NCBI RefSeq assembly: GCF_000023225.1
Contig: NC_013173.1
Location: 3,350,501 to 3,414,500, forward strand
DNA length: 64,000 nt
Direction of reading: 5' to 3'
Source of the DNA: Desulfomicrobium baculatum DSM 4028
GTDB lineage: Bacteria; Desulfobacterota; Desulfovibrionia; Desulfovibrionales; Desulfomicrobiaceae
In this document: positions 1-64,000 of the stretch, piece by piece
How the letters are laid out: each line of letters opens with the position of its first letter
How positions within the stretch are numbered: position 1 is the first letter of the stretch
Program-made: the position numbers and the translations under genes
The notes under the pieces: model-generated
Told to the model about the DNA's origin: nothing
Database searches by the model: none
The model's input: only the letters and a program-made list of their open reading frames with translations

Positions 1-789
1 CAGGGCGTTGTTGCGCGGCTGGTAGGCCAGGGGAATGAAGACGATGAATCCGGGCTTCTCGTCCTCTGCGGCGCGCAAGCGCTCCATGTGGTAGATGCGG
101 TCTTCCCAGGACTCGATGTGCCCGAAAAGCATGGTGGAATTGGTTTTTATACCCATGTCGTGCGCCAGCCCGTGAATATGCAGCCAACGATCGGCGGTGA
201 CTTTTTCCGGGCACAGCTGCTCACGCATGGCCGGGGAAAAGACCTCGGCGCCGCCGCCGGGCAACGCGTCCAGGCCCACGGCCTTCATCTCGCGGAGCAC
301 CGTGGCCTCGTCCGTGCCCAGAGTGTCCGCGAAATGGGCCACCTCCACGGCGGTGAAGGCCTTGACCACGGCCTGTGGCCGCACTTCCTTGCACAGGGCC
401 AAGAGATCAAGGTAGTATTGATAGGGCAGATCCGGGTTAAGGCCGCCGGTGATGTGGATCTCGCGGATGGGCTCGTGGATGCGGTCCGTGAGACGCTTTC
501 TGGCTTCTTCCAGTGAATAGGTGTATCCGCCTTCCTCGCCGGCCTTCTTGAAAAAAGCGCAGAAACGGCACTGGTTGCGGCACACGTTGGTGTAGTTCAG
601 GTGCTGGTTATAGACATAATAGGCCTTGTCGCCGTGCCGTGCGCGGCGCTGCTTGAGGGCCGCCTCGCCCAGCTCGTGCACCGAGGCATTGCGCGCAATT
701 TCCAGCGCGAACTCCGGATCGATGCGCTCTCCGGCTTTCAACGTGCTCAGGCGCTTTTTGGCGGCGCTGTCGAGTCCACTTTCAATCAT
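1..789 (-). CDS. mqnE: Aminofutalosine synthase MqnE (radical SAM), C-terminus beyond window
   Basis: Radical-SAM enzyme that joins 3-[(1-carboxyvinyl)oxy]benzoate to S-adenosylmethionine to give aminofutalosine, early in the futalosine route to menaquinone. I translated 263 residues from ATG at 789, which has GGACGA seven bases upstream; the gene runs off the left edge (family length about 370). The [4Fe-4S] motif CRNQCRFC has cysteines at about residues 70, 74 and 77, preceded by a YNQHLNYTNVC stretch. The fragment ends with the FIPLAYQPRNN block, which favours MqnE over its paralogue MqnC. Other menaquinone genes in the window (ubiE, mqnB, mqnD, polyprenyl synthase, UbiD-like) fit this pathway. 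MqnC is the main alternative. Confidence 0.85.
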   Translation of the reverse strand, partial: MIESGLDSAAKKRLSTLKAGERIDPEFALEIARNASVHELGEAALKQRRARHGDKAYYVYNQHLNYTNVCRNQCRFCAFFKKAGEEGGYTYSLEEARKRLTDRIHEPIREIHITGGLNPDLPYQYYLDLLALCKEVRPQAVVKAFTAVEVAHFADTLGTDEATVLREMKAVGLDALPGGGAEVFSPAMREQLCPEKVTADRWLHIHGLAHDMGIKTNSTMLFGHIESWEDRIYHMERLRAAEDEKPGFIVFIPLAYQPRNNAL

Positions 790-803
790 CGTTCTCGTCC
801 TTT

Positions 804-843
804 AAAAAAAAACGAGGCCGCACCCTTTAAGGATGCAGCCTCG
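804..843 (-). terminator. Intrinsic terminator after rpsA
   Basis: On the minus strand an imperfect hairpin (CGAGGC...GCCTCG arms, with inner GCA/TGC and CCT/AGG pairs) is followed directly by nine T. It lies between the rpsA stop codon and the mqnE start, so it separates the two genes. Confidence 0.85.
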
Positions 844-882
844 CGTCATGCTTATGTATAGCGGGCACGAAGCTGCGCCAGG

Positions 883-2664
883 CTATTCTTCTTCGGTCTC
901 GGCGTCGGTCTCGGTGTCGGCTTCGACTCCGGTCTCGGCATTCTCTTCCATCTTCTGACGGATCATATCGCCGAGGTTGCTGCCGGTCATGGAACCGCTC
1001 TGCGTGGTGCGGAATTCACCGGCACCGCCGGTGCGCTTGCGCTCAGGCTCCTGAGCCTTGAGAGAGAGTCCCAGGCGGCGCTCGTCGGCGCTGACGTGAA
1101 TGACCTTGGCCTCGATGGCGTCACCTTCGTTGAAGGCTTCCTTGGGGCTTTTGATCTTCTTCTTGCTCATCTCGCTGACGTGGACCAGACCTTCGATGCC
1201 TTCCTCAACCTCAACAAACAGACCGAAATCCGTGATGTTGGTGATGGTGCCGGTCAGCATGGTGCCCACGGGGTAGCGATTGGGCACGTCCAGCCACGGG
1301 TCGTCGGCCAGCTGCTTGATGCCCAGGGTGAACTTCTCGTTCTCCTTGTCCACGGTCAGAACCTTGGCGCGGACAACGTCGCCCACCTTGTAGAGCTCAT
1401 TGGGGTGACGGATCTTCTTGGTCCAGGACAGGTCGGAAACGTGAATGAGACCGTCGATGCCGTCCTCGATGCCGATGAACAGGCCGAATTCGGTGATGTT
1501 CTTGACGCTGGCTTCAAGGATGGTGCCTTCAGGATACTTCTCGGCGACCAGGTCCCAGGGATTGGGAGCGACCTGCTTCATGCCGAGCGAGATGCGCTTG
1601 CGGTCCACGTCCACGCCGAGGATGATGACATCCACTTCGTCGCCGGGGCGCACCATCTGGGAAGGATGACGCAGCTTGCGGGTCCAGGACATCTCGGAGA
1701 TGTGCACCAGGCCTTCAACGCCGGCTTCCAGTTCCACGAACGCGCCGTAGTCCACCAGATTGGTGACCTTGCCGGAAAGCTTGTGCCCTTCGGGGTATTT
1801 CTCGGAGATGTTGGCCCAGGGATCCATGACCAGCTGCTTGAGGCCGAGGGATACCTTCTTCTCGTCCTTGTCGAAGGACAGGACTTTGAGAGTCAGTTCG
1901 TCGCCCAGCTGGACCATTTCCTTGGGATGCTTGATGCGCTTCCAGGACATGTCGGTGATGTGCAGCAGACCGTCGAGGCCGCCGAGGTCGATGAACACGC
2001 CGTATTCGGTGATGTTCTTGACCACGCCGACTACGGACTGACCCTCTTCGAGGGTGGTCAGCAATTCGCCGCGCTTGCGGTCGCGATCTTCTTCAAGGAG
2101 CACGCGACGGGAAACAATAACGTTGCTGCGACGGCGATTGATCTTCAGCACGCGAAATTCGAAATCCTGGTTGACCAGGGCATCCATGTCCGGAACCGGA
2201 CGCAGATCGACATGGGAGCCGGGCAGGAAGGCCTCGATTCCCTTGATTTCAACAACATAGCCGCCCTTGATGCGGCGCACGATGCGGCCGACCACGACAT
2301 CGCCGGAGTCGAGCAGTTTTTCCAGTTCGTCCAGGACCTGCATGCGCTTGGCTTTTTCCCTGGACAGGACGATGGAGCCTTCGCGCTCATTTTTGCGGAC
2401 AACATATACGTCGACAGTGTCGCCAACTTTGACAGTCACCTGGCCGTTTTCCATGAACTCATCGAGTGGAATCTGACCTTCGGACTTGAAATTGACATCC
2501 ACGAGAATGTAGCTGTCATCAATCTTCACGACCTCGCCCGAAACGATCACTCCCTCTTCGATGTCACCGAAATCGGAGTTGAGATAGTTCTCGAGTTGAG
2601 ACTCAAAATCCATCTCCATGTCGAAATCATTCATGGACTCTGGCGTGGTTTGAGTGTTGTTCAT
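883..2664 (-). CDS. rpsA: 30S ribosomal protein S1
   Basis: Binds mRNA on the small ribosomal subunit and helps initiation on messages with weak Shine-Dalgarno sequences. The 593 residues hold six S1 (OB-fold) repeats: two divergent N-terminal ones that dock on the ribosome and four close RNA-binding copies, each with a GLDGLLHITDMSW- or EGLVHVSEMSW-type core. Length is slightly above the E. coli protein (557). The N-terminus and C-terminus are acidic. The start is ATG 2664 because GGGGGT lies six bases upstream; a TTG at 2682 would put this ribosome-binding site inside the gene. A promoter and a terminator flank it, so it is probably a single-gene unit. Confidence 0.97.
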   Translation of the reverse strand: MNNTQTTPESMNDFDMEMDFESQLENYLNSDFGDIEEGVIVSGEVVKIDDSYILVDVNFKSEGQIPLDEFMENGQVTVKVGDTVDVYVVRKNEREGSIVLSREKAKRMQVLDELEKLLDSGDVVVGRIVRRIKGGYVVEIKGIEAFLPGSHVDLRPVPDMDALVNQDFEFRVLKINRRRSNVIVSRRVLLEEDRDRKRGELLTTLEEGQSVVGVVKNITEYGVFIDLGGLDGLLHITDMSWKRIKHPKEMVQLGDELTLKVLSFDKDEKKVSLGLKQLVMDPWANISEKYPEGHKLSGKVTNLVDYGAFVELEAGVEGLVHISEMSWTRKLRHPSQMVRPGDEVDVIILGVDVDRKRISLGMKQVAPNPWDLVAEKYPEGTILEASVKNITEFGLFIGIEDGIDGLIHVSDLSWTKKIRHPNELYKVGDVVRAKVLTVDKENEKFTLGIKQLADDPWLDVPNRYPVGTMLTGTITNITDFGLFVEVEEGIEGLVHVSEMSKKKIKSPKEAFNEGDAIEAKVIHVSADERRLGLSLKAQEPERKRTGGAGEFRTTQSGSMTGSNLGDMIRQKMEENAETGVEADTETDAETEEE

Positions 2665-2696
2665 ATGTTTACCCCCTAACAAAATAAATTTGGGCA

Positions 2697-2725
2697 GTCC
2701 TAGCAGAGTGAATCTACCTTGACAA
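2697..2725 (-). promoter_or_regulatory. Candidate sigma70-type promoter for rpsA
   Basis: TTGTCA (2725-2720), 17-base spacer, TAGGAC (2702-2697) with TG upstream of the -10 box. It lies about 33 bases before the rpsA start codon, downstream of the rimO stop. Match by eye only. Confidence 0.4.
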
Positions 2726-2823
2726 CCAGAATAATCTCCGGAAAAATAACCAATTCATGCACATAATGCGTTGGCATCCAAAACCATTTTGCCGGCAAAC
2801 GCATTTTATGCCCCTCCCGGCGC

Positions 2824-4149
2824 TTACGCCAGGGCCACCAGATCGTACGTCTTGACCTCCTCGATCACGGCCCGGACCATCTTTCCGGGCATGACCGACT
2901 CTCCGCTGACATAGGTGATTCCGTCCACCTCCGGAGCCTGAAACCAGGTCCGGCCTTCGTAAAGCCCCGGCCACTCTTCGTGAGCCCGATCCACCAACAC
3001 GTCAAGCTCCTGGCCCTCGAATCCGGCAAGCAGATCCGCGCTGATATCGGCTTGCATTTCCATGATGCGGTCCCGGCGCTCTTCCTTGACCTCATCGGGC
3101 AGCTGGTCCGGAAGGATCGCCGCCTCGGATCCGTCCTCGGCGTAGTAGGGAAAAACCCCCAGATGCATGAATCTCGCCTCGCGCACAAACGACTCCAGCG
3201 CACGAAAGCGCGCCTCGGTCTCTCCGGGGTAGCCGACGATGAAGGTCGTGCGCAGCGCCGCCTCGGGGAAAAACTTGCGAACCTGCTCCACCACGGCCCG
3301 GGGGTCGCGCTGAAAGGGCCGCCCCATGGAAGCCAGGATATCCGGATGGGCGTGCTGCAGCGGAATGTCGAAATATGGGATAAAGGGCCTGCCCAGGTCG
3401 GCCAGGAAGCGCAGCAGGTCGCCGTCAAGTCCGGCCGGGTACAGATACATGAGCCGCATCCATTCCAGCCCGTTCAAGGGCGCAAGTTTTTCAAGCAGGC
3501 CCCGCAGGGCTTTTTGCCCCCGATCCCGACCATAGGCGGTCACGTCCTGGGCAATGAGCACCAGCTCCTTGCGGCCCTGAGCCAGGCAGCGCCGCGCATC
3601 GTCCAGAATCCCGGCCTCGTCCCGGCTGACCAGCGGCCCGCGGATGGACGGGATGGTGCAGAAGCGGCAGCGGTTATCGCATCCTTCGGCGATCTTCAGG
3701 TAGGCAAAGCTTTGCGGCGTGGTCAAAAGACGCGCCGCTGAAAACCCGCCAAGCGCGGCTTCCAGTCCCGGACGCGCATCTTCCCGAAGCTCCGCGAGCT
3801 CCCGCAAACGCTGTCCAAGCTCGTTCTGCCGGCCAATTTCCAAAAAAAGATCCACTTCCGGCAGTTCGCAGCGCAGATCCTGGCCGTAACGGGAGACCAG
3901 GCAACCCGTGACCACGAGGCTTGGCCTGGGGCTCAGCTCTGCCAGGCGCTGGGCCATGTCCAGGATGACCTGGAGCGATTCGCTCACAGCGGGTTCGATG
4001 AAGCCGCAGGTGTTAATCAGCACCACGTCCGCATCCTCGGGCTCGGCGGCGTTGACAAAGGACGCGCCAAACCCGCCCAGCATCCACTCCGTATCCACCT
4101 GATTCTTCGGACACCCCAGGCTGATGGTATGTATTCGCACTTGTTTCAT
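2824..4149 (-). CDS. rimO: Ribosomal protein S12 methylthiotransferase RimO
   Basis: Radical-SAM enzyme that adds a methylthio group to the conserved aspartate of ribosomal protein S12. The 441 residues show the expected order: UPF0004 domain from the N-terminus (SLGCPKNQVDTEWM, then CGFIEPA and a third cysteine in VTGCLVSRY), radical-SAM motif CDNRCRFC, and a C-terminal TRAM region. The start is ATG 4149 with TTGGAGGA just upstream. This ATG overlaps the TAA of the preceding radical-SAM gene by one base (TAATG), so the two are probably translationally coupled. S1 lies just downstream, so ribosome genes are clustered here. Confidence 0.95.
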   Translation of the reverse strand: MKQVRIHTISLGCPKNQVDTEWMLGGFGASFVNAAEPEDADVVLINTCGFIEPAVSESLQVILDMAQRLAELSPRPSLVVTGCLVSRYGQDLRCELPEVDLFLEIGRQNELGQRLRELAELREDARPGLEAALGGFSAARLLTTPQSFAYLKIAEGCDNRCRFCTIPSIRGPLVSRDEAGILDDARRCLAQGRKELVLIAQDVTAYGRDRGQKALRGLLEKLAPLNGLEWMRLMYLYPAGLDGDLLRFLADLGRPFIPYFDIPLQHAHPDILASMGRPFQRDPRAVVEQVRKFFPEAALRTTFIVGYPGETEARFRALESFVREARFMHLGVFPYYAEDGSEAAILPDQLPDEVKEERRDRIMEMQADISADLLAGFEGQELDVLVDRAHEEWPGLYEGRTWFQAPEVDGITYVSGESVMPGKMVRAVIEEVKTYDLVALA

Positions 4150-5183
4150 TATTCCTCCAATTCCACGGCAATGTCCGTTTCGGACCAGAAATTCACATTT
4201 TCCCTGACGATGCCAAGCCTGGCCAAAGCCTCGACGTTGTCCCGACCATGCCCCCAAAGCTCGCCGCCGCAACGTGAGGGCAGAAAAATTCTCGACACCC
4301 GGCCAGCCAGGCCGGAGAGCCGTTCTTCCAGATAAAGCCTGAGAGCCAGGGAGCGCGCCATGTTGCCGAAGGCCGGGTGCCAGGGGCCGGCCAGAAGGCG
4401 CTCAAGCAGTCCCGGCTCTCCGGCAAGGCCCAGGCGGATGACCCGCACTCCCGCCTGCCAGAAATCAAGCACGGCCCGGCCGCTCTCTTGCACAGCCGTC
4501 TCCAGCGGCCAGGGCGCGTATTCGCCCCGGTCGTAGAGAGCCGCAAGGCCCGTGCCCCGCACCACCACGCACGGATAAATGCGCACCACGTCCGGGGCCA
4601 GGGCCAGGGTCCGTCGCACGTCCTCCCTCCACAAGGGGGCATCATGTCCGGGCAGTCCGGGCAGGAGCTGGATGCCAAGCTCAAGGCCGGCCGCCCGGAC
4701 CATGTCGCAGGCTCCGGCGGCTACGGCCCCGTCATAGCCGCGTCCGCTTGTCGCAAGCACGGCCGAAGAAAAGCTCTGCACGCCCAGCTCGATCATGGAC
4801 ACGCCACTCCCGCGCAACCGCCGGAGGGATTCGGCATCCACACGATCCGGACGGGTGGAAACGCGTAGATGGACCAGGCCGCCTGGTCCCGCGAAGCGCG
4901 AGGCAAGCTCCAAAAAACGCTCCTGCCAGGCCAGGCTGAGGCCCGTGAACGTGCCGCCGAAAAAACCGAGTCCAAAAGCCCCTCCATCTTCCCGGGCCAG
5001 ACGGTCACGCAGAGCCTCCAGGGCATCTTCGAGCCTGAGCCCTCCAAGGCCGGTCTGGGCATGCTGATCACAGAAAACGCAACGGCTCGGACAACCGGCA
5101 AAAGGCAGAAAAACCGGAAGAAGCTTCAGCCTCTTTTGCACTGGTTCGGGATGGGGAAAACGATGGCTAAAAATTTTTGTCAT
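4149..5183 (-). CDS. Uncharacterised radical SAM protein coupled to rimO
   Basis: A 344-residue radical-SAM protein of unknown substrate. CPSRCVFC near residue 30 is the iron-sulfur/SAM motif, and the barrel continues with GFFGGTFTGL, IELGVQSF and a GIQLLPGLPG block. A later stretch with HPAFGNMARS resembles the C-terminal part seen in Elp3/COG1243-like radical-SAM proteins. It is not an HemN by sequence order. The gene overlaps rimO (TAATG). Start ATG 5183 is the most conservative choice, but no good ribosome-binding site is visible; an alternative start at 5249 would add a phenylalanine-rich stretch. Function is not inferred beyond the family. Confidence 0.75.
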   Translation of the reverse strand: MTKIFSHRFPHPEPVQKRLKLLPVFLPFAGCPSRCVFCDQHAQTGLGGLRLEDALEALRDRLAREDGGAFGLGFFGGTFTGLSLAWQERFLELASRFAGPGGLVHLRVSTRPDRVDAESLRRLRGSGVSMIELGVQSFSSAVLATSGRGYDGAVAAGACDMVRAAGLELGIQLLPGLPGHDAPLWREDVRRTLALAPDVVRIYPCVVVRGTGLAALYDRGEYAPWPLETAVQESGRAVLDFWQAGVRVIRLGLAGEPGLLERLLAGPWHPAFGNMARSLALRLYLEERLSGLAGRVSRIFLPSRCGGELWGHGRDNVEALARLGIVRENVNFWSETDIAVELEE

Positions 5184-5249
5184 ATTTGCCAAAAAGAAAA
5201 AAAAACAAGCTGTTAGGCTTGAAAAAAAAACCCACGTTGGATATTGCAC

Positions 5250-5277
5250 ATTTTAGAATAGCCATTTCAAGCGGCAA
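5250..5277 (-). promoter_or_regulatory. Candidate promoter for the radical SAM-rimO operon
   Basis: TTGCCG (5277-5272), 16-base spacer, TAAAAT (5255-5250) on the minus strand, about 65 bases before the start codon. Supported by pattern only. Confidence 0.35.
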
Positions 5278-5362
5278 CTTACGACCATTCTTCCACAAAT
5301 CGCTTTTATTACAGGAAGATAGACATACCGTCATCCGGGAGCTTCCCGGACCAGGAGGATTG

Positions 5363-5656
5363 ATGAGCAACAATACACTGACAAAAGCAGAAATTGTCGA
5401 CAGCATTTACGAAAAATCAGAGCGCAATCGGGCCGAGGTCAAAGCACAGGTCGAAACCATGCTCGACATCATGAAGGAAGCGGTCAAAAAAGACCACTCC
5501 CTTCTTATCAGCGGATTCGGCAAGTTCGAAGCCTACGAAAAAGACGCGCGCAAGGGCCGCAACCCCCAGACCAGCGAATCCATAATCCTGTCCGAGCGCA
5601 AGGTTGTGGTCTTCCGCATTTCGCGCAAGCTGCGAGCCGAGCTCAATCCGCAATAA
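5363..5656 (+). CDS. ihfA: Integration host factor alpha-type DNA-bending protein
   Basis: HU/IHF family protein, 97 residues. It has the N-terminal helical dimer part, the SGFGKFEAYEKDARKGRNPQ segment that leads into the DNA-embracing arms (with the RNP motif), and a C-terminal VVFRISRKLR strand and helix. The arm sequence and the ending are closer to IHF-alpha than to HU. IHF bends DNA in the minor groove and assists recombination, replication and sigma54 promoters; the window also encodes an NtrC-type activator. AGGAGG lies four bases before ATG 5363. Its 3' end overlaps rlpA tail to tail by 14 bases. Confidence 0.85.
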   Translation: MSNNTLTKAEIVDSIYEKSERNRAEVKAQVETMLDIMKEAVKKDHSLLISGFGKFEAYEKDARKGRNPQTSESIILSERKVVVFRISRKLRAELNPQ

Positions 5657-6419
5657 TAAAGCATCCCGGGCTTTCTTTGGTCAAACGAAGCCGCATTGAT
5701 TCCGCTTCGCCCAGGCTGGAGAAAGCCCCGACCTGCACCCGCCAAAACGTGGTGCCGTGCAGCTCGCCCTTCACGATCCTGGTGCCCGCAAAGCCCCGGG
5801 CAAGAAGACGCGATCTGAGCCTGCGCGCATTCTCTTCGACCACGAACGCCCCATACTGCACATAGAACGGCCCCACATACTGAATGCGCTGCCCGGCGAT
5901 GGTCTGCAGACTGACCCGCGCCGTACCCGGGCCGACAACTCCCAGCACGCTCGCCGCCGCATAGGACAGATCAATGATGCGATTGCCCACGAATGGCCCG
6001 CGATCGTTGACCCGCACTTCGGTCGTTCGCCCGTTGTCCAGATTCCTGACCACCAGACGCGTGTGCATGGGCAGGATGCGATGCGCGGCCGTCATCTGGT
6101 ACATGTCGTAGCGCTCGCCGTTGGCCGTCTTTTTGCCGTGAAAATCCGTACCATACCATGAAGCGACACCGGTTTCGGCGTATCCTTCTGCCGAGCCCAG
6201 GGGATAATAGGTCTGCCCGAGCACGGTGTAGGGTTTGTAGGTTCCCTTCTTGCCCGTAGGCGAGGAAGGCTGCGTCTTCTTTGAAGGAGCCGGGGGAATG
6301 CTGACTCCGGGGACATACCTCGAGCCGCATCCGCTTAAGGCCGCGCACAAAAACGCGATGGCCAGCACTGCGACCAGCCATCCGCAACCACCACGTCCCG
6401 ACAACAGGCCCGGGCTCAT
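5643..6419 (-). CDS. rlpA: RlpA-family septal ring lytic transglycosylase lipoprotein with SPOR domain
   Basis: A 258-residue outer-membrane lipoprotein predicted to cleave denuded glycan strands at the septum. A hydrophobic signal segment is followed by the lipobox LSGC (cysteine near residue 31). Next is a double-psi beta-barrel: GVASWYGTDFHGKKTANGE, RVNDRGPFVGNRIIDLS, with the catalytic Asp in the last block. The C-terminal 75 residues form a SPOR-like peptidoglycan-binding repeat (VQYGAFVVEENARRLRSRL, WRVQVGAFSS). The start ATG overlaps the preceding gene's TGA (ATGA), so the two form an operon. Confidence 0.92.
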   Translation of the reverse strand: MSPGLLSGRGGCGWLVAVLAIAFLCAALSGCGSRYVPGVSIPPAPSKKTQPSSPTGKKGTYKPYTVLGQTYYPLGSAEGYAETGVASWYGTDFHGKKTANGERYDMYQMTAAHRILPMHTRLVVRNLDNGRTTEVRVNDRGPFVGNRIIDLSYAAASVLGVVGPGTARVSLQTIAGQRIQYVGPFYVQYGAFVVEENARRLRSRLLARGFAGTRIVKGELHGTTFWRVQVGAFSSLGEAESMRLRLTKESPGCFIIAD

Positions 6420-7024
6420 CCAGCGTTCATCCTTACGACAAGGGTGATGTCTTCGCAGGCACCGGCCAGAATTTCTCGAACCTCGGCGAGGCTAACGGGG
6501 GCTTCGTTCCACTCGCAATCGCACTGCTGCAAATCGATTTCCTGGTCATCCACATATTGCAGCACGGCCTGCGGCGAGACGACAACCCCGCGCATGAGGA
6601 CAGGCTTGAAGCAGTCCAGCGCCACGAAGTTGAACATCTTGACCACAGCCACTCCGCCCGTGCGCTTCTCCTCGTCATGCCGGCTGACCAGGTCGGGGCG
6701 AAAAGCCCGGATGGGGCTCGACCGACGCAGGGCGATGCCGCAGAGGCCCGGCATGGTGCCGCTCATGCCCAATTCGTCGCCGTCGCCGACAAGCTCTTCG
6801 CGCCACTCGTCCACAGGCGCGTTGTTGAGAAAAAGCCCTGGAACGCTGTTGGTGGCATAATCCACATCCATGCCGAGAATTTCGGTCATGAAATCACGCA
6901 CGCTGACCGCCTGTTCAAGGAAAACACCCACTCCGCGTCGCAGCAAACCGTGCCAGACCGTAGCAGAAGTTTCCGGGATTGTCAGAATCAATTGATTCGA
7001 CGTCGCACAAGTTATGTCACCCAT
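6416..7024 (-). CDS. Conserved hypothetical protein, possible MoaD-like internal segment
   Basis: A 202-residue soluble protein that I do not recognise. The stretch near residues 65-95 contains LFLNNAPVDEW followed by GDGDELGMSGTMPGLCG, which resembles the LNG...DGDEV...GG end of MoaD/ThiS ubiquitin-like sulfur carriers, but the protein continues past it, so this is only a hint. Two cysteines lie in QQCDCEW. It is transcribed divergently from the tungsten aldehyde oxidoreductase 106 bases away and overlaps rlpA (ATGA). ATG 7024 has GGAG nine bases upstream; a longer reading frame to 7114 lacks such a site. Confidence 0.6.
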   Translation of the reverse strand: MGDITCATSNQLILTIPETSATVWHGLLRRGVGVFLEQAVSVRDFMTEILGMDVDYATNSVPGLFLNNAPVDEWREELVGDGDELGMSGTMPGLCGIALRRSSPIRAFRPDLVSRHDEEKRTGGVAVVKMFNFVALDCFKPVLMRGVVVSPQAVLQYVDDQEIDLQQCDCEWNEAPVSLAEVREILAGACEDITLVVRMNAG

Positions 7025-7044
7025 GACATATGTCTCCTTTTTTC

Positions 7045-7075
7045 TTGACTTTCTGCAAAGACTGTCTGCTAACAT
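7045..7075 (+). promoter_or_regulatory. Candidate promoter for aldehyde oxidoreductase
   Basis: TTGACT (7045-7050) followed by TGCTAACAT with the -10-like TAACAT at 7070-7075. The 19-base spacing is long, so this is weak; it is the only sigma70-like pair in the 106-base divergent gap. Confidence 0.3.
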
Positions 7076-7130
7076 GCCCTGAAAAGCAAGTTCAACACGC
7101 GCAAATGCGCTCAACCTTCAAGGAGCATGC

Positions 7131-8852
7131 ATGAAAATCCTACGCATCAATACCAGAACCAAAAGCTTCAAATTCGAAGAGCTCGGCGACCTGGCCGGTC
7201 TTGGAGGCCGCGCCCTGACCTCCAGAGTGGTCAATAAGGAAGTCCCGGCGAACTGTCACCCGCTTTCCGCCGAAAACAAGCTTATTTTCGCGGCCGGCGT
7301 GCTGGCCCCGACCAACGCCGCCAACTCCGGCCGTGTCTCCGTCGGCGCCAAGTCGCCCCTGACCGGCGGCATCAAGGAAAGCAACTCCGGCGGCCAGTTC
7401 GCGCACACCCTGCCCAAGCTGGACCTCCTGGCCGTCATCCTCGAGGACAAGCCCGAGGCCGGTTCCCCCATGCAGGAGATCTTTATCTCCGCAGACAAAG
7501 TCGTGTTCAAGGATTCCGCCGTGGTCGGCATGCGCAACTATGCGGCCCAGGAAAAGCTCCTGTCCGCCTACGGCGACAAGTCCGTGACCGCACTGATCGG
7601 ACCCGCCGGCGAGCAGTGCCTGTGCGCCGCCACCATCCAGTTCTCCGATCCGGAAGGCCTGCCTTCCCGTTCCGCCGGTCGCGGCGGCCTGGGCGCGGTC
7701 ATGGGTTCCAAGGGCGTCAAGGCCATCATCCTTGACGGCGAAGCCAACGCGAAGACCGTCTACGGCAACGAAGAGCTGTTCAAGGAAGCCCGCAAGGAAT
7801 GGGTCGACGTGCTGCGCACGCATCCCGTCACCAGCCAGGGCCTGCCCGGGTTCGGCACCGCGGTGCTGGTCAACGTCATCAACGAGGCCGGCGCGCTGCC
7901 GACCAAGAACTTCCGCATGGGCAAGTTCGACGGCGCGGAGAAGATCTCCGGCGAGACCCTGGCCGCCAATATCGAAAAGCGCGGCGGCAAGACCAAGCAC
8001 GGCTGCCACACCGGCTGCGTGATCCAGTGCTCCCAGGTTTACCACGGCAAGGACGGCAAATACCTGACCACTGGCTTCGAGTACGAGACCATCTGGGGCT
8101 TCGGCGCGAACCTCCTCATCGACAACCTTGACGACATCGCGCAGATGGACCGCACCTGCGACGAAATAGGCATGGACACCATCGAGATGGCCAACACCAT
8201 GGCCATGGCCATGGAAGGCGGCGTCTTGGCTTGGGGCGACAGCAAGGGCGTCCTGGCCGAACTGGACAAGGTCGGCTCCAAGGATCCGCTGGGCCGCATC
8301 TACGGCAACGGCACCTCCTACACGGCCAAGGCTTTCGGCGTGGACCGCATCCCCGTGGTCAAGAACCAGGCCCTGCCCGCCTATGACCCGCGCGCAGTCA
8401 AGGGCGTCGGCGTAACCTACGCCACCACCCCCATGGGTGCTGACCACACCGCCGGCTACGGCGTGTGCCAGAACGTGCTCAAAGTCGGCGGCGACGTCGA
8501 TGGTCACAAGAATGAAGGCAACATCGAACTGTCCAAGAACCTGCAGATCGCCACTGCGGCCGTCGATTCCCTGGGCCTGTGCCTGTTCGTGGCCTTCGCC
8601 ATCCTGGACGACGCCCGCGGCGTGCCCTGCATGGCCAAGCTGATTACCGGCCTGACCGGCAAGGAAATGAGCGTTGACGAGATGATGGGCATCGGCGTGA
8701 ACTGCCTCAAAGACGAGCTGGATTTCAACAAGCGCGCCGGCTTCACCGACGAAGACGACCAGCTGCCCCGCTTCTTCCGCGAAGAACTCCTTGCTCCCCA
8801 TAACGTGGGCTGGGGCTACTCCACCGAGGAACTGCAGGCCGCCAAGGTCTAG
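7131..8852 (+). CDS. aor: Tungsten-containing aldehyde:ferredoxin oxidoreductase
   Basis: Oxidises aldehydes to acids with ferredoxin as acceptor, using a bis-tungstopterin and one [4Fe-4S] cluster. The 573 residues cover the N-terminal AOR domain (SVGAKSPLTGG, SAGRGGLGAVMGSKGVKAI) and domains 2/3 (MDRTCDEIGMDTIEM and a later DSLGLCLF cysteine). The cluster motif reads CHTGCVIQC, spaced CX3CX3C instead of the classical CX2CX3C. This, with the slightly short length (Pyrococcus AOR about 605), points to an AOR subfamily such as the YdhV-like proteins (inference). AGGAG lies five bases before the ATG. A strong terminator follows, so it is probably monocistronic. Confidence 0.93.
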   Translation: MKILRINTRTKSFKFEELGDLAGLGGRALTSRVVNKEVPANCHPLSAENKLIFAAGVLAPTNAANSGRVSVGAKSPLTGGIKESNSGGQFAHTLPKLDLLAVILEDKPEAGSPMQEIFISADKVVFKDSAVVGMRNYAAQEKLLSAYGDKSVTALIGPAGEQCLCAATIQFSDPEGLPSRSAGRGGLGAVMGSKGVKAIILDGEANAKTVYGNEELFKEARKEWVDVLRTHPVTSQGLPGFGTAVLVNVINEAGALPTKNFRMGKFDGAEKISGETLAANIEKRGGKTKHGCHTGCVIQCSQVYHGKDGKYLTTGFEYETIWGFGANLLIDNLDDIAQMDRTCDEIGMDTIEMANTMAMAMEGGVLAWGDSKGVLAELDKVGSKDPLGRIYGNGTSYTAKAFGVDRIPVVKNQALPAYDPRAVKGVGVTYATTPMGADHTAGYGVCQNVLKVGGDVDGHKNEGNIELSKNLQIATAAVDSLGLCLFVAFAILDDARGVPCMAKLITGLTGKEMSVDEMMGIGVNCLKDELDFNKRAGFTDEDDQLPRFFREELLAPHNVGWGYSTEELQAAKV

Positions 8853-8880
8853 CCTTTCTCCGCGACCGGTCTTGAACGAC

Positions 8881-8913
8881 GAATCCCCGCCACATGGCGG
8901 GGATTCTTTTTTT
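8881..8913 (+). terminator. Intrinsic terminator after aldehyde oxidoreductase
   Basis: Perfect 11-base stem (GAATCCCCGCC / GGCGGGGATTC) with an ACAT loop, followed by seven T. One of the strongest terminators in the window. Confidence 0.95.
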
Positions 8914-8991
8914 GCGCAGGCGCGCTGGAACGCGGCCAGGCGAGCCGAAGAGGCGATATGCGCCAAGCATGGCACTGAGCCGCAAAGGATC

Positions 8992-10809
8992 TCAGGCCTG
9001 CTCCTTCATGGATTTCAAGGTCTTGGCATAGGCCGTAAACACGTCTTCCCTGGCCAGTATTCCGAGCACCGTGGTGGGGTCTTCGCTGTCCACCACCGGG
9101 AGCTGGGCCAGATCCGATTCCACGAATTTGAGCAGGGCCGTATAAAGGTCCTCGTCGGGCCGCAACAGAACTGCCTTGCGCGCCACGTCCCCGGCCACGA
9201 GCAATTCGCACAGCGTGTCCTCGAACAGGACCTTGCGCAGGTCCTGCACTGCAAGCATCCCCGTTATCGTGTCATCTGCGCCGCGCACCGGAAAGCAGAG
9301 CTCGTTGGAATTGACGATGATGTCGGTCAGGGCGCCGAAATGCGTTCCCTCCTCCACGATGGTCACCCGGCCGGGCTTGTAGTGCGCCTCGACCTTTTCC
9401 CGCTCCAGAATATTGATGGTCGCGTCGCCGACATGGGCCGGGGACTCAAACTTGTTGTCGACCTGATTTTCATACAGCGACACGTTGCGCCCCAAAACCA
9501 ACGCGATGGCCGTGGCCAGCATCAGCGGAGCGAGCAGGCCATAGCCTTGGGTCAACTCGCAGACCATGACCAGAGGGCCTATGGGCGCGTTGGCCACTCC
9601 CGAGAAAAAGGCGGCCATGCCCACCAGAACATAGCCCCCCGGCTCAACCACCACGGACGGAAACAGCCGCTGGGCCAGGGTTCCGACCACACCGCCGCTC
9701 ATGCCGCCCACAAAAAGGGCCGGCGCGAACATGCCGCCGCTCATGCCCGAGCCAAGGACCACGGACGTGGCCAGCGTCTTGCCCACAATCATCCCGGCCA
9801 TCATGGTCACGGACAGCTTGCCGAGCATGGCCAGCTCCAGCCAGCCCTGCCCGCCGCCGAGCAGTTCAGGGAACTGGTAGCCGATACTGGCCATGCCCAA
9901 ACCACCCAGGGCCACGGCCGGCACAAACCCGAAACGATCGGTCAGGGGCCAGAACACCTTGAATTTGATGAAGCGAAAGGTGCGCACATAGAACCAGCCC
10001 GTCGCCGCGCACACCAGGCCCAGGATTGCGTAGACGGGCAGCTCGCGGATGTCGGAGAATTCGAACTTGGGAATTCCGAAAATGGGCTCGGACCCGAAAA
10101 CCAGGGTGAACAGGGAGTAGGAAACCACGGAGGAGATGATGGACGGGAGTAGCGCCTCGGCCTCGAAGTCCTCGCGGTAGATGACCTCCACGGCAGTGAG
10201 CGCGCCGCCCAGCGGGGCACGAAAAATGGCGCCAAGCCCTCCGGCGGCCCCCGCCAGGAGCAGGATGCGCCGTTCCTTGGCCGAAAGGCGCAACTTGCCG
10301 GCCAGCCAGGAGCCGCATCCGGCCCCGAGCAGAGAGATGGGGCCTTCGCGTCCGGCGCTGCCGCCGGCGGCGATGGTCAGGATGGACGTGCCCACTTTCA
10401 TGACCGGCACGGATGGCGTGATGTGCCCTTCCTGATGGTGGAAGGCCTTGATCATGGTATCGGTGCCATCCGTACCGCCATAACGGGTCTGGGGCACGAA
10501 ACGGCGCAGCAGGAAACCGGTGAGGATCCCTATCCCGCCCAGAAAGATGAAAAGCAGCCAGGGCCGGGCTGGACCGGGGGGGCCCGAAAACAATTCCTCC
10601 CCGGCCGGAACGGGCAGGGAAAATCCGGCCAGCTGCCCGAGCAGCAGATGGCTCAAGGCCTCTATGCCGACATAGAACAGGATGGCCCCGAGCCCGGTCA
10701 TGGCGCCGACCACGGCCCCAAGAGCCAACCATTTGAAGCTCAGAACGGAATGGTAGCTGTGGGCCAATTCCGTAGGAATTTTGAACAGGGATCTGAAAAG
10801 TGCGCGCAT
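8992..10809 (-). CDS. ClC-family chloride channel/antiporter with CBS pair
   Basis: A 605-residue inner-membrane anion channel or chloride/proton antiporter. The membrane part has about ten hydrophobic segments and the selectivity signatures GSAGREGPISLLG (with the gating glutamate) and GSGMSGGMFAPALF. The C-terminal 140 residues carry two CBS domains (ending with LPVVDSEDPTTVLGILAREDV), which often bind adenine nucleotides. Start ATG 10809 lies ten bases after the ribF stop; the reading frame stays open upstream inside ribF but without a better start. Likely co-transcribed with ribF. Whether it is a channel or an exchanger cannot be told from the sequence. Confidence 0.9.
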   Translation of the reverse strand: MRALFRSLFKIPTELAHSYHSVLSFKWLALGAVVGAMTGLGAILFYVGIEALSHLLLGQLAGFSLPVPAGEELFSGPPGPARPWLLFIFLGGIGILTGFLLRRFVPQTRYGGTDGTDTMIKAFHHQEGHITPSVPVMKVGTSILTIAAGGSAGREGPISLLGAGCGSWLAGKLRLSAKERRILLLAGAAGGLGAIFRAPLGGALTAVEVIYREDFEAEALLPSIISSVVSYSLFTLVFGSEPIFGIPKFEFSDIRELPVYAILGLVCAATGWFYVRTFRFIKFKVFWPLTDRFGFVPAVALGGLGMASIGYQFPELLGGGQGWLELAMLGKLSVTMMAGMIVGKTLATSVVLGSGMSGGMFAPALFVGGMSGGVVGTLAQRLFPSVVVEPGGYVLVGMAAFFSGVANAPIGPLVMVCELTQGYGLLAPLMLATAIALVLGRNVSLYENQVDNKFESPAHVGDATINILEREKVEAHYKPGRVTIVEEGTHFGALTDIIVNSNELCFPVRGADDTITGMLAVQDLRKVLFEDTLCELLVAGDVARKAVLLRPDEDLYTALLKFVESDLAQLPVVDSEDPTTVLGILAREDVFTAYAKTLKSMKEQA

Positions 10810-10819
10810 GAACCGGCCC

Positions 10820-11764
10820 TCAAACCAGCCGGGCTTCGGGCAGGGCCAGGATGGTCCGGGCCAGGGCGACGTCCTTGCCGATCTGCGCTTTAAGTTCATC
10901 GAGGCCGGAAAATTTGCGCTCGCCGCGCAGACGCTGCACGAAATGCACTTTCAATGTGCGTTCATAAAGGTCCGCGCTAAAATCCATGACATGCACCTCG
11001 ACCGAGAGCACATCATTGCCGAAGGTCGGGTTGTAGCCGATATTGGCCACGGCCTGATGGATCTCGCCGTCAAGCTCGGCCCAGCAGCAATACACCCCGG
11101 TCTTGGGAAAAAGCTCGTCGACAAGATGCACGTTGGCCGTGGGAAACCCGAGCAGCCGTCCGCCCCGGTTCTGGCCATGGACCACGGTCCCGGTCACGCG
11201 GTAGAAACGGCCCAGCAGCGGTTTCGCCGCCCAGACATCGCCGGCCTCGACCAGATCACGAATGCGCGTGGAACTGACAATGGCCTGGTCGACCATCACG
11301 GGTTCAAGCTGCTCCACCCCGAACGCCCACTGCTTTCCGAGCTGGCTGAGCAAGGCGTAATTGCCGCGCCGGCCCTTGCCGAAGGCATAGTCATAGCCGA
11401 TGACCAATTCCTTGATATGCAGGCCTTCAACCAGAATGCGGCGCACGAAATCCTCGGGGCTCATGCTCGCCAGCGCCTGGTTGAATTCAAGACAAAGCAG
11501 GTGATCTATGCCCAGGGAACGGATGAGCTCGGCCCTTTGCTCATAAAGGGTAATGAAAGGTGGGGTCTTCTTGCCCGTGAAAAAACGCAAGGGATGAGGC
11601 TCGAAGGTGATGACCACCGACGGCAGGCCGAATCCGGCAGCCAGATCCCGCACCCGGGCAATGAGACGCTGATGTCCGATGTGGACCCCGTCAAAATTGC
11701 CGATGGTGACGCAGGACCCTTTTTCCAGGCCGCTGATCTGATCCGGCCATGTGACGCAATGCAT
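10820..11764 (-). CDS. ribF: Bifunctional riboflavin kinase/FAD synthetase
   Basis: Makes FMN from riboflavin and then FAD. The 314 residues hold an N-terminal nucleotidyltransferase-like FAD synthetase domain (IGNFDGVHIGHQRLI, TFEPHPLRFF, STRIRDLVEAGDV) and a C-terminal riboflavin kinase domain (GRLLGFPTANVHL, FGNDVLSVEVHVMDF). The start is ATG 11764; an upstream in-frame TTG is rejected because the GGAGG ribosome-binding site would lie inside the coding part. Together with the downstream ClC gene it forms a two-gene minus-strand unit. Confidence 0.95.
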   Translation of the reverse strand: MHCVTWPDQISGLEKGSCVTIGNFDGVHIGHQRLIARVRDLAAGFGLPSVVITFEPHPLRFFTGKKTPPFITLYEQRAELIRSLGIDHLLCLEFNQALASMSPEDFVRRILVEGLHIKELVIGYDYAFGKGRRGNYALLSQLGKQWAFGVEQLEPVMVDQAIVSSTRIRDLVEAGDVWAAKPLLGRFYRVTGTVVHGQNRGGRLLGFPTANVHLVDELFPKTGVYCCWAELDGEIHQAVANIGYNPTFGNDVLSVEVHVMDFSADLYERTLKVHFVQRLRGERKFSGLDELKAQIGKDVALARTILALPEARLV

Positions 11765-11799
11765 GAAATAATTTCCTCCAGGCAACAAGCTGGCTTGCG

Positions 11800-11827
11800 T
11801 CTATACCAAAAGACCCCAGGCTTCAAC
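11800..11827 (-). promoter_or_regulatory. Candidate promoter for ribF
   Basis: GTTGAA (11827-11822), 16-base spacer, TATAGA (11805-11800), about 36 bases before the ribF start. Pattern match by eye. Confidence 0.3.
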
Positions 11828-11920
11828 ACAGACCGGAGCTTTGAAAAATCGCAGCGCATGCTCGTCAACAAGCTCAAACCATGAAAAATAAATTTTTTTG
11901 AAAAAATCGAAACAAAACAC

Positions 11921-11949
11921 TTGCCAAAGCCATGCCCCTCACATAAACA
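11921..11949 (+). promoter_or_regulatory. Promoter of tRNA-Leu
   Basis: TTGCCA (11921-11926), 17-base spacer, TAAACA (11944-11949), ending 15 bases before the mature tRNA 5' end, where a promoter is expected. Confidence 0.5.
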
Positions 11950-11964
11950 CGCTTCTCACGTCAC

Positions 11965-12051
11965 GCCGAAGTGGTGGAATTGGTAGACACGCTAGGTTCA
12001 GGGTCTAGTCGGGGTTCCCCGGTGGAGGTTCGAGTCCTCTCTTCGGCACCA
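11965..12051 (+). tRNA. tRNA-Leu (anticodon CAG)
   Basis: Class II tRNA of 87 bases including the encoded CCA. Acceptor stem GCCGAAG pairs with CTTCGGC without mismatch. The anticodon stem CTAGG/TCTAG encloses a seven-base loop with CAG at 11999-12001, reading the codon CUG. A long variable arm with GGGG/CCCC stem and a T-arm GGAGGTTCGAGTCCTC are visible. Confidence 0.97.
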
Positions 12052-12058
12052 GTAAGTC

Positions 12059-12098
12059 AAAGGGTTGCAGCAGAAATGTTGCAACCCTTTTTCTTTTC
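12059..12098 (+). terminator. Intrinsic terminator after tRNA-Leu
   Basis: Perfect 11-base stem (AAAGGGTTGCA / TGCAACCCTTT) with a ten-base loop, then TTCTTTT. It begins seven bases after the tRNA 3' end. Confidence 0.9.
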
Positions 12099-12215
12099 CC
12101 GAATCTTCCCGTCTGCTCAAAACGCGAAACGCCGTCGAGCGGAATCCATGCAGCCATAAACAGGTCCGACCTATATAGCCGGGGGGCGTCATTTACGCTT
12201 CCGGCGAAGAAATGG

Positions 12216-12245
12216 TTGCCGACAAAGCCGGTATGTCCGTATGAT
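12216..12245 (+). promoter_or_regulatory. Candidate promoter for the solute-binding protein gene
   Basis: TTGCCG (12216-12221), 18-base spacer, TATGAT (12240-12245), 66 bases before the GTG start. The rest of the 12099-12311 gap shows nothing else I can name. Confidence 0.3.
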
Positions 12246-12311
12246 TGTCTCCATGAGAAAAAGGCAAAGCCTTGATGCGACGACCGCACTCTTTATTTCC
12301 AAGGAGAGCCC

Positions 12312-13067
12312 GTGCTGAAACAAGCGCTGCTGTGCCTCGGCTTCCTGCTCCTGTGCATATGGCCCCAGGTCGGCATCGCCGGGACCCTCGACATCTACTA
12401 CTTTGAATACCCGCCCTATTACCACCAGCTTGAGAATGGCCAGGCGTCGGGAATCATTGTTGATCTTGCCCGCAAAATCCTGGCTTCGGCCCAGGTCGAA
12501 GCCAAATTTCACTTCGTGCCCGCCAAAAGAATCCTGCACGAAATACAAAGCGACCGTCCGGCGGCCTCGCTGGGCTGGTTCAAAACCTCCGAGCGCCAGC
12601 AGTTTGCCAATTTTTCCCTGCCCATTTACGCGAACCGGCCCGCAGAAGTGTTTCTGCTGCGGGAGAATGAGCTCAAATTCCGCCCGTATGACAGCCTCGA
12701 AGGGCTGCTGCAAAGCAGGCAATTCTTTTTAGGGAGAGTGCAAGGATTTTCGGAAGGCCCCCGAGTCGACGCGATCCTGGCGAAGTACGAACACAAAACG
12801 GTGCAGGTCGCGGCGGATACGGTCCGCCTGCTCAAGATGCTCGAATCCAGGCGCTTCGATTTCATGCTGTTGCCGCCCGAGGAAGTCGATGTCCTCCTGC
12901 AGGCGGCCCAGATGTCCAGAGACAAATTCACGCTGCGCGCAATGAACGACATCCCGCAGGGCAACCTTCGCCACATCATGTACTCCAAAGCCGTGGACCA
13001 GGGCCTTGTTCGCAGGATCGACCAGGCCATACTCACCGAAATCGGCATGCTCCCGGCCGGACAGTAG
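12312..13067 (+). CDS. Periplasmic substrate-binding protein, family 3
   Basis: A 251-residue exported protein related to the amino-acid-binding (SBP_bac_3) proteins of ABC transporters. The N-terminus is a signal peptide (KQALLCLGFLLLCIWPQVGIA) with cleavage likely before GTLDIYYF. Typical blocks are YYFEYPPYYHQLENGQASG near the N-terminus and RPAASLGWFKTSERQQF. No transporter permease or ATPase is nearby, as is common for the many stand-alone members in Desulfovibrio relatives, so it may act as a sensor input or an orphan binding protein. Start GTG 12312 has AAGGAG five bases upstream. Ligand unknown. Confidence 0.8.
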   Translation: MLKQALLCLGFLLLCIWPQVGIAGTLDIYYFEYPPYYHQLENGQASGIIVDLARKILASAQVEAKFHFVPAKRILHEIQSDRPAASLGWFKTSERQQFANFSLPIYANRPAEVFLLRENELKFRPYDSLEGLLQSRQFFLGRVQGFSEGPRVDAILAKYEHKTVQVAADTVRLLKMLESRRFDFMLLPPEEVDVLLQAAQMSRDKFTLRAMNDIPQGNLRHIMYSKAVDQGLVRRIDQAILTEIGMLPAGQ

Positions 13068-13140
13068 CGCCCCGGTAGCCTCGCCCGGTCGCGATTTTTT
13101 TGGCGTAATTCAAGGCAGCGCTCATCAAGGGAGGCATCCG

Positions 13141-14394
13141 ATGGTCAAGCTGATCGACGTGAAGATTCTCAAGATTTTTGTGAGCGAGGCGGTGCGGCAC
13201 AAGGGCGCGCCCCTCTATGACGTCATCGTGAACGAAGCCCGCCGGCGCGGCATGGCCGGGGCTTCCGTTTCCAGGGGGGTCATGGGCTTCGGTGCGAGCA
13301 ATCTTCTGCATACGGCCAAGATCCTGCGCCTGGCCGAGGATCTGCCGGTCATCGTCGAGATCGTGGACACGCCCTCGCGCATTGCCGATTTTCTGCCGGT
13401 GGTCGACGCGCTCGTCGAGGAAGGAAGCATCGTGGTTCAGGACGGCCAGGCCATTTTCCACCTGCCCATGCGCATCCGCGACGTGATGACCGAGCAGGTC
13501 GTTACCGTGGGAACGCAGACGCCCCTGGACGAGGTGGTGGAGTTGCTGTTGCGCAGGGAAGTCAAAGCCGTTCCGGTCATGGAGGCCGGACGCCTCGTGG
13601 GCATCATCACCGGCGGAGATCTGCTGGCCCGGGCGCGGATGCCCCTGCGGCTGGACATGCACGGTCACGTACCGACCGACCTGCGCCACAAGCACAGCCA
13701 TTGCATTGAATTTGAGGGATTGCGAGCGCGCGACATCATGTCGGCGCCGGTCACGACCCTGAACATCACGACCACGGTCACCGACGCCCTGAAGATGATG
13801 GCGGCCCGGAACATCAAGCGCCTGCCGGTCACGTCCGAAGACGGAACGCTGATGGGCATCGTCAGCCGCACGGACGTGCTGGCCGCCATCGGACGAACCT
13901 CCGCGGTGGCGGCGCATCTCGACGTTCTGCCCGCCGGGATGCACGCCTGCGCCCGGGACGTCCTCTACACGAACGTGCCCACTGCCGCGCCGGACGCGCC
14001 CCTGGCCGGGGTTCTGGAACAACTCGTCGCATCTGCGCTGCGCCGGGTGGTCATCGTGGACGCGGACAAGACGATCCTGGGCATCATCCATGACTGGGAC
14101 CTGTTGCAGTGTTTCGTGCGTCAGAACTCCCCCACGCTGGTGGCCAGACTCCTCGGCATCCTGACCCAGCGCGAGACCGAGCCTGCAGCTCTTGAAGGCA
14201 TCGCCGAAGAGGTCATGTCCCGCGAGGTCTTGACCGTAGGCCCGGACGCGCCTTTAAGCGAAGTCATCCAAATCCTGATGGACAAAAAGGTCAAACGGCT
14301 CGTGGTTGCAGATCAAAAAGGGCATCTGCTCGGCATGGTCGACCGGGACGTGATCCTGAAGGCGCTGGCCAGACAGATCTCGCCCGCGCAATAG
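13141..14394 (+). CDS. DUF190 protein fused to four CBS domains
   Basis: A 417-residue soluble protein. Residues 1-105 match DUF190, a PII-like fold (KILKIFVSEAVRHKGAPLYD, RRRGMAGASVSRGVMGFG). Four CBS domains follow as two pairs, each starting with a RDVM-, RDIM-, RDVL- or EEVM-type motif and ending with GIITGGDLL, GIVSRTDVL, GIIHDWDLL or GMVDRDVIL. CBS pairs bind adenosine nucleotides and DUF190 proteins are small signal sensors, so an energy- or ligand-sensing role is likely, but no partner is encoded beside it. GGGAGG precedes ATG 13141; the longer frame from 13006 overlaps the gene before and is rejected. Confidence 0.85.
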   Translation: MVKLIDVKILKIFVSEAVRHKGAPLYDVIVNEARRRGMAGASVSRGVMGFGASNLLHTAKILRLAEDLPVIVEIVDTPSRIADFLPVVDALVEEGSIVVQDGQAIFHLPMRIRDVMTEQVVTVGTQTPLDEVVELLLRREVKAVPVMEAGRLVGIITGGDLLARARMPLRLDMHGHVPTDLRHKHSHCIEFEGLRARDIMSAPVTTLNITTTVTDALKMMAARNIKRLPVTSEDGTLMGIVSRTDVLAAIGRTSAVAAHLDVLPAGMHACARDVLYTNVPTAAPDAPLAGVLEQLVASALRRVVIVDADKTILGIIHDWDLLQCFVRQNSPTLVARLLGILTQRETEPAALEGIAEEVMSREVLTVGPDAPLSEVIQILMDKKVKRLVVADQKGHLLGMVDRDVILKALARQISPAQ

Positions 14395-14430
14395 ACGACG
14401 CCAGGTTTGCGATCTTGCCTGGGCGACCGC

Positions 14431-15288
14431 CTACAGGGAGACCCCGACCTCCTCCGGGGCGGCCATGCGGGGGGCCTCCTCTTCGCGTTCCTGGATCTGG
14501 AAACGCTCCTTGATCCGCGCCAGGGAGACCAGCTGCCCTTCCCGCGCCGAGGGAGTGAGAAAGGATTTGAGCTTCACTTCGAGCACCCGGGGATTGAGCT
14601 CGCTCTGTATGGCCCGGACACCTTCGATAATGATCTTCTGCAGCAGCAGATCGTGATCCGTGACCTCGCGAATCCGTGCGGCCAGGGGCAGAAAAACGAA
14701 GTTGGCCAGAATCACGCCGTAAAGGGTGGAGGTCAGGGCGATGGGGATGGTCGCCAGGACAACCCCCGTATCGTTCACGCCGGAGAGCATGCCGATAAGC
14801 CCCACCACGCTGCCGGCCAGCCCGATGGCCGGGCAGATGTCGGCCATGACCCGCAATACCCGCTCGGACTCGTCGCGGCGCTGCTTGAAAAAATACATCT
14901 CCGTGTTCAGGATGTCGGTGGTCTGCTCCCGGGAATAATTGTCGACCACGAAACCCAGGGCCCGGCGCAAGAACAGGATGGATGTCTCGCGCTCGTCCTC
15001 GACCAGAGTATGCAGCCCGCGAATCCTGCTCTTGACCGACAGGTCCACCAGGATCTCGACAATGGCGGCCGGCTCCCTCATCCGCGTGCGGTAGGAATTG
15101 CGCAGCACCTTGCTCACGAAAACAAGCCGCTCCATGCGGAAACTGGCGATGGCCGTTCCGAGGCAGCCCCCGAAAACAATCAGGAACGCGGACAGATTGA
15201 AATACTGGCCCACATCCCCGCTGATCACAAAGCCCGCTCCGAAGATCAGGGCGCAGAGCACAAGGCCCAGAATCGATTTTCCTTCCAT
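14431..15288 (-). CDS. motA: MotA/PomA-family stator protein
   Basis: A 285-residue inner-membrane ion-channel subunit of the flagellar stator type. Four hydrophobic segments are visible: two near the N-terminus (LGLVLCALIFGAGFVISG, AFLIVFGGCLGTAIASF) and two after the large cytoplasmic loop (IGLAGSVVGLIGMLSG, TSTLYGVILANFVFL). The proline in DICPAIGLAG matches the functional proline of MotA. Start is ATG 15288 (GGGAGG six bases upstream) or the adjacent ATG 15291, which gives an ATGA overlap with the gene before. It pairs with the MotB-like gene upstream. No other flagellar gene is near. Confidence 0.82.
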   Translation of the reverse strand: MEGKSILGLVLCALIFGAGFVISGDVGQYFNLSAFLIVFGGCLGTAIASFRMERLVFVSKVLRNSYRTRMREPAAIVEILVDLSVKSRIRGLHTLVEDERETSILFLRRALGFVVDNYSREQTTDILNTEMYFFKQRRDESERVLRVMADICPAIGLAGSVVGLIGMLSGVNDTGVVLATIPIALTSTLYGVILANFVFLPLAARIREVTDHDLLLQKIIIEGVRAIQSELNPRVLEVKLKSFLTPSAREGQLVSLARIKERFQIQEREEEAPRMAAPEEVGVSL

Positions 15289-16175
15289 CATTCGCCTCCC
15301 TGTTTCGACGCCGCGAGCCATTGCCGGAATCCTTCCCCGGCCGGGGCCTTGACCATGGGCAGCGGCTCCGTCGGATTCTCGGAACTCAAAACCAGCTCCA
15401 CGCGCCAACCGGCGCCGGCACCGTCACCATCCACCAGCGGGCGCTGATCGCCATACCCGGCCACGAGCATGCGCTCGGCGGGCAGGCCTGCGTCCCGGAT
15501 CAAAAAATCGGCCACATCGGCCGCCATGGCCACCGACAATTCCCACGGGCCCCTGGAACCAGCCGCAGCGCCACCGGGAGCGGCATGACCGACCACGGAC
15601 AGGGCATGCGGCGCGCTGCGCAGAATTTCTCCCACGGCCAGCAGCGTTTCCTTGACATCTCCCCGCAAGACCGCGCGGCTCTTTTCAAAAAGCAGATCAC
15701 CCGCAAGCACCACATGCAAGGACTTCCCCGGGACCGACTGCACCGCAACCAAGTCCTGCAGTCCATCGCGCGCGATCAGGTCTCGAAGACGATCATGCAG
15801 GCGATCCAGAATCGATCCGGCCAAGGCCTGGGGCGGAATGGTCTCGGTCCCGAGCGGCAAGGCCTTCACGGACAATTCCGAAACCGACTTGTATTGAATC
15901 TTCGGCAACTGAAAAATGTACAGGGCAGCGAACATGATGAACATGGTCATCATCAGGTCCGACCAGCAGATAACCCAGCTGGCGGGCCGCATCTGCTGCT
16001 CGCGGGCGAATATGTCAAAGTGTTGACTGAATGCGTTCACCTCGGGATGTTCGCCATCCGTACCGTGAATGCCGCCAAAGGGTTCGGCCGCGCCATACTT
16101 GGGCCGCTGGCCATGCCCGGGGCGGGAAAGCCGCGCCGACACGTCGCGCATGATTTCTGGTGTTGGTTCTCGCAT
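15288..16175 (-). CDS. motB: MotB/OmpA-family stator partner with degenerate OmpA domain
   Basis: A 295-residue protein with a long cytoplasmic N-terminus (about 75 residues), one membrane segment (VICWSDLMMTMFIMFAALYI) and a C-terminal OmpA-like domain. The aspartate in WSDLMM sits where MotB carries its ion-binding Asp. The OmpA domain keeps WELS and GYGDQRPL, but the usual GHTD reads GHAAP and the usual LSxxRA reads LSVAMA, so the Asp and Arg that bind diaminopimelate appear to be missing. ATG 16175 has GGAGGAG upstream. The gene overlaps the MotA gene, so they form a stator pair; ExbB/TolR-like roles cannot be excluded. Confidence 0.78.
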   Translation of the reverse strand: MREPTPEIMRDVSARLSRPGHGQRPKYGAAEPFGGIHGTDGEHPEVNAFSQHFDIFAREQQMRPASWVICWSDLMMTMFIMFAALYIFQLPKIQYKSVSELSVKALPLGTETIPPQALAGSILDRLHDRLRDLIARDGLQDLVAVQSVPGKSLHVVLAGDLLFEKSRAVLRGDVKETLLAVGEILRSAPHALSVVGHAAPGGAAAGSRGPWELSVAMAADVADFLIRDAGLPAERMLVAGYGDQRPLVDGDGAGAGWRVELVLSSENPTEPLPMVKAPAGEGFRQWLAASKQGGE

Positions 16176-16253
16176 GGGACTCCTCCGCCAGGACATGAGC
16201 CAGATTCATGCCAACGCAAAGATTCGATCAACGCATCCCAAACACGACACGGC

Positions 16254-16282
16254 TTGCACGGACATGTGGAAAGCTGTATGGC
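16254..16282 (+). promoter_or_regulatory. Candidate promoter for ferredoxin
   Basis: TTGCAC (16254-16259), 17-base spacer, TATGGC (16277-16282), 34 bases before the start codon. Weak -10 match. Confidence 0.3.
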
Positions 16283-16315
16283 AAAAACCAAACGTAACCC
16301 CAACCAGGAGGAATC

Positions 16316-16498
16316 ATGGCCATAGTCATCGACCACGAGGAATGCATCGGCTGCGAAAGTTGTGTGGAGATTTGCCCTGAAGTTTTTGCCATGATCGACG
16401 GCGAAGAAAAAGCCATGGTCACGGCCCCGGATTCCACGGCAGAATGCGCCCAGGACGCCATCGACGCCTGCCCCGTGGAAGCCATCAGCAAGGAATAG
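16316..16498 (+). CDS. fdx: [4Fe-4S] ferredoxin, Desulfovibrio type
   Basis: A 60-residue electron carrier. Six cysteines lie at residues 10, 13, 16, 20, 44 and 52 ([11 protein letters not shown] ... AEC ... DACPVEAI). This is the pattern of Desulfovibrio gigas ferredoxin, shifted by two: three of the first four plus the last bind one [4Fe-4S] cluster, while the fourth and fifth can form a disulfide. The acidic composition is typical. AGGAGG precedes ATG 16316 and a terminator follows, so it is a short single-gene unit. It is a plausible partner of oxidoreductases such as the aldehyde oxidoreductase in this window (inference). Confidence 0.95.
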
Positions 16499-16520
16499 TT
16501 CGGTTTTTCATCTTGGGAAT

Positions 16521-16543
16521 AGGGGAGTTCGGCTCCCCTTTTT
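16521..16543 (+). terminator. Intrinsic terminator after ferredoxin
   Basis: Seven-base stem AGGGGAG / CTCCCCT with a TTCGG loop and a run of five T. Confidence 0.85.
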
Positions 16544-16638
16544 CATTGGAGCCAACAAATGCTTGCGATTTCCCTTCGTTGTGCCCAAGGTGCGGCTTTG
16601 CACGCAGTCCCCGGCATGGAGCCTCAAGCGAAGAGCAC

Positions 16639-17322
16639 ATGGAAACACGCACCGAAAAAAAATATGTCCTCGACATGGCCCAGGCCCTTTTAGCCAAGAC
16701 CATCATCAGCGCGCACTGCCTGCCCGATCCGCATTTTGCCGCAGCCACGGTGCACAGCATCTATTATGACACTCTCGACCTGCAATTCCTGAGCGAAAAG
16801 ATCGACAGCACCTATTTCAAGGCCAAGGTTCGCCTGCGCTGGTACGGCGACTGGGACTTCAAGCCCGACAACGGACCGGCCTTTCTCGAGGCCAAGATCA
16901 AGGAGGGCGGATTGCAGCGCAAGGTGCGAATTCAGGTCTCCCGCACCGGACGCGAACTGGCGCTGCTGTCTCTCGGCGACCCCGAACTGGCCACCCTGCC
17001 CGCCCTGCTCGCCACACGCGGCGTAGGGCTTTGCGCCTCGGCCAGGCCGGTCTTCGTCATCAGCTATCGCAGGATGCGCTTCATCGATCCCATGACCGGC
17101 GTCCGCATCGCCCTTGATCAGGACATACACGCGTCGCGTCACGCCCTGTCCTGTCCCGGGGCGGCAGGGTCGCCGATGCTCTCCAGCGCCGTCATCGAAA
17201 CCAAGGGAAACCTCGCAAGTCTCCCCCCGTATCTCGCGCCACTCATGACCATGGGGCTTAGGCCCGAGTCCTTTTCCAAATACCTGCACTGCTACCAGAG
17301 CCTGATGCAGCAACATATGTAA
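16639..17322 (+). CDS. VTC-domain polyphosphate polymerase family protein
   Basis: A 227-residue soluble protein of the VTC/CYTH tunnel fold, the domain that in yeast Vtc4 makes polyphosphate from ATP. Tunnel-lining motifs are in order: METRTEKKYV at the N-terminus, YYDT, KAKVRLRWYGD, FLEAKIKEGGLQRKVR, SYRRMRF, RIALDQDI and VIETKG (metal-binding Glu). No membrane or SPX domain is present. The only in-frame ATG at a sensible point is 16639; the ribosome-binding site (AAGAG) is weak. It is followed after nine bases by the DUF4956 gene, then a CotH gene. Enzymatic activity is inferred from fold and residues only. Confidence 0.85.
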   Translation: METRTEKKYVLDMAQALLAKTIISAHCLPDPHFAAATVHSIYYDTLDLQFLSEKIDSTYFKAKVRLRWYGDWDFKPDNGPAFLEAKIKEGGLQRKVRIQVSRTGRELALLSLGDPELATLPALLATRGVGLCASARPVFVISYRRMRFIDPMTGVRIALDQDIHASRHALSCPGAAGSPMLSSAVIETKGNLASLPPYLAPLMTMGLRPESFSKYLHCYQSLMQQHM

Positions 17323-17331
17323 GGAGGCCCT

Positions 17332-18063
17332 GTGAACGAACTTCTCCCCAACAGCGTGGATTTTTTGGCCAACATATACGAGGCGCTGATCAAATCAGGA
17401 ACATCCGGCCATGAAGAGATGGCGAACGTGGGCCTGACCACCTTCTTCATCCTGCTGCTGGTGTCCTTTTTCGCCTCGCTCTACATTTCGCGCCTCTATA
17501 TCCGCTTCTACCGGCCGCGCGGCACCGGGAGCCTCGCCTACCGCTCCTTCCCGCTTCTTGGCATCTCGGTCACGGCCATCTTCATCTGCGTGCAGTTCTC
17601 CCTGCCCCTGTCCCTGGGCCTTCTGGGCGCGCTGTCCATCGTCCGTTTCCGTACCCCCATCAAAGAGCCCGAAGAAGTCGGATTCATCATGTTGACCATT
17701 GCCACCGCCATTTCCTGCGCAACCTTCAATCTTCTGTTCCTGCTCATTCTGCTGGCCGTCTCGACCTTCGGGCTGTTCCTCATCAATTGGCGCGGCCTGC
17801 CCCTGGCCGCCAGCGAACAGGGCACGATCCTCATCAATCTGCCCGGAAGCAACGCCGAAGCTTCCGCGACCACATTTTTACCCAGCGTCACCGGCATCGC
17901 CGGCGTGCGGGTCATCTCCGTGGTGGAAACCACAGAAGGCGCGGCCGTGACCCTGCGCTTCGCCAAGGGCAGCCCCGACCTTCTGACCCGTGTGCGCGGG
18001 CACGCCCTGACCTGCGCCCAGGGGGCCACGGTCTCCATGTTCAACGACCAGGTCAGCATCTGA
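17332..18063 (+). CDS. DUF4956 integral membrane protein
   Basis: A 243-residue protein. About four membrane helices lie in the N-terminal 150 residues (FFILLLVSFFASLYIS, FPLLGISVTAIFICVQFSL, LGLLGALSIV, LLFLLILLAVSTFGLFLI). The SIVRFRTPIKEPEEVGFIML loop is the most conserved DUF4956 segment, with basic and acidic residues near the membrane face. A soluble C-terminal 90-residue domain follows. Start GTG 17332 has AAGGAGG upstream. Its TGA overlaps the next ATG (TGATG). DUF4956 genes commonly accompany VTC-domain genes (known association); the molecular role is unknown. Confidence 0.88.
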   Translation: MNELLPNSVDFLANIYEALIKSGTSGHEEMANVGLTTFFILLLVSFFASLYISRLYIRFYRPRGTGSLAYRSFPLLGISVTAIFICVQFSLPLSLGLLGALSIVRFRTPIKEPEEVGFIMLTIATAISCATFNLLFLLILLAVSTFGLFLINWRGLPLAASEQGTILINLPGSNAEASATTFLPSVTGIAGVRVISVVETTEGAAVTLRFAKGSPDLLTRVRGHALTCAQGATVSMFNDQVSI

Positions 18064-19625
18064 TGCCCGGGCCGCTCAGACGCCCGCTCGTCCTGCTGCT
18101 TGTCCTCTGCGGTCTGATTCTGGTCTACTTCGGGCTACGCCTGAACCAGTGGGGGGAGGAACGATCCTGGCGCATCGCCGTCTTGAGAGACGACCTGGGC
18201 AGTTCACGCAAGTCATCCCTGCTCGCCAAGCTGGGCATCCCCGTTACCGTCCAAAGACAAAAGCATGATGCCTCCGCCCTGATCGACGCGGCCCGGAACG
18301 ACGCGCGCCCCTTGGCCGATTCCGCCATGCGGGTGGTGGCCATCCGCGTCGCGGACGAAGACCTCTATGATCCGGAAACCGGGCTCAAGGCCCACAGCCG
18401 CGAACGGGGAAGAAACTGGGAGCGTCCGGCGGGCGTCGTGGTCATGCAGGACGGGCGGGAGCTTTTGGCCGCGCCGGCCGGAATACGGCTGCAGGGCAAT
18501 CGCGACACCCGCGACATGCTGCACAGCTTTCGCCTCTATTTTCGGAACAGCTATGGGCAAAAGAACGTTCCGGGCACGGCGTTCCTGGACGGTTCCGCAA
18601 TGAAGATCCGCAAGGTGGTCGCGCGCACGGAAAAAAACCTCGTTCCCGGCTTCGTGAGCATGCTCGCCTTCGACGTGGCCAGGCGCATCGGCTCCATAAC
18701 CCCGGACTATGCGCCGATCGTGCTCTACAGAAACGGCGAGAATCTTGGTCTTGGTCTAGCCAGCGAACACGTCAACCGCACGCACTGGGAACGAAAGCTA
18801 CGCCACAAGGATTTCGCATTTTACATGCTGGAGTCCGACAATTCCGTCCTGGACACGGCCAGGTACAAGGCCCTGCGACTGCGCCTCGATCCTTTCTTCG
18901 GCCTGTGGGACTATGAACGCGTGGCGGGCATACTGGACCTGGATGATTTCATGAACGCCATAACTGCCTTTGCCTTTCTGCAATGGCAGGACTGGAACCA
19001 GGGCGCCTTCCTGCTGGACGACACGCAGACGGAGCCTCGCTGGCGCAGCGTACTCTGGGATGCTGACCAGGCTTTTGCAGGGCTTCGCGCAAACGCGATT
19101 CCCGCCAACCGGGCAGGCTGGAAAAACTTCCGCGACGCCCACGGCATGCGGGCCTCCGTCTTCAAGGGGATGTGGGATACCAGCCCGCGCTTCAGAAAAG
19201 AGATGCTGTGGCGACTGACCTGGAGCATCAACCATCGACTGACGCGGGAATGGATCGCGGAGCGCGTCCGGCATTATGCAGGGCTGGAAAAAGAAGCCGG
19301 ACTCGAATGCTTCGACGAAAATCTGGCGCTGTCCTATCTGCTCGAACGCCGCGCAGAACTGCCGGCCGAAACCGTGCGCGAACTCGGCGCGCCCGAAACC
19401 GTCACGTGCCGCGTGCAAAGTCCCGAGCCGCTTCTCATCGACGGCGAAACATGGGGCAACGCATACGAAGGCATCTATTTCAAAGGCCAGACAATATCCC
19501 TCGAAGCACCTCCTGGCCGCGCCGTCTCCCGCTGGGAAGTCGACGGCCGCGAAATCCGGGAACCCCGACTCGAACTCGAACTCCACGCCGACACACGCAT
19601 CCGCGCCGTTTTCTCCTCGGATTAG
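18063..19625 (+). CDS. CotH-kinase family membrane-anchored protein
   Basis: A 520-residue protein with a single N-terminal hydrophobic segment (PLVLLLVLCGLILVYFGL), so it is probably anchored or exported. The central 350 residues match the CotH fold, an atypical protein kinase known from spore coat: RLQGNRDTRDMLHSFRLYFR, YAPIVLYRNGENLGLGLASEHVN and RSVLWDADQAFAG with the metal-binding WDxD. The last 65 residues (GQTISLEAPPGRAVSRWEVDG ... RIRAVF) resemble a divergent InlB-type beta repeat. Translation is coupled to the DUF4956 gene. Its 3' end overlaps the convergent MFS gene by four bases. Substrate unknown. Confidence 0.85.
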   Translation: MPGPLRRPLVLLLVLCGLILVYFGLRLNQWGEERSWRIAVLRDDLGSSRKSSLLAKLGIPVTVQRQKHDASALIDAARNDARPLADSAMRVVAIRVADEDLYDPETGLKAHSRERGRNWERPAGVVVMQDGRELLAAPAGIRLQGNRDTRDMLHSFRLYFRNSYGQKNVPGTAFLDGSAMKIRKVVARTEKNLVPGFVSMLAFDVARRIGSITPDYAPIVLYRNGENLGLGLASEHVNRTHWERKLRHKDFAFYMLESDNSVLDTARYKALRLRLDPFFGLWDYERVAGILDLDDFMNAITAFAFLQWQDWNQGAFLLDDTQTEPRWRSVLWDADQAFAGLRANAIPANRAGWKNFRDAHGMRASVFKGMWDTSPRFRKEMLWRLTWSINHRLTREWIAERVRHYAGLEKEAGLECFDENLALSYLLERRAELPAETVRELGAPETVTCRVQSPEPLLIDGETWGNAYEGIYFKGQTISLEAPPGRAVSRWEVDGREIREPRLELELHADTRIRAVFSSD

Positions 19626-21157
19626 TGCATTCCTTCGGGCAGGTGCGTTCCGTGATCGGGCCTGCGGATGATCCACATGAAGATCGCCAGGCCGAAGAAG
19701 AAAAGGGCCTGCAGATGGAAGACATCCACGTAGGCCATATAGGCGGCCTGCTGCTGAGCGTAGCGATAGATCATGCCGGCGGCCGCCATGGGGTCGCCCA
19801 GGCCGGCTGTGAGGGCCTCCCGCGCCTGGATGAACGGTGTGTCGTAAGGCGTAAGGTGTTCAACCAGATGGTGCTGGTGCACCTGGGCCCGGCGGGCCAG
19901 GACCGTGGTCACGAAGGCCGTTCCAAACGAACCGCCCAGGTTGCGCAGCAGGTTGAAGAGGGCCGAGGCGTTGTTCATACGCTCGCGCGGGATGTAGGCC
20001 ATGGTCAGATAGGACAGGGGCACGAAGAAAAAGGCGATGCCGATGGCCTGAATGTTGCGGCCCATGATGGCCGTGCCGATATCGATCTGCAGGGTGAACC
20101 GGGACATGTACACCAGGGACAGCCCGGACACGGTCAGCCCGAAACAGAGCAGCAGACGCGCGTCGATCTTTTCCGTGAGCTTGCCCACAAAGGGCAGCAG
20201 GAGCAGCATGATGGCCCCGCTCGGCCCCAGCACCAGCCCCGCCAGATAGGACGTGTAGCCCATCAGGTTCTGCAGATACATGGGCAGCAGCACGATGGAC
20301 CCGAAAAAGGCGAAGAATCCGAAGAACATGACCACGTTTCCGGCCGCGAAATTGCGGACCCGGAAAATGCGCAGGTTGATGATCGGATTCTCCTGCCGCA
20401 ACTCCCACCACACCAGGGCGGTCAGACAGACCGCAGCCAGGACGCTCAGGATGACGATCTGCTCCGAGGCAAACCAATCCTCGCCCTGGCCCTTGTCCAG
20501 CACGACCTGCAAGCACCCGAGGCCCACGGACAAAAGAGCCAGCCCCATGTAGTCGACCTTCTCCCCGGCCACGCGGCGCTCCTGATAGGGAGGATCGAAG
20601 ATGAAGGTCCAGCACATCATGAGGGCCACGATACCGAGAGGCACGTTGATATAGAAGATCCAGATCCAGGAATAGTTGTCCGTGATGTATCCGCCCAGAA
20701 GCGGGCCCAGAATGGGGCCCAGCACCGCGCCCATGGCGAAGATGGCCATGGCCAGCCCGCGCTGCCGGGGCGGAAAGGTCTCCAGCAGGATGGCCTGGGA
20801 CATGGGCTGCAAGCCCCCGCCGCCGAGGCCCTGGATGATCCGGAACAGGACCAGGGTTTCGAGGCTCTGGGCCAGTCCGCAGAGCATGGAGGCCAGGGTG
20901 AAGACCGTCACCGAGGCCATGAGATAGTTCTTGCGGCCCATGATCCGGGCCAGCCAGCCGCTCATGGGAATGACCACGGCGTTGGACACCAGGTAGGAGG
21001 TCAGGACCCAGGTCACCTCGTCCTGCCCGGCGGAAAGGGAGCCCTGGATGTGTCCCAGGGCCACGTTGGCGATGGAGGTGTCGAGGATCTCCAGCAGCGT
21101 CGGGATCATGACGCTCAAGGTGATCAGCCATTTGCCCGTGGCGGGTGCGGAGGCCAT
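19622..21157 (-). CDS. emrB: DHA2-family MFS multidrug efflux transporter (EmrB-like)
   Basis: A 511-residue inner-membrane proton-driven exporter with 14 predicted helices. TM1 carries the LDTSIANVAL signature of the DHA2 family, and the motif A loop reads GWLARIMGRKN. Its stop overlaps the convergent CotH gene. It begins three bases after the stop of the membrane-fusion gene, so the pair works as an EmrAB-like tripartite pump that would need an outer-membrane channel encoded elsewhere. Substrate is not predictable. Confidence 0.92.
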   Translation of the reverse strand: MASAPATGKWLITLSVMIPTLLEILDTSIANVALGHIQGSLSAGQDEVTWVLTSYLVSNAVVIPMSGWLARIMGRKNYLMASVTVFTLASMLCGLAQSLETLVLFRIIQGLGGGGLQPMSQAILLETFPPRQRGLAMAIFAMGAVLGPILGPLLGGYITDNYSWIWIFYINVPLGIVALMMCWTFIFDPPYQERRVAGEKVDYMGLALLSVGLGCLQVVLDKGQGEDWFASEQIVILSVLAAVCLTALVWWELRQENPIINLRIFRVRNFAAGNVVMFFGFFAFFGSIVLLPMYLQNLMGYTSYLAGLVLGPSGAIMLLLLPFVGKLTEKIDARLLLCFGLTVSGLSLVYMSRFTLQIDIGTAIMGRNIQAIGIAFFFVPLSYLTMAYIPRERMNNASALFNLLRNLGGSFGTAFVTTVLARRAQVHQHHLVEHLTPYDTPFIQAREALTAGLGDPMAAAGMIYRYAQQQAAYMAYVDVFHLQALFFFGLAIFMWIIRRPDHGTHLPEGMH

Positions 21158-21160
21158 GGC

Positions 21161-22363
21161 CTAATCCAGATGGATGGTCGGAACCACGCTCATGCCCAGC
21201 CGCAGCGGCTCGGTGGCGTTGACCGGATCGAGGACGATCTTGACGGGAATGCGCTGCACGACCTTGACGTAGTTGCCCATGGCGTTCTCGGGCGGAAACA
21301 GGGAAAAAACAGCGCCCGTCCCGGCCATGACCGACTCCACCCGGCCCGTGAACTCACGCCCGGAAAACGTGTCCACGACCAGGGTCACGCGCTGCCCCGG
21401 ACGGACCTTTTCCAGCTGGGTCTCCTTGAAATTGGCCGTGACCCAGAGCTGCTCGGGGTTCAGCGGCACCAGGGCCATGACCGGCTGGCCCGCAGCCACA
21501 ATCTGCCCCGCCTGAATCTTTTTCTTGGTCACATGCCCCCTGGCCGGAGCCAAAATACGGGTATAGCCCAGATCAAGCTCGGCCTTGCGCACCTTCTGCC
21601 GGGCAAGTTCCACCCGCGCCTCCTGGGCCGCCACTTCCAGATCCTTGATGGAAGCGACCTCATGCCCGGTCTGGGCCAGGCCGATATTGGCCCGCAAGCG
21701 GGCCACATCCTCGCTCAAAGACGCCACATTGCGCCCCGCGGCCCGAGCCCGGTCACGGGCCGCTCCGGCCTGCGCCCTGGCACTGTCCAGTGCGGACCGG
21801 GCCTCGTCGAATACGGACTGGGCGATGATCCCTTCCTCGCGCAAGGTCGAAAAACGGTTGAAATTGAGTTCCGCGTTCCTGAGTTCGGCCTCGGCCTGCA
21901 GCACCATCTGACCCGCCGCCGCCTCTTCCAGCCGGGCCTGATCCAGGCCGCGCAGCAGGCTGTCGCGCTGGGCACGTGCGCCCGTGACCTGGAATTCGGT
22001 CTGGCTTATCTGCAACGGCACGCTCTTGCGCAGTGAAGCAAGCTGCGCCTCGGCCGTGGCCAGATCGGCGCGGGCCTGGGCCACGCCCACCTCGTAGCCG
22101 ACGGGATCAAGGGCCATGAGCGGCTGCCCCTCCTCCACCAGCTGATTATCCTCGACCAGGTCTTCAACGATATAGCCATCCACGCGCGGCGTGATCTGAT
22201 AGATGCGGCCATCGACAAATGCGTCATCCGTGGACACCCGTCCCATGCTGCGCACATACTGCACGGCCCCGAAAGCGGCGAGCGCAAGGAGCACCGCCAG
22301 CATGATGAAGCGTTTGCGACCGGTACGGCCATTGGTCACGGGTACATTCGAATTGGAGGTCAT
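21161..22363 (-). CDS. emrA: HlyD/EmrA-family membrane fusion protein
   Basis: A 400-residue periplasmic adaptor. One N-terminal membrane helix (RFIMLAVLLALAAFGAVQYV) is followed by a biotinyl-lipoyl-like half (RVDGYIVEDLVEDNQLVEEG), a long alpha-helical hairpin rich in Ala, Arg and Glu (residues about 95-220), the second lipoyl half (ILAPARGHVTKKKIQAGQIV) and a beta-barrel (QLWVTANFKETQLEKVRPGQ). AAAGGAC precedes ATG 22363. It is in an operon with emrB. No MarR-type regulator is adjacent. Confidence 0.92.
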   Translation of the reverse strand: MTSNSNVPVTNGRTGRKRFIMLAVLLALAAFGAVQYVRSMGRVSTDDAFVDGRIYQITPRVDGYIVEDLVEDNQLVEEGQPLMALDPVGYEVGVAQARADLATAEAQLASLRKSVPLQISQTEFQVTGARAQRDSLLRGLDQARLEEAAAGQMVLQAEAELRNAELNFNRFSTLREEGIIAQSVFDEARSALDSARAQAGAARDRARAAGRNVASLSEDVARLRANIGLAQTGHEVASIKDLEVAAQEARVELARQKVRKAELDLGYTRILAPARGHVTKKKIQAGQIVAAGQPVMALVPLNPEQLWVTANFKETQLEKVRPGQRVTLVVDTFSGREFTGRVESVMAGTGAVFSLFPPENAMGNYVKVVQRIPVKIVLDPVNATEPLRLGMSVVPTIHLD

Positions 22364-22439
22364 AAGCAGTCCTTTCTACCTGATTTCATGAGCACGAAAC
22401 GCGGTAAACCTGTCCGCTCCCCTTGGCAAGAGCGCGAGT

Positions 22440-25367
22440 CTACTTTTTGGGACGCCAGTCCACGGGCAGGCGCACGGTCTTTTCCGCCTTGTTGCGGAAA
22501 ATGAGATGCCCATGCCGCAGGCCGTAAAGAAAAAGGTCGCGAGTCACGGCCACATCCTGGCGGCAATAGGCGATGATGTCGGCGATGCGCCCCTGTTTCC
22601 ACCAGGCAAGGGCCTGCATGCCGCTTGCGCTCTTGGCTTCGCCCAGCGTCTCGCGGGCCAGATGGTCCAGGGACAGTCGATAGCCCAGGGTCTCGTGGAT
22701 GCTGCCCAGGATATCCAGGGTGGGCAGGCTCGCAAAGTCAAAACGGCTCAAGCCGCCGAGCACCGCGTAGTCGAACTTGAGAATATTGAAACCCACCACC
22801 ATGTCGAACTCCACCAGGTCCCCGACCAAACGCGGCACGTCCTCCTGCAGGTAGTCACGAAAATCCCCGCTGGCTGAGTCATAGACCACCACGCAACTCA
22901 CCCCCATCAGGTCGGCCCGGTGCCAACCGCCCACCTCCTGGGCCGAACGCCGTGTCTCCAGATCCAGCACCGCAAACCGAAACCCCTCCGGCAGCCCAGC
23001 CCCCTGCGCACGCGCATCCCCGACGGCTTCATTTCCCAACCCCGCCGGAGGGGTCCGGGGGGCATCATGCCCCCCGGCCGCCGGAGGCATTTCCCCATAC
23101 GTCTCAGGCGCGGCCCCGGTCATCACTCCCTCCAGCACCAGCAAGGCCGCGCCCTTGGCGATGGGCCTGTTGCCGGAGCCGCATTTGGGCGAATGCACGC
23201 AGGCCGGACACCCGTTCTCGCACGCACATTGCCGGATCACGCCCATGGCGCGCTCCAGCAATGTCTCGTATTCGGCGTAGGCCTGCTCGGCCAGCCCGCA
23301 TCCGCCGGGCAACCCGTCGTAAATGAACACGGCCGCGGACCCGACCTGGGGATGGAACGGAATGGAGATTCCGCCCAGGTCGTTCCTGTCCGTCATGACC
23401 AAAAGGGGCATCATGCCGATGGCCGCATGCTCCAGGGCATGGATGCCCCCCATGAAATGCGCCATCTCTGCTTCGACCGACCGCCTCACGGACTCCGGAA
23501 TGGCGATCCAGACCCCCCTGGTCTCAAAGACTAGGGGCTCCATATCAAGGGGCACCGTGCCCAGGTTCCGGCCGCCGCGCGTGCTGATGCGGTCGTACCC
23601 CGTGACCTGGTCCGTGACCTTAAGCCGCCCGAGGCTGACCATGGCTCCGAACACGGGCCGGGAGGCGCTCACCTCCACGATCTCCGTGCTCTTCTCGTGC
23701 CGTACGCGGGTGTAGTAGGAGACCTTGGCCCGCCGCGCCTTCGCCATCCCGGTCTGAAGGTCCAGATCGACGACCACGTAGGTCACGCCCCGGTGCAGAT
23801 AGACCGCCCCCGGATGGGTTTCAAGCACCGCGCGAAAACCATCCACCAATCCGATGCGCTCGCCGCTGTCCATGTCCATGATGACCACGGTCGAACCCGT
23901 GCCGCGCAGGGCCACGCCGCGATGAGGCTGTCTGACCTTGGAAAAGAACTCCAGCCCGTCTCGGCTCTGCAGGACTTGTCCGTCGCGCACCAGCTCCGCG
24001 ATGAGTCCCGGATTTTCGCCGACCAATGGATCGTCCGCGTACAGCGAGGCCTCTGCCGCCGCGCACTGCAGGTGCCTGCCGGCGATGACCGGATTGTCCG
24101 GATTGATGACCGCCGGTTCGGGCTTGAGCGCAAAAAACTCATCGGGATGATGCATGAAATACTGATCGAGGGCATCCTCGTGTCCGATCAGGAAGGTCGC
24201 GGCCTCGCGTCCGCCGCGCCCCACCCGGCCCGACCGCTGCAGGCTGGCCATGATGGAGCCGGGGTAACCGACCAGAATGCACACATCGAGCCCGCCGATG
24301 TCGATGCCAAGCTCCAGGGCGCTGGTGGAAACCACGGCCAGCAGCTCTCCGCATGAAAGGCGGGCCTCGATCTCGCGCCGCTCCTCCGGCAAAAAACCGG
24401 CCCGGTAGGCACAGATGCGATCCTTTTCCGGACCATCACGCTCGCCCGCCCACAAGGCGATAAGCTCGGTCATTCGCCGTGATTTGCAATAGACAATAGT
24501 CCGCAAACCCAGTGCCATGGACTCTTGCAACAGGCCAATGGCCTTGCGGGCGGCTCCATCCACGCCGTTTATAAGCAGCATGTGTTTCGGTGGACTGGCG
24601 GCCGTGCCCTCAAGCACCGCGCTCATGGACAATCCGGTCAGGGCGGAAGCCAGCTCCTCGGGGTTGGCGATGGTCGCCGAAGAGCAGACAAAGGTCGGGT
24701 TCGCGCCGTACAAACGGCACAGGCGGATCAGACGGCGAAAAACCCAGGCCATGTGCGAGCCCATGACGCCGCGATAGGTGTGCACTTCGTCCACGACCAC
24801 GAACTTCAGGTTGGCGAAAAATTCCGACCATTTTTCATGGCTGGGCAGAATCCCCAGATGGAGCATGTCCGGGTTGGTGAAGAGGACGTTTGGCGGATTT
24901 TTGCGAATGCGTAAGCGCTGCGAGGCCGTGGTGTCCCCGTCGTAGATGGCCGACGTGGGCGTGGGAAAGATACTTGCGGCCAGGGAGTCCAGGGCCCGGC
25001 GCTGATCCTGGGCCAGGGCCTTCAAGGGAAAGAGATACAGGGCGCGGGTCCGGCGGTCGGCGTGGCAGGCTTCAAGGACGGGCAGATTGTAAATGAGGGA
25101 CTTGCCGCTGGCCGTGGGCGTAGCCACAACCACATGGCTGCCCGCGCGGATCAGATCAACGGCCCGGACCTGATGCTCGTAGAGTTCCCGCACGCCCAGC
25201 AAATCGAGGCCGCGCTGCACCGGGGCCGGCCAGGGCCGCTCGGGGACGGCAAATCGCGGAGCCTGCGGCGGAAAAAAACGACGCCCGGCGATATCCACGG
25301 CCAACCAAGGGGTAGCCTCCACCTTGGCCAGCAACTCGGCAACAGAGGCCTCGCTCATCCCGGACAT
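22440..25367 (-). CDS. MrfA (YprA)-like DEAD/DEAH helicase fused to a DEDD exonuclease (YprB-like)
   Basis: A 975-residue fusion. Residues 1-757 form a superfamily 2 helicase: Walker A ATPTASGKS (82-90), DEVH box (193-196), VSTSALELGIDIGGLD and RSGRVGRGG in the second RecA domain, a DUF1998-like end and a cysteine cluster (714, 716, 720, 723, 729) typical of MrfA. Residues 796-975 are an RNase-H-like exonuclease with DLE (802-804), VGFNILKFDYAVL and YCRQDVAVTRD, i.e. DEDD residues. In Bacillus subtilis these are separate proteins, MrfA and MrfB, in excision repair of mitomycin damage. The low-complexity linker (758-773) is encoded by a dispersed repeat element. Starts four bases after the response regulator gene. 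Confidence 0.9.
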   Translation of the reverse strand: MSGMSEASVAELLAKVEATPWLAVDIAGRRFFPPQAPRFAVPERPWPAPVQRGLDLLGVRELYEHQVRAVDLIRAGSHVVVATPTASGKSLIYNLPVLEACHADRRTRALYLFPLKALAQDQRRALDSLAASIFPTPTSAIYDGDTTASQRLRIRKNPPNVLFTNPDMLHLGILPSHEKWSEFFANLKFVVVDEVHTYRGVMGSHMAWVFRRLIRLCRLYGANPTFVCSSATIANPEELASALTGLSMSAVLEGTAASPPKHMLLINGVDGAARKAIGLLQESMALGLRTIVYCKSRRMTELIALWAGERDGPEKDRICAYRAGFLPEERREIEARLSCGELLAVVSTSALELGIDIGGLDVCILVGYPGSIMASLQRSGRVGRGGREAATFLIGHEDALDQYFMHHPDEFFALKPEPAVINPDNPVIAGRHLQCAAAEASLYADDPLVGENPGLIAELVRDGQVLQSRDGLEFFSKVRQPHRGVALRGTGSTVVIMDMDSGERIGLVDGFRAVLETHPGAVYLHRGVTYVVVDLDLQTGMAKARRAKVSYYTRVRHEKSTEIVEVSASRPVFGAMVSLGRLKVTDQVTGYDRISTRGGRNLGTVPLDMEPLVFETRGVWIAIPESVRRSVEAEMAHFMGGIHALEHAAIGMMPLLVMTDRNDLGGISIPFHPQVGSAAVFIYDGLPGGCGLAEQAYAEYETLLERAMGVIRQCACENGCPACVHSPKCGSGNRPIAKGAALLVLEGVMTGAAPETYGEMPPAAGGHDAPRTPPAGLGNEAVGDARAQGAGLPEGFRFAVLDLETRRSAQEVGGWHRADLMGVSCVVVYDSASGDFRDYLQEDVPRLVGDLVEFDMVVGFNILKFDYAVLGGLSRFDFASLPTLDILGSIHETLGYRLSLDHLARETLGEAKSASGMQALAWWKQGRIADIIAYCRQDVAVTRDLFLYGLRHGHLIFRNKAEKTVRLPVDWRPKK
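23050..23096 (-). repeat. Dispersed palindromic element, copy in the helicase-nuclease linker
   Basis: On the minus strand it begins GGGGAAATGCCTCCGGCGG, then an almost perfect palindrome (11-base arms CCGGGGGGCAT around one base), then ACCCC. The first 19 bases match the copy after purL (59669) with a single C/T difference. It is translated in frame as a Pro/Ala/Gly-rich linker. Confidence 0.75.
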
Positions 25368-25371
25368 GCTC

Positions 25372-26748
<1,377 letters not shown>

Positions 26749-26760
26749 GTAGAATACCCG

Positions 26761-28197
26761 CTAGCAATGCTCGGAAAAAACCACCAAGGCTTCGGCCCCA
26801 CCGTGGGGACCGTTCCTGAGGATCATTTCCGCGCCGTGAATCTGAAAAATGGAACTTGTTATGGCAAGGCCAAGGCCCGTGCCCGTATCCTTGGTCGTGA
26901 AAAAAGGCTCGACGTAGCGGTCCAGTTGCTTGGAGTCGAAGCCGGTGCCGGTGTCCTGCACCAGCACGGCCATCTGACCCTCATGACAGACCGGCATGAT
27001 GCGCACCTGCCCGCCATCGTCGCAGGCCTGGATTGCGTTGCTGATCAGGTTGTAAAAACCGCGATACAAGAGATCCCGGTCTCCCTGGACCACATAACCC
27101 TCCGTCAGCGAGCTTTCCACCGCCACCCCGTGCTCCTGCCCCTCCTGGGTCAAAAATCCCACGGCGTGGCGCACGACCTTCTCCAGATCGACATCTTCCA
27201 GGGACGGCTGGCGCGGCCTCGCATAGTCAAGAAAATCGTTTACGGTCTGGCTCAAGCGCTTGGACTCGTGGAAAATGGCCTCCAGCATCTTCACATTGGC
27301 TCCGCCTTCGGCCTTTTGCCGTTTGAGCAAAAGTTCCGCGCTGCTGCGGATGATGCCCAGCGGATTGCGGATTTCATGCGCGATGCTGGCCACCATGCGC
27401 CCCATGGAGGCCAGTTTTTCGTTCTGGAGCAATTCCTTTTCCAGACGATCCTTGTCCCGCAGCCTTTCGTCGAGCACGCGGTCGGCCTTGCGGATGAGAA
27501 AAAAGATGAGTCCGTAAAGGGCGGCAGAGCCCATGAACGTGGTCAGGATGATGAGCCGCTGCAGATGCAGCACGGTTTCATAATCGCTGGTGATGTCCTG
27601 GGTTAATTCGAGAATGCCCAGAAGCGGCCCGGGCTGATCCCGGAAACGCAGATCTCGCTCGGCTCTCAGCGGATACACCGTGCGCAGCACCACGTCCCCG
27701 TCTTCGAGATTGATGCCGACAAGCACGTCCCAGATGCTTAAAGAGTTCAGCAACTCAAAGCTGATCTTGCCGCTGTCTATTGCCGCCTGCACGGCCTCGC
27801 CGCCCAATTCGTTGTTCCCGACCTGTTTGACATCGGTGCTGAAAGCGACCTCGTTCTGCTCGTCGTAGATACGCAGATCAAGCACATGAAAGGAGTGGAT
27901 GGTCGATTCGATGACCTGCGCCAAGCGTTCGTACTGATCGTTGCGTTTGAGCTCCACCCGCCCGAAGCCGAGCACCACCGGCAAGGTGAAACGTCTGTAG
28001 ATCTGATGATTGAGGTTCTCGGCCAATAGCCTGGCGAACGCCTGATTTTTCTTCAGCAGGGCGCTCTTGGCGTAATTGGTCATGAACACCGACATGAGAC
28101 TGCTGGACGCCAGAATCAGCACCAGCGTGCTGATGGACAAAAATTTTACCAGTTGGAAAGGATGGGCCGGATCTACGCGAAAGGGATTGAGCTTCAT
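26761..28197 (-). CDS. Membrane sensor histidine kinase
   Basis: About 478 residues. A first membrane helix (FLSISTLVLILASSSLMSVF), a periplasmic sensor of about 180 residues (contains FSTDVKQVGNNELGG), a second helix (LIILTTFMGSAALYGLIFFL) and a cytoplasmic kinase: H-box ASIAHEIRNPLG, N-box NLISNAIQACDDGG, G1 DTGTGF and G2 GTGLGLAI. It should phosphorylate the adjacent NtrC-type regulator. The start is uncertain: ATG 28197 has only a weak upstream site, and ATG 28257 would add 20 residues and cover a palindrome at 28234-28252. Confidence 0.9.
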   Translation of the reverse strand: MKLNPFRVDPAHPFQLVKFLSISTLVLILASSSLMSVFMTNYAKSALLKKNQAFARLLAENLNHQIYRRFTLPVVLGFGRVELKRNDQYERLAQVIESTIHSFHVLDLRIYDEQNEVAFSTDVKQVGNNELGGEAVQAAIDSGKISFELLNSLSIWDVLVGINLEDGDVVLRTVYPLRAERDLRFRDQPGPLLGILELTQDITSDYETVLHLQRLIILTTFMGSAALYGLIFFLIRKADRVLDERLRDKDRLEKELLQNEKLASMGRMVASIAHEIRNPLGIIRSSAELLLKRQKAEGGANVKMLEAIFHESKRLSQTVNDFLDYARPRQPSLEDVDLEKVVRHAVGFLTQEGQEHGVAVESSLTEGYVVQGDRDLLYRGFYNLISNAIQACDDGGQVRIMPVCHEGQMAVLVQDTGTGFDSKQLDRYVEPFFTTKDTGTGLGLAITSSIFQIHGAEMILRNGPHGGAEALVVFSEHC

Positions 28198-28233
28198 GCT
28201 TTGGCCGAGGTCAAAAATGTGGAAGAGCGAATG

Positions 28234-28252
28234 CCGGGGCTCGCAGCCCCGG
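28234..28252. repeat. Short perfect inverted repeat between pgi and the kinase gene
   Basis: Eight-base arms CCGGGGCT / AGCCCCGG around three bases. No T-run follows on either strand, so it is not a standard terminator; it could be an RNA processing or pausing hairpin ahead of the kinase gene. Confidence 0.6.
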
Positions 28253-28270
28253 GACATCTTGTGTTAGGTT

Positions 28271-29896
28271 CTACGATGTGCGCCGGTCAAGACAGTAACG
28301 GATGAGGCCCAGGGTCGACGCATCGTGTCCGGCCACCTTCCCGCCGCGAAGTTCCGGCAGAATCACCCCCGCCAGTTGCTTGCCCAGCTCCACGCCCATC
28401 TGATCAAAGGAATTGATCCCCCAGATAACGCCCTGCACGAAAATCTTGTGCTCGTACATGGAGATCAGGCTACCGAGCACGCGCGGGGTGAGGCGTTCAT
28501 AGACCAGCGAGTTGCTCGGTCGGTTGCCGGGAAATGCCTTGTGCGGGGCCAGCGCCTCCCGGGCCTCGGGCGCGAGGCTCGCCAGCTCCCCTTCGGCCTC
28601 GGCCAGGGTGCGGCCACGCATGAGGGCCTCGGTCTGGGCCAGAAAATTGGCCAGCAGGATAGTGTGATGCTCGCCAACCTCATGCAGCGGATTGACCGCG
28701 ACCAGAAAATCGCAGGGTACGACCGTCGTGCCCTGATGCAAGAGCTGGTAAAAGGCATGCTGGCCGTTGGTGCCGGGTTCGCCCCACAGGATCGGGCCAG
28801 TGGCGTAGGTCACGGGCCGCCCATCCCGGGTCACGCCCTTGCCGTTGCTCTCCATGTCCGCCTGCTGCAGATACGCGGGCAACAGCGCCAGATATTGATC
28901 ATAAGGCAGCACGGCATGGGCCTCAAGACCGTAAAAGTTGCGGTACCACACACCCAGGAGTGCCAGGAGTACGGGGATATTCTGTTCAAAGGGCGTTGTG
29001 CGGAAATGCCTGTCCATCTCCCTGGCACCGGCCAGAAGTTCGCGAAAATTCTCCATGCCCACGGCCAGGGCGATGGACATGCCGATACAGGACCACAGGG
29101 AGTAGCGCCCCCCGACCCAGTCCCAGAAGGCGAACATGTTGGCCGGGTCGATGCCGAAGTCTTTGACAGCGGGCTCATTGGTGGACAAGGCCACGAAATG
29201 CTTGGCCACGTCGGCCTGCGCCGCGCCGCTTCCAAGGAACCAGTCGCGGGCGGTGTGCGCGTTGGTCAGGGTCTCCTGGGTGGTGAAGGTCTTGGAGGCG
29301 ATGATGAAAAGCGTGCTCTCGGGGCGAACCCTGCCCAGCACCTGAGCGATGTGCGTGCCGTCGATGTTGGACACGAAATGAAAATTCAGGTCGGGCTGAC
29401 GGTAGTAGTCAAGCGCCGCCGTGACCATGCGCGGCCCCAGGTCCGAACCGCCGATGCCGATGTTGACCACGTCCGTTATACGCTCGCCCGTGCAGCCTTT
29501 CCATTCGCCGGAGCGGACCTTGGCCGTGAAAACCTCCATCTGGTCCAGTACCGCTTGCACCTGCTCGACCACGTTCACCCCGTCAACGAGAATGGGCTGC
29601 TCCGCATCCGCCCGCAGAGCCACATGCAGTACGGCCCGATTCTCCGTGGTGTTGATCCGCGTCCCGGAAAACATGGCCTCGATCCGCCCGGCCACGTCGG
29701 CCTCGCCGGCCAGATCAAAAAGCAGGTTCATGGTCGTGTCCGTGACCCTGTTCTTGGAATAATCCAGAAAAAGACCGGCGCCTTCCGCTGAAAAACGATC
29801 GAAACGGCCCGGATCGCGCTCGAAAAGCTCCCGCATGGGGACCAGGTCCGAGACGTGTTCGCGCAAAGCTTTCCAAGGAGCGGACTGGTCAATCAC
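28271..29896 (-). CDS. pgi: Glucose-6-phosphate isomerase
   Basis: Interconverts glucose-6-phosphate and fructose-6-phosphate in glycolysis/gluconeogenesis. The 541 residues are near the E. coli length (549) and show [13 protein letters not shown], the [13 protein letters not shown] phosphate loop, the [12 protein letters not shown] block and the C-terminal active-site Lys region. Start GTG 29896 has GGAGG six bases upstream. It lies 13 bases after the aminotransferase gene in the same direction, likely co-transcribed. Confidence 0.96.
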
Positions 29897-29909
29897 AGGA
29901 AACCTCCGG

Positions 29910-31091
29910 TCATTTTTTCAAACTGTGCAGAACCTGGCCGATCCTGTCCAGGCAACCGGACAGGGTTTCGTCATCGAGCGCATAGGAAATACGGATGCAG
30001 CGGTCATCGCCAAAGGCCGCGCCAGGCACCAGGGCCACGCCGGCCTTGTCCAGCAATAGCCCGCACAGGGCCGTGGAATCCGGCACTTCGGGCGTGTAAT
30101 ACCAATCCACCTGCGGAAACAGGTAGAACGCCCCGGCCGGCTCCGGACAGACCACATGCCCCCAGGACCGGATCTTGGACAGCCCGAGGTCGCGGCGACG
30201 CACAAAGGCTTCGCGCATGGGGGTCAGACATTCCCATCCGCCGGTCAGGGCCGCCAGGGCCGCCTTCTGGGCGATGGAGCAGATGTTGGATGTGGACTGG
30301 CCCTGAATCTTGGTCATGGCCTTGATCAGGTCCGCATGGGCCAAGGTGTAGCCAACCCGCCAGCCGGTCATGGCGAAGCTCTTGGCCAGGCCGTTGGCCA
30401 CGGCGAAATTTTCGGGATAGCGCTGCCACCAGGGAGCCAGGGAAGCGGGCTTTGCCGGAGCGTAAACCAGCTGGTCGTAAATTTCATCGGAAATGACAAA
30501 AACGCCCTTGTCCACGGCCCAGGCCGCTATGGCATCAAGCTGCGCCTGGGTGTAATGGCAGCCCGTGGGGTTTGAGGGCGTGTTCATGATCAGGCAGCGA
30601 GTGCGCGGTGTGCGAACCGCTTCCAGCTGCTCCACGCTGACCAGGAAATTGTTCTGCGGCTCCGTGGTCACGAAAACGGACACGCCGTCGGCCAGCTGCA
30701 CCAAGGCAGGATAGCTGACCCAATACGGCGCGGGGATGATGACTTCGTCGCCCGGGTCAAGCAGCACCTGAAACAGGTTGTAGAGGCTCTGTTTGCCGCC
30801 GTTGGTCACGACGACATTCTCCATGGCCGCGTCCACGCCGTAAAACGTCTTGAAATACCCGGCCACGGCCGTGCGCAACTCAGGGATGCCCGGTACGGGA
30901 GTGTAGCGGGTGAAGCCCTCGTCCATGGCGATCTTGGCCGCATCGCAGACATGTTCGGGGGTGCGGAAATCGGGCTCGCCCACGGCCAGGCTGACAATCT
31001 GCCGTCCTGCGGCGCGCAGCTCCTGGGCCTTGGTGTTGATGGTCAGGGTCGCGGAAGGCTTGATCCTGGTAATGCGTTGCGCCAGCTTCAT
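29910..31091 (-). CDS. aspC: Class I aminotransferase (aspartate aminotransferase type)
   Basis: A 393-residue PLP enzyme of fold type I, subgroup I-gamma like thermophile Asp[12 protein letters not shown] near the N-terminus is typical, NTPSNPTG carries the Asn that contacts [13 protein letters not shown] the Asp/Tyr pair, and [15 protein letters not shown] the Schiff-base lysine. Substrate (aspartate, possibly also prephenate) cannot be fixed from sequence. GGAGA precedes ATG 31091. Confidence 0.9.
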
Positions 31092-31134
31092 TGTCGTGAT
31101 GTCTCCATTGGGACGTTTGGTGTGTGAATGAAGG

Positions 31135-31980
31135 TCAGATTACCGCGTTGGCCACATGATCTTCCATCGCGATTTCCAGTTCCGCCAGGATGATGTCGGA
31201 CAGCCCCAGAATCCCGGCCTCGCTACTGGTGACAAGGATCAGGTCGGGGTCCTGGCGCAGGCCGATGCCTATCTTCCTGCACACAAGATTGGCCAGCCGC
31301 ACCAGAACCAGCAGGGTGTTGCCCTGGTCATAATCCCGGCGATGATGATCCCGGCAGACATGACAGTAGGATTCGGGCAGATTCCATTTTTCGAGCAACA
31401 AAAAACCGCATTCGGGGTGCATGGTTTCGACGAATTCATCGGCTGCGGTTTTGGTGATCCTGGGCGCGTCCTTGTCTTTCTCGCCCACCGAAACCAGGGC
31501 TTTCAAAACAAGGAGCTTGCCCACGTCGTGAATGAGTCCGGCGATGAAAGCCTCGGGGACGAGCTCGACGTGGTCGCAACGCCTGGCCAGCCACTGGGCG
31601 CCGAAAGCGCAGGCGACGGAATGTTTCCACAAGGTGGCCGTGTATTGCTGCACGAACGGGTTGCGGGAGCTGTAGTTCTTGCGCTGCGTGGTCACCATCA
31701 CGCTATTGACCACCTCGCGCAGGCCGATGCGCACCACGGCGTCCTGAATCCGGCTGACTTTCTTGATGCCGCGAAAAAAAGAGGAATTGGCGACTTTGAG
31801 CACTTCCGCCGCGAGCACTTGGTCCTGGGCAATGTAACTGATGACCTTGTCGGTGTCCGGGTCGGCCTTGGTCGCCTCCTGGTGCACCAGAAGGGCCGTG
31901 CGATCGAAAACAGGCAGGTCGCTGCCGGGTTCATCCAGAAACTCCCGCACGCGGTCATGAATAGAGGCAATTTCAAACAT
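31135..31980 (-). CDS. HDOD-domain signalling protein
   Basis: A 281-residue protein with one HDOD domain (DTDKVISYIAQDQVLAAEVL, VANSSFFRG, RIQDAVVRIGL, FIAGLIHDVGKLLVL). HDOD is an HD-like fold of regulatory, mostly non-catalytic role; here an HDxGK motif is retained, which is more than many HDOD proteins keep. It follows the GspE gene by two bases (GGAG seven bases before ATG), with PilZ further upstream, so it belongs to a signalling and secretion/pilus operon. Confidence 0.88.
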   Translation of the reverse strand: MFEIASIHDRVREFLDEPGSDLPVFDRTALLVHQEATKADPDTDKVISYIAQDQVLAAEVLKVANSSFFRGIKKVSRIQDAVVRIGLREVVNSVMVTTQRKNYSSRNPFVQQYTATLWKHSVACAFGAQWLARRCDHVELVPEAFIAGLIHDVGKLLVLKALVSVGEKDKDAPRITKTAADEFVETMHPECGFLLLEKWNLPESYCHVCRDHHRRDYDQGNTLLVLVRLANLVCRKIGIGLRQDPDLILVTSSEAGILGLSDIILAELEIAMEDHVANAVI

Positions 31981-31982
31981 TC

Positions 31983-33893
31983 CTAGACTCCGAGTATCCG
32001 TCGCAAATCGGCCAGAGGCCGGGGTTTCTGGACCCGAGGCAAGGTCCTCAAGACCTCTTCCACCGTGGTCATTCCAATCGCCGCCTTGGTGATCCCGTCT
32101 TCCATCAGGGAAATCATGCCGGCCTTCTCCACGCTGATCACGCGCAGCTCATGAGTCGTCTTGCGCTGCAACACCGCATCCCGAATAAAGACTTCCGGAA
32201 TGAGCATCTCATACACGGCCAGACGGCCCTTGTACCCGCTGTGCCTGCAGGCCGCACACCCCCGCCCCTTGCGGAACTCGGCGCCGGCCAGATCGCCGTA
32301 GGTGCAGCCCATCCGCCGAAGCTGACTCAGGTCGGGCTGATAGGGAACCGCGCAATGCGGGCAGACCCGTCGCACCAGTCGCTGCGAGAGAATGCAGGAC
32401 AGGGTCGAGGAAACCAGAAACGGCTCGATGTCCATATCCAGCAGGCGAACCAGGGCGCCGATGCTGTCCTCGGTGTGAAAGGTCGTCAGCACCTTATGTC
32501 CGGTCAAGGCGGTCTGAATGCACATCTCCGCCGAAAAATGGTCGCGCACCTCGCCGATGACCACAATATCCGGATCCTGGCGGACGATGTGCTTCAGCGT
32601 CTCCTCGAAGGTCAGGCCAATGGAGGGCATGATGGAGCATTGCCCAATCCCGCGCACCTTGTATTCCACCGGATCCTCGGCCGTGATGATGCTCACTTCT
32701 GGCCGGTTCAGATAATTGATGCAGCTGTACACCGTGGTCGACTTGCCGGAACCTGTGGGCCCGGTGACCATGATGACCCCGGACGGCGCGTCCAGGGCCT
32801 CGTCCATGAACCGGCTGAGCATGCCCGGAAGCATTCCCAGCTCGTGCATGGGCAACAGCTCTTCCTGATTCTTCAGCAGGCGCATGACGATCTGTTCGCC
32901 GTACACCGTGACGTAGAAGGACATGCGCAGGTCGATCTGCACGCCCATGTGATTAAAAATGAGCCGCCCGTCCTGATGCCGCCGCTTCTCCGCGATGTCC
33001 GCGCCGCACATGATCTTGAAACGGCTGACCAGCGGAGCCACCGCGCCGATGGGATAATCGCGGAAATGGACCATGACGCCGTCTTCGCGAAAACGGACCC
33101 GCAGCCGGTCGGCCATGGGCTCGACGTGAATGTCGCTGGCCCCGCGCTTGAACGCGGCCAGCACGATGGAATTGGCGATCTCGACGATGTTCAGGCGGTT
33201 CAAGTCCGCCCCGTTGCCGATGCGCAGCTCTTCCTTGCGCTTGCTCAGCACGTCGTCGAGCTGACTGACCCGCGTAATGCAGACGACAATGTTCTTGCCG
33301 AAATAGTCCCGCGCCGCATCCAGGCTGCGCGGATCCAGCGGATCGACAAAGGCGATCCGCACCGCGCCATCAGGCTGCATGTCGAAAGGCACAAAGCGGT
33401 ACTGTTCGTAATACTCCACGGGACCACGGCTCATCAGTCCGGGGTCCGGCTCTTTGGCCGTCAGCTCCAGGATCGGCAATCCGAGCTGCATGGCCAGTAT
33501 TTCCGTCAGTTTCTCGTCAGCCAGAAATTTATGCTGGATGAGGATGTCGCCGAGCTTCTGCTGCCGCCCGCCCTGCAGCTGCAAATCCAGGGCGCGGTTG
33601 AGCTCCTCGTCCGTCAAATAGCCCAAACCGTTCAGCAGGTCGCCGATGCGCAGTTCGCCCTGATTGCGGCGAACGGTTTGGCGGATGTTTTCATCCGTGA
33701 CATACCCAAGCTCCCGCACGACCTCGCACAGCGGCTTGCTCATATGCAGCTTGGAGGAGACCCGCCGCGCGTATTGCGCCTGCTGGATGGTCAGATGCCC
33801 CTCGCGGATCAAAAGCTGGATAATGGGCTTGAAGACCTCTTCGTTGCCCGCGCCGTTACCGTTGCCGGTATCCAGATCACGATCCTGGCTCAT
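31983..33893 (-). CDS. GspE/PilB-family ATPase with N-terminal MshEN domains
   Basis: A 636-residue secretion or pilus-assembly ATPase. The N-terminal 170 residues contain MshEN-type cyclic-di-GMP binding motifs (RIGDLLNGLGYLTDEELNRA, then KLGDILIQHKFLADEKLTEI). The core has Walker A GPTGSGKSTT, Asp box AEDPVEYKVRGIGQ, Walker B GEVRDHF, His box and a zinc site CPHC...CAAC. No gspD, gspF, pilin or pilQ is in this window, so it may serve a distant apparatus. It is encoded between PilZ and HDOD genes. GGAGG lies five bases before ATG 33893. Confidence 0.93.
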   Translation of the reverse strand: MSQDRDLDTGNGNGAGNEEVFKPIIQLLIREGHLTIQQAQYARRVSSKLHMSKPLCEVVRELGYVTDENIRQTVRRNQGELRIGDLLNGLGYLTDEELNRALDLQLQGGRQQKLGDILIQHKFLADEKLTEILAMQLGLPILELTAKEPDPGLMSRGPVEYYEQYRFVPFDMQPDGAVRIAFVDPLDPRSLDAARDYFGKNIVVCITRVSQLDDVLSKRKEELRIGNGADLNRLNIVEIANSIVLAAFKRGASDIHVEPMADRLRVRFREDGVMVHFRDYPIGAVAPLVSRFKIMCGADIAEKRRHQDGRLIFNHMGVQIDLRMSFYVTVYGEQIVMRLLKNQEELLPMHELGMLPGMLSRFMDEALDAPSGVIMVTGPTGSGKSTTVYSCINYLNRPEVSIITAEDPVEYKVRGIGQCSIMPSIGLTFEETLKHIVRQDPDIVVIGEVRDHFSAEMCIQTALTGHKVLTTFHTEDSIGALVRLLDMDIEPFLVSSTLSCILSQRLVRRVCPHCAVPYQPDLSQLRRMGCTYGDLAGAEFRKGRGCAACRHSGYKGRLAVYEMLIPEVFIRDAVLQRKTTHELRVISVEKAGMISLMEDGITKAAIGMTTVEEVLRTLPRVQKPRPLADLRRILGV

Positions 33894-33911
33894 GCATGCC
33901 TCCGCGCGGAA

Positions 33912-34382
33912 TCAATGCAGGAGGTAAAATCCGAGTTCCTTGTCATACTCGCTCCTGGAAAACTTGGCTCCGATGACCCCGCTGCGGATATTGCGGATCG
34001 AGGCCGTTCGTTGGATGAAATTCTCAGGCGGAGAATCAAGACGAAACCGCACCGTAATCACGTCGCCGATTTGCAGGGCCTCCTGATCTTCTTCAGAAGG
34101 CGATTCAAGGGAAAAGGACAAGCCGCTCAGGGACAAATCGCGCACTTTCATTTCCAGATCCTTTTCAGTTCTGTGCACGTGGCACCATCCGACCAGCGAC
34201 ACGGTTCTGCGATAGTACTCCCTGAATTCGACCAGCATGATCATGCTTTCGCCGCAGCGGCACCGAATCTTGATGCGGCTGTCACGATTCCGATAGGCCG
34301 AGGCATCAAAAGTGGTGGCGAAACCGCAATGGGGGCAATGAAAGACTGCTTTGCCCTGTCTGTCGGCGTAAACTTTTAACAT
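33912..34382 (-). CDS. Zinc-ribbon PilZ-domain protein
   Basis: A 156-residue protein. The N-terminus has CPHC (about residues 15-18) and CRCG (about 42-45), a likely zinc ribbon. A PilZ domain follows with REYYRR (the RxxxR motif) and DLSLSGLSF (the D/NxSxxG motif), so cyclic-di-GMP binding is expected. Start ATG 34382 has AAGGAAGG just upstream; longer readings to 34400 or TTG 34427 lack this. It is the first gene of the minus-strand unit with gspE and the HDOD gene. Its regulatory target is unknown. Confidence 0.88.
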   Translation of the reverse strand: MLKVYADRQGKAVFHCPHCGFATTFDASAYRNRDSRIKIRCRCGESMIMLVEFREYYRRTVSLVGWCHVHRTEKDLEMKVRDLSLSGLSFSLESPSEEDQEALQIGDVITVRFRLDSPPENFIQRTASIRNIRSGVIGAKFSRSEYDKELGFYLLH

Positions 34383-34486
34383 GGCCTTCCTTGAGGACAT
34401 TTTCGGCTTATTGAAGAAACTGAACAAAAAAACGCTACGGCGTCGGAAACGCCATGTAAAGATTTATGGAAGGACCTCGTTTTCGC

Positions 34487-34519
34487 AAAAAAAACCCCCG
34501 ACCTTATGCAAGTCAGGGA
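34487..34519 (-). terminator. Terminator of the thrS-merR translation cluster
   Basis: Hairpin with GC arms (CCCTGAC / GTCGGGG) and a T8 run on the minus strand. The stem overlaps the stop codon region of the MerR gene. Confidence 0.8.
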
Positions 34520-34839
34520 TTTTCAGTCAGCAGGCGGCGAATTTCTTGCAACTCACCCCGGATCGCGTCCAGCGGGGCCCGCACGGAGGCCGCTCCTTCG
34601 AGTTTTTGGCGTGCGCCCTTGATGGTCAATTTTTCAACGTACAGGAGGTGACGAATCTGCTCCAGGACGCGAACATGCTCCTCGGTGTAGTAGCGCTGTC
34701 CCTTGGAGGTCCTGGCCGCGGTCAACTGGGGAAACTCCTCTTCCCAGAAACGCAGCACATACGGTTCCACGCCAAGCCGCCGGGCAACCTGCCCTATGCG
34801 CAAACGTTTTTCAGTGTCGGGCGTAACGGGTTTGAGCAC
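34513..34839 (-). CDS. MerR-family transcriptional regulator downstream of pheT
   Basis: A 108-residue DNA-binding protein with the MerR winged helix (RIGQVARRLGVEPYVLRFWE, RYYTEEHVRVLEQIRHLL) and a short C-terminal helix; there is no metal- or drug-binding domain. Start GTG 34839 has AGGAGGG upstream; the longer reading into pheT is rejected. A MerR gene after pheST is a recurring arrangement in deltaproteobacteria. Target unknown. Confidence 0.9.
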   Translation of the reverse strand: MLKPVTPDTEKRLRIGQVARRLGVEPYVLRFWEEEFPQLTAARTSKGQRYYTEEHVRVLEQIRHLLYVEKLTIKGARQKLEGAASVRAPLDAIRGELQEIRRLLTENP

Positions 34840-34864
34840 GTTCCCTCCTGGCCCGCGAAGCCTG

Positions 34865-37246
34865 TCAGGAAAAACGGACAGACAACCTCTCGACCAGATG
34901 CTGACCAATGCGAAGATTGATTTTTTCCACTTCCTTGTCTTTCAGGGTGCGCTCCGCGTGACGGTACACAAAACGGTAGGTCAGATTGCGTTCCGCGCTC
35001 CCTTCCGGAGCATACACATCGACCAGAAAGACATCCGTAAGCAGCGGTTCCTGCATTTCCTTGACCGTATCAACTACCGCGCCGATTGCAAGACTCTCGG
35101 GCGCGACCAGGGTCATGTCCCGGCGAACCACCGGGAATTTCGGGATCGCCTTGAACGCGACATGCAGGCGCAGGCCCATGAGCAGGTCGAGATCCAGTTC
35201 CGCATACCAGACTTCGCCACGCGCCTGATAGGCGTCGGCCAGATCCTCGCGGATCATGCCGACCCGGCCCACGACCACGTCTCCGGCGCGTACCAGAATC
35301 TCAGGAGCAAGATATGCATGCTCGCCGCCGCGCTCAAAGCTTGCGGCCCCTACTCCGAGGGTCAGAAGGAGGTGCTCCACCAAACCCTTGATGTCGGCAT
35401 ACCCGAAGCGGCCTTCGGGGTACGGGTAGCGCGCGGGAAAACGGCCGCCGTGCAACAGGATGCCAAGACGGTTGTTTTCGCGGGTCAGGGTGTCGCTGCC
35501 CGGGTCCTGCACAAAGGAATGCGCGACCTCGAAGATGCGGATGCGGGTGTTGTCCTGACTCATGTTCTGCCGCAGCGAGCCCAGCATCCCGGGGGCCAGC
35601 TCCGTGCGCAGGACATTCATTTCCTCGCTCAGCGGGTTGAAAATATGCACCCGGCCCTCCAGGGGCAGCCCGCAACGATCCAGATCCGCCGTGCCGACAA
35701 AACTGTAATTCACCACTTCCGCAAGACCTGCGCCCCGGCCCCAGTCCTTGACCTGGCTCAGGAATGCAAAGGTCGGGTCGGCCTTGTCGAGATCGGCAAG
35801 GCTCTTCGTGACCGTGGGCAGAACCGCCTCGATGCGGTCCATTCCGTAGACCCGGGCGACCTCTTCGATGAGATCGACCTCGCGCTCCAGATCCAGCCTG
35901 AAGGATGGCGCAGTGACCTGCCAGGGTTCGCCGGGGGCGACGACGCATCCCAGGCGGGTCAGGGTTTCGCGGCAGAATTCGGGCGACATCTCAACGCCCA
36001 GCAGCCTCGTGGCCTTGGCCGGAGCAAAGGGAATGATCCTGGGCGAGAACGGCCGGGGCTCGGCCTTGGCCACGCCGGGAGCGACCGCGCCGCCGGAGAC
36101 GGCGGCCATGAGACTTGCGGCCCGGTTCATGGCATGGGTGTTCCCGATCTGATCCACGCCGCGCTCGAAGCGGTAGGAGGCGTCGCTGGAAAGTCCCAGA
36201 CGCCGGGCCGTCTTGCGAATGGACGCCGGATCAAAAACCGCGCTCTCCAGCAGCACCGTGGCGCTGCCTGCGCCGATCTCGGAATTGGCTCCACCCATGA
36301 CGCCGGCCAGGGCAACGGGTTGCTCGTCATCCCAGATGAGCACGTCTTTTGCCGTCAAAGTTCTATCCTGGCCGTCAAGGGTGATCAGGGTCATGCCTTC
36401 TTGGGCGCGTTCGACCCGGATGCGGTTCCCGCGCAGCAACTCCCGGTCAAAGGCGTGCAATGGCTGACCGCACTCCATCATCACGTAGTTGGTCACGTCG
36501 ACGATATTGTTGATCGGACGCAGGCCGACGGCCAGGAGGCGATATCTGAGCCAGTCGGGGCTGGGCGCGATCTTCACGTCCCGGATCAGGCGAGCCTGAT
36601 AGAGAGGACACAGCTCGGCGTCCGGCTCGATGGCGAAGCCTGCGAAGGGTTCCCCGCTTTCAGCCAGCTCAGCCTGCGGAATCGTCAAGGGCAGACCGAA
36701 GGCGGCCGCCACTTCCCGGGCCAGACCAAGAACCGAAAGACAGTCCGCGCGGTTGGGGGTGATGCTCACGTCCAGCACAACCTGATCAAGGCCCAGAGCG
36801 TCGCAGATGGGGGTGCCGGGAACAAGCGCCTGATCCAGGACCATGATGCCCTCATGCCCCTCGCCCAGGGCGAGCTCACGCTCGGAGCAGATCATGCCGC
36901 AGGACGGCTCGCCGCGCAGCTTGGCCTTCTTGATCACAAGGCCGCCGGGCATGGTCGTGCCCACGGGGGCGACGGGCACTTTCTGACCGGCGGCAACGTT
37001 GGGAGCACCGCAAACGATGTCGAGGATCTCGCCCGTGCCGATATCCACCTTGCAGACCGAAAGATGGTCCGAAGACGGATGCACGGCCCTCTCAAGGACA
37101 TGCCCGACCACGATCTTCTCCAGGGCGGCGAAGGGATTGGCTATTTCCTCCACCTCCAGACCGAGCATGGTCAACCTGTCACCCAACGCCTTGACGTCCC
37201 CTTCATAGGGCACGAATTCCCGCAACCAGTTCAAGCTTAGCAGCAT
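34865..37246 (-). CDS. pheT: Phenylalanyl-tRNA synthetase beta subunit
   Basis: A 793-residue subunit of the alpha2-beta2 enzyme that charges tRNA-Phe. The N-terminal EMAP/tRNA-binding-like domain (VGHVLERAVHPSSDHLSVCKVD, CGAPNVAAGQ), B3/B4 editing region (MECGQPLHAFD), B5, core and C-terminal FDX-ACB anticodon-binding domain (AIPKFPVVRRDMTLVAPESL) are present and full length. AAGG precedes ATG 37246, 19 bases after pheS. Confidence 0.97.
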   Translation of the reverse strand: MLLSLNWLREFVPYEGDVKALGDRLTMLGLEVEEIANPFAALEKIVVGHVLERAVHPSSDHLSVCKVDIGTGEILDIVCGAPNVAAGQKVPVAPVGTTMPGGLVIKKAKLRGEPSCGMICSERELALGEGHEGIMVLDQALVPGTPICDALGLDQVVLDVSITPNRADCLSVLGLAREVAAAFGLPLTIPQAELAESGEPFAGFAIEPDAELCPLYQARLIRDVKIAPSPDWLRYRLLAVGLRPINNIVDVTNYVMMECGQPLHAFDRELLRGNRIRVERAQEGMTLITLDGQDRTLTAKDVLIWDDEQPVALAGVMGGANSEIGAGSATVLLESAVFDPASIRKTARRLGLSSDASYRFERGVDQIGNTHAMNRAASLMAAVSGGAVAPGVAKAEPRPFSPRIIPFAPAKATRLLGVEMSPEFCRETLTRLGCVVAPGEPWQVTAPSFRLDLEREVDLIEEVARVYGMDRIEAVLPTVTKSLADLDKADPTFAFLSQVKDWGRGAGLAEVVNYSFVGTADLDRCGLPLEGRVHIFNPLSEEMNVLRTELAPGMLGSLRQNMSQDNTRIRIFEVAHSFVQDPGSDTLTRENNRLGILLHGGRFPARYPYPEGRFGYADIKGLVEHLLLTLGVGAASFERGGEHAYLAPEILVRAGDVVVGRVGMIREDLADAYQARGEVWYAELDLDLLMGLRLHVAFKAIPKFPVVRRDMTLVAPESLAIGAVVDTVKEMQEPLLTDVFLVDVYAPEGSAERNLTYRFVYRHAERTLKDKEVEKINLRIGQHLVERLSVRFS

Positions 37247-37265
37247 GGCAAAACCTTATGTTCGC

Positions 37266-38309
37266 TCAGGCGAATTGCCGGAGGAACCGCAGATCGTTCT
37301 CGAAAAACATGCGCAGATCGCCGATGCCGTATTTGAGCATGGCGATGCGCTCGACGCCCAGACCGAAGGCAAAGCCCGTATAGATTTCCGGGTCGTAGCC
37401 GACTTTGCGGAACACGGCCGGATCGACCATCCCGCACCCGAGGATCTCCACCCAGCCCGTCTCCTTGCACACGCGGCACGGCTCGCCGTTCACCTTGCCC
37501 TTGCCGCCGCAGATCACGCAGCTGATGTCCACCTCGGCGCTGGGCTCGGTAAAGGGAAAAAAACTCGGGCGAAAACGGACCTTGGTGTCGTGACCGAACA
37601 CGTTCTGCACAAAGGCGGTCAAGATGCCCCGCAGATCGGCCATGGTCACATGCGTGTCCACGAGAAGTCCCTCGACCTGATGAAACATGGGGGTGTGGGT
37701 GATGTCCGAATCCCGGCGATAGACCTTGCCCGGCGCGATGACGCCCAGCGGCGGCTTGCGGGCCAGCATGGTCCGCACTTGCAAGGGCGAAGTGTGGGTG
37801 CGCAGCAGGATCGAATCCGAAATGTACAGGGTGTCCTGCATGTCGCGGGCGGGATGTTCGGGGGGAAGGTTGAGCGCTTCAAAATTGTTGAAGTCGTTCT
37901 CCACTTCCGGTCCGGACACGACCTCGAAACCGAGGCTCGTGAACACCGCGCAGATTTCGCGGGTGACCAGGGTCACGGGATGCAGCGAGCCCAGATCCGG
38001 CTTCCAGGACGGCACCGAGGCGTCAAACGCGCCCAGAGCCTGCTCCCGTGCGCGGGACTTCAAGGCGGCTACCTGCTCTTCCCACAGGGACGTCATGGCG
38101 ACCTTGACCTGATTGGCGGCCTTGCCCGCAGCCGGACGCTCTTCAGGGCCCAGTGCGGTCAAACCGGACATCAGATCGGCCAGGAGGCCCTTGCGCCCGA
38201 GAAAACGAACGCGCAGTTCCTCCAACTCTTCCAATGAAGAAGCCTGGCCCAGGGCTTCATTAAGCTCCGGGACCAGGCTTTCAAGCTTGCGAATAATATC
38301 GTTAGCCAC
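37266..38309 (-). CDS. pheS: Phenylalanyl-tRNA synthetase alpha subunit
   Basis: The 347-residue catalytic subunit. The N-terminal coiled coil is followed by class II motifs ([58 protein letters not shown]). A Cys4 insert CVICGGKG...CRVC sits between two catalytic strands, as in some Gram-positive enzymes. Start is GTG 38309, which overlaps the rplT TAG by one base (TAGTG), with AAGG upstream. The ATG 38339 reading would lie inside rplT. Confidence 0.96.
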
Positions 38310-38662
38310 TAGTTCGCCTTGGATTTTACCATTTGGCACAAGGCGGCAAAGGCGTCTTTTTCATAGACAGCCATGTCGGCCAGGGCCTTCCGGTTAAGAT
38401 TGATTTCGGCGAGCTTCAAACCATGCATGAAACGATTGTAGGTCAAACCGTATTCACGCACGCCGGCGTTGATGCGCACGATCCACAGTCTCCGAAATGC
38501 GCGCTTCTTCTGCTTTCTGTCGCGATAAGCGAAGCACAAGGCGCGTTCAACGGTTTCTCGGGCGGTGCGGTACAGCTTGCTGCGTGCTCCGCGATAGCCC
38601 TTGGCCAGGGCCAAGTACTTTTTGTGCCTTCTGTGGGCAGTCTTTCCTCTTTTTACTCTCAT
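38309..38662 (-). CDS. rplT: 50S ribosomal protein L20
   Basis: A 117-residue basic protein that binds 23S rRNA early in assembly. The MRVKRG start, [17 protein letters not shown] and [12 protein letters not shown] segments are characteristic. AAGGAGA precedes ATG 38662. In many bacteria L20 represses its own operon by binding the rpmI leader; a foldable leader is present upstream of rpmI here. Confidence 0.97.
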
Positions 38663-38739
38663 GATCTTCTCCTTTCGCAATCAGGCATAGTGGGAAATGA
38701 CTATACGCTGAGTCGTTCCGTCCCGGCACAATGCCGGAA

Positions 38740-38940
38740 CTAGAAAATGTACGGTACCATACGACGAATCGCGCCGACACAGGACTGGGCAGTCATGGTG
38801 GACTGACGCAGCTGTCTTTTGCGCTTCGCGGATTTCTTGGTCAGGATGTGGCGCATGTTGGCGTGGCTTCTTTTGACCTTGCCAGTGCCCGTGACCCGAA
38901 AACGTTTGGCCGCACTTCTGTTGGTTTTCACCTTTGACAT
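38740..38940 (-). CDS. rpmI: 50S ribosomal protein L35
   Basis: A 66-residue basic protein ([35 protein letters not shown]), complete and of usual length. GAGGAGG precedes the ATG. It sits between infC and rplT as in most bacteria. Confidence 0.97.
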
Positions 38941-38990
38941 AGTTCCTCCTCAAACAGACTTGAATGGCCGCGTGAGCGACCGGCAATACT

Positions 38991-39045
38991 GCTCCCTCCC
39001 GCCAATGTGGCGGGAAATTTTTCTAAATAAGGCGGCAGAGGGAGC
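38991..39045 (-). promoter_or_regulatory. Leader between infC and rpmI with mutually exclusive stems
   Basis: Starting at the infC stop, the RNA can form a short local hairpin (CCCGCCA / TGGCGGG). Alternatively it can form a longer stem in which GCTCCCTC plus CCGCC near the infC stop pairs with GGCGG plus GAGGGAGC. Both use the same GGCGG, so they exclude one another. No T-run follows, so translation control rather than termination is likely; L20 autoregulation of rpmI-rplT is the natural candidate (inference from other bacteria). Confidence 0.55.
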
Positions 39046-39567
39046 TTATTTCTTGGGAAGCCCTGCCAGCAGGAGAAACATGGTCCGGCCTTCGACTCGG
39101 GAGGTCTGCTCGACCTTGGCGACATCGGAGACCATCTCCACGATCCGGTCCAGAATGACCTGCCCTCGATCCTTGTGCGCCATTTCGCGGCCACGGAAAA
39201 ACACGGTCACCTTGCAGCGGTCTCCGTCCTCGATAAACCTTCTGATGTGCTTGATCTTGGTCATCAAGTCATGATCGTCGGTGTGCGGGCGGAATTTGAT
39301 TTCCTTGACCTGAATCTGGGTCTGACGCTTCTTGGCTTCCTGTGACTTTTTCTTTTCCTCGTAGAGGTACTTGCCGTAGTCCATAATTTTACAGACCGGC
39401 GGCTTGGCGTTGGGCGCCACTTCAACCAGATCAAGTCCCTTTGCTTCGGCCTGTTCCAAGGCCTCGGGCACGGTCATGATACCTAGCTGATTCCCATCAT
39501 CTCCAACAACCCGGATTTCCTTGGCCCTGATTTGCTTGTTCCGGCGGGCCTTAGCAGCTGAAAGAAT
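39046..39567 (-). CDS. infC: Translation initiation factor IF-3 with AUU start
   Basis: A 173-residue factor that prevents subunit joining and checks the start codon. The first ATG in frame (39477) would remove the conserved N-terminal domain; translating upstream gives [17 protein letters not shown] and D-D-G-N-Q before that ATG. The only start that fits is ATT at 39567, with GGAGG eight bases upstream inside the thrS end, and an in-frame stop lies six bases above. AUU starts in infC are a conserved autoregulatory device. The gene overlaps thrS by 17 bases. Confidence 0.95.
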
Positions 39568-41485
39568 ATCTCATTCCTCCATGTTTAAATGGTTTTTCGC
39601 ATTCCTGCCGCAAGTGGTCGGCAAACGCATCGACGGACATGACGCCCAGATTGTTGCCACCCAGCATGCGCACGTTGACGCAGGCCTGCTCGACTTCCTG
39701 ATCCCCAATGACCAGCGCATACGGAACTTTTTCCATCTGCGCCTCACGCACCTTGTATCCCAGCTTCTCGTTGCGCAGATCGAGTTCCACGCGCACTCCC
39801 TCCCGCTGCAACGCGTCCTGGCACTTGCGGGCGAATTCGTCGTGGTTGTCGGTCACTGTCAATATGCGGGCCTGGACAGGCGCAAGCCATGCCGGAAAAG
39901 CTCCGGCGAAATGTTCGGTCAGAATGCCGATGAAACGCTCCACCGAACCCATGATGGCGCGATGCACCATGACAGGACGGTGCCGCTCGCCATCTTCGCC
40001 CACGTATAACAAGTCAAAACGATCCGGCAAGGTGAAATCGACCTGGATGGTCGAACACTGCCACTGCCTGCCCAGGCAGTCGCGCAGCTTGACGTCGATC
40101 TTGGGACCGTAGAAGGCGCCGTCGCCCTCGTTGATCGTATACGGAAGCTCCATCTGGCCCATGGCGTCCATAAGGGCGCTCGTGGCGCGCTCCCAGTCCG
40201 CGTCGGAACCGATGGATTTCTCGGGCCGGGTGCTGATTTCCATGGAATATTCGAAGCCGAAGACGCCCATGAGATCCTGAATCCAGGTCATGACGCCCTT
40301 GATCTCGTCCAGAAGCTGGTCAGGACGGCAGATGATGTGCGCGTCGTCCTGGGTGAACTGGCGCACGCGCATGAGCCCGTGCAGCACGCCGGACAGCTCG
40401 TGACGATGCACGACGCCGAACTCGAACAGGCGGACAGGCAGGTCGCGGTAGCTACGCTGGCTGGTGTTGTAGATCAGCATGTGCGCCACGCAGTTCATGG
40501 GCTTGACCCCGTAAGGCACCTCGTCGATCTCCGTGAAATACATGTTCTCACGGTAGTTGGCGTAATGGCCGGAGGTCTCCCACAGGTCGCGCTTCAAAAT
40601 CTGGGGGGTGCGCACGATGCCGTAGCCGCGGCGGATCATTTCCTTGTTCACGAAATCTTCGAGAATAGTCCGCACCAGGCCGCCCTTGGGATGCCAGTAG
40701 GCCATGCCCGCGCCGCCGCGTTCATGGAAACTGAACAGGTCGAGCTGGGGGCCGAGCTTGCGGTGGTCGCGCTTCTTGGCTTCCTCGATCATGGCCAGGT
40801 GGGCCTTTAATTCCTTGGGGGTGGCGAAGGCGGTGCCGTAGATGCGCTGCAGCATGGGACGCTTCGAATCCCCGCGCCAGTAGGCACCGGCCACGGAGGT
40901 CAGCTTCACGGCCTGCAGAAACCCGGTCGAGGGCAGGTGCGGACCGCGGCAGAGGTCCACGAAATTGCCGTGACGATAGAGAGAGACCTGATCGGCGCCA
41001 AGGTCATCTATGATTTCAAGCTTGTATGTTTCGCCCATGGAGGCAAAAAGCGCCCTCGCCTCGACAGCGCTCATTTCCTCGCGGGAAAAAGGCTGGTTCG
41101 CGACCACGGACGCCGTCATGCGCGCCTCGATCTTTTCCAGATCTTCGGGAGTGAACGGACGCTCGAAATCGAAATCGTAATAAAAGCCGCTCTCGACATC
41201 GGGACCGATGGTCACCTTGGCGGAGGGGAACAGTTCCTTGACCGCTTCAGCCATGACGTGGGCGGCGCTGTGGCGCAGCACGCTCAGCCCCTCGGCCGAT
41301 TCCAGAAACACGGGCTCCATGACGGCGGTTCCGGCGGGCACCGGGCGAGCCAAATCGAGCAGCGCCCCGTCGCAAACGCAGGCCACCGCGGACTTCATCT
41401 TCTTGCCGGAGAGGACAGCGCGCAACACATCCGCGCATGTCTGACCAGCCTGAACCTCGACGTCTTGCCCTTGTATCTGAACCAT
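39551..41485 (-). CDS. thrS: Threonyl-tRNA synthetase
   Basis: A 644-residue class II synthetase. It has a TGS domain at the N-terminus, an editing domain with [11 protein letters not shown] and later CRGPH, a catalytic core (motif 2 [23 protein letters not shown]) and a C-terminal anticodon-binding domain (GLRNEKLG-like [14 protein letters not shown]). Start ATG 41485 has GGCAGGG upstream; the longer frame runs into the tRNA-Val gene and is rejected. It is the first protein gene of the translation cluster. Confidence 0.97.
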
Positions 41486-41541
41486 AATGCCCTGCCTCAC
41501 AAACACGATAGGGAGGCTGTGCCTCCCTATGAGTTCTTTTT

Positions 41542-41616
41542 TGGTAGGCGCGAGGAGGGTCGAACTCCTGACCCCTTGCACGTCAAGCAAGTGCTCTCCC
41601 ACTGAGCTACGCACCT
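41542..41616 (-). tRNA. tRNA-Val (anticodon GAC)
   Basis: 75 bases with encoded CCA. The acceptor stem AGGTGCG pairs with CGCGCCT (one G-U). D-arm GCTC...GAGC, anticodon stem CTTGC/GCAAG with loop TTGACGT (anticodon GAC, codon GUC), and T-arm CAGGAGTTCGACCCTCCT are clear. It lies 56 bases upstream of thrS on the same transcript. Confidence 0.96.
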
Positions 41617-41630
41617 AAATGGAGAGCCGC

Positions 41631-41659
41631 ATATATCTTCGCTTTTCGACTCCTGTCAA
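41631..41659 (-). promoter_or_regulatory. Promoter of the tRNA-Val-thrS-infC-rpmI-rplT-pheST cluster
   Basis: Consensus TTGACA (41659-41654), 17-base spacer, ATATAT (41636-41631; TATATG one base on is the alternative). The -10 ends 14 bases before the tRNA 5' end. Best sigma70 match in the window. Confidence 0.7.
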
Positions 41660-41896
41660 TATCTCTTTTGCATGTTGCGCATTTTTTTTGAAACTTTTCC
41701 AGAAAGCCTGCCTCTCACGGCCGGCCGCAAGAAGCGCGAGCTGCGAATCCTTTTCCTTATCCATAGTAATGTTCCGAAACACGAGCCCGAGGTACGCGTC
41801 CCGCTCCGGGGACGCGCGTTCACGGATGCGCCAGGATCCTTTGCATTCCCGCCGATTTCAGCTATCCTGCCAGGACATCCCTCAACTCCACACCCC

Positions 41897-43030
41897 ATGG
41901 CGAACACAGTGAAAGACACGACCCCCTGCATCCTCATCGTCGATGACGAACCGCTCAATATACGGCTCCTTGATATCGTCCTCAAAAAGAACGGATATCG
42001 CACCCTGTCCTGCACCAGCGGCCCCGAGGCCAGGGCACTCGCGGCCGAGCACTCCCCCGACCTCATCCTGCTCGACGTGCTGATGCCCGATGAAGACGGC
42101 TACGCCACCTGCGCGCTCCTGAAGCAGCAATCGCAGACTTCCGACATCCCGATCATTTTCATCTCCGCCCTGACGGACACGTCGAGCAAAGTCCGGGGCC
42201 TGGAAGTGGGCGGGGTCGATTTCATCTCCAAGCCCTTCGAAAAGGCGGAAGTCCTGGCCAGAGTCAAGGTGCACCTGAAGCTGCGCTTCACCTACCGCGC
42301 CCTCATCGAAGCCCAGGCCCAACGCCTGGCCCAGGTCCAGGACGCACAGCAGGCCCTGCTGGTCCTGCCCGCGGAATTGCCCGAGGCGGGGTTCGCAGTG
42401 CGTTATGAACCGGTCCTTGAGGCGGGCGGAGATTTTTATGACGTGCTGCATGTCGGCGGGACGACCTTCGACTACGTCGTGGCCGACGTCAGCGGACACG
42501 ACCTCGGCACATCCTACATCACCTCGGCCCTGAAGGCCCTGCTCAGCCAGAACTGCAATCTGGTCACCTCCCCGGCGGAGAGTCTGACCATGATCAACAG
42601 CGTCCTCTGCCGCATCCTGACCGGCGGCACCCACATCACGGCCGGTTTCGCCCGCCTGAACCGCGAGCAGCGGACCCTGCGCTACATCAACGCCGGACAC
42701 CCCTCGCCCGTTCTGGTTCGGGCCGGGGGAGGAATTGAAATCCCGCAACCCTCCGGGGACATCCTGGGCGTCTTCGATGCCGTCTGGTTCGAAGCCCTGG
42801 AACTCTCGGTGCAGCCCGGCGACCGGCTGTTCATGTATACGGATGGGCTCATCGAAGGTTTCGGAGACAAGAAGATGACGCGGGAGGACGGACAGGCCCG
42901 ACTCTGCGCGATCTGCGAAGCGTACCGGAACCTGCCCCTGGCGCAGGCCGTGAACGCAATCCACGAAGCCCTCGCCGTGCCGGGGGCGCCACGGGAAGAT
43001 GACACCATCCTCCTTGCTCTGGAGGTCTGA
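41897..43030 (+). CDS. Response regulator with PP2C-type (RsbU-like) phosphatase domain
   Basis: A 377-residue protein. The receiver domain (residues about 10-130) has IVDDEP, the phospho-acceptor in LLDVLMPDEDG and Lys in ISKPFE. After a helical linker comes an SpoIIE/RsbU-type phosphatase with metal-binding motifs GGDFYDV, VADVSGHDLG, GDRLFMYTDGLIE and the final EDDTILL. Such proteins dephosphorylate an anti-anti-sigma factor in partner-switching circuits. The RsbW-like kinase gene starts directly after its stop. No STAS-domain gene is next to it. No good ribosome-binding site is seen before ATG 41897, so the start is the least certain part. Confidence 0.9.
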   Translation: MANTVKDTTPCILIVDDEPLNIRLLDIVLKKNGYRTLSCTSGPEARALAAEHSPDLILLDVLMPDEDGYATCALLKQQSQTSDIPIIFISALTDTSSKVRGLEVGGVDFISKPFEKAEVLARVKVHLKLRFTYRALIEAQAQRLAQVQDAQQALLVLPAELPEAGFAVRYEPVLEAGGDFYDVLHVGGTTFDYVVADVSGHDLGTSYITSALKALLSQNCNLVTSPAESLTMINSVLCRILTGGTHITAGFARLNREQRTLRYINAGHPSPVLVRAGGGIEIPQPSGDILGVFDAVWFEALELSVQPGDRLFMYTDGLIEGFGDKKMTREDGQARLCAICEAYRNLPLAQAVNAIHEALAVPGAPREDDTILLALEV

Positions 43031-43031
43031 C

Positions 43032-43442
43032 ATGTTCAAATTGACGCCGCTGGCCCAAGGATTCGCCCTGGAAATGGACACAAGCCTGGAAAACGTGGAC
43101 CGCTCTGTGGAGCAGCTCCGCATTTTTCTGGAGGAAAGAAACGGCAGCGAGCACCTCTTCCCGCTCTCGCTCCTGGCGCGCGAGGCGCTCAACAACGCCA
43201 TGATTCACGGCAACCGCCTGGACCGCGCCAAATCCGTGCGGTTCCGGCTACTGGCCAGCGCAGGCGGCTTTGATCTGCAGATTACGGACGAAGGGCAGGG
43301 ATTCGCCTGGGACAGACACATGCTGGCCAGCAGCCGGGCCGACGACGTCAGCGGGCGCGGACACGAGATTTTCCGCAATTATGCCCACGCCGTGCGCTAC
43401 AACGACAAGGGCAACTCCCTGACCCTGGAATATAAAGGCTAG
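43032..43442 (+). CDS. RsbW-like anti-sigma/serine kinase (HATPase)
   Basis: A 136-residue GHKL ATPase. N-box EALNNAMIHGNRLD, G1 ITDEGQGF and G2 SGRGHEIF are present, with no histidine phospho-acceptor domain, as in RsbW/SpoIIAB kinases. ATG 43032 follows the phosphatase stop by one base with GGAGG six bases upstream, so the two form a partner-switch pair. Which sigma factor or regulator it controls cannot be told. Confidence 0.88.
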   Translation: MFKLTPLAQGFALEMDTSLENVDRSVEQLRIFLEERNGSEHLFPLSLLAREALNNAMIHGNRLDRAKSVRFRLLASAGGFDLQITDEGQGFAWDRHMLASSRADDVSGRGHEIFRNYAHAVRYNDKGNSLTLEYKG

Positions 43443-43444
43443 CC

Positions 43445-43837
43445 ATGCACTCCATTCAAATCAAGACCGGCTCCAGAGAGGCCATGATCGACATCACCGC
43501 CCGCCTGGAAGAACTGCTGCGAAACCAGGGAACAACCACGGGACTGATGACGATCTACACCCCGCACACGACCACGGGACTGACCATCAACGAAGGGGCC
43601 GATCCCGACGTCTGCCGGGACATTCTGACCCATCTGCGGACCATGATCCCGCACCAGGCGGATTTTCGCCACGCCGAGGGCAATTCGGATGCGCACATCA
43701 AAGCCACTCTCTTCGGCTCATCCGTGCAGGTCATCGTGCACGAGGGACGGCTGATGCTGGGCACATGGCAGCGCATCTTTCTAGGAGAATTCGACGGTCC
43801 ACGGTCACGCACGGTCTGGGTCAAGATCCTGGGCTGA
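43445..43837 (+). CDS. YjbQ/UPF0047 family protein
   Basis: A 130-residue protein of the conserved YjbQ family, annotated elsewhere as secondary thiamine-phosphate synthase-like. It has TPHTTTGLTINEGADPDV and DAHIKATLFG with conserved Thr, Glu, Asp and His, and GEFDGPR at the C-terminus. Starts two bases after the RsbW-like gene, and its stop lies one base from the convergent gpsA stop. Physiological role is unclear. Confidence 0.88.
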   Translation: MHSIQIKTGSREAMIDITARLEELLRNQGTTTGLMTIYTPHTTTGLTINEGADPDVCRDILTHLRTMIPHQADFRHAEGNSDAHIKATLFGSSVQVIVHEGRLMLGTWQRIFLGEFDGPRSRTVWVKILG

Positions 43838-43838
43838 T

Positions 43839-44831
43839 TCATTCCTCGCGCAGGGGCCGGGTCATGAGCTCCCGCACGGCCTCGGCGGGATTTTTGTTCT
43901 CGAAAAGGACTCCATGCACCTGCCCGGTAATGGGCAGGTCGAGGCCCTGCTTGATCCCCAGCTCGTGCACGGCCTGGGTCGTCTTCACTCCTTCGGCCAC
44001 ATTGTGCATCCCCGCCAAAACCTGCTCCAGGGTCTGCCCCCGGCCGATGGCCAGCCCCACCCTCCGGTTGCGGCTCAAATCCCCGGTACAGGTCAGAACC
44101 AGGTCGCCCATGCCGGACAGACCCATGAACGTGGACGGGCGTGCGCCCATGGCCGCGCCGAGGCGCGACATTTCGGACAGGCCACGGGTGATCAGCGCCG
44201 CGCGCGCATTTTCTCCAAAGCCCAGGCCGTCGGAAATGCCCGAGGCGATGGCCATGATGTTCTTGACCGCCCCGCCGAGCTCCACGCCGACGACATCGCT
44301 GTTGACGTAGACGCGAAAGCTCTGGGTGGAAAAAAGCCCCTGCACGAAATCCGCCAGTTCCGGATCGGCGCAGCCCAAAGACACGGCCGTGGGCATGTTC
44401 GCGACCACCTCCGAGGCAAAAGACGGTCCCGAGAGCACGGCGTAGCGGGGCGCAAGACCGGCCAGTTCATCGTCGACCACCTGCCCCATGGTGCGGAACG
44501 TGCCCAGCTCCACGCCCTTGCTGGCGCAGACGATGCCGGTCCCGGCCGAAAAATGATCGCGGTGTTCACGCAGAAAAAGAGCCAGATTCTGGCATGGCAC
44601 GGCCAGCACGACACAGGACGCGCCGGCGAGCACCAGGGATAGATCCGTGTCCGCCCGCAGCCTCGGACTCAAGACCTGGCCAGGCAGATAACGGCTATTG
44701 GCGGAACGTTCATTCACGTCTGCGGCGATCTCGGCCCGCCGGGCCCAAAGCCAGGCATCCTCGCCCTTGCAAGCCAGCACATTTGCCAGGGCCGTACCCC
44801 AACTTCCAGCTCCAAGTATTGAAATCTTCAC
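43839..44831 (-). CDS. gpsA: Glycerol-3-phosphate dehydrogenase [NAD(P)+]
   Basis: Makes sn-glycerol-3-phosphate for phospholipids. The 330 residues start with the Rossmann motif ISILGAGSWGTALA and contain SGPSFASEV, GVELGGAVKNIMAIASG with the catalytic Lys, and GLSGMGDLVLTCT. Start GTG 44831 has GGAGG seven bases upstream; the longer frame to 45050 overlaps the divergent gene and is rejected. Confidence 0.97.
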   Translation of the reverse strand: MKISILGAGSWGTALANVLACKGEDAWLWARRAEIAADVNERSANSRYLPGQVLSPRLRADTDLSLVLAGASCVVLAVPCQNLALFLREHRDHFSAGTGIVCASKGVELGTFRTMGQVVDDELAGLAPRYAVLSGPSFASEVVANMPTAVSLGCADPELADFVQGLFSTQSFRVYVNSDVVGVELGGAVKNIMAIASGISDGLGFGENARAALITRGLSEMSRLGAAMGARPSTFMGLSGMGDLVLTCTGDLSRNRRVGLAIGRGQTLEQVLAGMHNVAEGVKTTQAVHELGIKQGLDLPITGQVHGVLFENKNPAEAVRELMTRPLREE

Positions 44832-44982
44832 GAAAAAACCTCCAGTGCGGATCTTCGGACAAGCCCTCCCACTATCGAAGATGCTCCGCGTTCTGTAAAG
44901 GGTGCTATTGCCAGCATATGGCGAAACAGGTAAGGAGCGACCCGAAACAAACCCGGAGTTTCGGGCTCCCCGAGGAGAAAAA

Positions 44983-45453
44983 GTGGATTTTACCCAAAGC
45001 GAACACGACATACTGCGCATCGTCCAGGACACCCTGCCCGACAGCGCCACCCCCTATGCGGACATTGCCCGCCTGACCGGCAGCACCGAGGAAGAAGTCC
45101 TCGCGCTGCTCAAGAAACTCAAAAAAGGCGGCCAGATCCGCCGCTTCGGAGCCACCCTGCGCCATCAGCAGGCGGGCTACGGTTTCAACGCCATGGTGGC
45201 CTGGTACATCGAGGAAGGTTTCGACCCCGATGAGGTTGGACGCATCATGGCCACGCGGCCCGAAATTTCCCATTGCTACCTGCGCCCCAGCTGCATGGAC
45301 TGGCCCTACGACATGTACACCATGATCCACGGCAAAAGCCGCGAGGACTGCATGCAAGTGGTGAGTGAGCTCATGGAGCAGACCGGCGTGACCCAGTACG
45401 AAATGCTTTTCAGCATAAAAGAGCTGAAGAAGACATCCATGGAATATTTTTAG
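44983..45453 (+). CDS. Siroheme decarboxylase subunit (AhbA/AhbB, Lrp/AsnC family)
   Basis: A 156-residue protein of the AhbA/AhbB group, which decarboxylates siroheme to didecarboxysiroheme in alternative heme synthesis. It has an AsnC-type helix-turn-helix ([33 protein letters not shown]) and a RAM-like fold with the family's [21 protein letters not shown] block. It cannot be assigned to A or B by eye; the partner subunit is not in this window. Start GTG 44983 has GAGGAG upstream. hemL follows after 20 bases and a cytochrome c3 gene after that, which fits a heme role rather than transcription control. Confidence 0.87.
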
Positions 45454-45473
45454 CGCAGTCAGGGAGAGATGAC

Positions 45474-46742
45474 ATGACCATATCACAGGAACTTTTCCAA
45501 AAGGCCGGAACCCTCATCCCGGGCGGCGTCAACAGCCCCGTGCGGGCCTGCAAGAGCGTGCACTGCGATCCGCTCTTCGTCGCATCGGCGAGCGGCAGCA
45601 AGCTCACCACCGAGGATGGAGCCGAATTCATCGACTACGTCATGTCCTGGGGGCCCATGCTTCTCGGCCACAACCACCCCGAAGTGGCGGCGGCCATCGC
45701 CCACACGGCGGCCAAGGGCACGAGCTTCGGCGCGCCTTGCAGGCTCGAGGTCGAACTGGCCCAGGCCGTGGTGGACGCGGTTCCCGGCATCGAGATGGTG
45801 CGCATGGTCAGCTCCGGGACCGAGGCGACCATGAGCGCCCTGCGCCTGGCCAGGGGATACACCGGCAAAAATGGTGTGATAAAATTTCACGGCGGCTATC
45901 ACGGCCATGCCGACGCATTTCTGGCCAGCGCCGGTTCGGGCGTGGCCACCCAGTCCATCCCCGGCACCCCCGGCGTGCCCGCCGACGTGGTCAAACATAC
46001 GCTGCTGGCCCATTACAACGACCTGGAAGCCGTGCGCGCCCTGTTCGAACAGCAGGGAGACGATATCGCGGCGGTCATCGTCGAGCCGGTGGCCGGCAAC
46101 ATGGGGCTGGTTCTGCCCAAGCCCGGATTCCTGCAAGGCTTGCGCGAGTTGACCAGCAAATACGGGGCGTTACTTATTTTCGACGAAGTCATCACCGGCT
46201 TTCGGGTCAGCTTCGGCGGAGCGCAGGCGGCCTTCGGCATCGACCCGGACCTGACGTGCCTGGGCAAGATCATCGGCGGCGGCCTGCCGGTGGGCGCCTA
46301 CGGCGGTAAACGTAAAATCATGAGCCACATCGCACCCAGCGGCAATGTCTACCAGGCCGGCACGCTCTCGGGAAATCCGCTGGCCATGGCTGCGGGCCTT
46401 GCGACCTTGAAGGCACTGGCCCAAAAGGATTACGCGGCCCTTGCAGCCCGCACCGATGCGTTCTCCCGCGAACTTGAGAACATTTTGCACGGCAAGGGCG
46501 TGCCCGTGACGCGCAACCACATCGCGTCCATTTTCACCCTCTTCTTCACCGAGACCCCGGTCGTCGACTTCCCCTCGGCGCAGACGGGCGACAGCAAGGC
46601 TTTCGTATCTTTTTACCAGCAGATGCGGGAGCAGGGCATTTATCTTGCACCTTCAGGATTCGAGTGCGCCTTCACATCGTTCGCCCACTCCGAGCAGGAT
46701 TTTGAACGGACTCTGGATGCGGCCCGGAAGGTGCGTTTCTAG
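45474..46742 (+). CDS. hemL: Glutamate-1-semialdehyde 2,1-aminomutase
   Basis: PLP enzyme that makes 5-aminolevulinate, the tetrapyrrole precursor. The 422 residues contain [10 protein letters not shown] near the N-terminus, the [16 protein letters not shown] phosphate loop, FDEVITGFR and the Schiff-base lysine in [17 protein letters not shown]. It is complete and of usual length. It sits between the Ahb gene and cytochrome c3. Confidence 0.97.
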
Positions 46743-46771
46743 AAAAAACAAAACCCTTTTCCCGGGCGTCC

Positions 46772-47280
<509 letters not shown>

Positions 47281-47331
47281 CGTCCGCGCTAGAGACCGCA
47301 CATCAGCACAAGCAAAGGCCGGCCTTTGGTT

Positions 47332-47367
47332 GCCCCTGCCACACCCCTGTGGCAGGGGCTTTTTTTT
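47332..47367 (+). terminator. Intrinsic terminator after cytochrome c3
   Basis: Perfect 11-base stem GCCCCTGCCAC / GTGGCAGGGGC with a six-base loop, followed by eight T. Confidence 0.95.
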
Positions 47368-47463
47368 CGACTGGAAATCAGATAGTCCGCCCCGTGCATT
47401 GCCCTTGCTCAGGCTTCTTGATAAGAAAAGCCGATGTCCCCAACGCCAAGAAAGGATCACGCC

Positions 47464-49236
47464 ATGACCACAAGCACCAACCAGACGGACGATATCATTG
47501 AACTGACGGAGATCGTGGAAGAAGGAATCTCTTTGGATAAAAAGTTCGAAGACTTCGCCATGGACAAGGCCGTTGACGCCAAAAGCCTGGATCAGGAGCT
47601 TGACGATCTGCTCCGCGACGCCGACACCCAGTCCAAGCCCGCCGCCCGGGCAGCCGATGACGAAATCGACCTGGACATCCTCTTCGAGGAACCGGTGGCC
47701 GCCGCAGCGCAGCCGCAGCCCCGCACCGCCTCCGCCGCAACCCAGGCGCCCGATCAAAGCATGGATATCTCGGACCTGGACGACCTCTTCGACTCTCTGG
47801 GCATCGGCGAAAATGCGGAGCACGACACCGCGCTCGACATCATTCTTGACGGTGACACGCCCGAACCGCGAAAGCACGGCGCAGAGCCTTTTTATCCATC
47901 CGATTCAATAGATCTTGAACTGGAAATTCCCGGCATGGAGAATGGCGACAACAATTCGAATATCCTGGACCTGACCGAAGATCTGCTCGCGGACATCCCG
48001 GAAACCGTCCTGCTGGAATCGGCGGACAAGCCCATACCCGAGCCCACCACCGCGCCTGAAAAGCCTGAGGCAACATCCTCAAAGCAGGCCCCGGCGCCAG
48101 AATCTCCCGCCGTGGACCCCGCTCCCGCGCCGGCGGAATTTGCCGCGGAGCCCGAAGGCCCGGCCGGGGGCAAATCCGGGCAGGCGGTTGTGGAGCAGGA
48201 AGCCTCGCTGGTGGACACGGACGAACCCACGCCGGTTTACGAAGAGCCGGACCATGCCCCTTCTTCGCCCCCTGTGACCGTGACGGATATTGAGCTTGAA
48301 CAGCCTCGGATCGCTGCGGAGCAGGCCGTGACCACGGAAGCGGAAATCTCCACCGCCGAACTCGAAATCATCAGCGCCAGGCTCGATGCCCTTGAGTCCC
48401 GCCCTGAACCGTCTCCGGCGCCCGGCGCCGAAGAACTCCTGGCCCTCTTGCCGCAATTCCCCCAGGAACTGCCTGTGACCCGTAACCTGCGCCAGGAACT
48501 CATGGAACATGTCGAATCCCGGGTTTCGGAACTGGCGTCATCGTCCAGCCTGGACGGCCTGCAGGAGTCCGTCAGCGCCCTGCAAAGCCAGGTCGAAGCC
48601 ATCCCCGACATCCGTGCCGAGCTGGCCAAGACCCCCCCCCTCTCGGCCCTGCAGAAACTGGAGGCCGACCTGGACGAAGTGCGCAACCTGATCCAGCCAC
48701 GCGAAGAACTTCAGCCCGAACAGATCCTGGCCCTGCTGCCGCAGTCCCCGCAAGGATGGCCCGTGGCCCAGGCCTTGCGCCAGGAGATCATCGAGCATGT
48801 CGAATCCCGGGTTTCGGAACTGGCGTCATCGTCCAGCATGGACGGCCTGCAGGAATCCGTGAACGCCTTGCAAAGCCAGGTCGAATCCATCCCCGACATC
48901 CGGGCTGAACTGGCCAAGACCCTGCCCGCCTCAGCCATGCAGAAAATGGAAGCCGAACTTGAAGACTTGCGAACCCTGGTCCGCAGTCAGGAAGAAACAT
49001 TGGACGCCCTGCAGGCGGCATTGTCGGACAAGGATGCCTTCATCGCGAAATTGAGCGACAACGAAAATCGCCTGCGCGAAGAACGTGACGCCCTGGCCGC
49101 CCGGGCAGGCGCCGCCCCCGACCCGGATGCGATCAAAAGCGAACTGCACGAATACGTCCAGCAGCAGGTGCCGCTCGCCGCAGCCAAAATCGTTCGCGAG
49201 GAAATCCAGGCCCTGCTCAAGGAGCTCGGCGGCTAA
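47464..49236 (+). CDS. Acidic repeat protein of unknown function with coiled-coil end
   Basis: A 590-residue soluble protein that I do not recognise. Residues 1-180 are acidic with short helices of the DIIELTEIVEEG and LDQELDDLLRDA kind. Residues 180-320 are Pro/Ala/Glu-rich and likely unstructured. Residues 323-418 and 419-514 are two tandem 96-residue repeats (288 bases each) that share HVESRVSELASSSS and QSQVE.IPDIRAELAKT. The end is a coiled coil. There is no signal peptide or membrane segment. AAGGA precedes ATG 47464. It lies alone between the c3 terminator and another terminator. A scaffold or polar-landmark role is possible but unsupported. Confidence 0.8.
   Translation: MTTSTNQTDDIIELTEIVEEGISLDKKFEDFAMDKAVDAKSLDQELDDLLRDADTQSKPAARAADDEIDLDILFEEPVAAAAQPQPRTASAATQAPDQSMDISDLDDLFDSLGIGENAEHDTALDIILDGDTPEPRKHGAEPFYPSDSIDLELEIPGMENGDNNSNILDLTEDLLADIPETVLLESADKPIPEPTTAPEKPEATSSKQAPAPESPAVDPAPAPAEFAAEPEGPAGGKSGQAVVEQEASLVDTDEPTPVYEEPDHAPSSPPVTVTDIELEQPRIAAEQAVTTEAEISTAELEIISARLDALESRPEPSPAPGAEELLALLPQFPQELPVTRNLRQELMEHVESRVSELASSSSLDGLQESVSALQSQVEAIPDIRAELAKTPPLSALQKLEADLDEVRNLIQPREELQPEQILALLPQSPQGWPVAQALRQEIIEHVESRVSELASSSSMDGLQESVNALQSQVESIPDIRAELAKTLPASAMQKMEAELEDLRTLVRSQEETLDALQAALSDKDAFIAKLSDNENRLREERDALAARAGAAPDPDAIKSELHEYVQQQVPLAAAKIVREEIQALLKELGG
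48430..49005 (+). repeat. Tandem 288-base duplication inside the acidic protein gene
   Basis: Copy 1 is 48430-48717 and copy 2 is 48718-49005. A block of more than 50 bases starting at 48508 recurs at 48796 with very few changes, so the duplication looks recent. The period is a multiple of three. Confidence 0.85.
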
Positions 49237-49336
49237 AGTCCGAAAGGCCCGTCCCTGGGCTCTCGACTCCCACTTTGGGCTGTGCTAGCTATGAAAAAAA
49301 CGAAGGGATGGCTGCAAGGTTATTCTTTCTTTTTTT

Positions 49337-49392
49337 ACCGCCCGGTTTTCCCCCAAAGCAGGTCGATACCATTCCCCCCGGGCGGTTTTTTT
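49337..49392 (+). terminator. Long-loop intrinsic terminator
   Basis: Nine-base arms ACCGCCCGG / CCGGGCGGT separated by about 32 bases, followed by seven T. It lies between the acidic repeat gene and the 63-residue gene. Confidence 0.65.
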
Positions 49393-49419
49393 GTTGCATT
49401 TCAAACCAGAGAGACATTT

Positions 49420-49611
49420 ATGGACCAGATCCAAAAACAAGCCCTGCAGGTCGCCAAGGAAATCGTCGTCAAGTTCATTGAAGTCGGACGCATTTCCCCT
49501 TCCAATTTTTCCGAATATTTCGAGCCCATCTACGACGACGTCTACCGCACCGTGACCAAGACCGGTCAGATTCCGGACACCGAGAAGGACTGCGCCGTTG
49601 AACCCGAATGA
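49420..49611 (+). CDS. Small conserved hypothetical protein (63 aa)
   Basis: A 63-residue, mildly acidic, predicted helical protein (KQALQVAKEIVVKFIEVGRI, then YFEPIYDDVYRTV). The residue pattern and its overlap with the methyltransferase gene (14 bases) suggest a real gene; I do not recognise its function. AGAGAGAC precedes ATG 49420. Confidence 0.65.
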   Translation: MDQIQKQALQVAKEIVVKFIEVGRISPSNFSEYFEPIYDDVYRTVTKTGQIPDTEKDCAVEPE

Positions 49612-50299
49612 ACACGGAAAGCGAGTCTCCAGCCTTTTCGACAACATTGCGACCTGGTACGATTTTCTCAATCATTTCCTAAGTTTGGGACAAGACATCT
49701 ACTGGCGGTATCGTTTGGTGCGCACGTTGCGAACCGGCTCCACGGGCGCGGTGCTCGATCTTGCGGCCGGCACCCTGGACGTGAGCCGGGAAATTCTGCG
49801 CCGCCATCCCGCGCAAAAAGTGCTGAGCCTGGACTTTTCCCGCGCCATGCTCTGCAGCGGCAAGAAAAAGGTTGTGAACCAACCGTCCATTTTTCCGGTC
49901 CAGGCCGACGGCCGCGCCCTGCCTTTGCCCGACGCATGCGTCGACACGGTGACCATAGCCTTCGGCATCCGCAACATTCTGCCCAGAACCGAAGCCTACG
50001 GCGAGATCCTGCGTGTCCTCGCCCCTGGAGGGCGGCTGTGCATCCTTGAATTCGGTACTGGCCAGGCCAGAATCTGGCAGGGCGCATACAATTTTTATCT
50101 TGGCAAGGTCCTGCCCCGCATCGGGCGCTTTTTCTCCAAAAATCCGGAAGCCTATCAGTATCTGGCGGACACCATCCTGGCCTTTCCCCATGCCTCAGAC
50201 CTGGCCAAAGAGCTCCGCGACGCCGGTTTCGACAAGATTGGTTATCAGGCCTTGAGCTCCGGAATCGTTTATATCCACGTGGCCCAAAAGCCATCCTGA
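49598..50299 (+). CDS. ubiE: Demethylmenaquinone methyltransferase (UbiE/MenG)
   Basis: SAM-dependent C-methylation that ends menaquinone synthesis. The 233 residues start with VSSLFDNIATWYDFLN and have motif I LDLAAGTLDVS, the FGIRN block in TIAFGIRNILPR, and LEFGTGQ in place of the usual EFSxP. The only start that covers the domain is TTG 49598, inside the preceding small gene, with AAGGA upstream. It is located apart from mqnB/mqnD but only 1.4 kb upstream of them. Confidence 0.9.
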   Translation: MNPNEHGKRVSSLFDNIATWYDFLNHFLSLGQDIYWRYRLVRTLRTGSTGAVLDLAAGTLDVSREILRRHPAQKVLSLDFSRAMLCSGKKKVVNQPSIFPVQADGRALPLPDACVDTVTIAFGIRNILPRTEAYGEILRVLAPGGRLCILEFGTGQARIWQGAYNFYLGKVLPRIGRFFSKNPEAYQYLADTILAFPHASDLAKELRDAGFDKIGYQALSSGIVYIHVAQKPS

Positions 50300-50365
50300 T
50301 GCGCCCCTGGCCGCGCCGTGCCGCAACCCCTCAACCGTCTCAGATATCACGCTAATGAGGAACTC

Positions 50366-51676
<1,311 letters not shown>

Positions 51677-51690
51677 CCCAAGGTTCCTTC

Positions 51691-52389
51691 ATGATTCTCC
51701 TGGCCTGCGCAACCCGGCACGAATGCCTGAGCGCCGTGAACCAACCGGCGGCGTCATCGCCGACGCCTCGGTTCGAGCCCATGCGCATCCGTGGCCGCGA
51801 CTTTCTGCCGTGCCTCGTGGGTATTGGGCCGGTGGCCGCGGCCATGAGCGTGGGAGCCGTGCTTGAGCGCCATCCCGATGTGACAGGCATTCTGAATCTG
51901 GGCATTTGCGGCAGCTTCGACATCGCCCGCACCCCCTTGGGCTCGACCTGTGTCGCCAGCGCCGAGATCTGGCCGGAGTACGGAGTGCGCCATTTTACAG
52001 CGGCAGAGGAAGAGGTCTTTGGCCATCAGATGTTCGCGGATCTGAATCTTGACCCTGTCAACCGCCTCGATCTTGATCCCCTCGCGCAAGCGGCGGCCAT
52101 GGGCATGACCCTTCATCACACATGGTTCACGGGGCCGAGCCTGACCGTGGCCGGAGTGAGCGGCGATCCGAAACGCGCGGAGCAGCTCCGCGAGCGCCAT
52201 GACGGCCTCACAGAAAACATGGAAGGATTCAGCCTGGCGCTGGCGGCCAAAAGGAAGGGCATCCCGTTTCTGGAAATCCGCACGGTGTCCAACCCTGTCG
52301 GTGCCCGGGACAAGCGTCTCTGGAACTTCCGACTGGCCGTGAATGCCCTGCAAAACATCCTCCCCGTTCTCACCGGAGATTCGCCGTGA
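51691..52389 (+). CDS. mqnB: Futalosine hydrolase
   Basis: Releases the purine base in the futalosine menaquinone route. The 232 residues form a nucleoside-phosphorylase fold with GILNLGICGSFD near residue 70, HHTWFTGPSLTVAGVSGD and the TENMEGFSLALAA active-site block. Its TGA overlaps the mqnD GTG (GTGA), so the two are coupled. Confidence 0.93.
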   Translation: MILLACATRHECLSAVNQPAASSPTPRFEPMRIRGRDFLPCLVGIGPVAAAMSVGAVLERHPDVTGILNLGICGSFDIARTPLGSTCVASAEIWPEYGVRHFTAAEEEVFGHQMFADLNLDPVNRLDLDPLAQAAAMGMTLHHTWFTGPSLTVAGVSGDPKRAEQLRERHDGLTENMEGFSLALAAKRKGIPFLEIRTVSNPVGARDKRLWNFRLAVNALQNILPVLTGDSP

Positions 52390-53177
52390 CCCCCTTGAGC
52401 ATCGCCATTTCCCCCTGCCCCAACGACAGCTTCATCTTTGGCGCCTGGGTGCTCGGCCTCACCCCTTCCCCGGACGAACGCGACTGCCGGTTTTTCTGGC
52501 ATGACGTGCAGGAACTCAACCAGGGGGCCTTCGCAGGCGCCTGGGACGTGATCAAGGTCAGCGCCGCCACGGCGCTGCGTCTTGGCGAAACGCACACCAT
52601 CCTGCCCTGTGGCGGAGCCTTCGGCCTAGAGCATGGGCCCAAGCTCGTGACCCGCAAGGATTTTTCCGGAACCCCGCGCAGAATCGCCGTGCCGGGCCTC
52701 GACACCACCGCGGCCTGCGTGCTGCGGGCGGCCCTGGGCGGGGAATTCACCCAGGTTCCCATGATCTTCCACGCCATCGTCGATGCCGTGCGAGCCGGAG
52801 AAGTCGACGCGGGGCTGCTCATCCATGAAACCGCCCTGGTCTACGAACGCTACGATCTTGCCCTGCGCCTCGACCTCGGGCATTGGTGGCGCAAGCACAC
52901 AAACGCCCTGCCCTTTCCCCTGGGCTGCATCGTGGCTCGCAACGAACTCGGCGCAGACCTCCACGCCGGCATCGCAGACAGCATCCGCGCGAGCATCCTG
53001 GTCGCCAGGACCCGGCAAGACTCCGTCATGCCATTTATCGCCGCGCTGGCAAGAGAGCTTGACGCGGCCACGCTGGAACAACATATTGCCGCCTACGTCA
53101 ACGAATTCAGTCTGGCCATGGGCCCTGACGGACAGGCCGCTCTCAACACGCTGCAAACATTGCGGGATCTTTCATGA
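52386..53177 (+). CDS. mqnD: 1,4-dihydroxy-6-naphthoate synthase
   Basis: Converts cyclic dehypoxanthine futalosine to 1,4-dihydroxy-6-naphthoate. The 263 residues have a periplasmic-binding-protein-like fold without signal peptide: SIAISPCPNDSFIFGAW at the N-terminus, DVIKVSAATAL and LPFPLGCIVARNEL. GTG start at 52386. The stop overlaps the polyprenyl synthase ATG (ATGA). mqnB-mqnD-polyprenyl synthase form a tight operon. Confidence 0.95.
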   Translation: MTPLSIAISPCPNDSFIFGAWVLGLTPSPDERDCRFFWHDVQELNQGAFAGAWDVIKVSAATALRLGETHTILPCGGAFGLEHGPKLVTRKDFSGTPRRIAVPGLDTTAACVLRAALGGEFTQVPMIFHAIVDAVRAGEVDAGLLIHETALVYERYDLALRLDLGHWWRKHTNALPFPLGCIVARNELGADLHAGIADSIRASILVARTRQDSVMPFIAALARELDAATLEQHIAAYVNEFSLAMGPDGQAALNTLQTLRDLS

Positions 53178-54154
53178 ACGAAGCCTTTGCCCAACTCAAA
53201 GCAACTTTCCTCAAAGAGCTGCCGGCTATCAATGCCGCCATCGCGCAGGAAATTGACGCTCTGCCCAAACTGGTCAGGCCCGTGGCCGCGCATGTCATGG
53301 AGGCCGGTGGAAAGCGCCTGCGGCCCATGCTCACGCTTCTTTTTGCCCGCGCCCTTTCTTTCCGGGGAGACAATCTGCAAACCCTGGCCAGCTCCCTGGA
53401 ATTTCTGCATTCGGCCACCCTCATGCACGACGACATTCTGGACAACTCGGAATTGCGCAGGGGCAAACGCGCAGCGCATACCCTTTTCGGCATCACTCCC
53501 ACGGTGCTGGCCGGAGACGTGCTCCTGGCCCTGGCCAACGAAATCGTGGCCCGCACAAACAATCCGGCCCTGACTTCCTGCATCTCCAAGGCCATCATGC
53601 AAACGGCCACGGGCGAAATCATGGAGATCGCCGCCATCCGCAAAGCGCACATCACCCGCGCCGAATACATCGAGATCATCACCGGCAAGACGGCCTACCT
53701 TATCCAGTCGGCCTGCGAGTTCGGCGTCATCGCGGCAGAAGGCTCCGAACGCGCACGGGCAGGAGCCAAGACCTTCGGCCTGAACCTTGGCATCGCTTTC
53801 CAGCTGGTGGACGACGCCCTGGACTACACATCGCGGGCCGACACCTCGGGCAAGCCCCTGGGCGGCGACCTGCGCGAAGGCAAGTTCACCCTGCCTCTGC
53901 TTTTGTATCTTGAATCCCTGCCCGAAGACCAACGCGAAATCGTCACCCGGGAACTCACGGATGTAAACCTGCACCCCGTCAGACAGGATCAGATCATCGC
54001 CGATGTCGTGGGGCAGGGCTTTGCCGAAAAAACCCGGGATGAAGCCCGATCCTATTTGGCACTAGCCAGTCAGGCTCTTGCCGTGCTACCCGAATGCCTG
54101 GAGAAAAAACTGCTCGGAGCCATGATCGAATTCGTCCTGACGCGGGATAAGTAG
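53174..54154 (+). CDS. Long-chain polyprenyl diphosphate synthase
   Basis: A 326-residue trans-prenyltransferase that makes the quinone side chain. The first Asp-rich motif HDDILDNSELRRG and the second LVDDALDYT are both intact, and GGKRLRPML binds the substrate. The operon with mqnB and mqnD says its product is used for menaquinone; chain length cannot be read reliably. Often annotated IspB/HepT-like. Confidence 0.93.
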   Translation: MNEAFAQLKATFLKELPAINAAIAQEIDALPKLVRPVAAHVMEAGGKRLRPMLTLLFARALSFRGDNLQTLASSLEFLHSATLMHDDILDNSELRRGKRAAHTLFGITPTVLAGDVLLALANEIVARTNNPALTSCISKAIMQTATGEIMEIAAIRKAHITRAEYIEIITGKTAYLIQSACEFGVIAAEGSERARAGAKTFGLNLGIAFQLVDDALDYTSRADTSGKPLGGDLREGKFTLPLLLYLESLPEDQREIVTRELTDVNLHPVRQDQIIADVVGQGFAEKTRDEARSYLALASQALAVLPECLEKKLLGAMIEFVLTRDK

Positions 54155-54156
54155 AC

Positions 54157-56658
54157 ATGCCAAACCAGGATCGCCTTCCCTCTCGCAATCTCGCAACCTC
54201 ATTGCGCGCAAGCCTGAAAGCGACCTTTTCGCCAGCTACGGCCCAGCTCCTCCAGGAGGCTGTCAAATCCGAACCGAACTTCGGAGTCATCGCCTCCATC
54301 CTGAAACTCGATCCGGCCCTGGCCACTGCCATCCTCTCCCTGGTCAACTCACCCTACTACGGACAGACCAGCAAAATTTCCGACCTGCAACGAGCGGCGA
54401 TCATCCTCGGCGACAATGAGATCCTGCGCATCGCCCTGTCATTGTCTTTGCAAAAAAACCTGAACGCAATTCTGGAAAAAAACGGTTTCGACACCTTCGC
54501 CAACTGGCGCATCATCATCTGGGCGGCCCTGGGCGCGGAGCTCATCGCCAGGCGGCTGGCCCCGGAAGAAGCGGAAACCGCGTATATTTGCGCCCTGGTC
54601 AAAGACCTCTCTCTGCTCCTCTACGCCGCCAACTTTCCCGAACACCTTCTGCCGCATCTCAAGCAACCGGACTTCGTCAACACCGGCCCGACATTCATGT
54701 CCTGGCAGGACCATCTTCCGGAGGATCACTCCAGCCTGACCGCCGATCTGCTCACGCAGTGGAGTTTTCCCGAGCCCATGATCGCGGCCATCACCGCGCA
54801 CCACGATCTGGAACATGTCTTTGACTATCCTCCCCTGACCCAGGCGGTCATCCTTGGAACCAGATGGGCCGAAGCGGAGTTTCGCACCGACCCGGCCCCG
54901 GACAGCCTGAACCAGCTCAGTTTTCTCCTGGCCAAGGCCGGCGCTCTGCCCCCGGAAGGCATGGACGGGCTGCGCGGGCAATGCGCGACGCTTTTTGCGG
55001 AACTCTCCACGGCCATGAACGTCAAGGACCTCGACCCCGAGGACAGACTTTACGCCCACTCTTTGCAATCCATCCAGGACTTTCATCACCAGGCCAAGGA
55101 AGTCGAGGGGCTGACCGGCGGCAACGCGGCCATCGCGGCCTGTATCGGCAGACACCTGCGCTGGAACTGGGATTGCCGCAAAGCCGAGATCATCCTGCAT
55201 GCGCCTGCCAACAGACTCTGGGAAAGATTCGTTCTGAATGATGCCGGGGTGCACGGGCCCGACATTGCCCCGACCCTCGAAAAACTCAGGGCGTTTTCGG
55301 ACTCCGCATTCCCTCTGGAATCCGAGGGACACGTGGTCGGGGAACTGCGCCTGAACGACGGCAGCGATTCCTGCCAAACCAAAGCCGAGGCCACGCTCTA
55401 CACGCGCCTCCTGGCCCGCAGCATCCGGCACCAGGCCAGCACCGTCGGACAACTTGAGATCAAGGCCGAACTGCTTGATATTCTTCCCACCGGAGTGGCG
55501 CTGCTCGACGCGCAGGGACGCATTTTACGGGCCAACCCCACCTTCACCGATTTTCTTGGCGGGGCAGCTCAACTTGAAGACCGACTGGCCCAGGACAAGG
55601 ACCCGGAGCAGGCGCGGCAGACAGTACAGGGCTGGCGAGATTTCCTGCGCGATCCATCCCAGGGTGGCCATTGCGCCATCCATTGCCCGCTGGGCCCCGG
55701 CAACGCGCCCGCAGCATCGTCCTTTTCCCTGGCTGGTTACAAAATCAGCCACGGCTCGCAAACGAACATTCTGGCCATGGTCCAGGATCTGGCCGAAATC
55801 CGGGTGCTGGAATTCGAGGCCTTGCACCAGCGGGACTTCCTGAACACGCTGCTCGGCTCCATGCAGGACCTGGTCCTCACCACGGACAAAAACGGGACCA
55901 TCACCTTCGCCTCCGGCCGCCACAGCGCGTTCCTGACCGGTCGCAACCTCTTCCGTCTGACCCGCCCCATGAACGAACAGGAAGATTCATGGGACATGGA
56001 ATTTCTGGAACAGAGCCCCACGGCGGTGGAAGTGCAGATCGTCCTTGACGACGAACACCTGCAGCTCGAACTCGTCTTTTCCCGCTTTTCGTTCGGCACC
56101 GACTACGGACTTATTGTCGGCCGCAATATTTCGACCATCCGCAGGCTGGAGCGCAAGATCCGGGAGCAGGCCCTTTTCGATTCCCTGACCCAGGTTTTCA
56201 ACCGGCATCACCTCCAGCCGCTTCTCGACAGGGAGATGTCCCGCGCCAAGCGCACCGAGACCCCGCTCGGACTGATCTTTTTCGACATCGACAAATTCAA
56301 GCTCTTCAACGATACCCACGGCCACCATGGCGGCGACAAGGCCTTGAAAGAACTGGGGCAGCTTCTGCGACGCATACTGCGCAAAGGGCTGGACTTTCCC
56401 TGCCGCTTCGGAGGTGACGAATTCGTCGTCATCTCCAGCAACTCCACCGTCGACAACCTGCTGACAATTGCTGAAAGAATTCAGAAAGAATTCAGCATAC
56501 TGCATCATGGGCAGGTCACATTGAGCATCGGCATGAGCATGCTTGAACCCGGGGACTCCTCGCATTCCCTTCTTGAACGCTGCGACAAAGCCAATTATCA
56601 AGCCAAGGCGCAAGGCGGAAACGCCATCGTGCGCCTGCAAACCGACCAGAACCTCTGA
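54157..56658 (+). CDS. HDOD-PAS-GGDEF diguanylate cyclase
   Basis: An 833-residue cytoplasmic regulator. An HDOD domain comes first (PNFGVIASILKLDPALATAI, VNSPYYGQTSKISDL); a later stretch ends in ITAHHDLEHVFDYPPL. Two PAS-like regions follow (LLDILPTGVALLDAQGRILR and DFLNTLLGSMQDLVLTTDKN). A C-terminal GGDEF domain has FDIDKFKLFNDTHGH and GGDEF at 752-756, so synthesis of cyclic-di-GMP is expected. The product-inhibition I-site RxxD reads KGLD, so feedback may be lost. It starts two bases after the polyprenyl synthase stop, so it probably shares the menaquinone operon. Confidence 0.9.
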   Translation: MPNQDRLPSRNLATSLRASLKATFSPATAQLLQEAVKSEPNFGVIASILKLDPALATAILSLVNSPYYGQTSKISDLQRAAIILGDNEILRIALSLSLQKNLNAILEKNGFDTFANWRIIIWAALGAELIARRLAPEEAETAYICALVKDLSLLLYAANFPEHLLPHLKQPDFVNTGPTFMSWQDHLPEDHSSLTADLLTQWSFPEPMIAAITAHHDLEHVFDYPPLTQAVILGTRWAEAEFRTDPAPDSLNQLSFLLAKAGALPPEGMDGLRGQCATLFAELSTAMNVKDLDPEDRLYAHSLQSIQDFHHQAKEVEGLTGGNAAIAACIGRHLRWNWDCRKAEIILHAPANRLWERFVLNDAGVHGPDIAPTLEKLRAFSDSAFPLESEGHVVGELRLNDGSDSCQTKAEATLYTRLLARSIRHQASTVGQLEIKAELLDILPTGVALLDAQGRILRANPTFTDFLGGAAQLEDRLAQDKDPEQARQTVQGWRDFLRDPSQGGHCAIHCPLGPGNAPAASSFSLAGYKISHGSQTNILAMVQDLAEIRVLEFEALHQRDFLNTLLGSMQDLVLTTDKNGTITFASGRHSAFLTGRNLFRLTRPMNEQEDSWDMEFLEQSPTAVEVQIVLDDEHLQLELVFSRFSFGTDYGLIVGRNISTIRRLERKIREQALFDSLTQVFNRHHLQPLLDREMSRAKRTETPLGLIFFDIDKFKLFNDTHGHHGGDKALKELGQLLRRILRKGLDFPCRFGGDEFVVISSNSTVDNLLTIAERIQKEFSILHHGQVTLSIGMSMLEPGDSSHSLLERCDKANYQAKAQGGNAIVRLQTDQNL

Positions 56659-56686
56659 ACCATAAGCGTCACCGTAGGAGAACAAC

Positions 56687-59668
<2,982 letters not shown>

Positions 59669-59711
59669 GGGAAATGCCTCTGGCGGGCAGGGGGCGCGCC
59701 CCCTGCACCCC
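59669..59711 (+). repeat. Dispersed palindromic element, copy after purL
   Basis: Begins with GGGGAAATGCCTCTGGCGG directly at the purL stop, followed by a GC palindrome (CAGGGGGCG / CGCCCCCTG) and CACCCC. Same family as the copies at 23050, 59789 and 63175. Confidence 0.8.
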
Positions 59712-59726
59712 TTTTAACAGACTTCA

Positions 59727-59764
59727 ATAAAAAACGGGCGGCCCATCGGGTCGCCCGTTTTTTA
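59727..59764. terminator. Bidirectional terminator between purL and pyk
   Basis: Strong stem ACGGGCG.CCC / GGG.CGCCCGT with a three-base loop, flanked by A6 on one side and T6 on the other, so it can stop transcripts from both convergent genes. Confidence 0.92.
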
Positions 59765-59788
59765 TTGCATCCACACTATGCCCCCAAA

Positions 59789-59834
59789 CCCCTGTACGGG
59801 GTGCAGGGGACGCGTCCCCTGCCCGCCGGAGGCA
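59789..59834 (-). repeat. Dispersed palindromic element, copy after pyk
   Basis: On the minus strand it begins right after the pyk TAA with TGCCTCCGGCGGGCAGGGG, then a palindrome around ACGCGT, then CACCCCGTACAGGGG. Confidence 0.8.
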
Positions 59835-61256
59835 TTATTTATAATACACTTTGATCTCGTTGGTCATGACGGTGCCCATGCCAGGGGTGGCCTGGCCGCT
59901 GGCGATGATGACGTTTTCGCCGGGGCGAAAGCCCGCGTACTCCTGCACGAATTTTTCCGCCCGCTTCTGATGACTGCGCGGCTCCAGCGGACTCTCCACG
60001 GGGGTGATGGCCCAGAAGAAGTTCATCCAGCGCATGATGCGCGCGTCCGTGGTCATGGCGTAGATGGGCTGGGCCGGACGGCGGGAGCTTATGTATCTGG
60101 CCGTGGCCCCGGTGGTCGAATGGCAGACGATGGCCGCGCTGTCGGCGTTGTCGGCCATGAGACAGGCGGAATAGGCAATGAATTTGGGGGGATTCTTCTC
60201 GGCCTTGGGCACGTAGGGGCCGCCCAGGCGCTCCAGGTAGTACGGTTCGGAATACTGCGCGATCTCGTTGATGAAGCGTACCGCTTCCACCGGATAGCTG
60301 CCGATGGCCGTCTCTTCGGAGAGCATGACGCAGTCCGCGCCGTCGATCATGGCGTTGGAGACGTCCGTTGATTCAGCCCGCGTGGGAATGGGATTCTTGA
60401 CCATGGACAAAAGCATCTGGGTCGCGACAATGGCCGGTTTCTGGGCGTGGCGGCAGGCGCGCAGGATCTTTTTCTGGATGATGGGCAGTTCTGCCGGGCT
60501 GCATTCCAGGCCCAGGTCACCGCGCGCGACCATGATGGCATCGGCCACTTCCAGAATGGACTCGAGCTTTTCCACGGCGTTCTTGCGCTCGACCTTGGCC
60601 ACGACCGGAATCCAGGTCCCATGCCGCGCAATCTCGGCCTTGATGTCTTCGATGTCTTCCTTGCTCTGCACAAAGGACAGGGCCACCGCGTCAATGCCGA
60701 TATCAAGACCCTGGTGCAGGTCGCGACGATCCTTGTCGGTCATGGCCGCGAGTTTAAGCGTCTTGCCGGGAAAGGCGATACCCTTGTTGGAAGTCAGGAT
60801 GCCGCCGTTCAAGGCCTCCATCAGCACCAGCCGGTCCCGTTCGATGACCTTTACGACCTTGAACTGCAGCATGCCGTCGGACAGGGACACAGGCATGTCC
60901 GCCTCCAGGCCTTCCAGCAGCTCCAGCGCATCGAGGCTTATGAAGATATCGCTTTCAGTCGTTCCCGACATGGCCGGGGAGCCCAGGCACACATAGGCCC
61001 CCTTACGGATCTGCAGGGGCGAACCCTTGACCTCACCGATGCGGATCTTGGGTCCGCACAGATCGCCCATGACCGTAAGAGGAATGCCGGTGTCCTTCTC
61101 CACCTGCCGGATCTTCTGAATGACCGGCCCGAAATACTCCGCGTCGGCGTGGGAAAAATTGAGACGGAAAACCCGCACTCCGAGCTGAACCATTTCCTTC
61201 ATGACATTCTGATCCATGGAAGCCGGGCCCAAGGTAGCCACTATCTTTGTACGCAT
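59835..61256 (-). CDS. pyk: Pyruvate kinase
   Basis: Last step of glycolysis, phosphoenolpyruvate plus ADP to pyruvate plus ATP. The 473 residues start MRTKIVATLGPAS and contain RLNFSHAD, DLCGPKIRIG, the catalytic lysine region VAKVERKNAVEKLESI, MVARGDLGLE and AIVATQMLLSM (ATQM with LS), with a C-terminal allosteric-domain part (VCHSTTGATARYISSRRP). Start ATG 61256 has GGGG eight bases upstream; ATG 61262, two codons earlier, is possible but would have very short spacing. Confidence 0.95.
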   Translation of the reverse strand: MRTKIVATLGPASMDQNVMKEMVQLGVRVFRLNFSHADAEYFGPVIQKIRQVEKDTGIPLTVMGDLCGPKIRIGEVKGSPLQIRKGAYVCLGSPAMSGTTESDIFISLDALELLEGLEADMPVSLSDGMLQFKVVKVIERDRLVLMEALNGGILTSNKGIAFPGKTLKLAAMTDKDRRDLHQGLDIGIDAVALSFVQSKEDIEDIKAEIARHGTWIPVVAKVERKNAVEKLESILEVADAIMVARGDLGLECSPAELPIIQKKILRACRHAQKPAIVATQMLLSMVKNPIPTRAESTDVSNAMIDGADCVMLSEETAIGSYPVEAVRFINEIAQYSEPYYLERLGGPYVPKAEKNPPKFIAYSACLMADNADSAAIVCHSTTGATARYISSRRPAQPIYAMTTDARIMRWMNFFWAITPVESPLEPRSHQKRAEKFVQEYAGFRPGENVIIASGQATPGMGTVMTNEIKVYYK

Positions 61257-61287
61257 GTGCATGTCCCCGTTCGTATTGGTTGGCTGA

Positions 61288-63120
61288 TTAAATGATTCCA
61301 TACAGGGGTCTTCCCGGCAGGGCAAGCTCGTCCACCTTTTTTTCGATTTCCGCCACACTGGACAGCGCCGGAGCGTGATAGGTCTTGAGCCGGGCATCGA
61401 CGACCATGCTCGTGCACCCCCAGTGCTTGCAATGCGTGAATCCGTTCAGCCCGTAGGTGTCCGTGGCCGGGTCCGAGCGGGTGAAGGTCACCCACAGGAA
61501 ATTATCCCAGGACTCCGCCGTGAAATCGGCGTCGTCCGCGACGACAATCAGCGGGAAACCTTGCAGGTCCGCCCTCGCCAGGATCTGACACAGATTTTCC
61601 ATGGCGGGATCAAAGGTGTCGCGTGGTTGCGCATGGGGCGGACCGGACAAAACCAGCATGCCGGGGGCAAAAAAACGCGGATTCGAAAAACCGTCCGGCA
61701 GGGTCAGGCCCTGCAGGGTCGTGGCCAGGGTGCGCTTGGGGTTCCCGGCCGCCGTCCACAGCACCTTGGAGCCCTGGTTGAGGCTGATGCCCGAATAATC
61801 AAGCGTGTCCATGGTCGTGCGGGTGATGAAGTGCAGGTCTCGCGACAGGTCCAGGCGCTCAAGCACGTGCCGGAAAAATCTGGGTACGTCGTGACAGGAC
61901 AGGCCCGGATCGTCTTCGCGGGCGGCGAGGATAACGTACTTGGAAAGGGATGTCTGAGTCGTGCCCAGAAGCGAAAGGCCGTTGGTGATCAGTTCCTGCG
62001 GCTGGCGTTCGCCCGCGTACGGCACGTAGCGTTCGCTGCCCACGGCCAGAAGAAGCGGGTGCACCCCGGCCGCATCCACGGCGTGAACCTCGTGCACGCC
62101 GCCGAAAACCTGCGGCACAAGCTCGGCAGTGAGCTCGTGGATGAAGGCCCCGAACATGGTGTCCTCCTGCGGAGGCCTGCCCACCGTGGTGAAGGGCCAG
62201 ATGGCGCCTGCGCGGTGCAGTACCTCGGTGACCCGCATGACCGGGAAATCATGCGCCAGGCTGTAATAGCCGAGATGGTCCCCGAAGGGACCTTCGGGCT
62301 TCTGCACGGCGGGGTCGATGTAGCCCCGGATGCAGAAATCCGCCTCGGCCGGCATCGGCAGCTCCCCGGGCCGCTTGACCATGGGCACGCGATGCCCGCC
62401 CAGCGCGCCGGCAAAGAGCATCTCGGCGATGCCTTCGGGCAGGGGCATGATGGCGGCCAGCGTCATGGCCGGAGGTCCGCCCACGAAAACGTTCACAGGC
62501 AGCTGCGTTTTGCGCGCGATGGCCTCGGCATGATGGTAGCCGATGCCGCGGTGGATCTGATAGTGCAGCCCCACTTCCCGGTCCCTTTCAAACTCGTTGC
62601 CCGAGAGCTGGATGCGATACATGCCCAGATTCGAACCCATGTACCCAGGCTTGGACGGGCTCTCGGAATAAACCAGCGGCAGGGTCACATAGGCGCCGCC
62701 GTCCATGGGCCAGGAAATGAGCTGCGGGAGCTCTGAAATGCTGGTGGTGTGGTCCAGGATCGGGCCGCCGCTCACGGTCTTGGGCAGGGTGTGCCAGGCA
62801 CCCAGCGCCAGACCGGGCCAGAGCGCGGGCTTTTTCAGAACAAGAGCCGGGTCGGCCTTGGCCGAAAGCATGGCCTCCACGCGGTGCAGGGTGGAGCGAA
62901 AAATGAACTTGGTGCGCGCCAATGTCCCGAAAATATTGGCGGCCATGGGAAACTTCGTGTCCTTGACGTTGGTGAAGAGCAGCGCCGGGCCCCCGGCCTG
63001 GAAAACCCTGCGCTGGATGGCGCCGGCCTCTATGCAGGGGTCGATGAGTTCGTCAATGCGCACCAGCTGTCTGGTCCGCTCCAGATCGTCGAGACAGGAC
63101 TTGAGATTGCGGTAGATCAT
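61288..63120 (-). CDS. UbiD-family decarboxylase (possible menaquinone-pathway MqnL)
   Basis: A 610-residue prenylated-FMN-dependent decarboxylase. N-terminal LKSCLDDLERTRQLVRIDE, central HRGIGYHHAEA and the PEGPFGDHLGYYS block with catalytic acid, and KHWGCTSMVVDARLKT at the C-terminus fit UbiD. In organisms with the futalosine route a UbiD-like enzyme (MqnL) decarboxylates the naphthoate, and other mqn genes are present in this window, so that role is likely but not proven; aromatic-acid decarboxylases share the fold. GGAG precedes ATG 63120. Confidence 0.82.
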   Translation of the reverse strand: MIYRNLKSCLDDLERTRQLVRIDELIDPCIEAGAIQRRVFQAGGPALLFTNVKDTKFPMAANIFGTLARTKFIFRSTLHRVEAMLSAKADPALVLKKPALWPGLALGAWHTLPKTVSGGPILDHTTSISELPQLISWPMDGGAYVTLPLVYSESPSKPGYMGSNLGMYRIQLSGNEFERDREVGLHYQIHRGIGYHHAEAIARKTQLPVNVFVGGPPAMTLAAIMPLPEGIAEMLFAGALGGHRVPMVKRPGELPMPAEADFCIRGYIDPAVQKPEGPFGDHLGYYSLAHDFPVMRVTEVLHRAGAIWPFTTVGRPPQEDTMFGAFIHELTAELVPQVFGGVHEVHAVDAAGVHPLLLAVGSERYVPYAGERQPQELITNGLSLLGTTQTSLSKYVILAAREDDPGLSCHDVPRFFRHVLERLDLSRDLHFITRTTMDTLDYSGISLNQGSKVLWTAAGNPKRTLATTLQGLTLPDGFSNPRFFAPGMLVLSGPPHAQPRDTFDPAMENLCQILARADLQGFPLIVVADDADFTAESWDNFLWVTFTRSDPATDTYGLNGFTHCKHWGCTSMVVDARLKTYHAPALSSVAEIEKKVDELALPGRPLYGII

Positions 63121-63174
63121 GGGTGGCTCCGGGGGATGGGGCTTGAGGACGGTATGGACGGACACGGACCTTGG

Positions 63175-63220
63175 CCCCTGCATGGGGTGCAGGGGGCGAG
63201 CTCCCTGCCCGCCGGAGGCG
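63175..63220 (-). repeat. Dispersed palindromic element, copy after fxsA
   Basis: On the minus strand it starts immediately after the fxsA TAA with CGCCTCCGGCGGGCAGGG, palindrome around AGCTCG, then CACCCCATGCAGGGG. Same order as the pyk copy. Confidence 0.78.
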
Positions 63221-63616
63221 TTATCTGTGAAAAGTGATGTGCACGTTCGGGTTTTGCCGCCATTCGTCGAATTTCTTGCGCAGCCATTGCTTGAAGAGGT
63301 TGCGCGTTGCCGGCAGCAGGATGAGCAGGCCTGCGATGTCCGTCAGAAAGCCCGGCGTCAGCAGCACCACGCCGGCCAGAAAGATGAGCACGCCGTCGAG
63401 GAGTTCTTCGGCGGGCATGAAGCCCTGGTCCAGATTCTCGCGGATGCGCAGCATGGTCGACATGCCCTGCATGCGCGCGAGGTGGGCTCCGGCCAGGGCC
63501 GTCAGGATGACCAGGGCGACGGTCGGAAGCGCCCCGATGACGCCGCCGACGGTGACCAGCAGATAAATCTCCGCCACCGGCACCAGCACAAAAAGCAAAA
63601 ACAGCTTTCCAAACAT
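63221..63616 (-). CDS. fxsA: FxsA-family membrane protein
   Basis: A 131-residue inner-membrane protein with four hydrophobic stretches (LFLLFVLVPVAEIYLLVTVG, LPTVALVILTALAG, VLIFLAGVVLLTPGFLTDI, GLLILLPATR) and LTPGFLTDIAGL, the family hallmark. E. coli FxsA relieves exclusion of phage T7 by the F plasmid when overproduced; its normal role is unknown. The start ATG overlaps the serB TAA by one base. Confidence 0.9.
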   Translation of the reverse strand: MFGKLFLLFVLVPVAEIYLLVTVGGVIGALPTVALVILTALAGAHLARMQGMSTMLRIRENLDQGFMPAEELLDGVLIFLAGVVLLTPGFLTDIAGLLILLPATRNLFKQWLRKKFDEWRQNPNVHITFHR

Positions 63617-64000
63617 TATTCCTCCGGTCCGGCCAGTTGATCCACGGTTTCGCGGTCCCGCAGGCCCAGAAAATAGAGCACGCCGTCAAGCCCCACGTTG
63701 GAGATGGCCTGTCCCGCGCCCTGACGGACCACAGGCTTGGCGTGAAAGGCGATGCCGAGGCCCGCCACGTCGAGCATGGGCAGATCGTTGGCCCCGTCGC
63801 CCACGGCGATGACCTGCGACAGGGAAATGTGCTCTTCGGCGGCGATGGCTTTCAGCAGCCTGGCCTTGCCCGCGCCGTCGACGATCTCGCCCACCAGACC
63901 GCCGGTCAAGACCCCGTCCTTTATCTCAAGCTCATTGGCATGCACGTAGTCGATGCCAAGATGCTCCTGCAGGCGGCGCCCGAAATAATTGAACCCCCCG
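63616..64000 (-). CDS. serB: Phosphoserine phosphatase, N-terminal part beyond window
   Basis: The last about 127 residues of a HAD-superfamily SerB, which makes serine from phosphoserine. Reading through to the window edge gives GGFNYFGRRLQEHLG, VHANELEIKDG and GDGANDLPMLDVAGLGIAFH with the second metal-binding Asp of the HAD fold. The N-terminal catalytic DxDxT and any ACT domain lie outside. Coupled to fxsA (TAATG). Confidence 0.95.
   Translation of the reverse strand, partial: GGFNYFGRRLQEHLGIDYVHANELEIKDGVLTGGLVGEIVDGAGKARLLKAIAAEEHISLSQVIAVGDGANDLPMLDVAGLGIAFHAKPVVRQGAGQAISNVGLDGVLYFLGLRDRETVDQLAGPEE

Follow-up and report, generated by a model that had tools for sequence, protein, structure and literature searches.

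In the eukaryotic VTC complex (Vtc1/3/4; PMC9911596) a Vtc4-type polymerase domain is paired with a membrane partner whose basic residues are conserved, and in yeast the basic residues that line the channel are required for vacuolar polyphosphate (PMC9911596). Cleavage on the far side of the membrane is carried out by the yeast vacuolar enzymes Ppn1/Ppn2 (PMC7381174). CotH of Bacillus is a spore-coat kinase (5jd9/5jda; PMC7821199); the B. subtilis protein used ATP in vitro and was inactivated by changes at two aspartates, D228 and D251, and the source of the ATP for the spore-coat reaction was called an unanswered question (PMC7821199). Contiguous genes of the families cotH, PPP and DUF4956 were described as Pel accessory genes in streptococci, clostridia and bifidobacteria (PMC7112168), with SIR_1592-1594 as the S. 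intermedius set (PMC12345266), and the authors of a 2025 mBio paper failed to find the arrangement outside Pel. The Clostridium perfringens locus NELoc-2 carries CotH, a glycosyltransferase gene, other genes and two VTC genes, after each of which comes a gene annotated as tubulin/FtsZ-like (PMC2879425).

A trio of the same families is encoded in the window, the whole stretch of 64,000 nucleotides of DNA that was analyzed. Like the eukaryotic VTC complex, it has a polymerase domain of the Vtc4 type in which the active-site residues are kept and a membrane partner whose basic residues are conserved, and in some lineages it comes with enzymes for far-side cleavage of polyphosphate or pyrophosphate. 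Unlike that complex it lacks both an SPX domain and a fused membrane domain of the Vtc1 type, its membrane partner is MgtC-like, and a further kinase-fold protein is predicted on the outside. The window CotH shares its fold and both tested aspartate positions with the Bacillus kinase, whereas it adds an N-terminal membrane anchor and a C-terminal beta domain, is altered at the N-lobe lysines and in the catalytic-loop region, and is linked to VTC and DUF4956. In contrast to the Pel accessory set, the window trio is not contiguous with pelDEADAFG, and its order is VTC-DUF4956-CotH. The tubulin/FtsZ-like-annotated genes of NELoc-2 are possibly DUF4956; the glycosyltransferase and other genes of that locus set it apart from the window trio. 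MgtC/SapB (PF02308) resembles DUF4956 in profile over nearly the full length and in its ferredoxin-like tail, but DUF4956 has no direct Pfam match to it and the conserved motifs differ.

The operon and its VTC protein

The VTC gene was placed at 16639-17322 (plus strand, 227 aa) by its open reading frame and the PF09359 profile (E 2.2e-26, 93.3 bits, cut-off 23), the DUF4956 gene at 17332-18063 (plus strand, GTG start, 243 aa) by PF16316 (E 8.6e-10, 39 bits, cut-off 30.6), and the CotH gene at 18063-19625 (plus strand, 520 aa) by PF08757 (E 2.6e-10, 40.8 bits, cut-off 23.8). The three genes thus lie where an earlier note on this DNA had put them, and each protein exceeded its own Pfam cut-off. 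The tight coupling that it described was also present: VTC and DUF4956 are separated by 9 bases, which hold most of an AGGAGG Shine-Dalgarno (17322-17327, plus strand) whose first base is also the final base of the VTC stop codon, and in TGATG (18061-18065, plus strand) the stop codon of DUF4956 shares one base with the start codon of CotH. The trio is flanked by a ferredoxin gene on one side and an MFS/HlyD pair on the other; the neighbors scanned were ferredoxin, OmpA, MotA/ExbB, DUF190-CBS, MFS, HlyD and DEAD helicase. Between the upstream ferredoxin gene and the trio there is a terminator-like hairpin (16521-16539, plus strand; 8-pair stem, T-rich tail), by which the trio would be transcribed separately; it is weak evidence, since such matches were equally common in shuffled sequence (4 found, shuffle mean 3.5). 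A scan for sigma-70-like promoters at the locus found 0 (shuffle mean 0.8).

The VTC protein consists of the VTC domain only (residues 4-222), with no membrane segment seen, and both the SPX domain and the fused Vtc1-type membrane domain were absent by Pfam profiles. Sixteen positions were invariant across the 74-75 aligned sequences, the window included, among them K8, R65, R67, K86, K95, R145, R156, E187, K189, S213 and K214. Equivalents of the Vtc4 tunnel residues K200, R264, R266, K281, K294, R361, R373, E426, S457 and K458 are present in the window protein and invariant in these sequences. Tunnel residues were matched to Vtc4 by alignment to 3g3q and 5iiq, and R65, R67 and E187 align with Vtc4 R264, R266 and E426, the residues altered in a mutant yeast VTC complex (PMC9911596). 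The VTC profile clearly favored Vtc4 (8e-22) over Vtc2 (3e-9) and Vtc3 (5e-6), and the identity of the trio VTC proteins to that of the window was low (23-29%). As judged from these alignments the active site is intact and Vtc4-like, and polyphosphate would presumably be the product.

Predicted structure of the DUF4956 and CotH proteins

Five helices were predicted in the membrane region of DUF4956 (residues 35-59, 69-87, 91-105, 113-130 and 134-153), and the C-terminal domain (162-238) was predicted to be ferredoxin/ACT-like. Among 88 sequences R105 and R107 were invariant and K111 was kept in 97%; the conserved motif, GALSIVRFRT, is unlike that of MgtC. The number of K+R per segment in 88 sequences was 2.4, 3.1 and 2.1 on the cytosolic side against 0.7, 0.6 and 0.2 outside, the segments differing in length, and this charge distribution fits a predicted N-out/C-in topology. 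An N-terminal leader and LamG-like domain in Anaerolineae homologues (2 of 5 tested by Pfam) agree with the N-out placement.

DUF4956 was matched to MgtC by hhalign over nearly its full length (probability 97.1, E 5.8e-11, 199 columns), the MgtC side being three sequences from four MgtC loci, with L194 omitted for its uncertain start. The first Foldseek match of the tail was the MgtC C-terminal domain (E 9.5e-3). PF02308 gave no direct Pfam match to DUF4956 at E up to 1, Foldseek gave no match at E 0.001 and no solved relative of the membrane part (the VIA-align rows covered only residues 160-243), and a search of PDB sequences with the DUF4956 profile returned no match up to E 1. DUF4956 is, as judged by profile-profile comparison only, a distant relative of MgtC. 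We know of no MgtC protein that serves as a polymer channel, a point against transport of polyphosphate by DUF4956, which would be a step of the reading set out below.

The CotH protein has an N-terminal hydrophobic segment, found in 54 of 58 CotH proteins, a CotH domain at about 87-444 and a C-terminal beta domain at 446-517. The best solved match to its model was B. cereus CotH (5jd9; Z 28.2, rmsd 2.9, 315 residues aligned). D310 and D333 are 23 residues apart, as are D228 and D251 of B. subtilis; they were assigned from this spacing and from an alignment in which B. cereus CotH, rather than the B. subtilis protein, was the reference. Leu-His stands at the B. cereus 'KKS' position, both lysines being absent, and K was found at 153/154 in 46 of 60 CotH sequences. 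Five residues past D310 the window protein has Ala (12 of 60 sequences have Asn there), and in 19 of 60 trio-type CotH proteins the first tested Asp is replaced by His. The Leu-His and this replacement make kinase activity uncertain, and the possibility that the window CotH is a pseudokinase was considered, given its altered N-lobe and loop residues; N-lobe and catalytic-loop positions vary widely across the family. Surface-type domains were present on some CotH proteins (LTD in 9, Fn3_assoc in 11 and PKD in 4 of 42), and 14 of the 25 members of a second CotH group have a right-handed beta-helix. Pfam at E 0.001 recognized CotH in 40 of 42 proteins of the first group and 16 of 25 of the second, 11 of 67 falling below it on their own; hhalign linked the two groups (E 1.6e-52). 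The features that the earlier note had read in the three proteins, namely tunnel residues, a multi-span membrane part that ends in a soluble tail, a WDAD motif and a C-terminal beta domain, were all found.

Co-occurrence of the three genes and relation to Pel

The locus sample was the best 80 of 582 confirmed matches and therefore leans to window-like DUF4956. The trio is widespread: in 57 DUF4956 loci that extend 4 kb or more to either side, VTC was present in 55, CotH in 52 and both in 50. A search of 297 genomes of the window's phylum at E 0.001 found DUF4956 in 7, VTC in 11 and CotH in 7 (6 above the cut-off), and every genome with DUF4956 and every genome with CotH also had VTC. Fisher tests over these 297 genomes, which are not phylogenetically independent, gave p of about 9e-12 for DUF4956-VTC, 5e-11 for DUF4956-CotH and 9e-12 for CotH-VTC. 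Chance adjacency is ruled out by the linkage counts at the 57 loci together with these p values. The distances of VTC and DUF4956 were correlated (r 0.89, n 48; 0 of 2000 permutations, species phylogeny uncorrected); in the distance test the first CotH gene in the file was taken at loci with two.

VTC and DUF4956 matched in the same three of 14 named control genomes; Bacteroides had both without CotH, and B. subtilis had CotH without VTC. VTC occurred without DUF4956 in 4 of the 11 VTC genomes of the phylum sample, and DUF4956 occurred without either partner at 8 of 20 wide, hand-picked Flavobacteriales loci. One DUF4956 (L011; Pfam E 3.6e-50, VTC within 200 bases) was missed by the profile. 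For the Pelagibacter order 25 of 34 matches were taken; one locus (L037) was already in the sample, and the remaining eight, which mostly lie close to contig ends, were omitted. Visual inspection of ORF lists from window-like loci (L017-L023) showed no fourth recurring gene. Co-occurrence, adjacency and correlated gene distances support VTC, DUF4956 and CotH as one unit. Genomes in which the three genes are rarely together, which the earlier note had named as evidence against its reading, were looked for, and trio-type DUF4956 was found linked to both partners; the survey bore out the association for this type, but DUF4956 also occurs alone or in pairs with VTC.

No PelG (PF16933) profile match was found in the window genome. 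PelG was present in 3 of the 46 genomes searched and was not found in 43; these genomes were chosen from the best 80 of 582 matches, 44 with the full trio in the locus, one (L067) without CotH and one (L076) without VTC. Pel is thereby ruled out as the setting for the window genome and for most of those searched. That the trio mostly occurs apart from Pel is new, and it is freed from the Pel setting of the earlier study. In S. intermedius, deletion of the CotH or DUF4956 homologue altered Pel level and aggregation, Pel level moving in opposite directions in the two mutants; for the mutant in the VTC homologue, which continued to aggregate and to make Pel, no change was reported (PMC12345266). 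It was therefore not quite right to say, as the earlier note did, that no function had been shown. An obligatory three-step chain was not seen in these mutants, and the VTC deletion counts partly against the polyphosphate reading.

A possible phosphate route and its alternatives

As a further new observation, a pyrophosphatase gene was found in 8 of 136 loci, with a leader in all 8 and adjacent on the same strand in 6, and a metallophosphoesterase gene in 12 of 136, of which 11 had a leader and 10 were adjacent. Two loci (L037 and L094) had both, in different orders. Three phosphoesterases were examined by Pfam; two exceeded the Metallophos cut-off and that of L036 fell slightly short (21.1 against 21.5). 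Among the PDB matches of the L037 pyrophosphatase was an 'acidocalcisomal pyrophosphatase'. These genes are at a minority of loci and are absent at the window trio. Their leaders suggest phosphoanhydrides outside the cytoplasm, and operon-linked enzymes with secretion leaders lend support to an inside-to-outside direction; they could also act on other phosphate compounds.

We tentatively favor the reading that the trio is an extracytoplasmic phosphate-transfer system, in which polyphosphate would be made inside, passed through DUF4956 and used outside by CotH. What the analysis shows is the anatomy only: the operon, the co-occurrence, the intact VTC active site, the predicted folds and topology, and the accessory genes. 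The layout would be like that of the VTC complex in the yeast vacuole, the role of the vacuole being taken by the periplasm or the cell surface. Soluble VTC would polymerize the gamma-phosphate of ATP into cytosolic polyphosphate while docked at the membrane by the cytosolic tail of MgtC-like DUF4956, through which the growing chain would move outward, passing the invariant arginines at its cytosolic face. There is little ATP outside the cell, and there the kinase-fold domain of the anchored CotH would move phosphate from the chain to a surface glycan or protein, and in some lineages the secreted pyrophosphatase and metallophosphoesterase of the same operon would clear leftover short chains. 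That a polyphosphate synthase-translocase of Vtc4-like VTC and MgtC-like DUF4956 supplies a surface kinase with its phosphoryl donor is possible, if doubtful. The earlier note had read the operon from inside to outside in the same way; the unit, the VTC site, the predicted DUF4956 topology, the CotH hydrophobic segment and the leader-bearing enzymes agree with it, and what we infer is that polyphosphate is the product, that DUF4956 transports it, that CotH takes it as donor, and what the acceptor is.

The genes and topology also fit a surface coat of polyphosphate, exported by VTC and DUF4956 and anchored or capped by CotH on a protein, lipid or glycan, and the surface-type domains of CotH proteins (LTD, Fn3_assoc and PKD, with the beta-helix in the second group) would suit this role. 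Such a coat would, however, be eroded by the secreted pyrophosphatase and phosphoesterase of the same operon, and CotH with polymer-attachment activity is without precedent to our knowledge; we regard a coat as unlikely. Somewhat less unlikely is a regulatory module in which VTC and DUF4956 sense or buffer cytosolic phosphate or ATP and control surface polysaccharide, CotH acting separately with another donor. The S. intermedius deletions of DUF4956 and CotH, with no such effect reported for the VTC homologue (PMC12345266), point this way, as do the relation of DUF4956 to MgtC, which that paper cites as affecting ATP synthase and phosphate metabolism, and the suggestion by the authors of PMC7112168 that Pel is regulated by phosphorylation. 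Regulation would nevertheless leave the complete Vtc4 active site and the leader-bearing operon pyrophosphatases unexplained, and the trio is mostly where PelG was not found (43 of the 46 genomes searched, from the best 80 of 582). VTC could also have a different product or be a mere hydrolase, with DUF4956 and CotH handling that product; triphosphate tunnel enzymes catalyze diverse reactions (PMC4641920), and trio VTC identity to the window protein is low, as given above. Retention of the Vtc4 active-site residues in all the aligned VTC sequences and the profile preference for Vtc4 over Vtc2 and Vtc3 argue against this, and we consider it quite improbable.

The phosphate source of kinases outside the cytoplasm is an open question, which the trio operon makes directly testable. 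We know of no earlier bacterial counterpart of VTC-coupled polyphosphate export, and a search of a literature library listed none; if the phosphate-transfer reading is true, the trio would be the first. It would then provide ATP-free phosphorylation of glycans or proteins outside the cell, in many phyla and independently of Pel, the system being completed in some lineages by the secreted pyrophosphatase and phosphoesterase. The recurrence of the trio suggests that in many bacteria surface chemistry may be powered by exported polyphosphate. PPK1 gave no match in the window genome; VTC as a general substitute for PPK1 was unsupported as a rule, PPK1 being present in 19 of the 34 genomes searched, 33 of which had all three genes.

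Conservation of the three-gene unit

The VTC (polyphosphate polymerase type), DUF4956 (membrane protein) and CotH (kinase-fold protein) genes were located contiguously on the forward strand at 16639-17322, 17332-18063 and 18063-19625, with Pfam scores of 93.3, 39 and 40.8 bits (cut-offs 23, 30.6 and 23.8, respectively), bearing out the tight operon described in the earlier note. An NCBIfam scan of the three proteins gave nothing close to a cut-off. The window genome (single contig, 3,942,657 bases) contained one locus per family. The genes scanned upstream encoded a ferredoxin and OmpA, MotA/ExbB and DUF190-CBS proteins, and those downstream MFS, HlyD and DEAD helicase proteins. At 13135-14394 a single protein joined a DUF190 domain to four CBS matches.

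The survey for the trio proposed in that note was run with six DUF4956 proteins as query. The best 80 of 582 loci, a set leaning to window-like DUF4956, included Planctomycetota, Acidobacteria, Verrucomicrobia, Bacteroidetes, Anaerolineae, Clostridia, Myxococcota and Pelagibacteraceae; the closest was L017, from a Desulfovibrionales MAG (81% DUF4956 identity; L-numbers denote loci fetched from other genomes). Among 86 loci with profile-recognised DUF4956, mostly from these best 80 and including the window and five loci from its phylum, VTC was present in 72, CotH in 70 and both in 62. Where at least 4 kb was available on both sides, the counts were 55/57, 52/57 and 50/57. Gene order differed between loci (V-D-C, D-C-V, C-V-D, C-D-V, D-V-C) while linkage was kept.

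In the window's phylum (297 genomes, E 0.001) DUF4956 was matched in 7 genomes, VTC in 11 and CotH in 7 (6 above the CotH cut-off); VTC was present in 7/7 DUF4956 genomes and 7/7 CotH genomes. Over these genomes, which are not phylogenetically independent, Fisher tests gave p of about 9e-12 for DUF4956 with VTC and for CotH with VTC, and 5e-11 for DUF4956 with CotH. L037 comes from a Pelagibacteraceae genome; across the order of that genome, DUF4956 was matched in 31 of 247 genomes (27 above the cut-off), and the 25 loci fetched held VTC in 23 and a recognised CotH in 17. Gene distances, uncorrected for species phylogeny (n 48), showed their strongest correlation between VTC and DUF4956 (r 0.89), ahead of DUF4956-CotH (0.54) and VTC-CotH (0.50). 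The trio is a system, and chance adjacency is ruled out.

Predicted properties of the three proteins

A VTC profile built from seven sequences (window and six from its phylum) matched Vtc4 at 8.2e-22, Vtc2 at 3.1e-9 and Vtc3 at 4.5e-6. Sixteen positions were invariant among 74-75 sequences, among them K8, R65, R67, K86, K95, R145, R156, E187, K189, S213 and K214. The Vtc4 counterparts of R65, R67 and E187 were altered jointly in a mutant complex for the yeast structure (available text of PMC9911596). This conservation strongly indicates selection on the active site of a predicted polymerase; it is no evidence as to the product.

In the DUF4956 model (mean pLDDT 84.6), helices at 35-59, 69-87, 91-105, 113-130 and 134-153 were followed by a beta-alpha-beta-beta-alpha-beta tail. 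Compared by profile with three MgtC proteins, the family gave a probability of 97.1 (E 5.8e-11, 199 columns), and the first Foldseek match of the tail, a common fold, was the MgtC C-terminal domain (E 9.5e-3). The Streptococcus intermedius homologue is likewise termed MgtC-like with an ACT tail, and is given four membrane segments, whereas five helices were modelled here (available text of PMC12345266). Charge counts in 88 sequences fit a predicted N-out/C-in topology with five helices, with which a leader and 3keto-disac_hyd/LamG-like domain preceding the membrane part agree in the Anaerolineae-rich set L026 (L026:9281-10627), L047, L049, L050 and L051 (448-527 aa). This domain serves as a natural marker of topology and may be a glycan sensor. 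R105 and R107 were invariant in the 88 sequences and K111 was present in 97%; under the predicted topology they would lie where helix 91-105 ends on the cytosolic side, and a chain emerging from VTC might be taken up there.

The CotH model (mean pLDDT 85.9) matched B. cereus CotH with Z 28.2 (rmsd 2.9, 315 residues), the next-best molecule falling far below (Z 12.8), and a profile from 42 trio-type CotHs matched the same chain at 1.5e-54. D228Q or D251A inactivates B. subtilis CotH (available text of PMC7821199); the same 23-residue spacing and the B. cereus alignment indicate D310 and D333 as the equivalent residues. In the N-lobe, B. cereus CotH has Lys-Lys before Ser whereas the window protein has Leu-His, and Ala stands five residues past D310. 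Among 60 CotHs, 14 lacked Lys at both N-lobe positions, 19 had His for the first catalytic Asp, and the catalytic-loop region was highly variable. Because of these departures the window CotH is only a candidate kinase.

Proposed joint function, accessory genes and Pel

The trio is a conserved unit with recognisable parts and a joint function that is only proposed. Polyphosphate would be made by VTC inside the cell, would pass outward and would be used outside by the CotH-fold enzyme. This chain is the best fit to all parts and is held tentatively, as somewhat less than an even prospect; the strict version, with polyphosphate reaching CotH through DUF4956 as direct donor, is rather unlikely.

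Accessory genes were counted in 136 loci (111, 4 of them VTC-only, and the 25 Pelagibacteraceae-order loci). An inorganic pyrophosphatase occurred in 8, all with a hydrophobic leader, and in six of these it was a direct neighbour in the same orientation: between CotH and VTC in L172, upstream of DUF4956 in L084, L168 and L176, and downstream of VTC in L037 and L094. Given these varied positions, the pyrophosphatase probably joined the trio on more than one occasion. L168, L172 and L176 were detected with a profile that excluded their own sequences. Calcineurin-like phosphoesterases occurred in 12/136 loci (leader in 11/12, adjacent in 10); Pfam confirmed 3/3 pyrophosphatases and 2/3 phosphoesterases tested. 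The simplest explanation for a leader-bearing pyrophosphatase beside a cytosolic polyphosphate polymerase would be that phosphoanhydrides end up outside the cytoplasm. The yeast vacuole, where VTC delivers polyphosphate, holds the polyphosphatases Ppn1 and Ppn2 (available text of PMC7381174), and PDB matches for the L037 enzyme include 'acidocalcisomal pyrophosphatase'. L037:8993-14744 and L094:9881-15806 are five-gene operons of differing order (metallophosphoesterase, DUF4956, CotH, VTC, leader-bearing pyrophosphatase).

The three genes have also been given as accessory genes of the polysaccharide Pel (available text of PMC7112168). According to the available text of PMC12345266, aggregation in S. 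intermedius was reduced in the CotH mutant, with less Pel, and in the DUF4956 mutant, with more Pel; in aggregation buffer the difference was significant for the DUF4956 mutant only. The VTC-homologue mutant kept both aggregation and Pel production, the main published counter-point to the full chain. VTC may not be read out by Pel, or the trio genes may act separately. PPK1 (PF02503) was not matched in the window genome at E 0.001, so VTC may carry more weight there. The same authors report failing to find the arrangement outside Pel. Here the marker PelG was not found in the window genome or in 43/46 genomes searched, some of these absences being possibly false because many of the 46 are incomplete MAGs. 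No literature on a Pel-independent trio or its pyrophosphatase was found in a search whose coverage left out most subscription journals and all preprints.

Exceptions and variants

DUF4956 was matched in 77/246 genomes of Flavobacteriales, the order to which L085, a Dokdonia locus, belongs; within 1.5 kb, the best 30 loci had VTC in 30/30 and CotH in none. Among 20 wider loci, 8 lacked both (L144-L149, L153 and L154, in the fetched flanks); seven of these encode DUF4956 proteins of 185-189 aa, and the eight are perhaps a separate subfamily. Of the 14 named genomes used as controls, three had matches to both VTC and DUF4956 (Bacteroides ihuae, Corynebacterium glutamicum and Methanosarcina acetivorans); CotH was matched in the latter two and in B. 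subtilis. These exceptions indicate that DUF4956 genes of the Pfam family can also stand alone or form a pair, CotH being the looser member. In the window's phylum, no DUF4956 or CotH was recognised alongside the VTC genes of L164, L166 and L167, one of which is a tandem pair, and the genomes of these loci gave no DUF4956 match.

Pyrophosphatase, phosphoesterase and Cthe_2159-like genes were absent from the window. Cthe_2159-like carbohydrate-binding proteins were found near VTC and DUF4956 in six loci (2/6 with CotH; two Pfam-tested), which hints at a glycan setting; in L067, L079 and L088, where CotH was not recognised, one directly follows VTC-DUF4956, as if in CotH's place. A second CotH group (L012, L028, L053, L071 and others), many of about 860-1000 aa, had a Pfam beta-helix in 14/25 and often His for the first catalytic Asp, and possibly performs a different chemistry. 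In L020:1109-3391 an FGE-sulfatase (formylglycine-enzyme-like) domain is fused to CotH.
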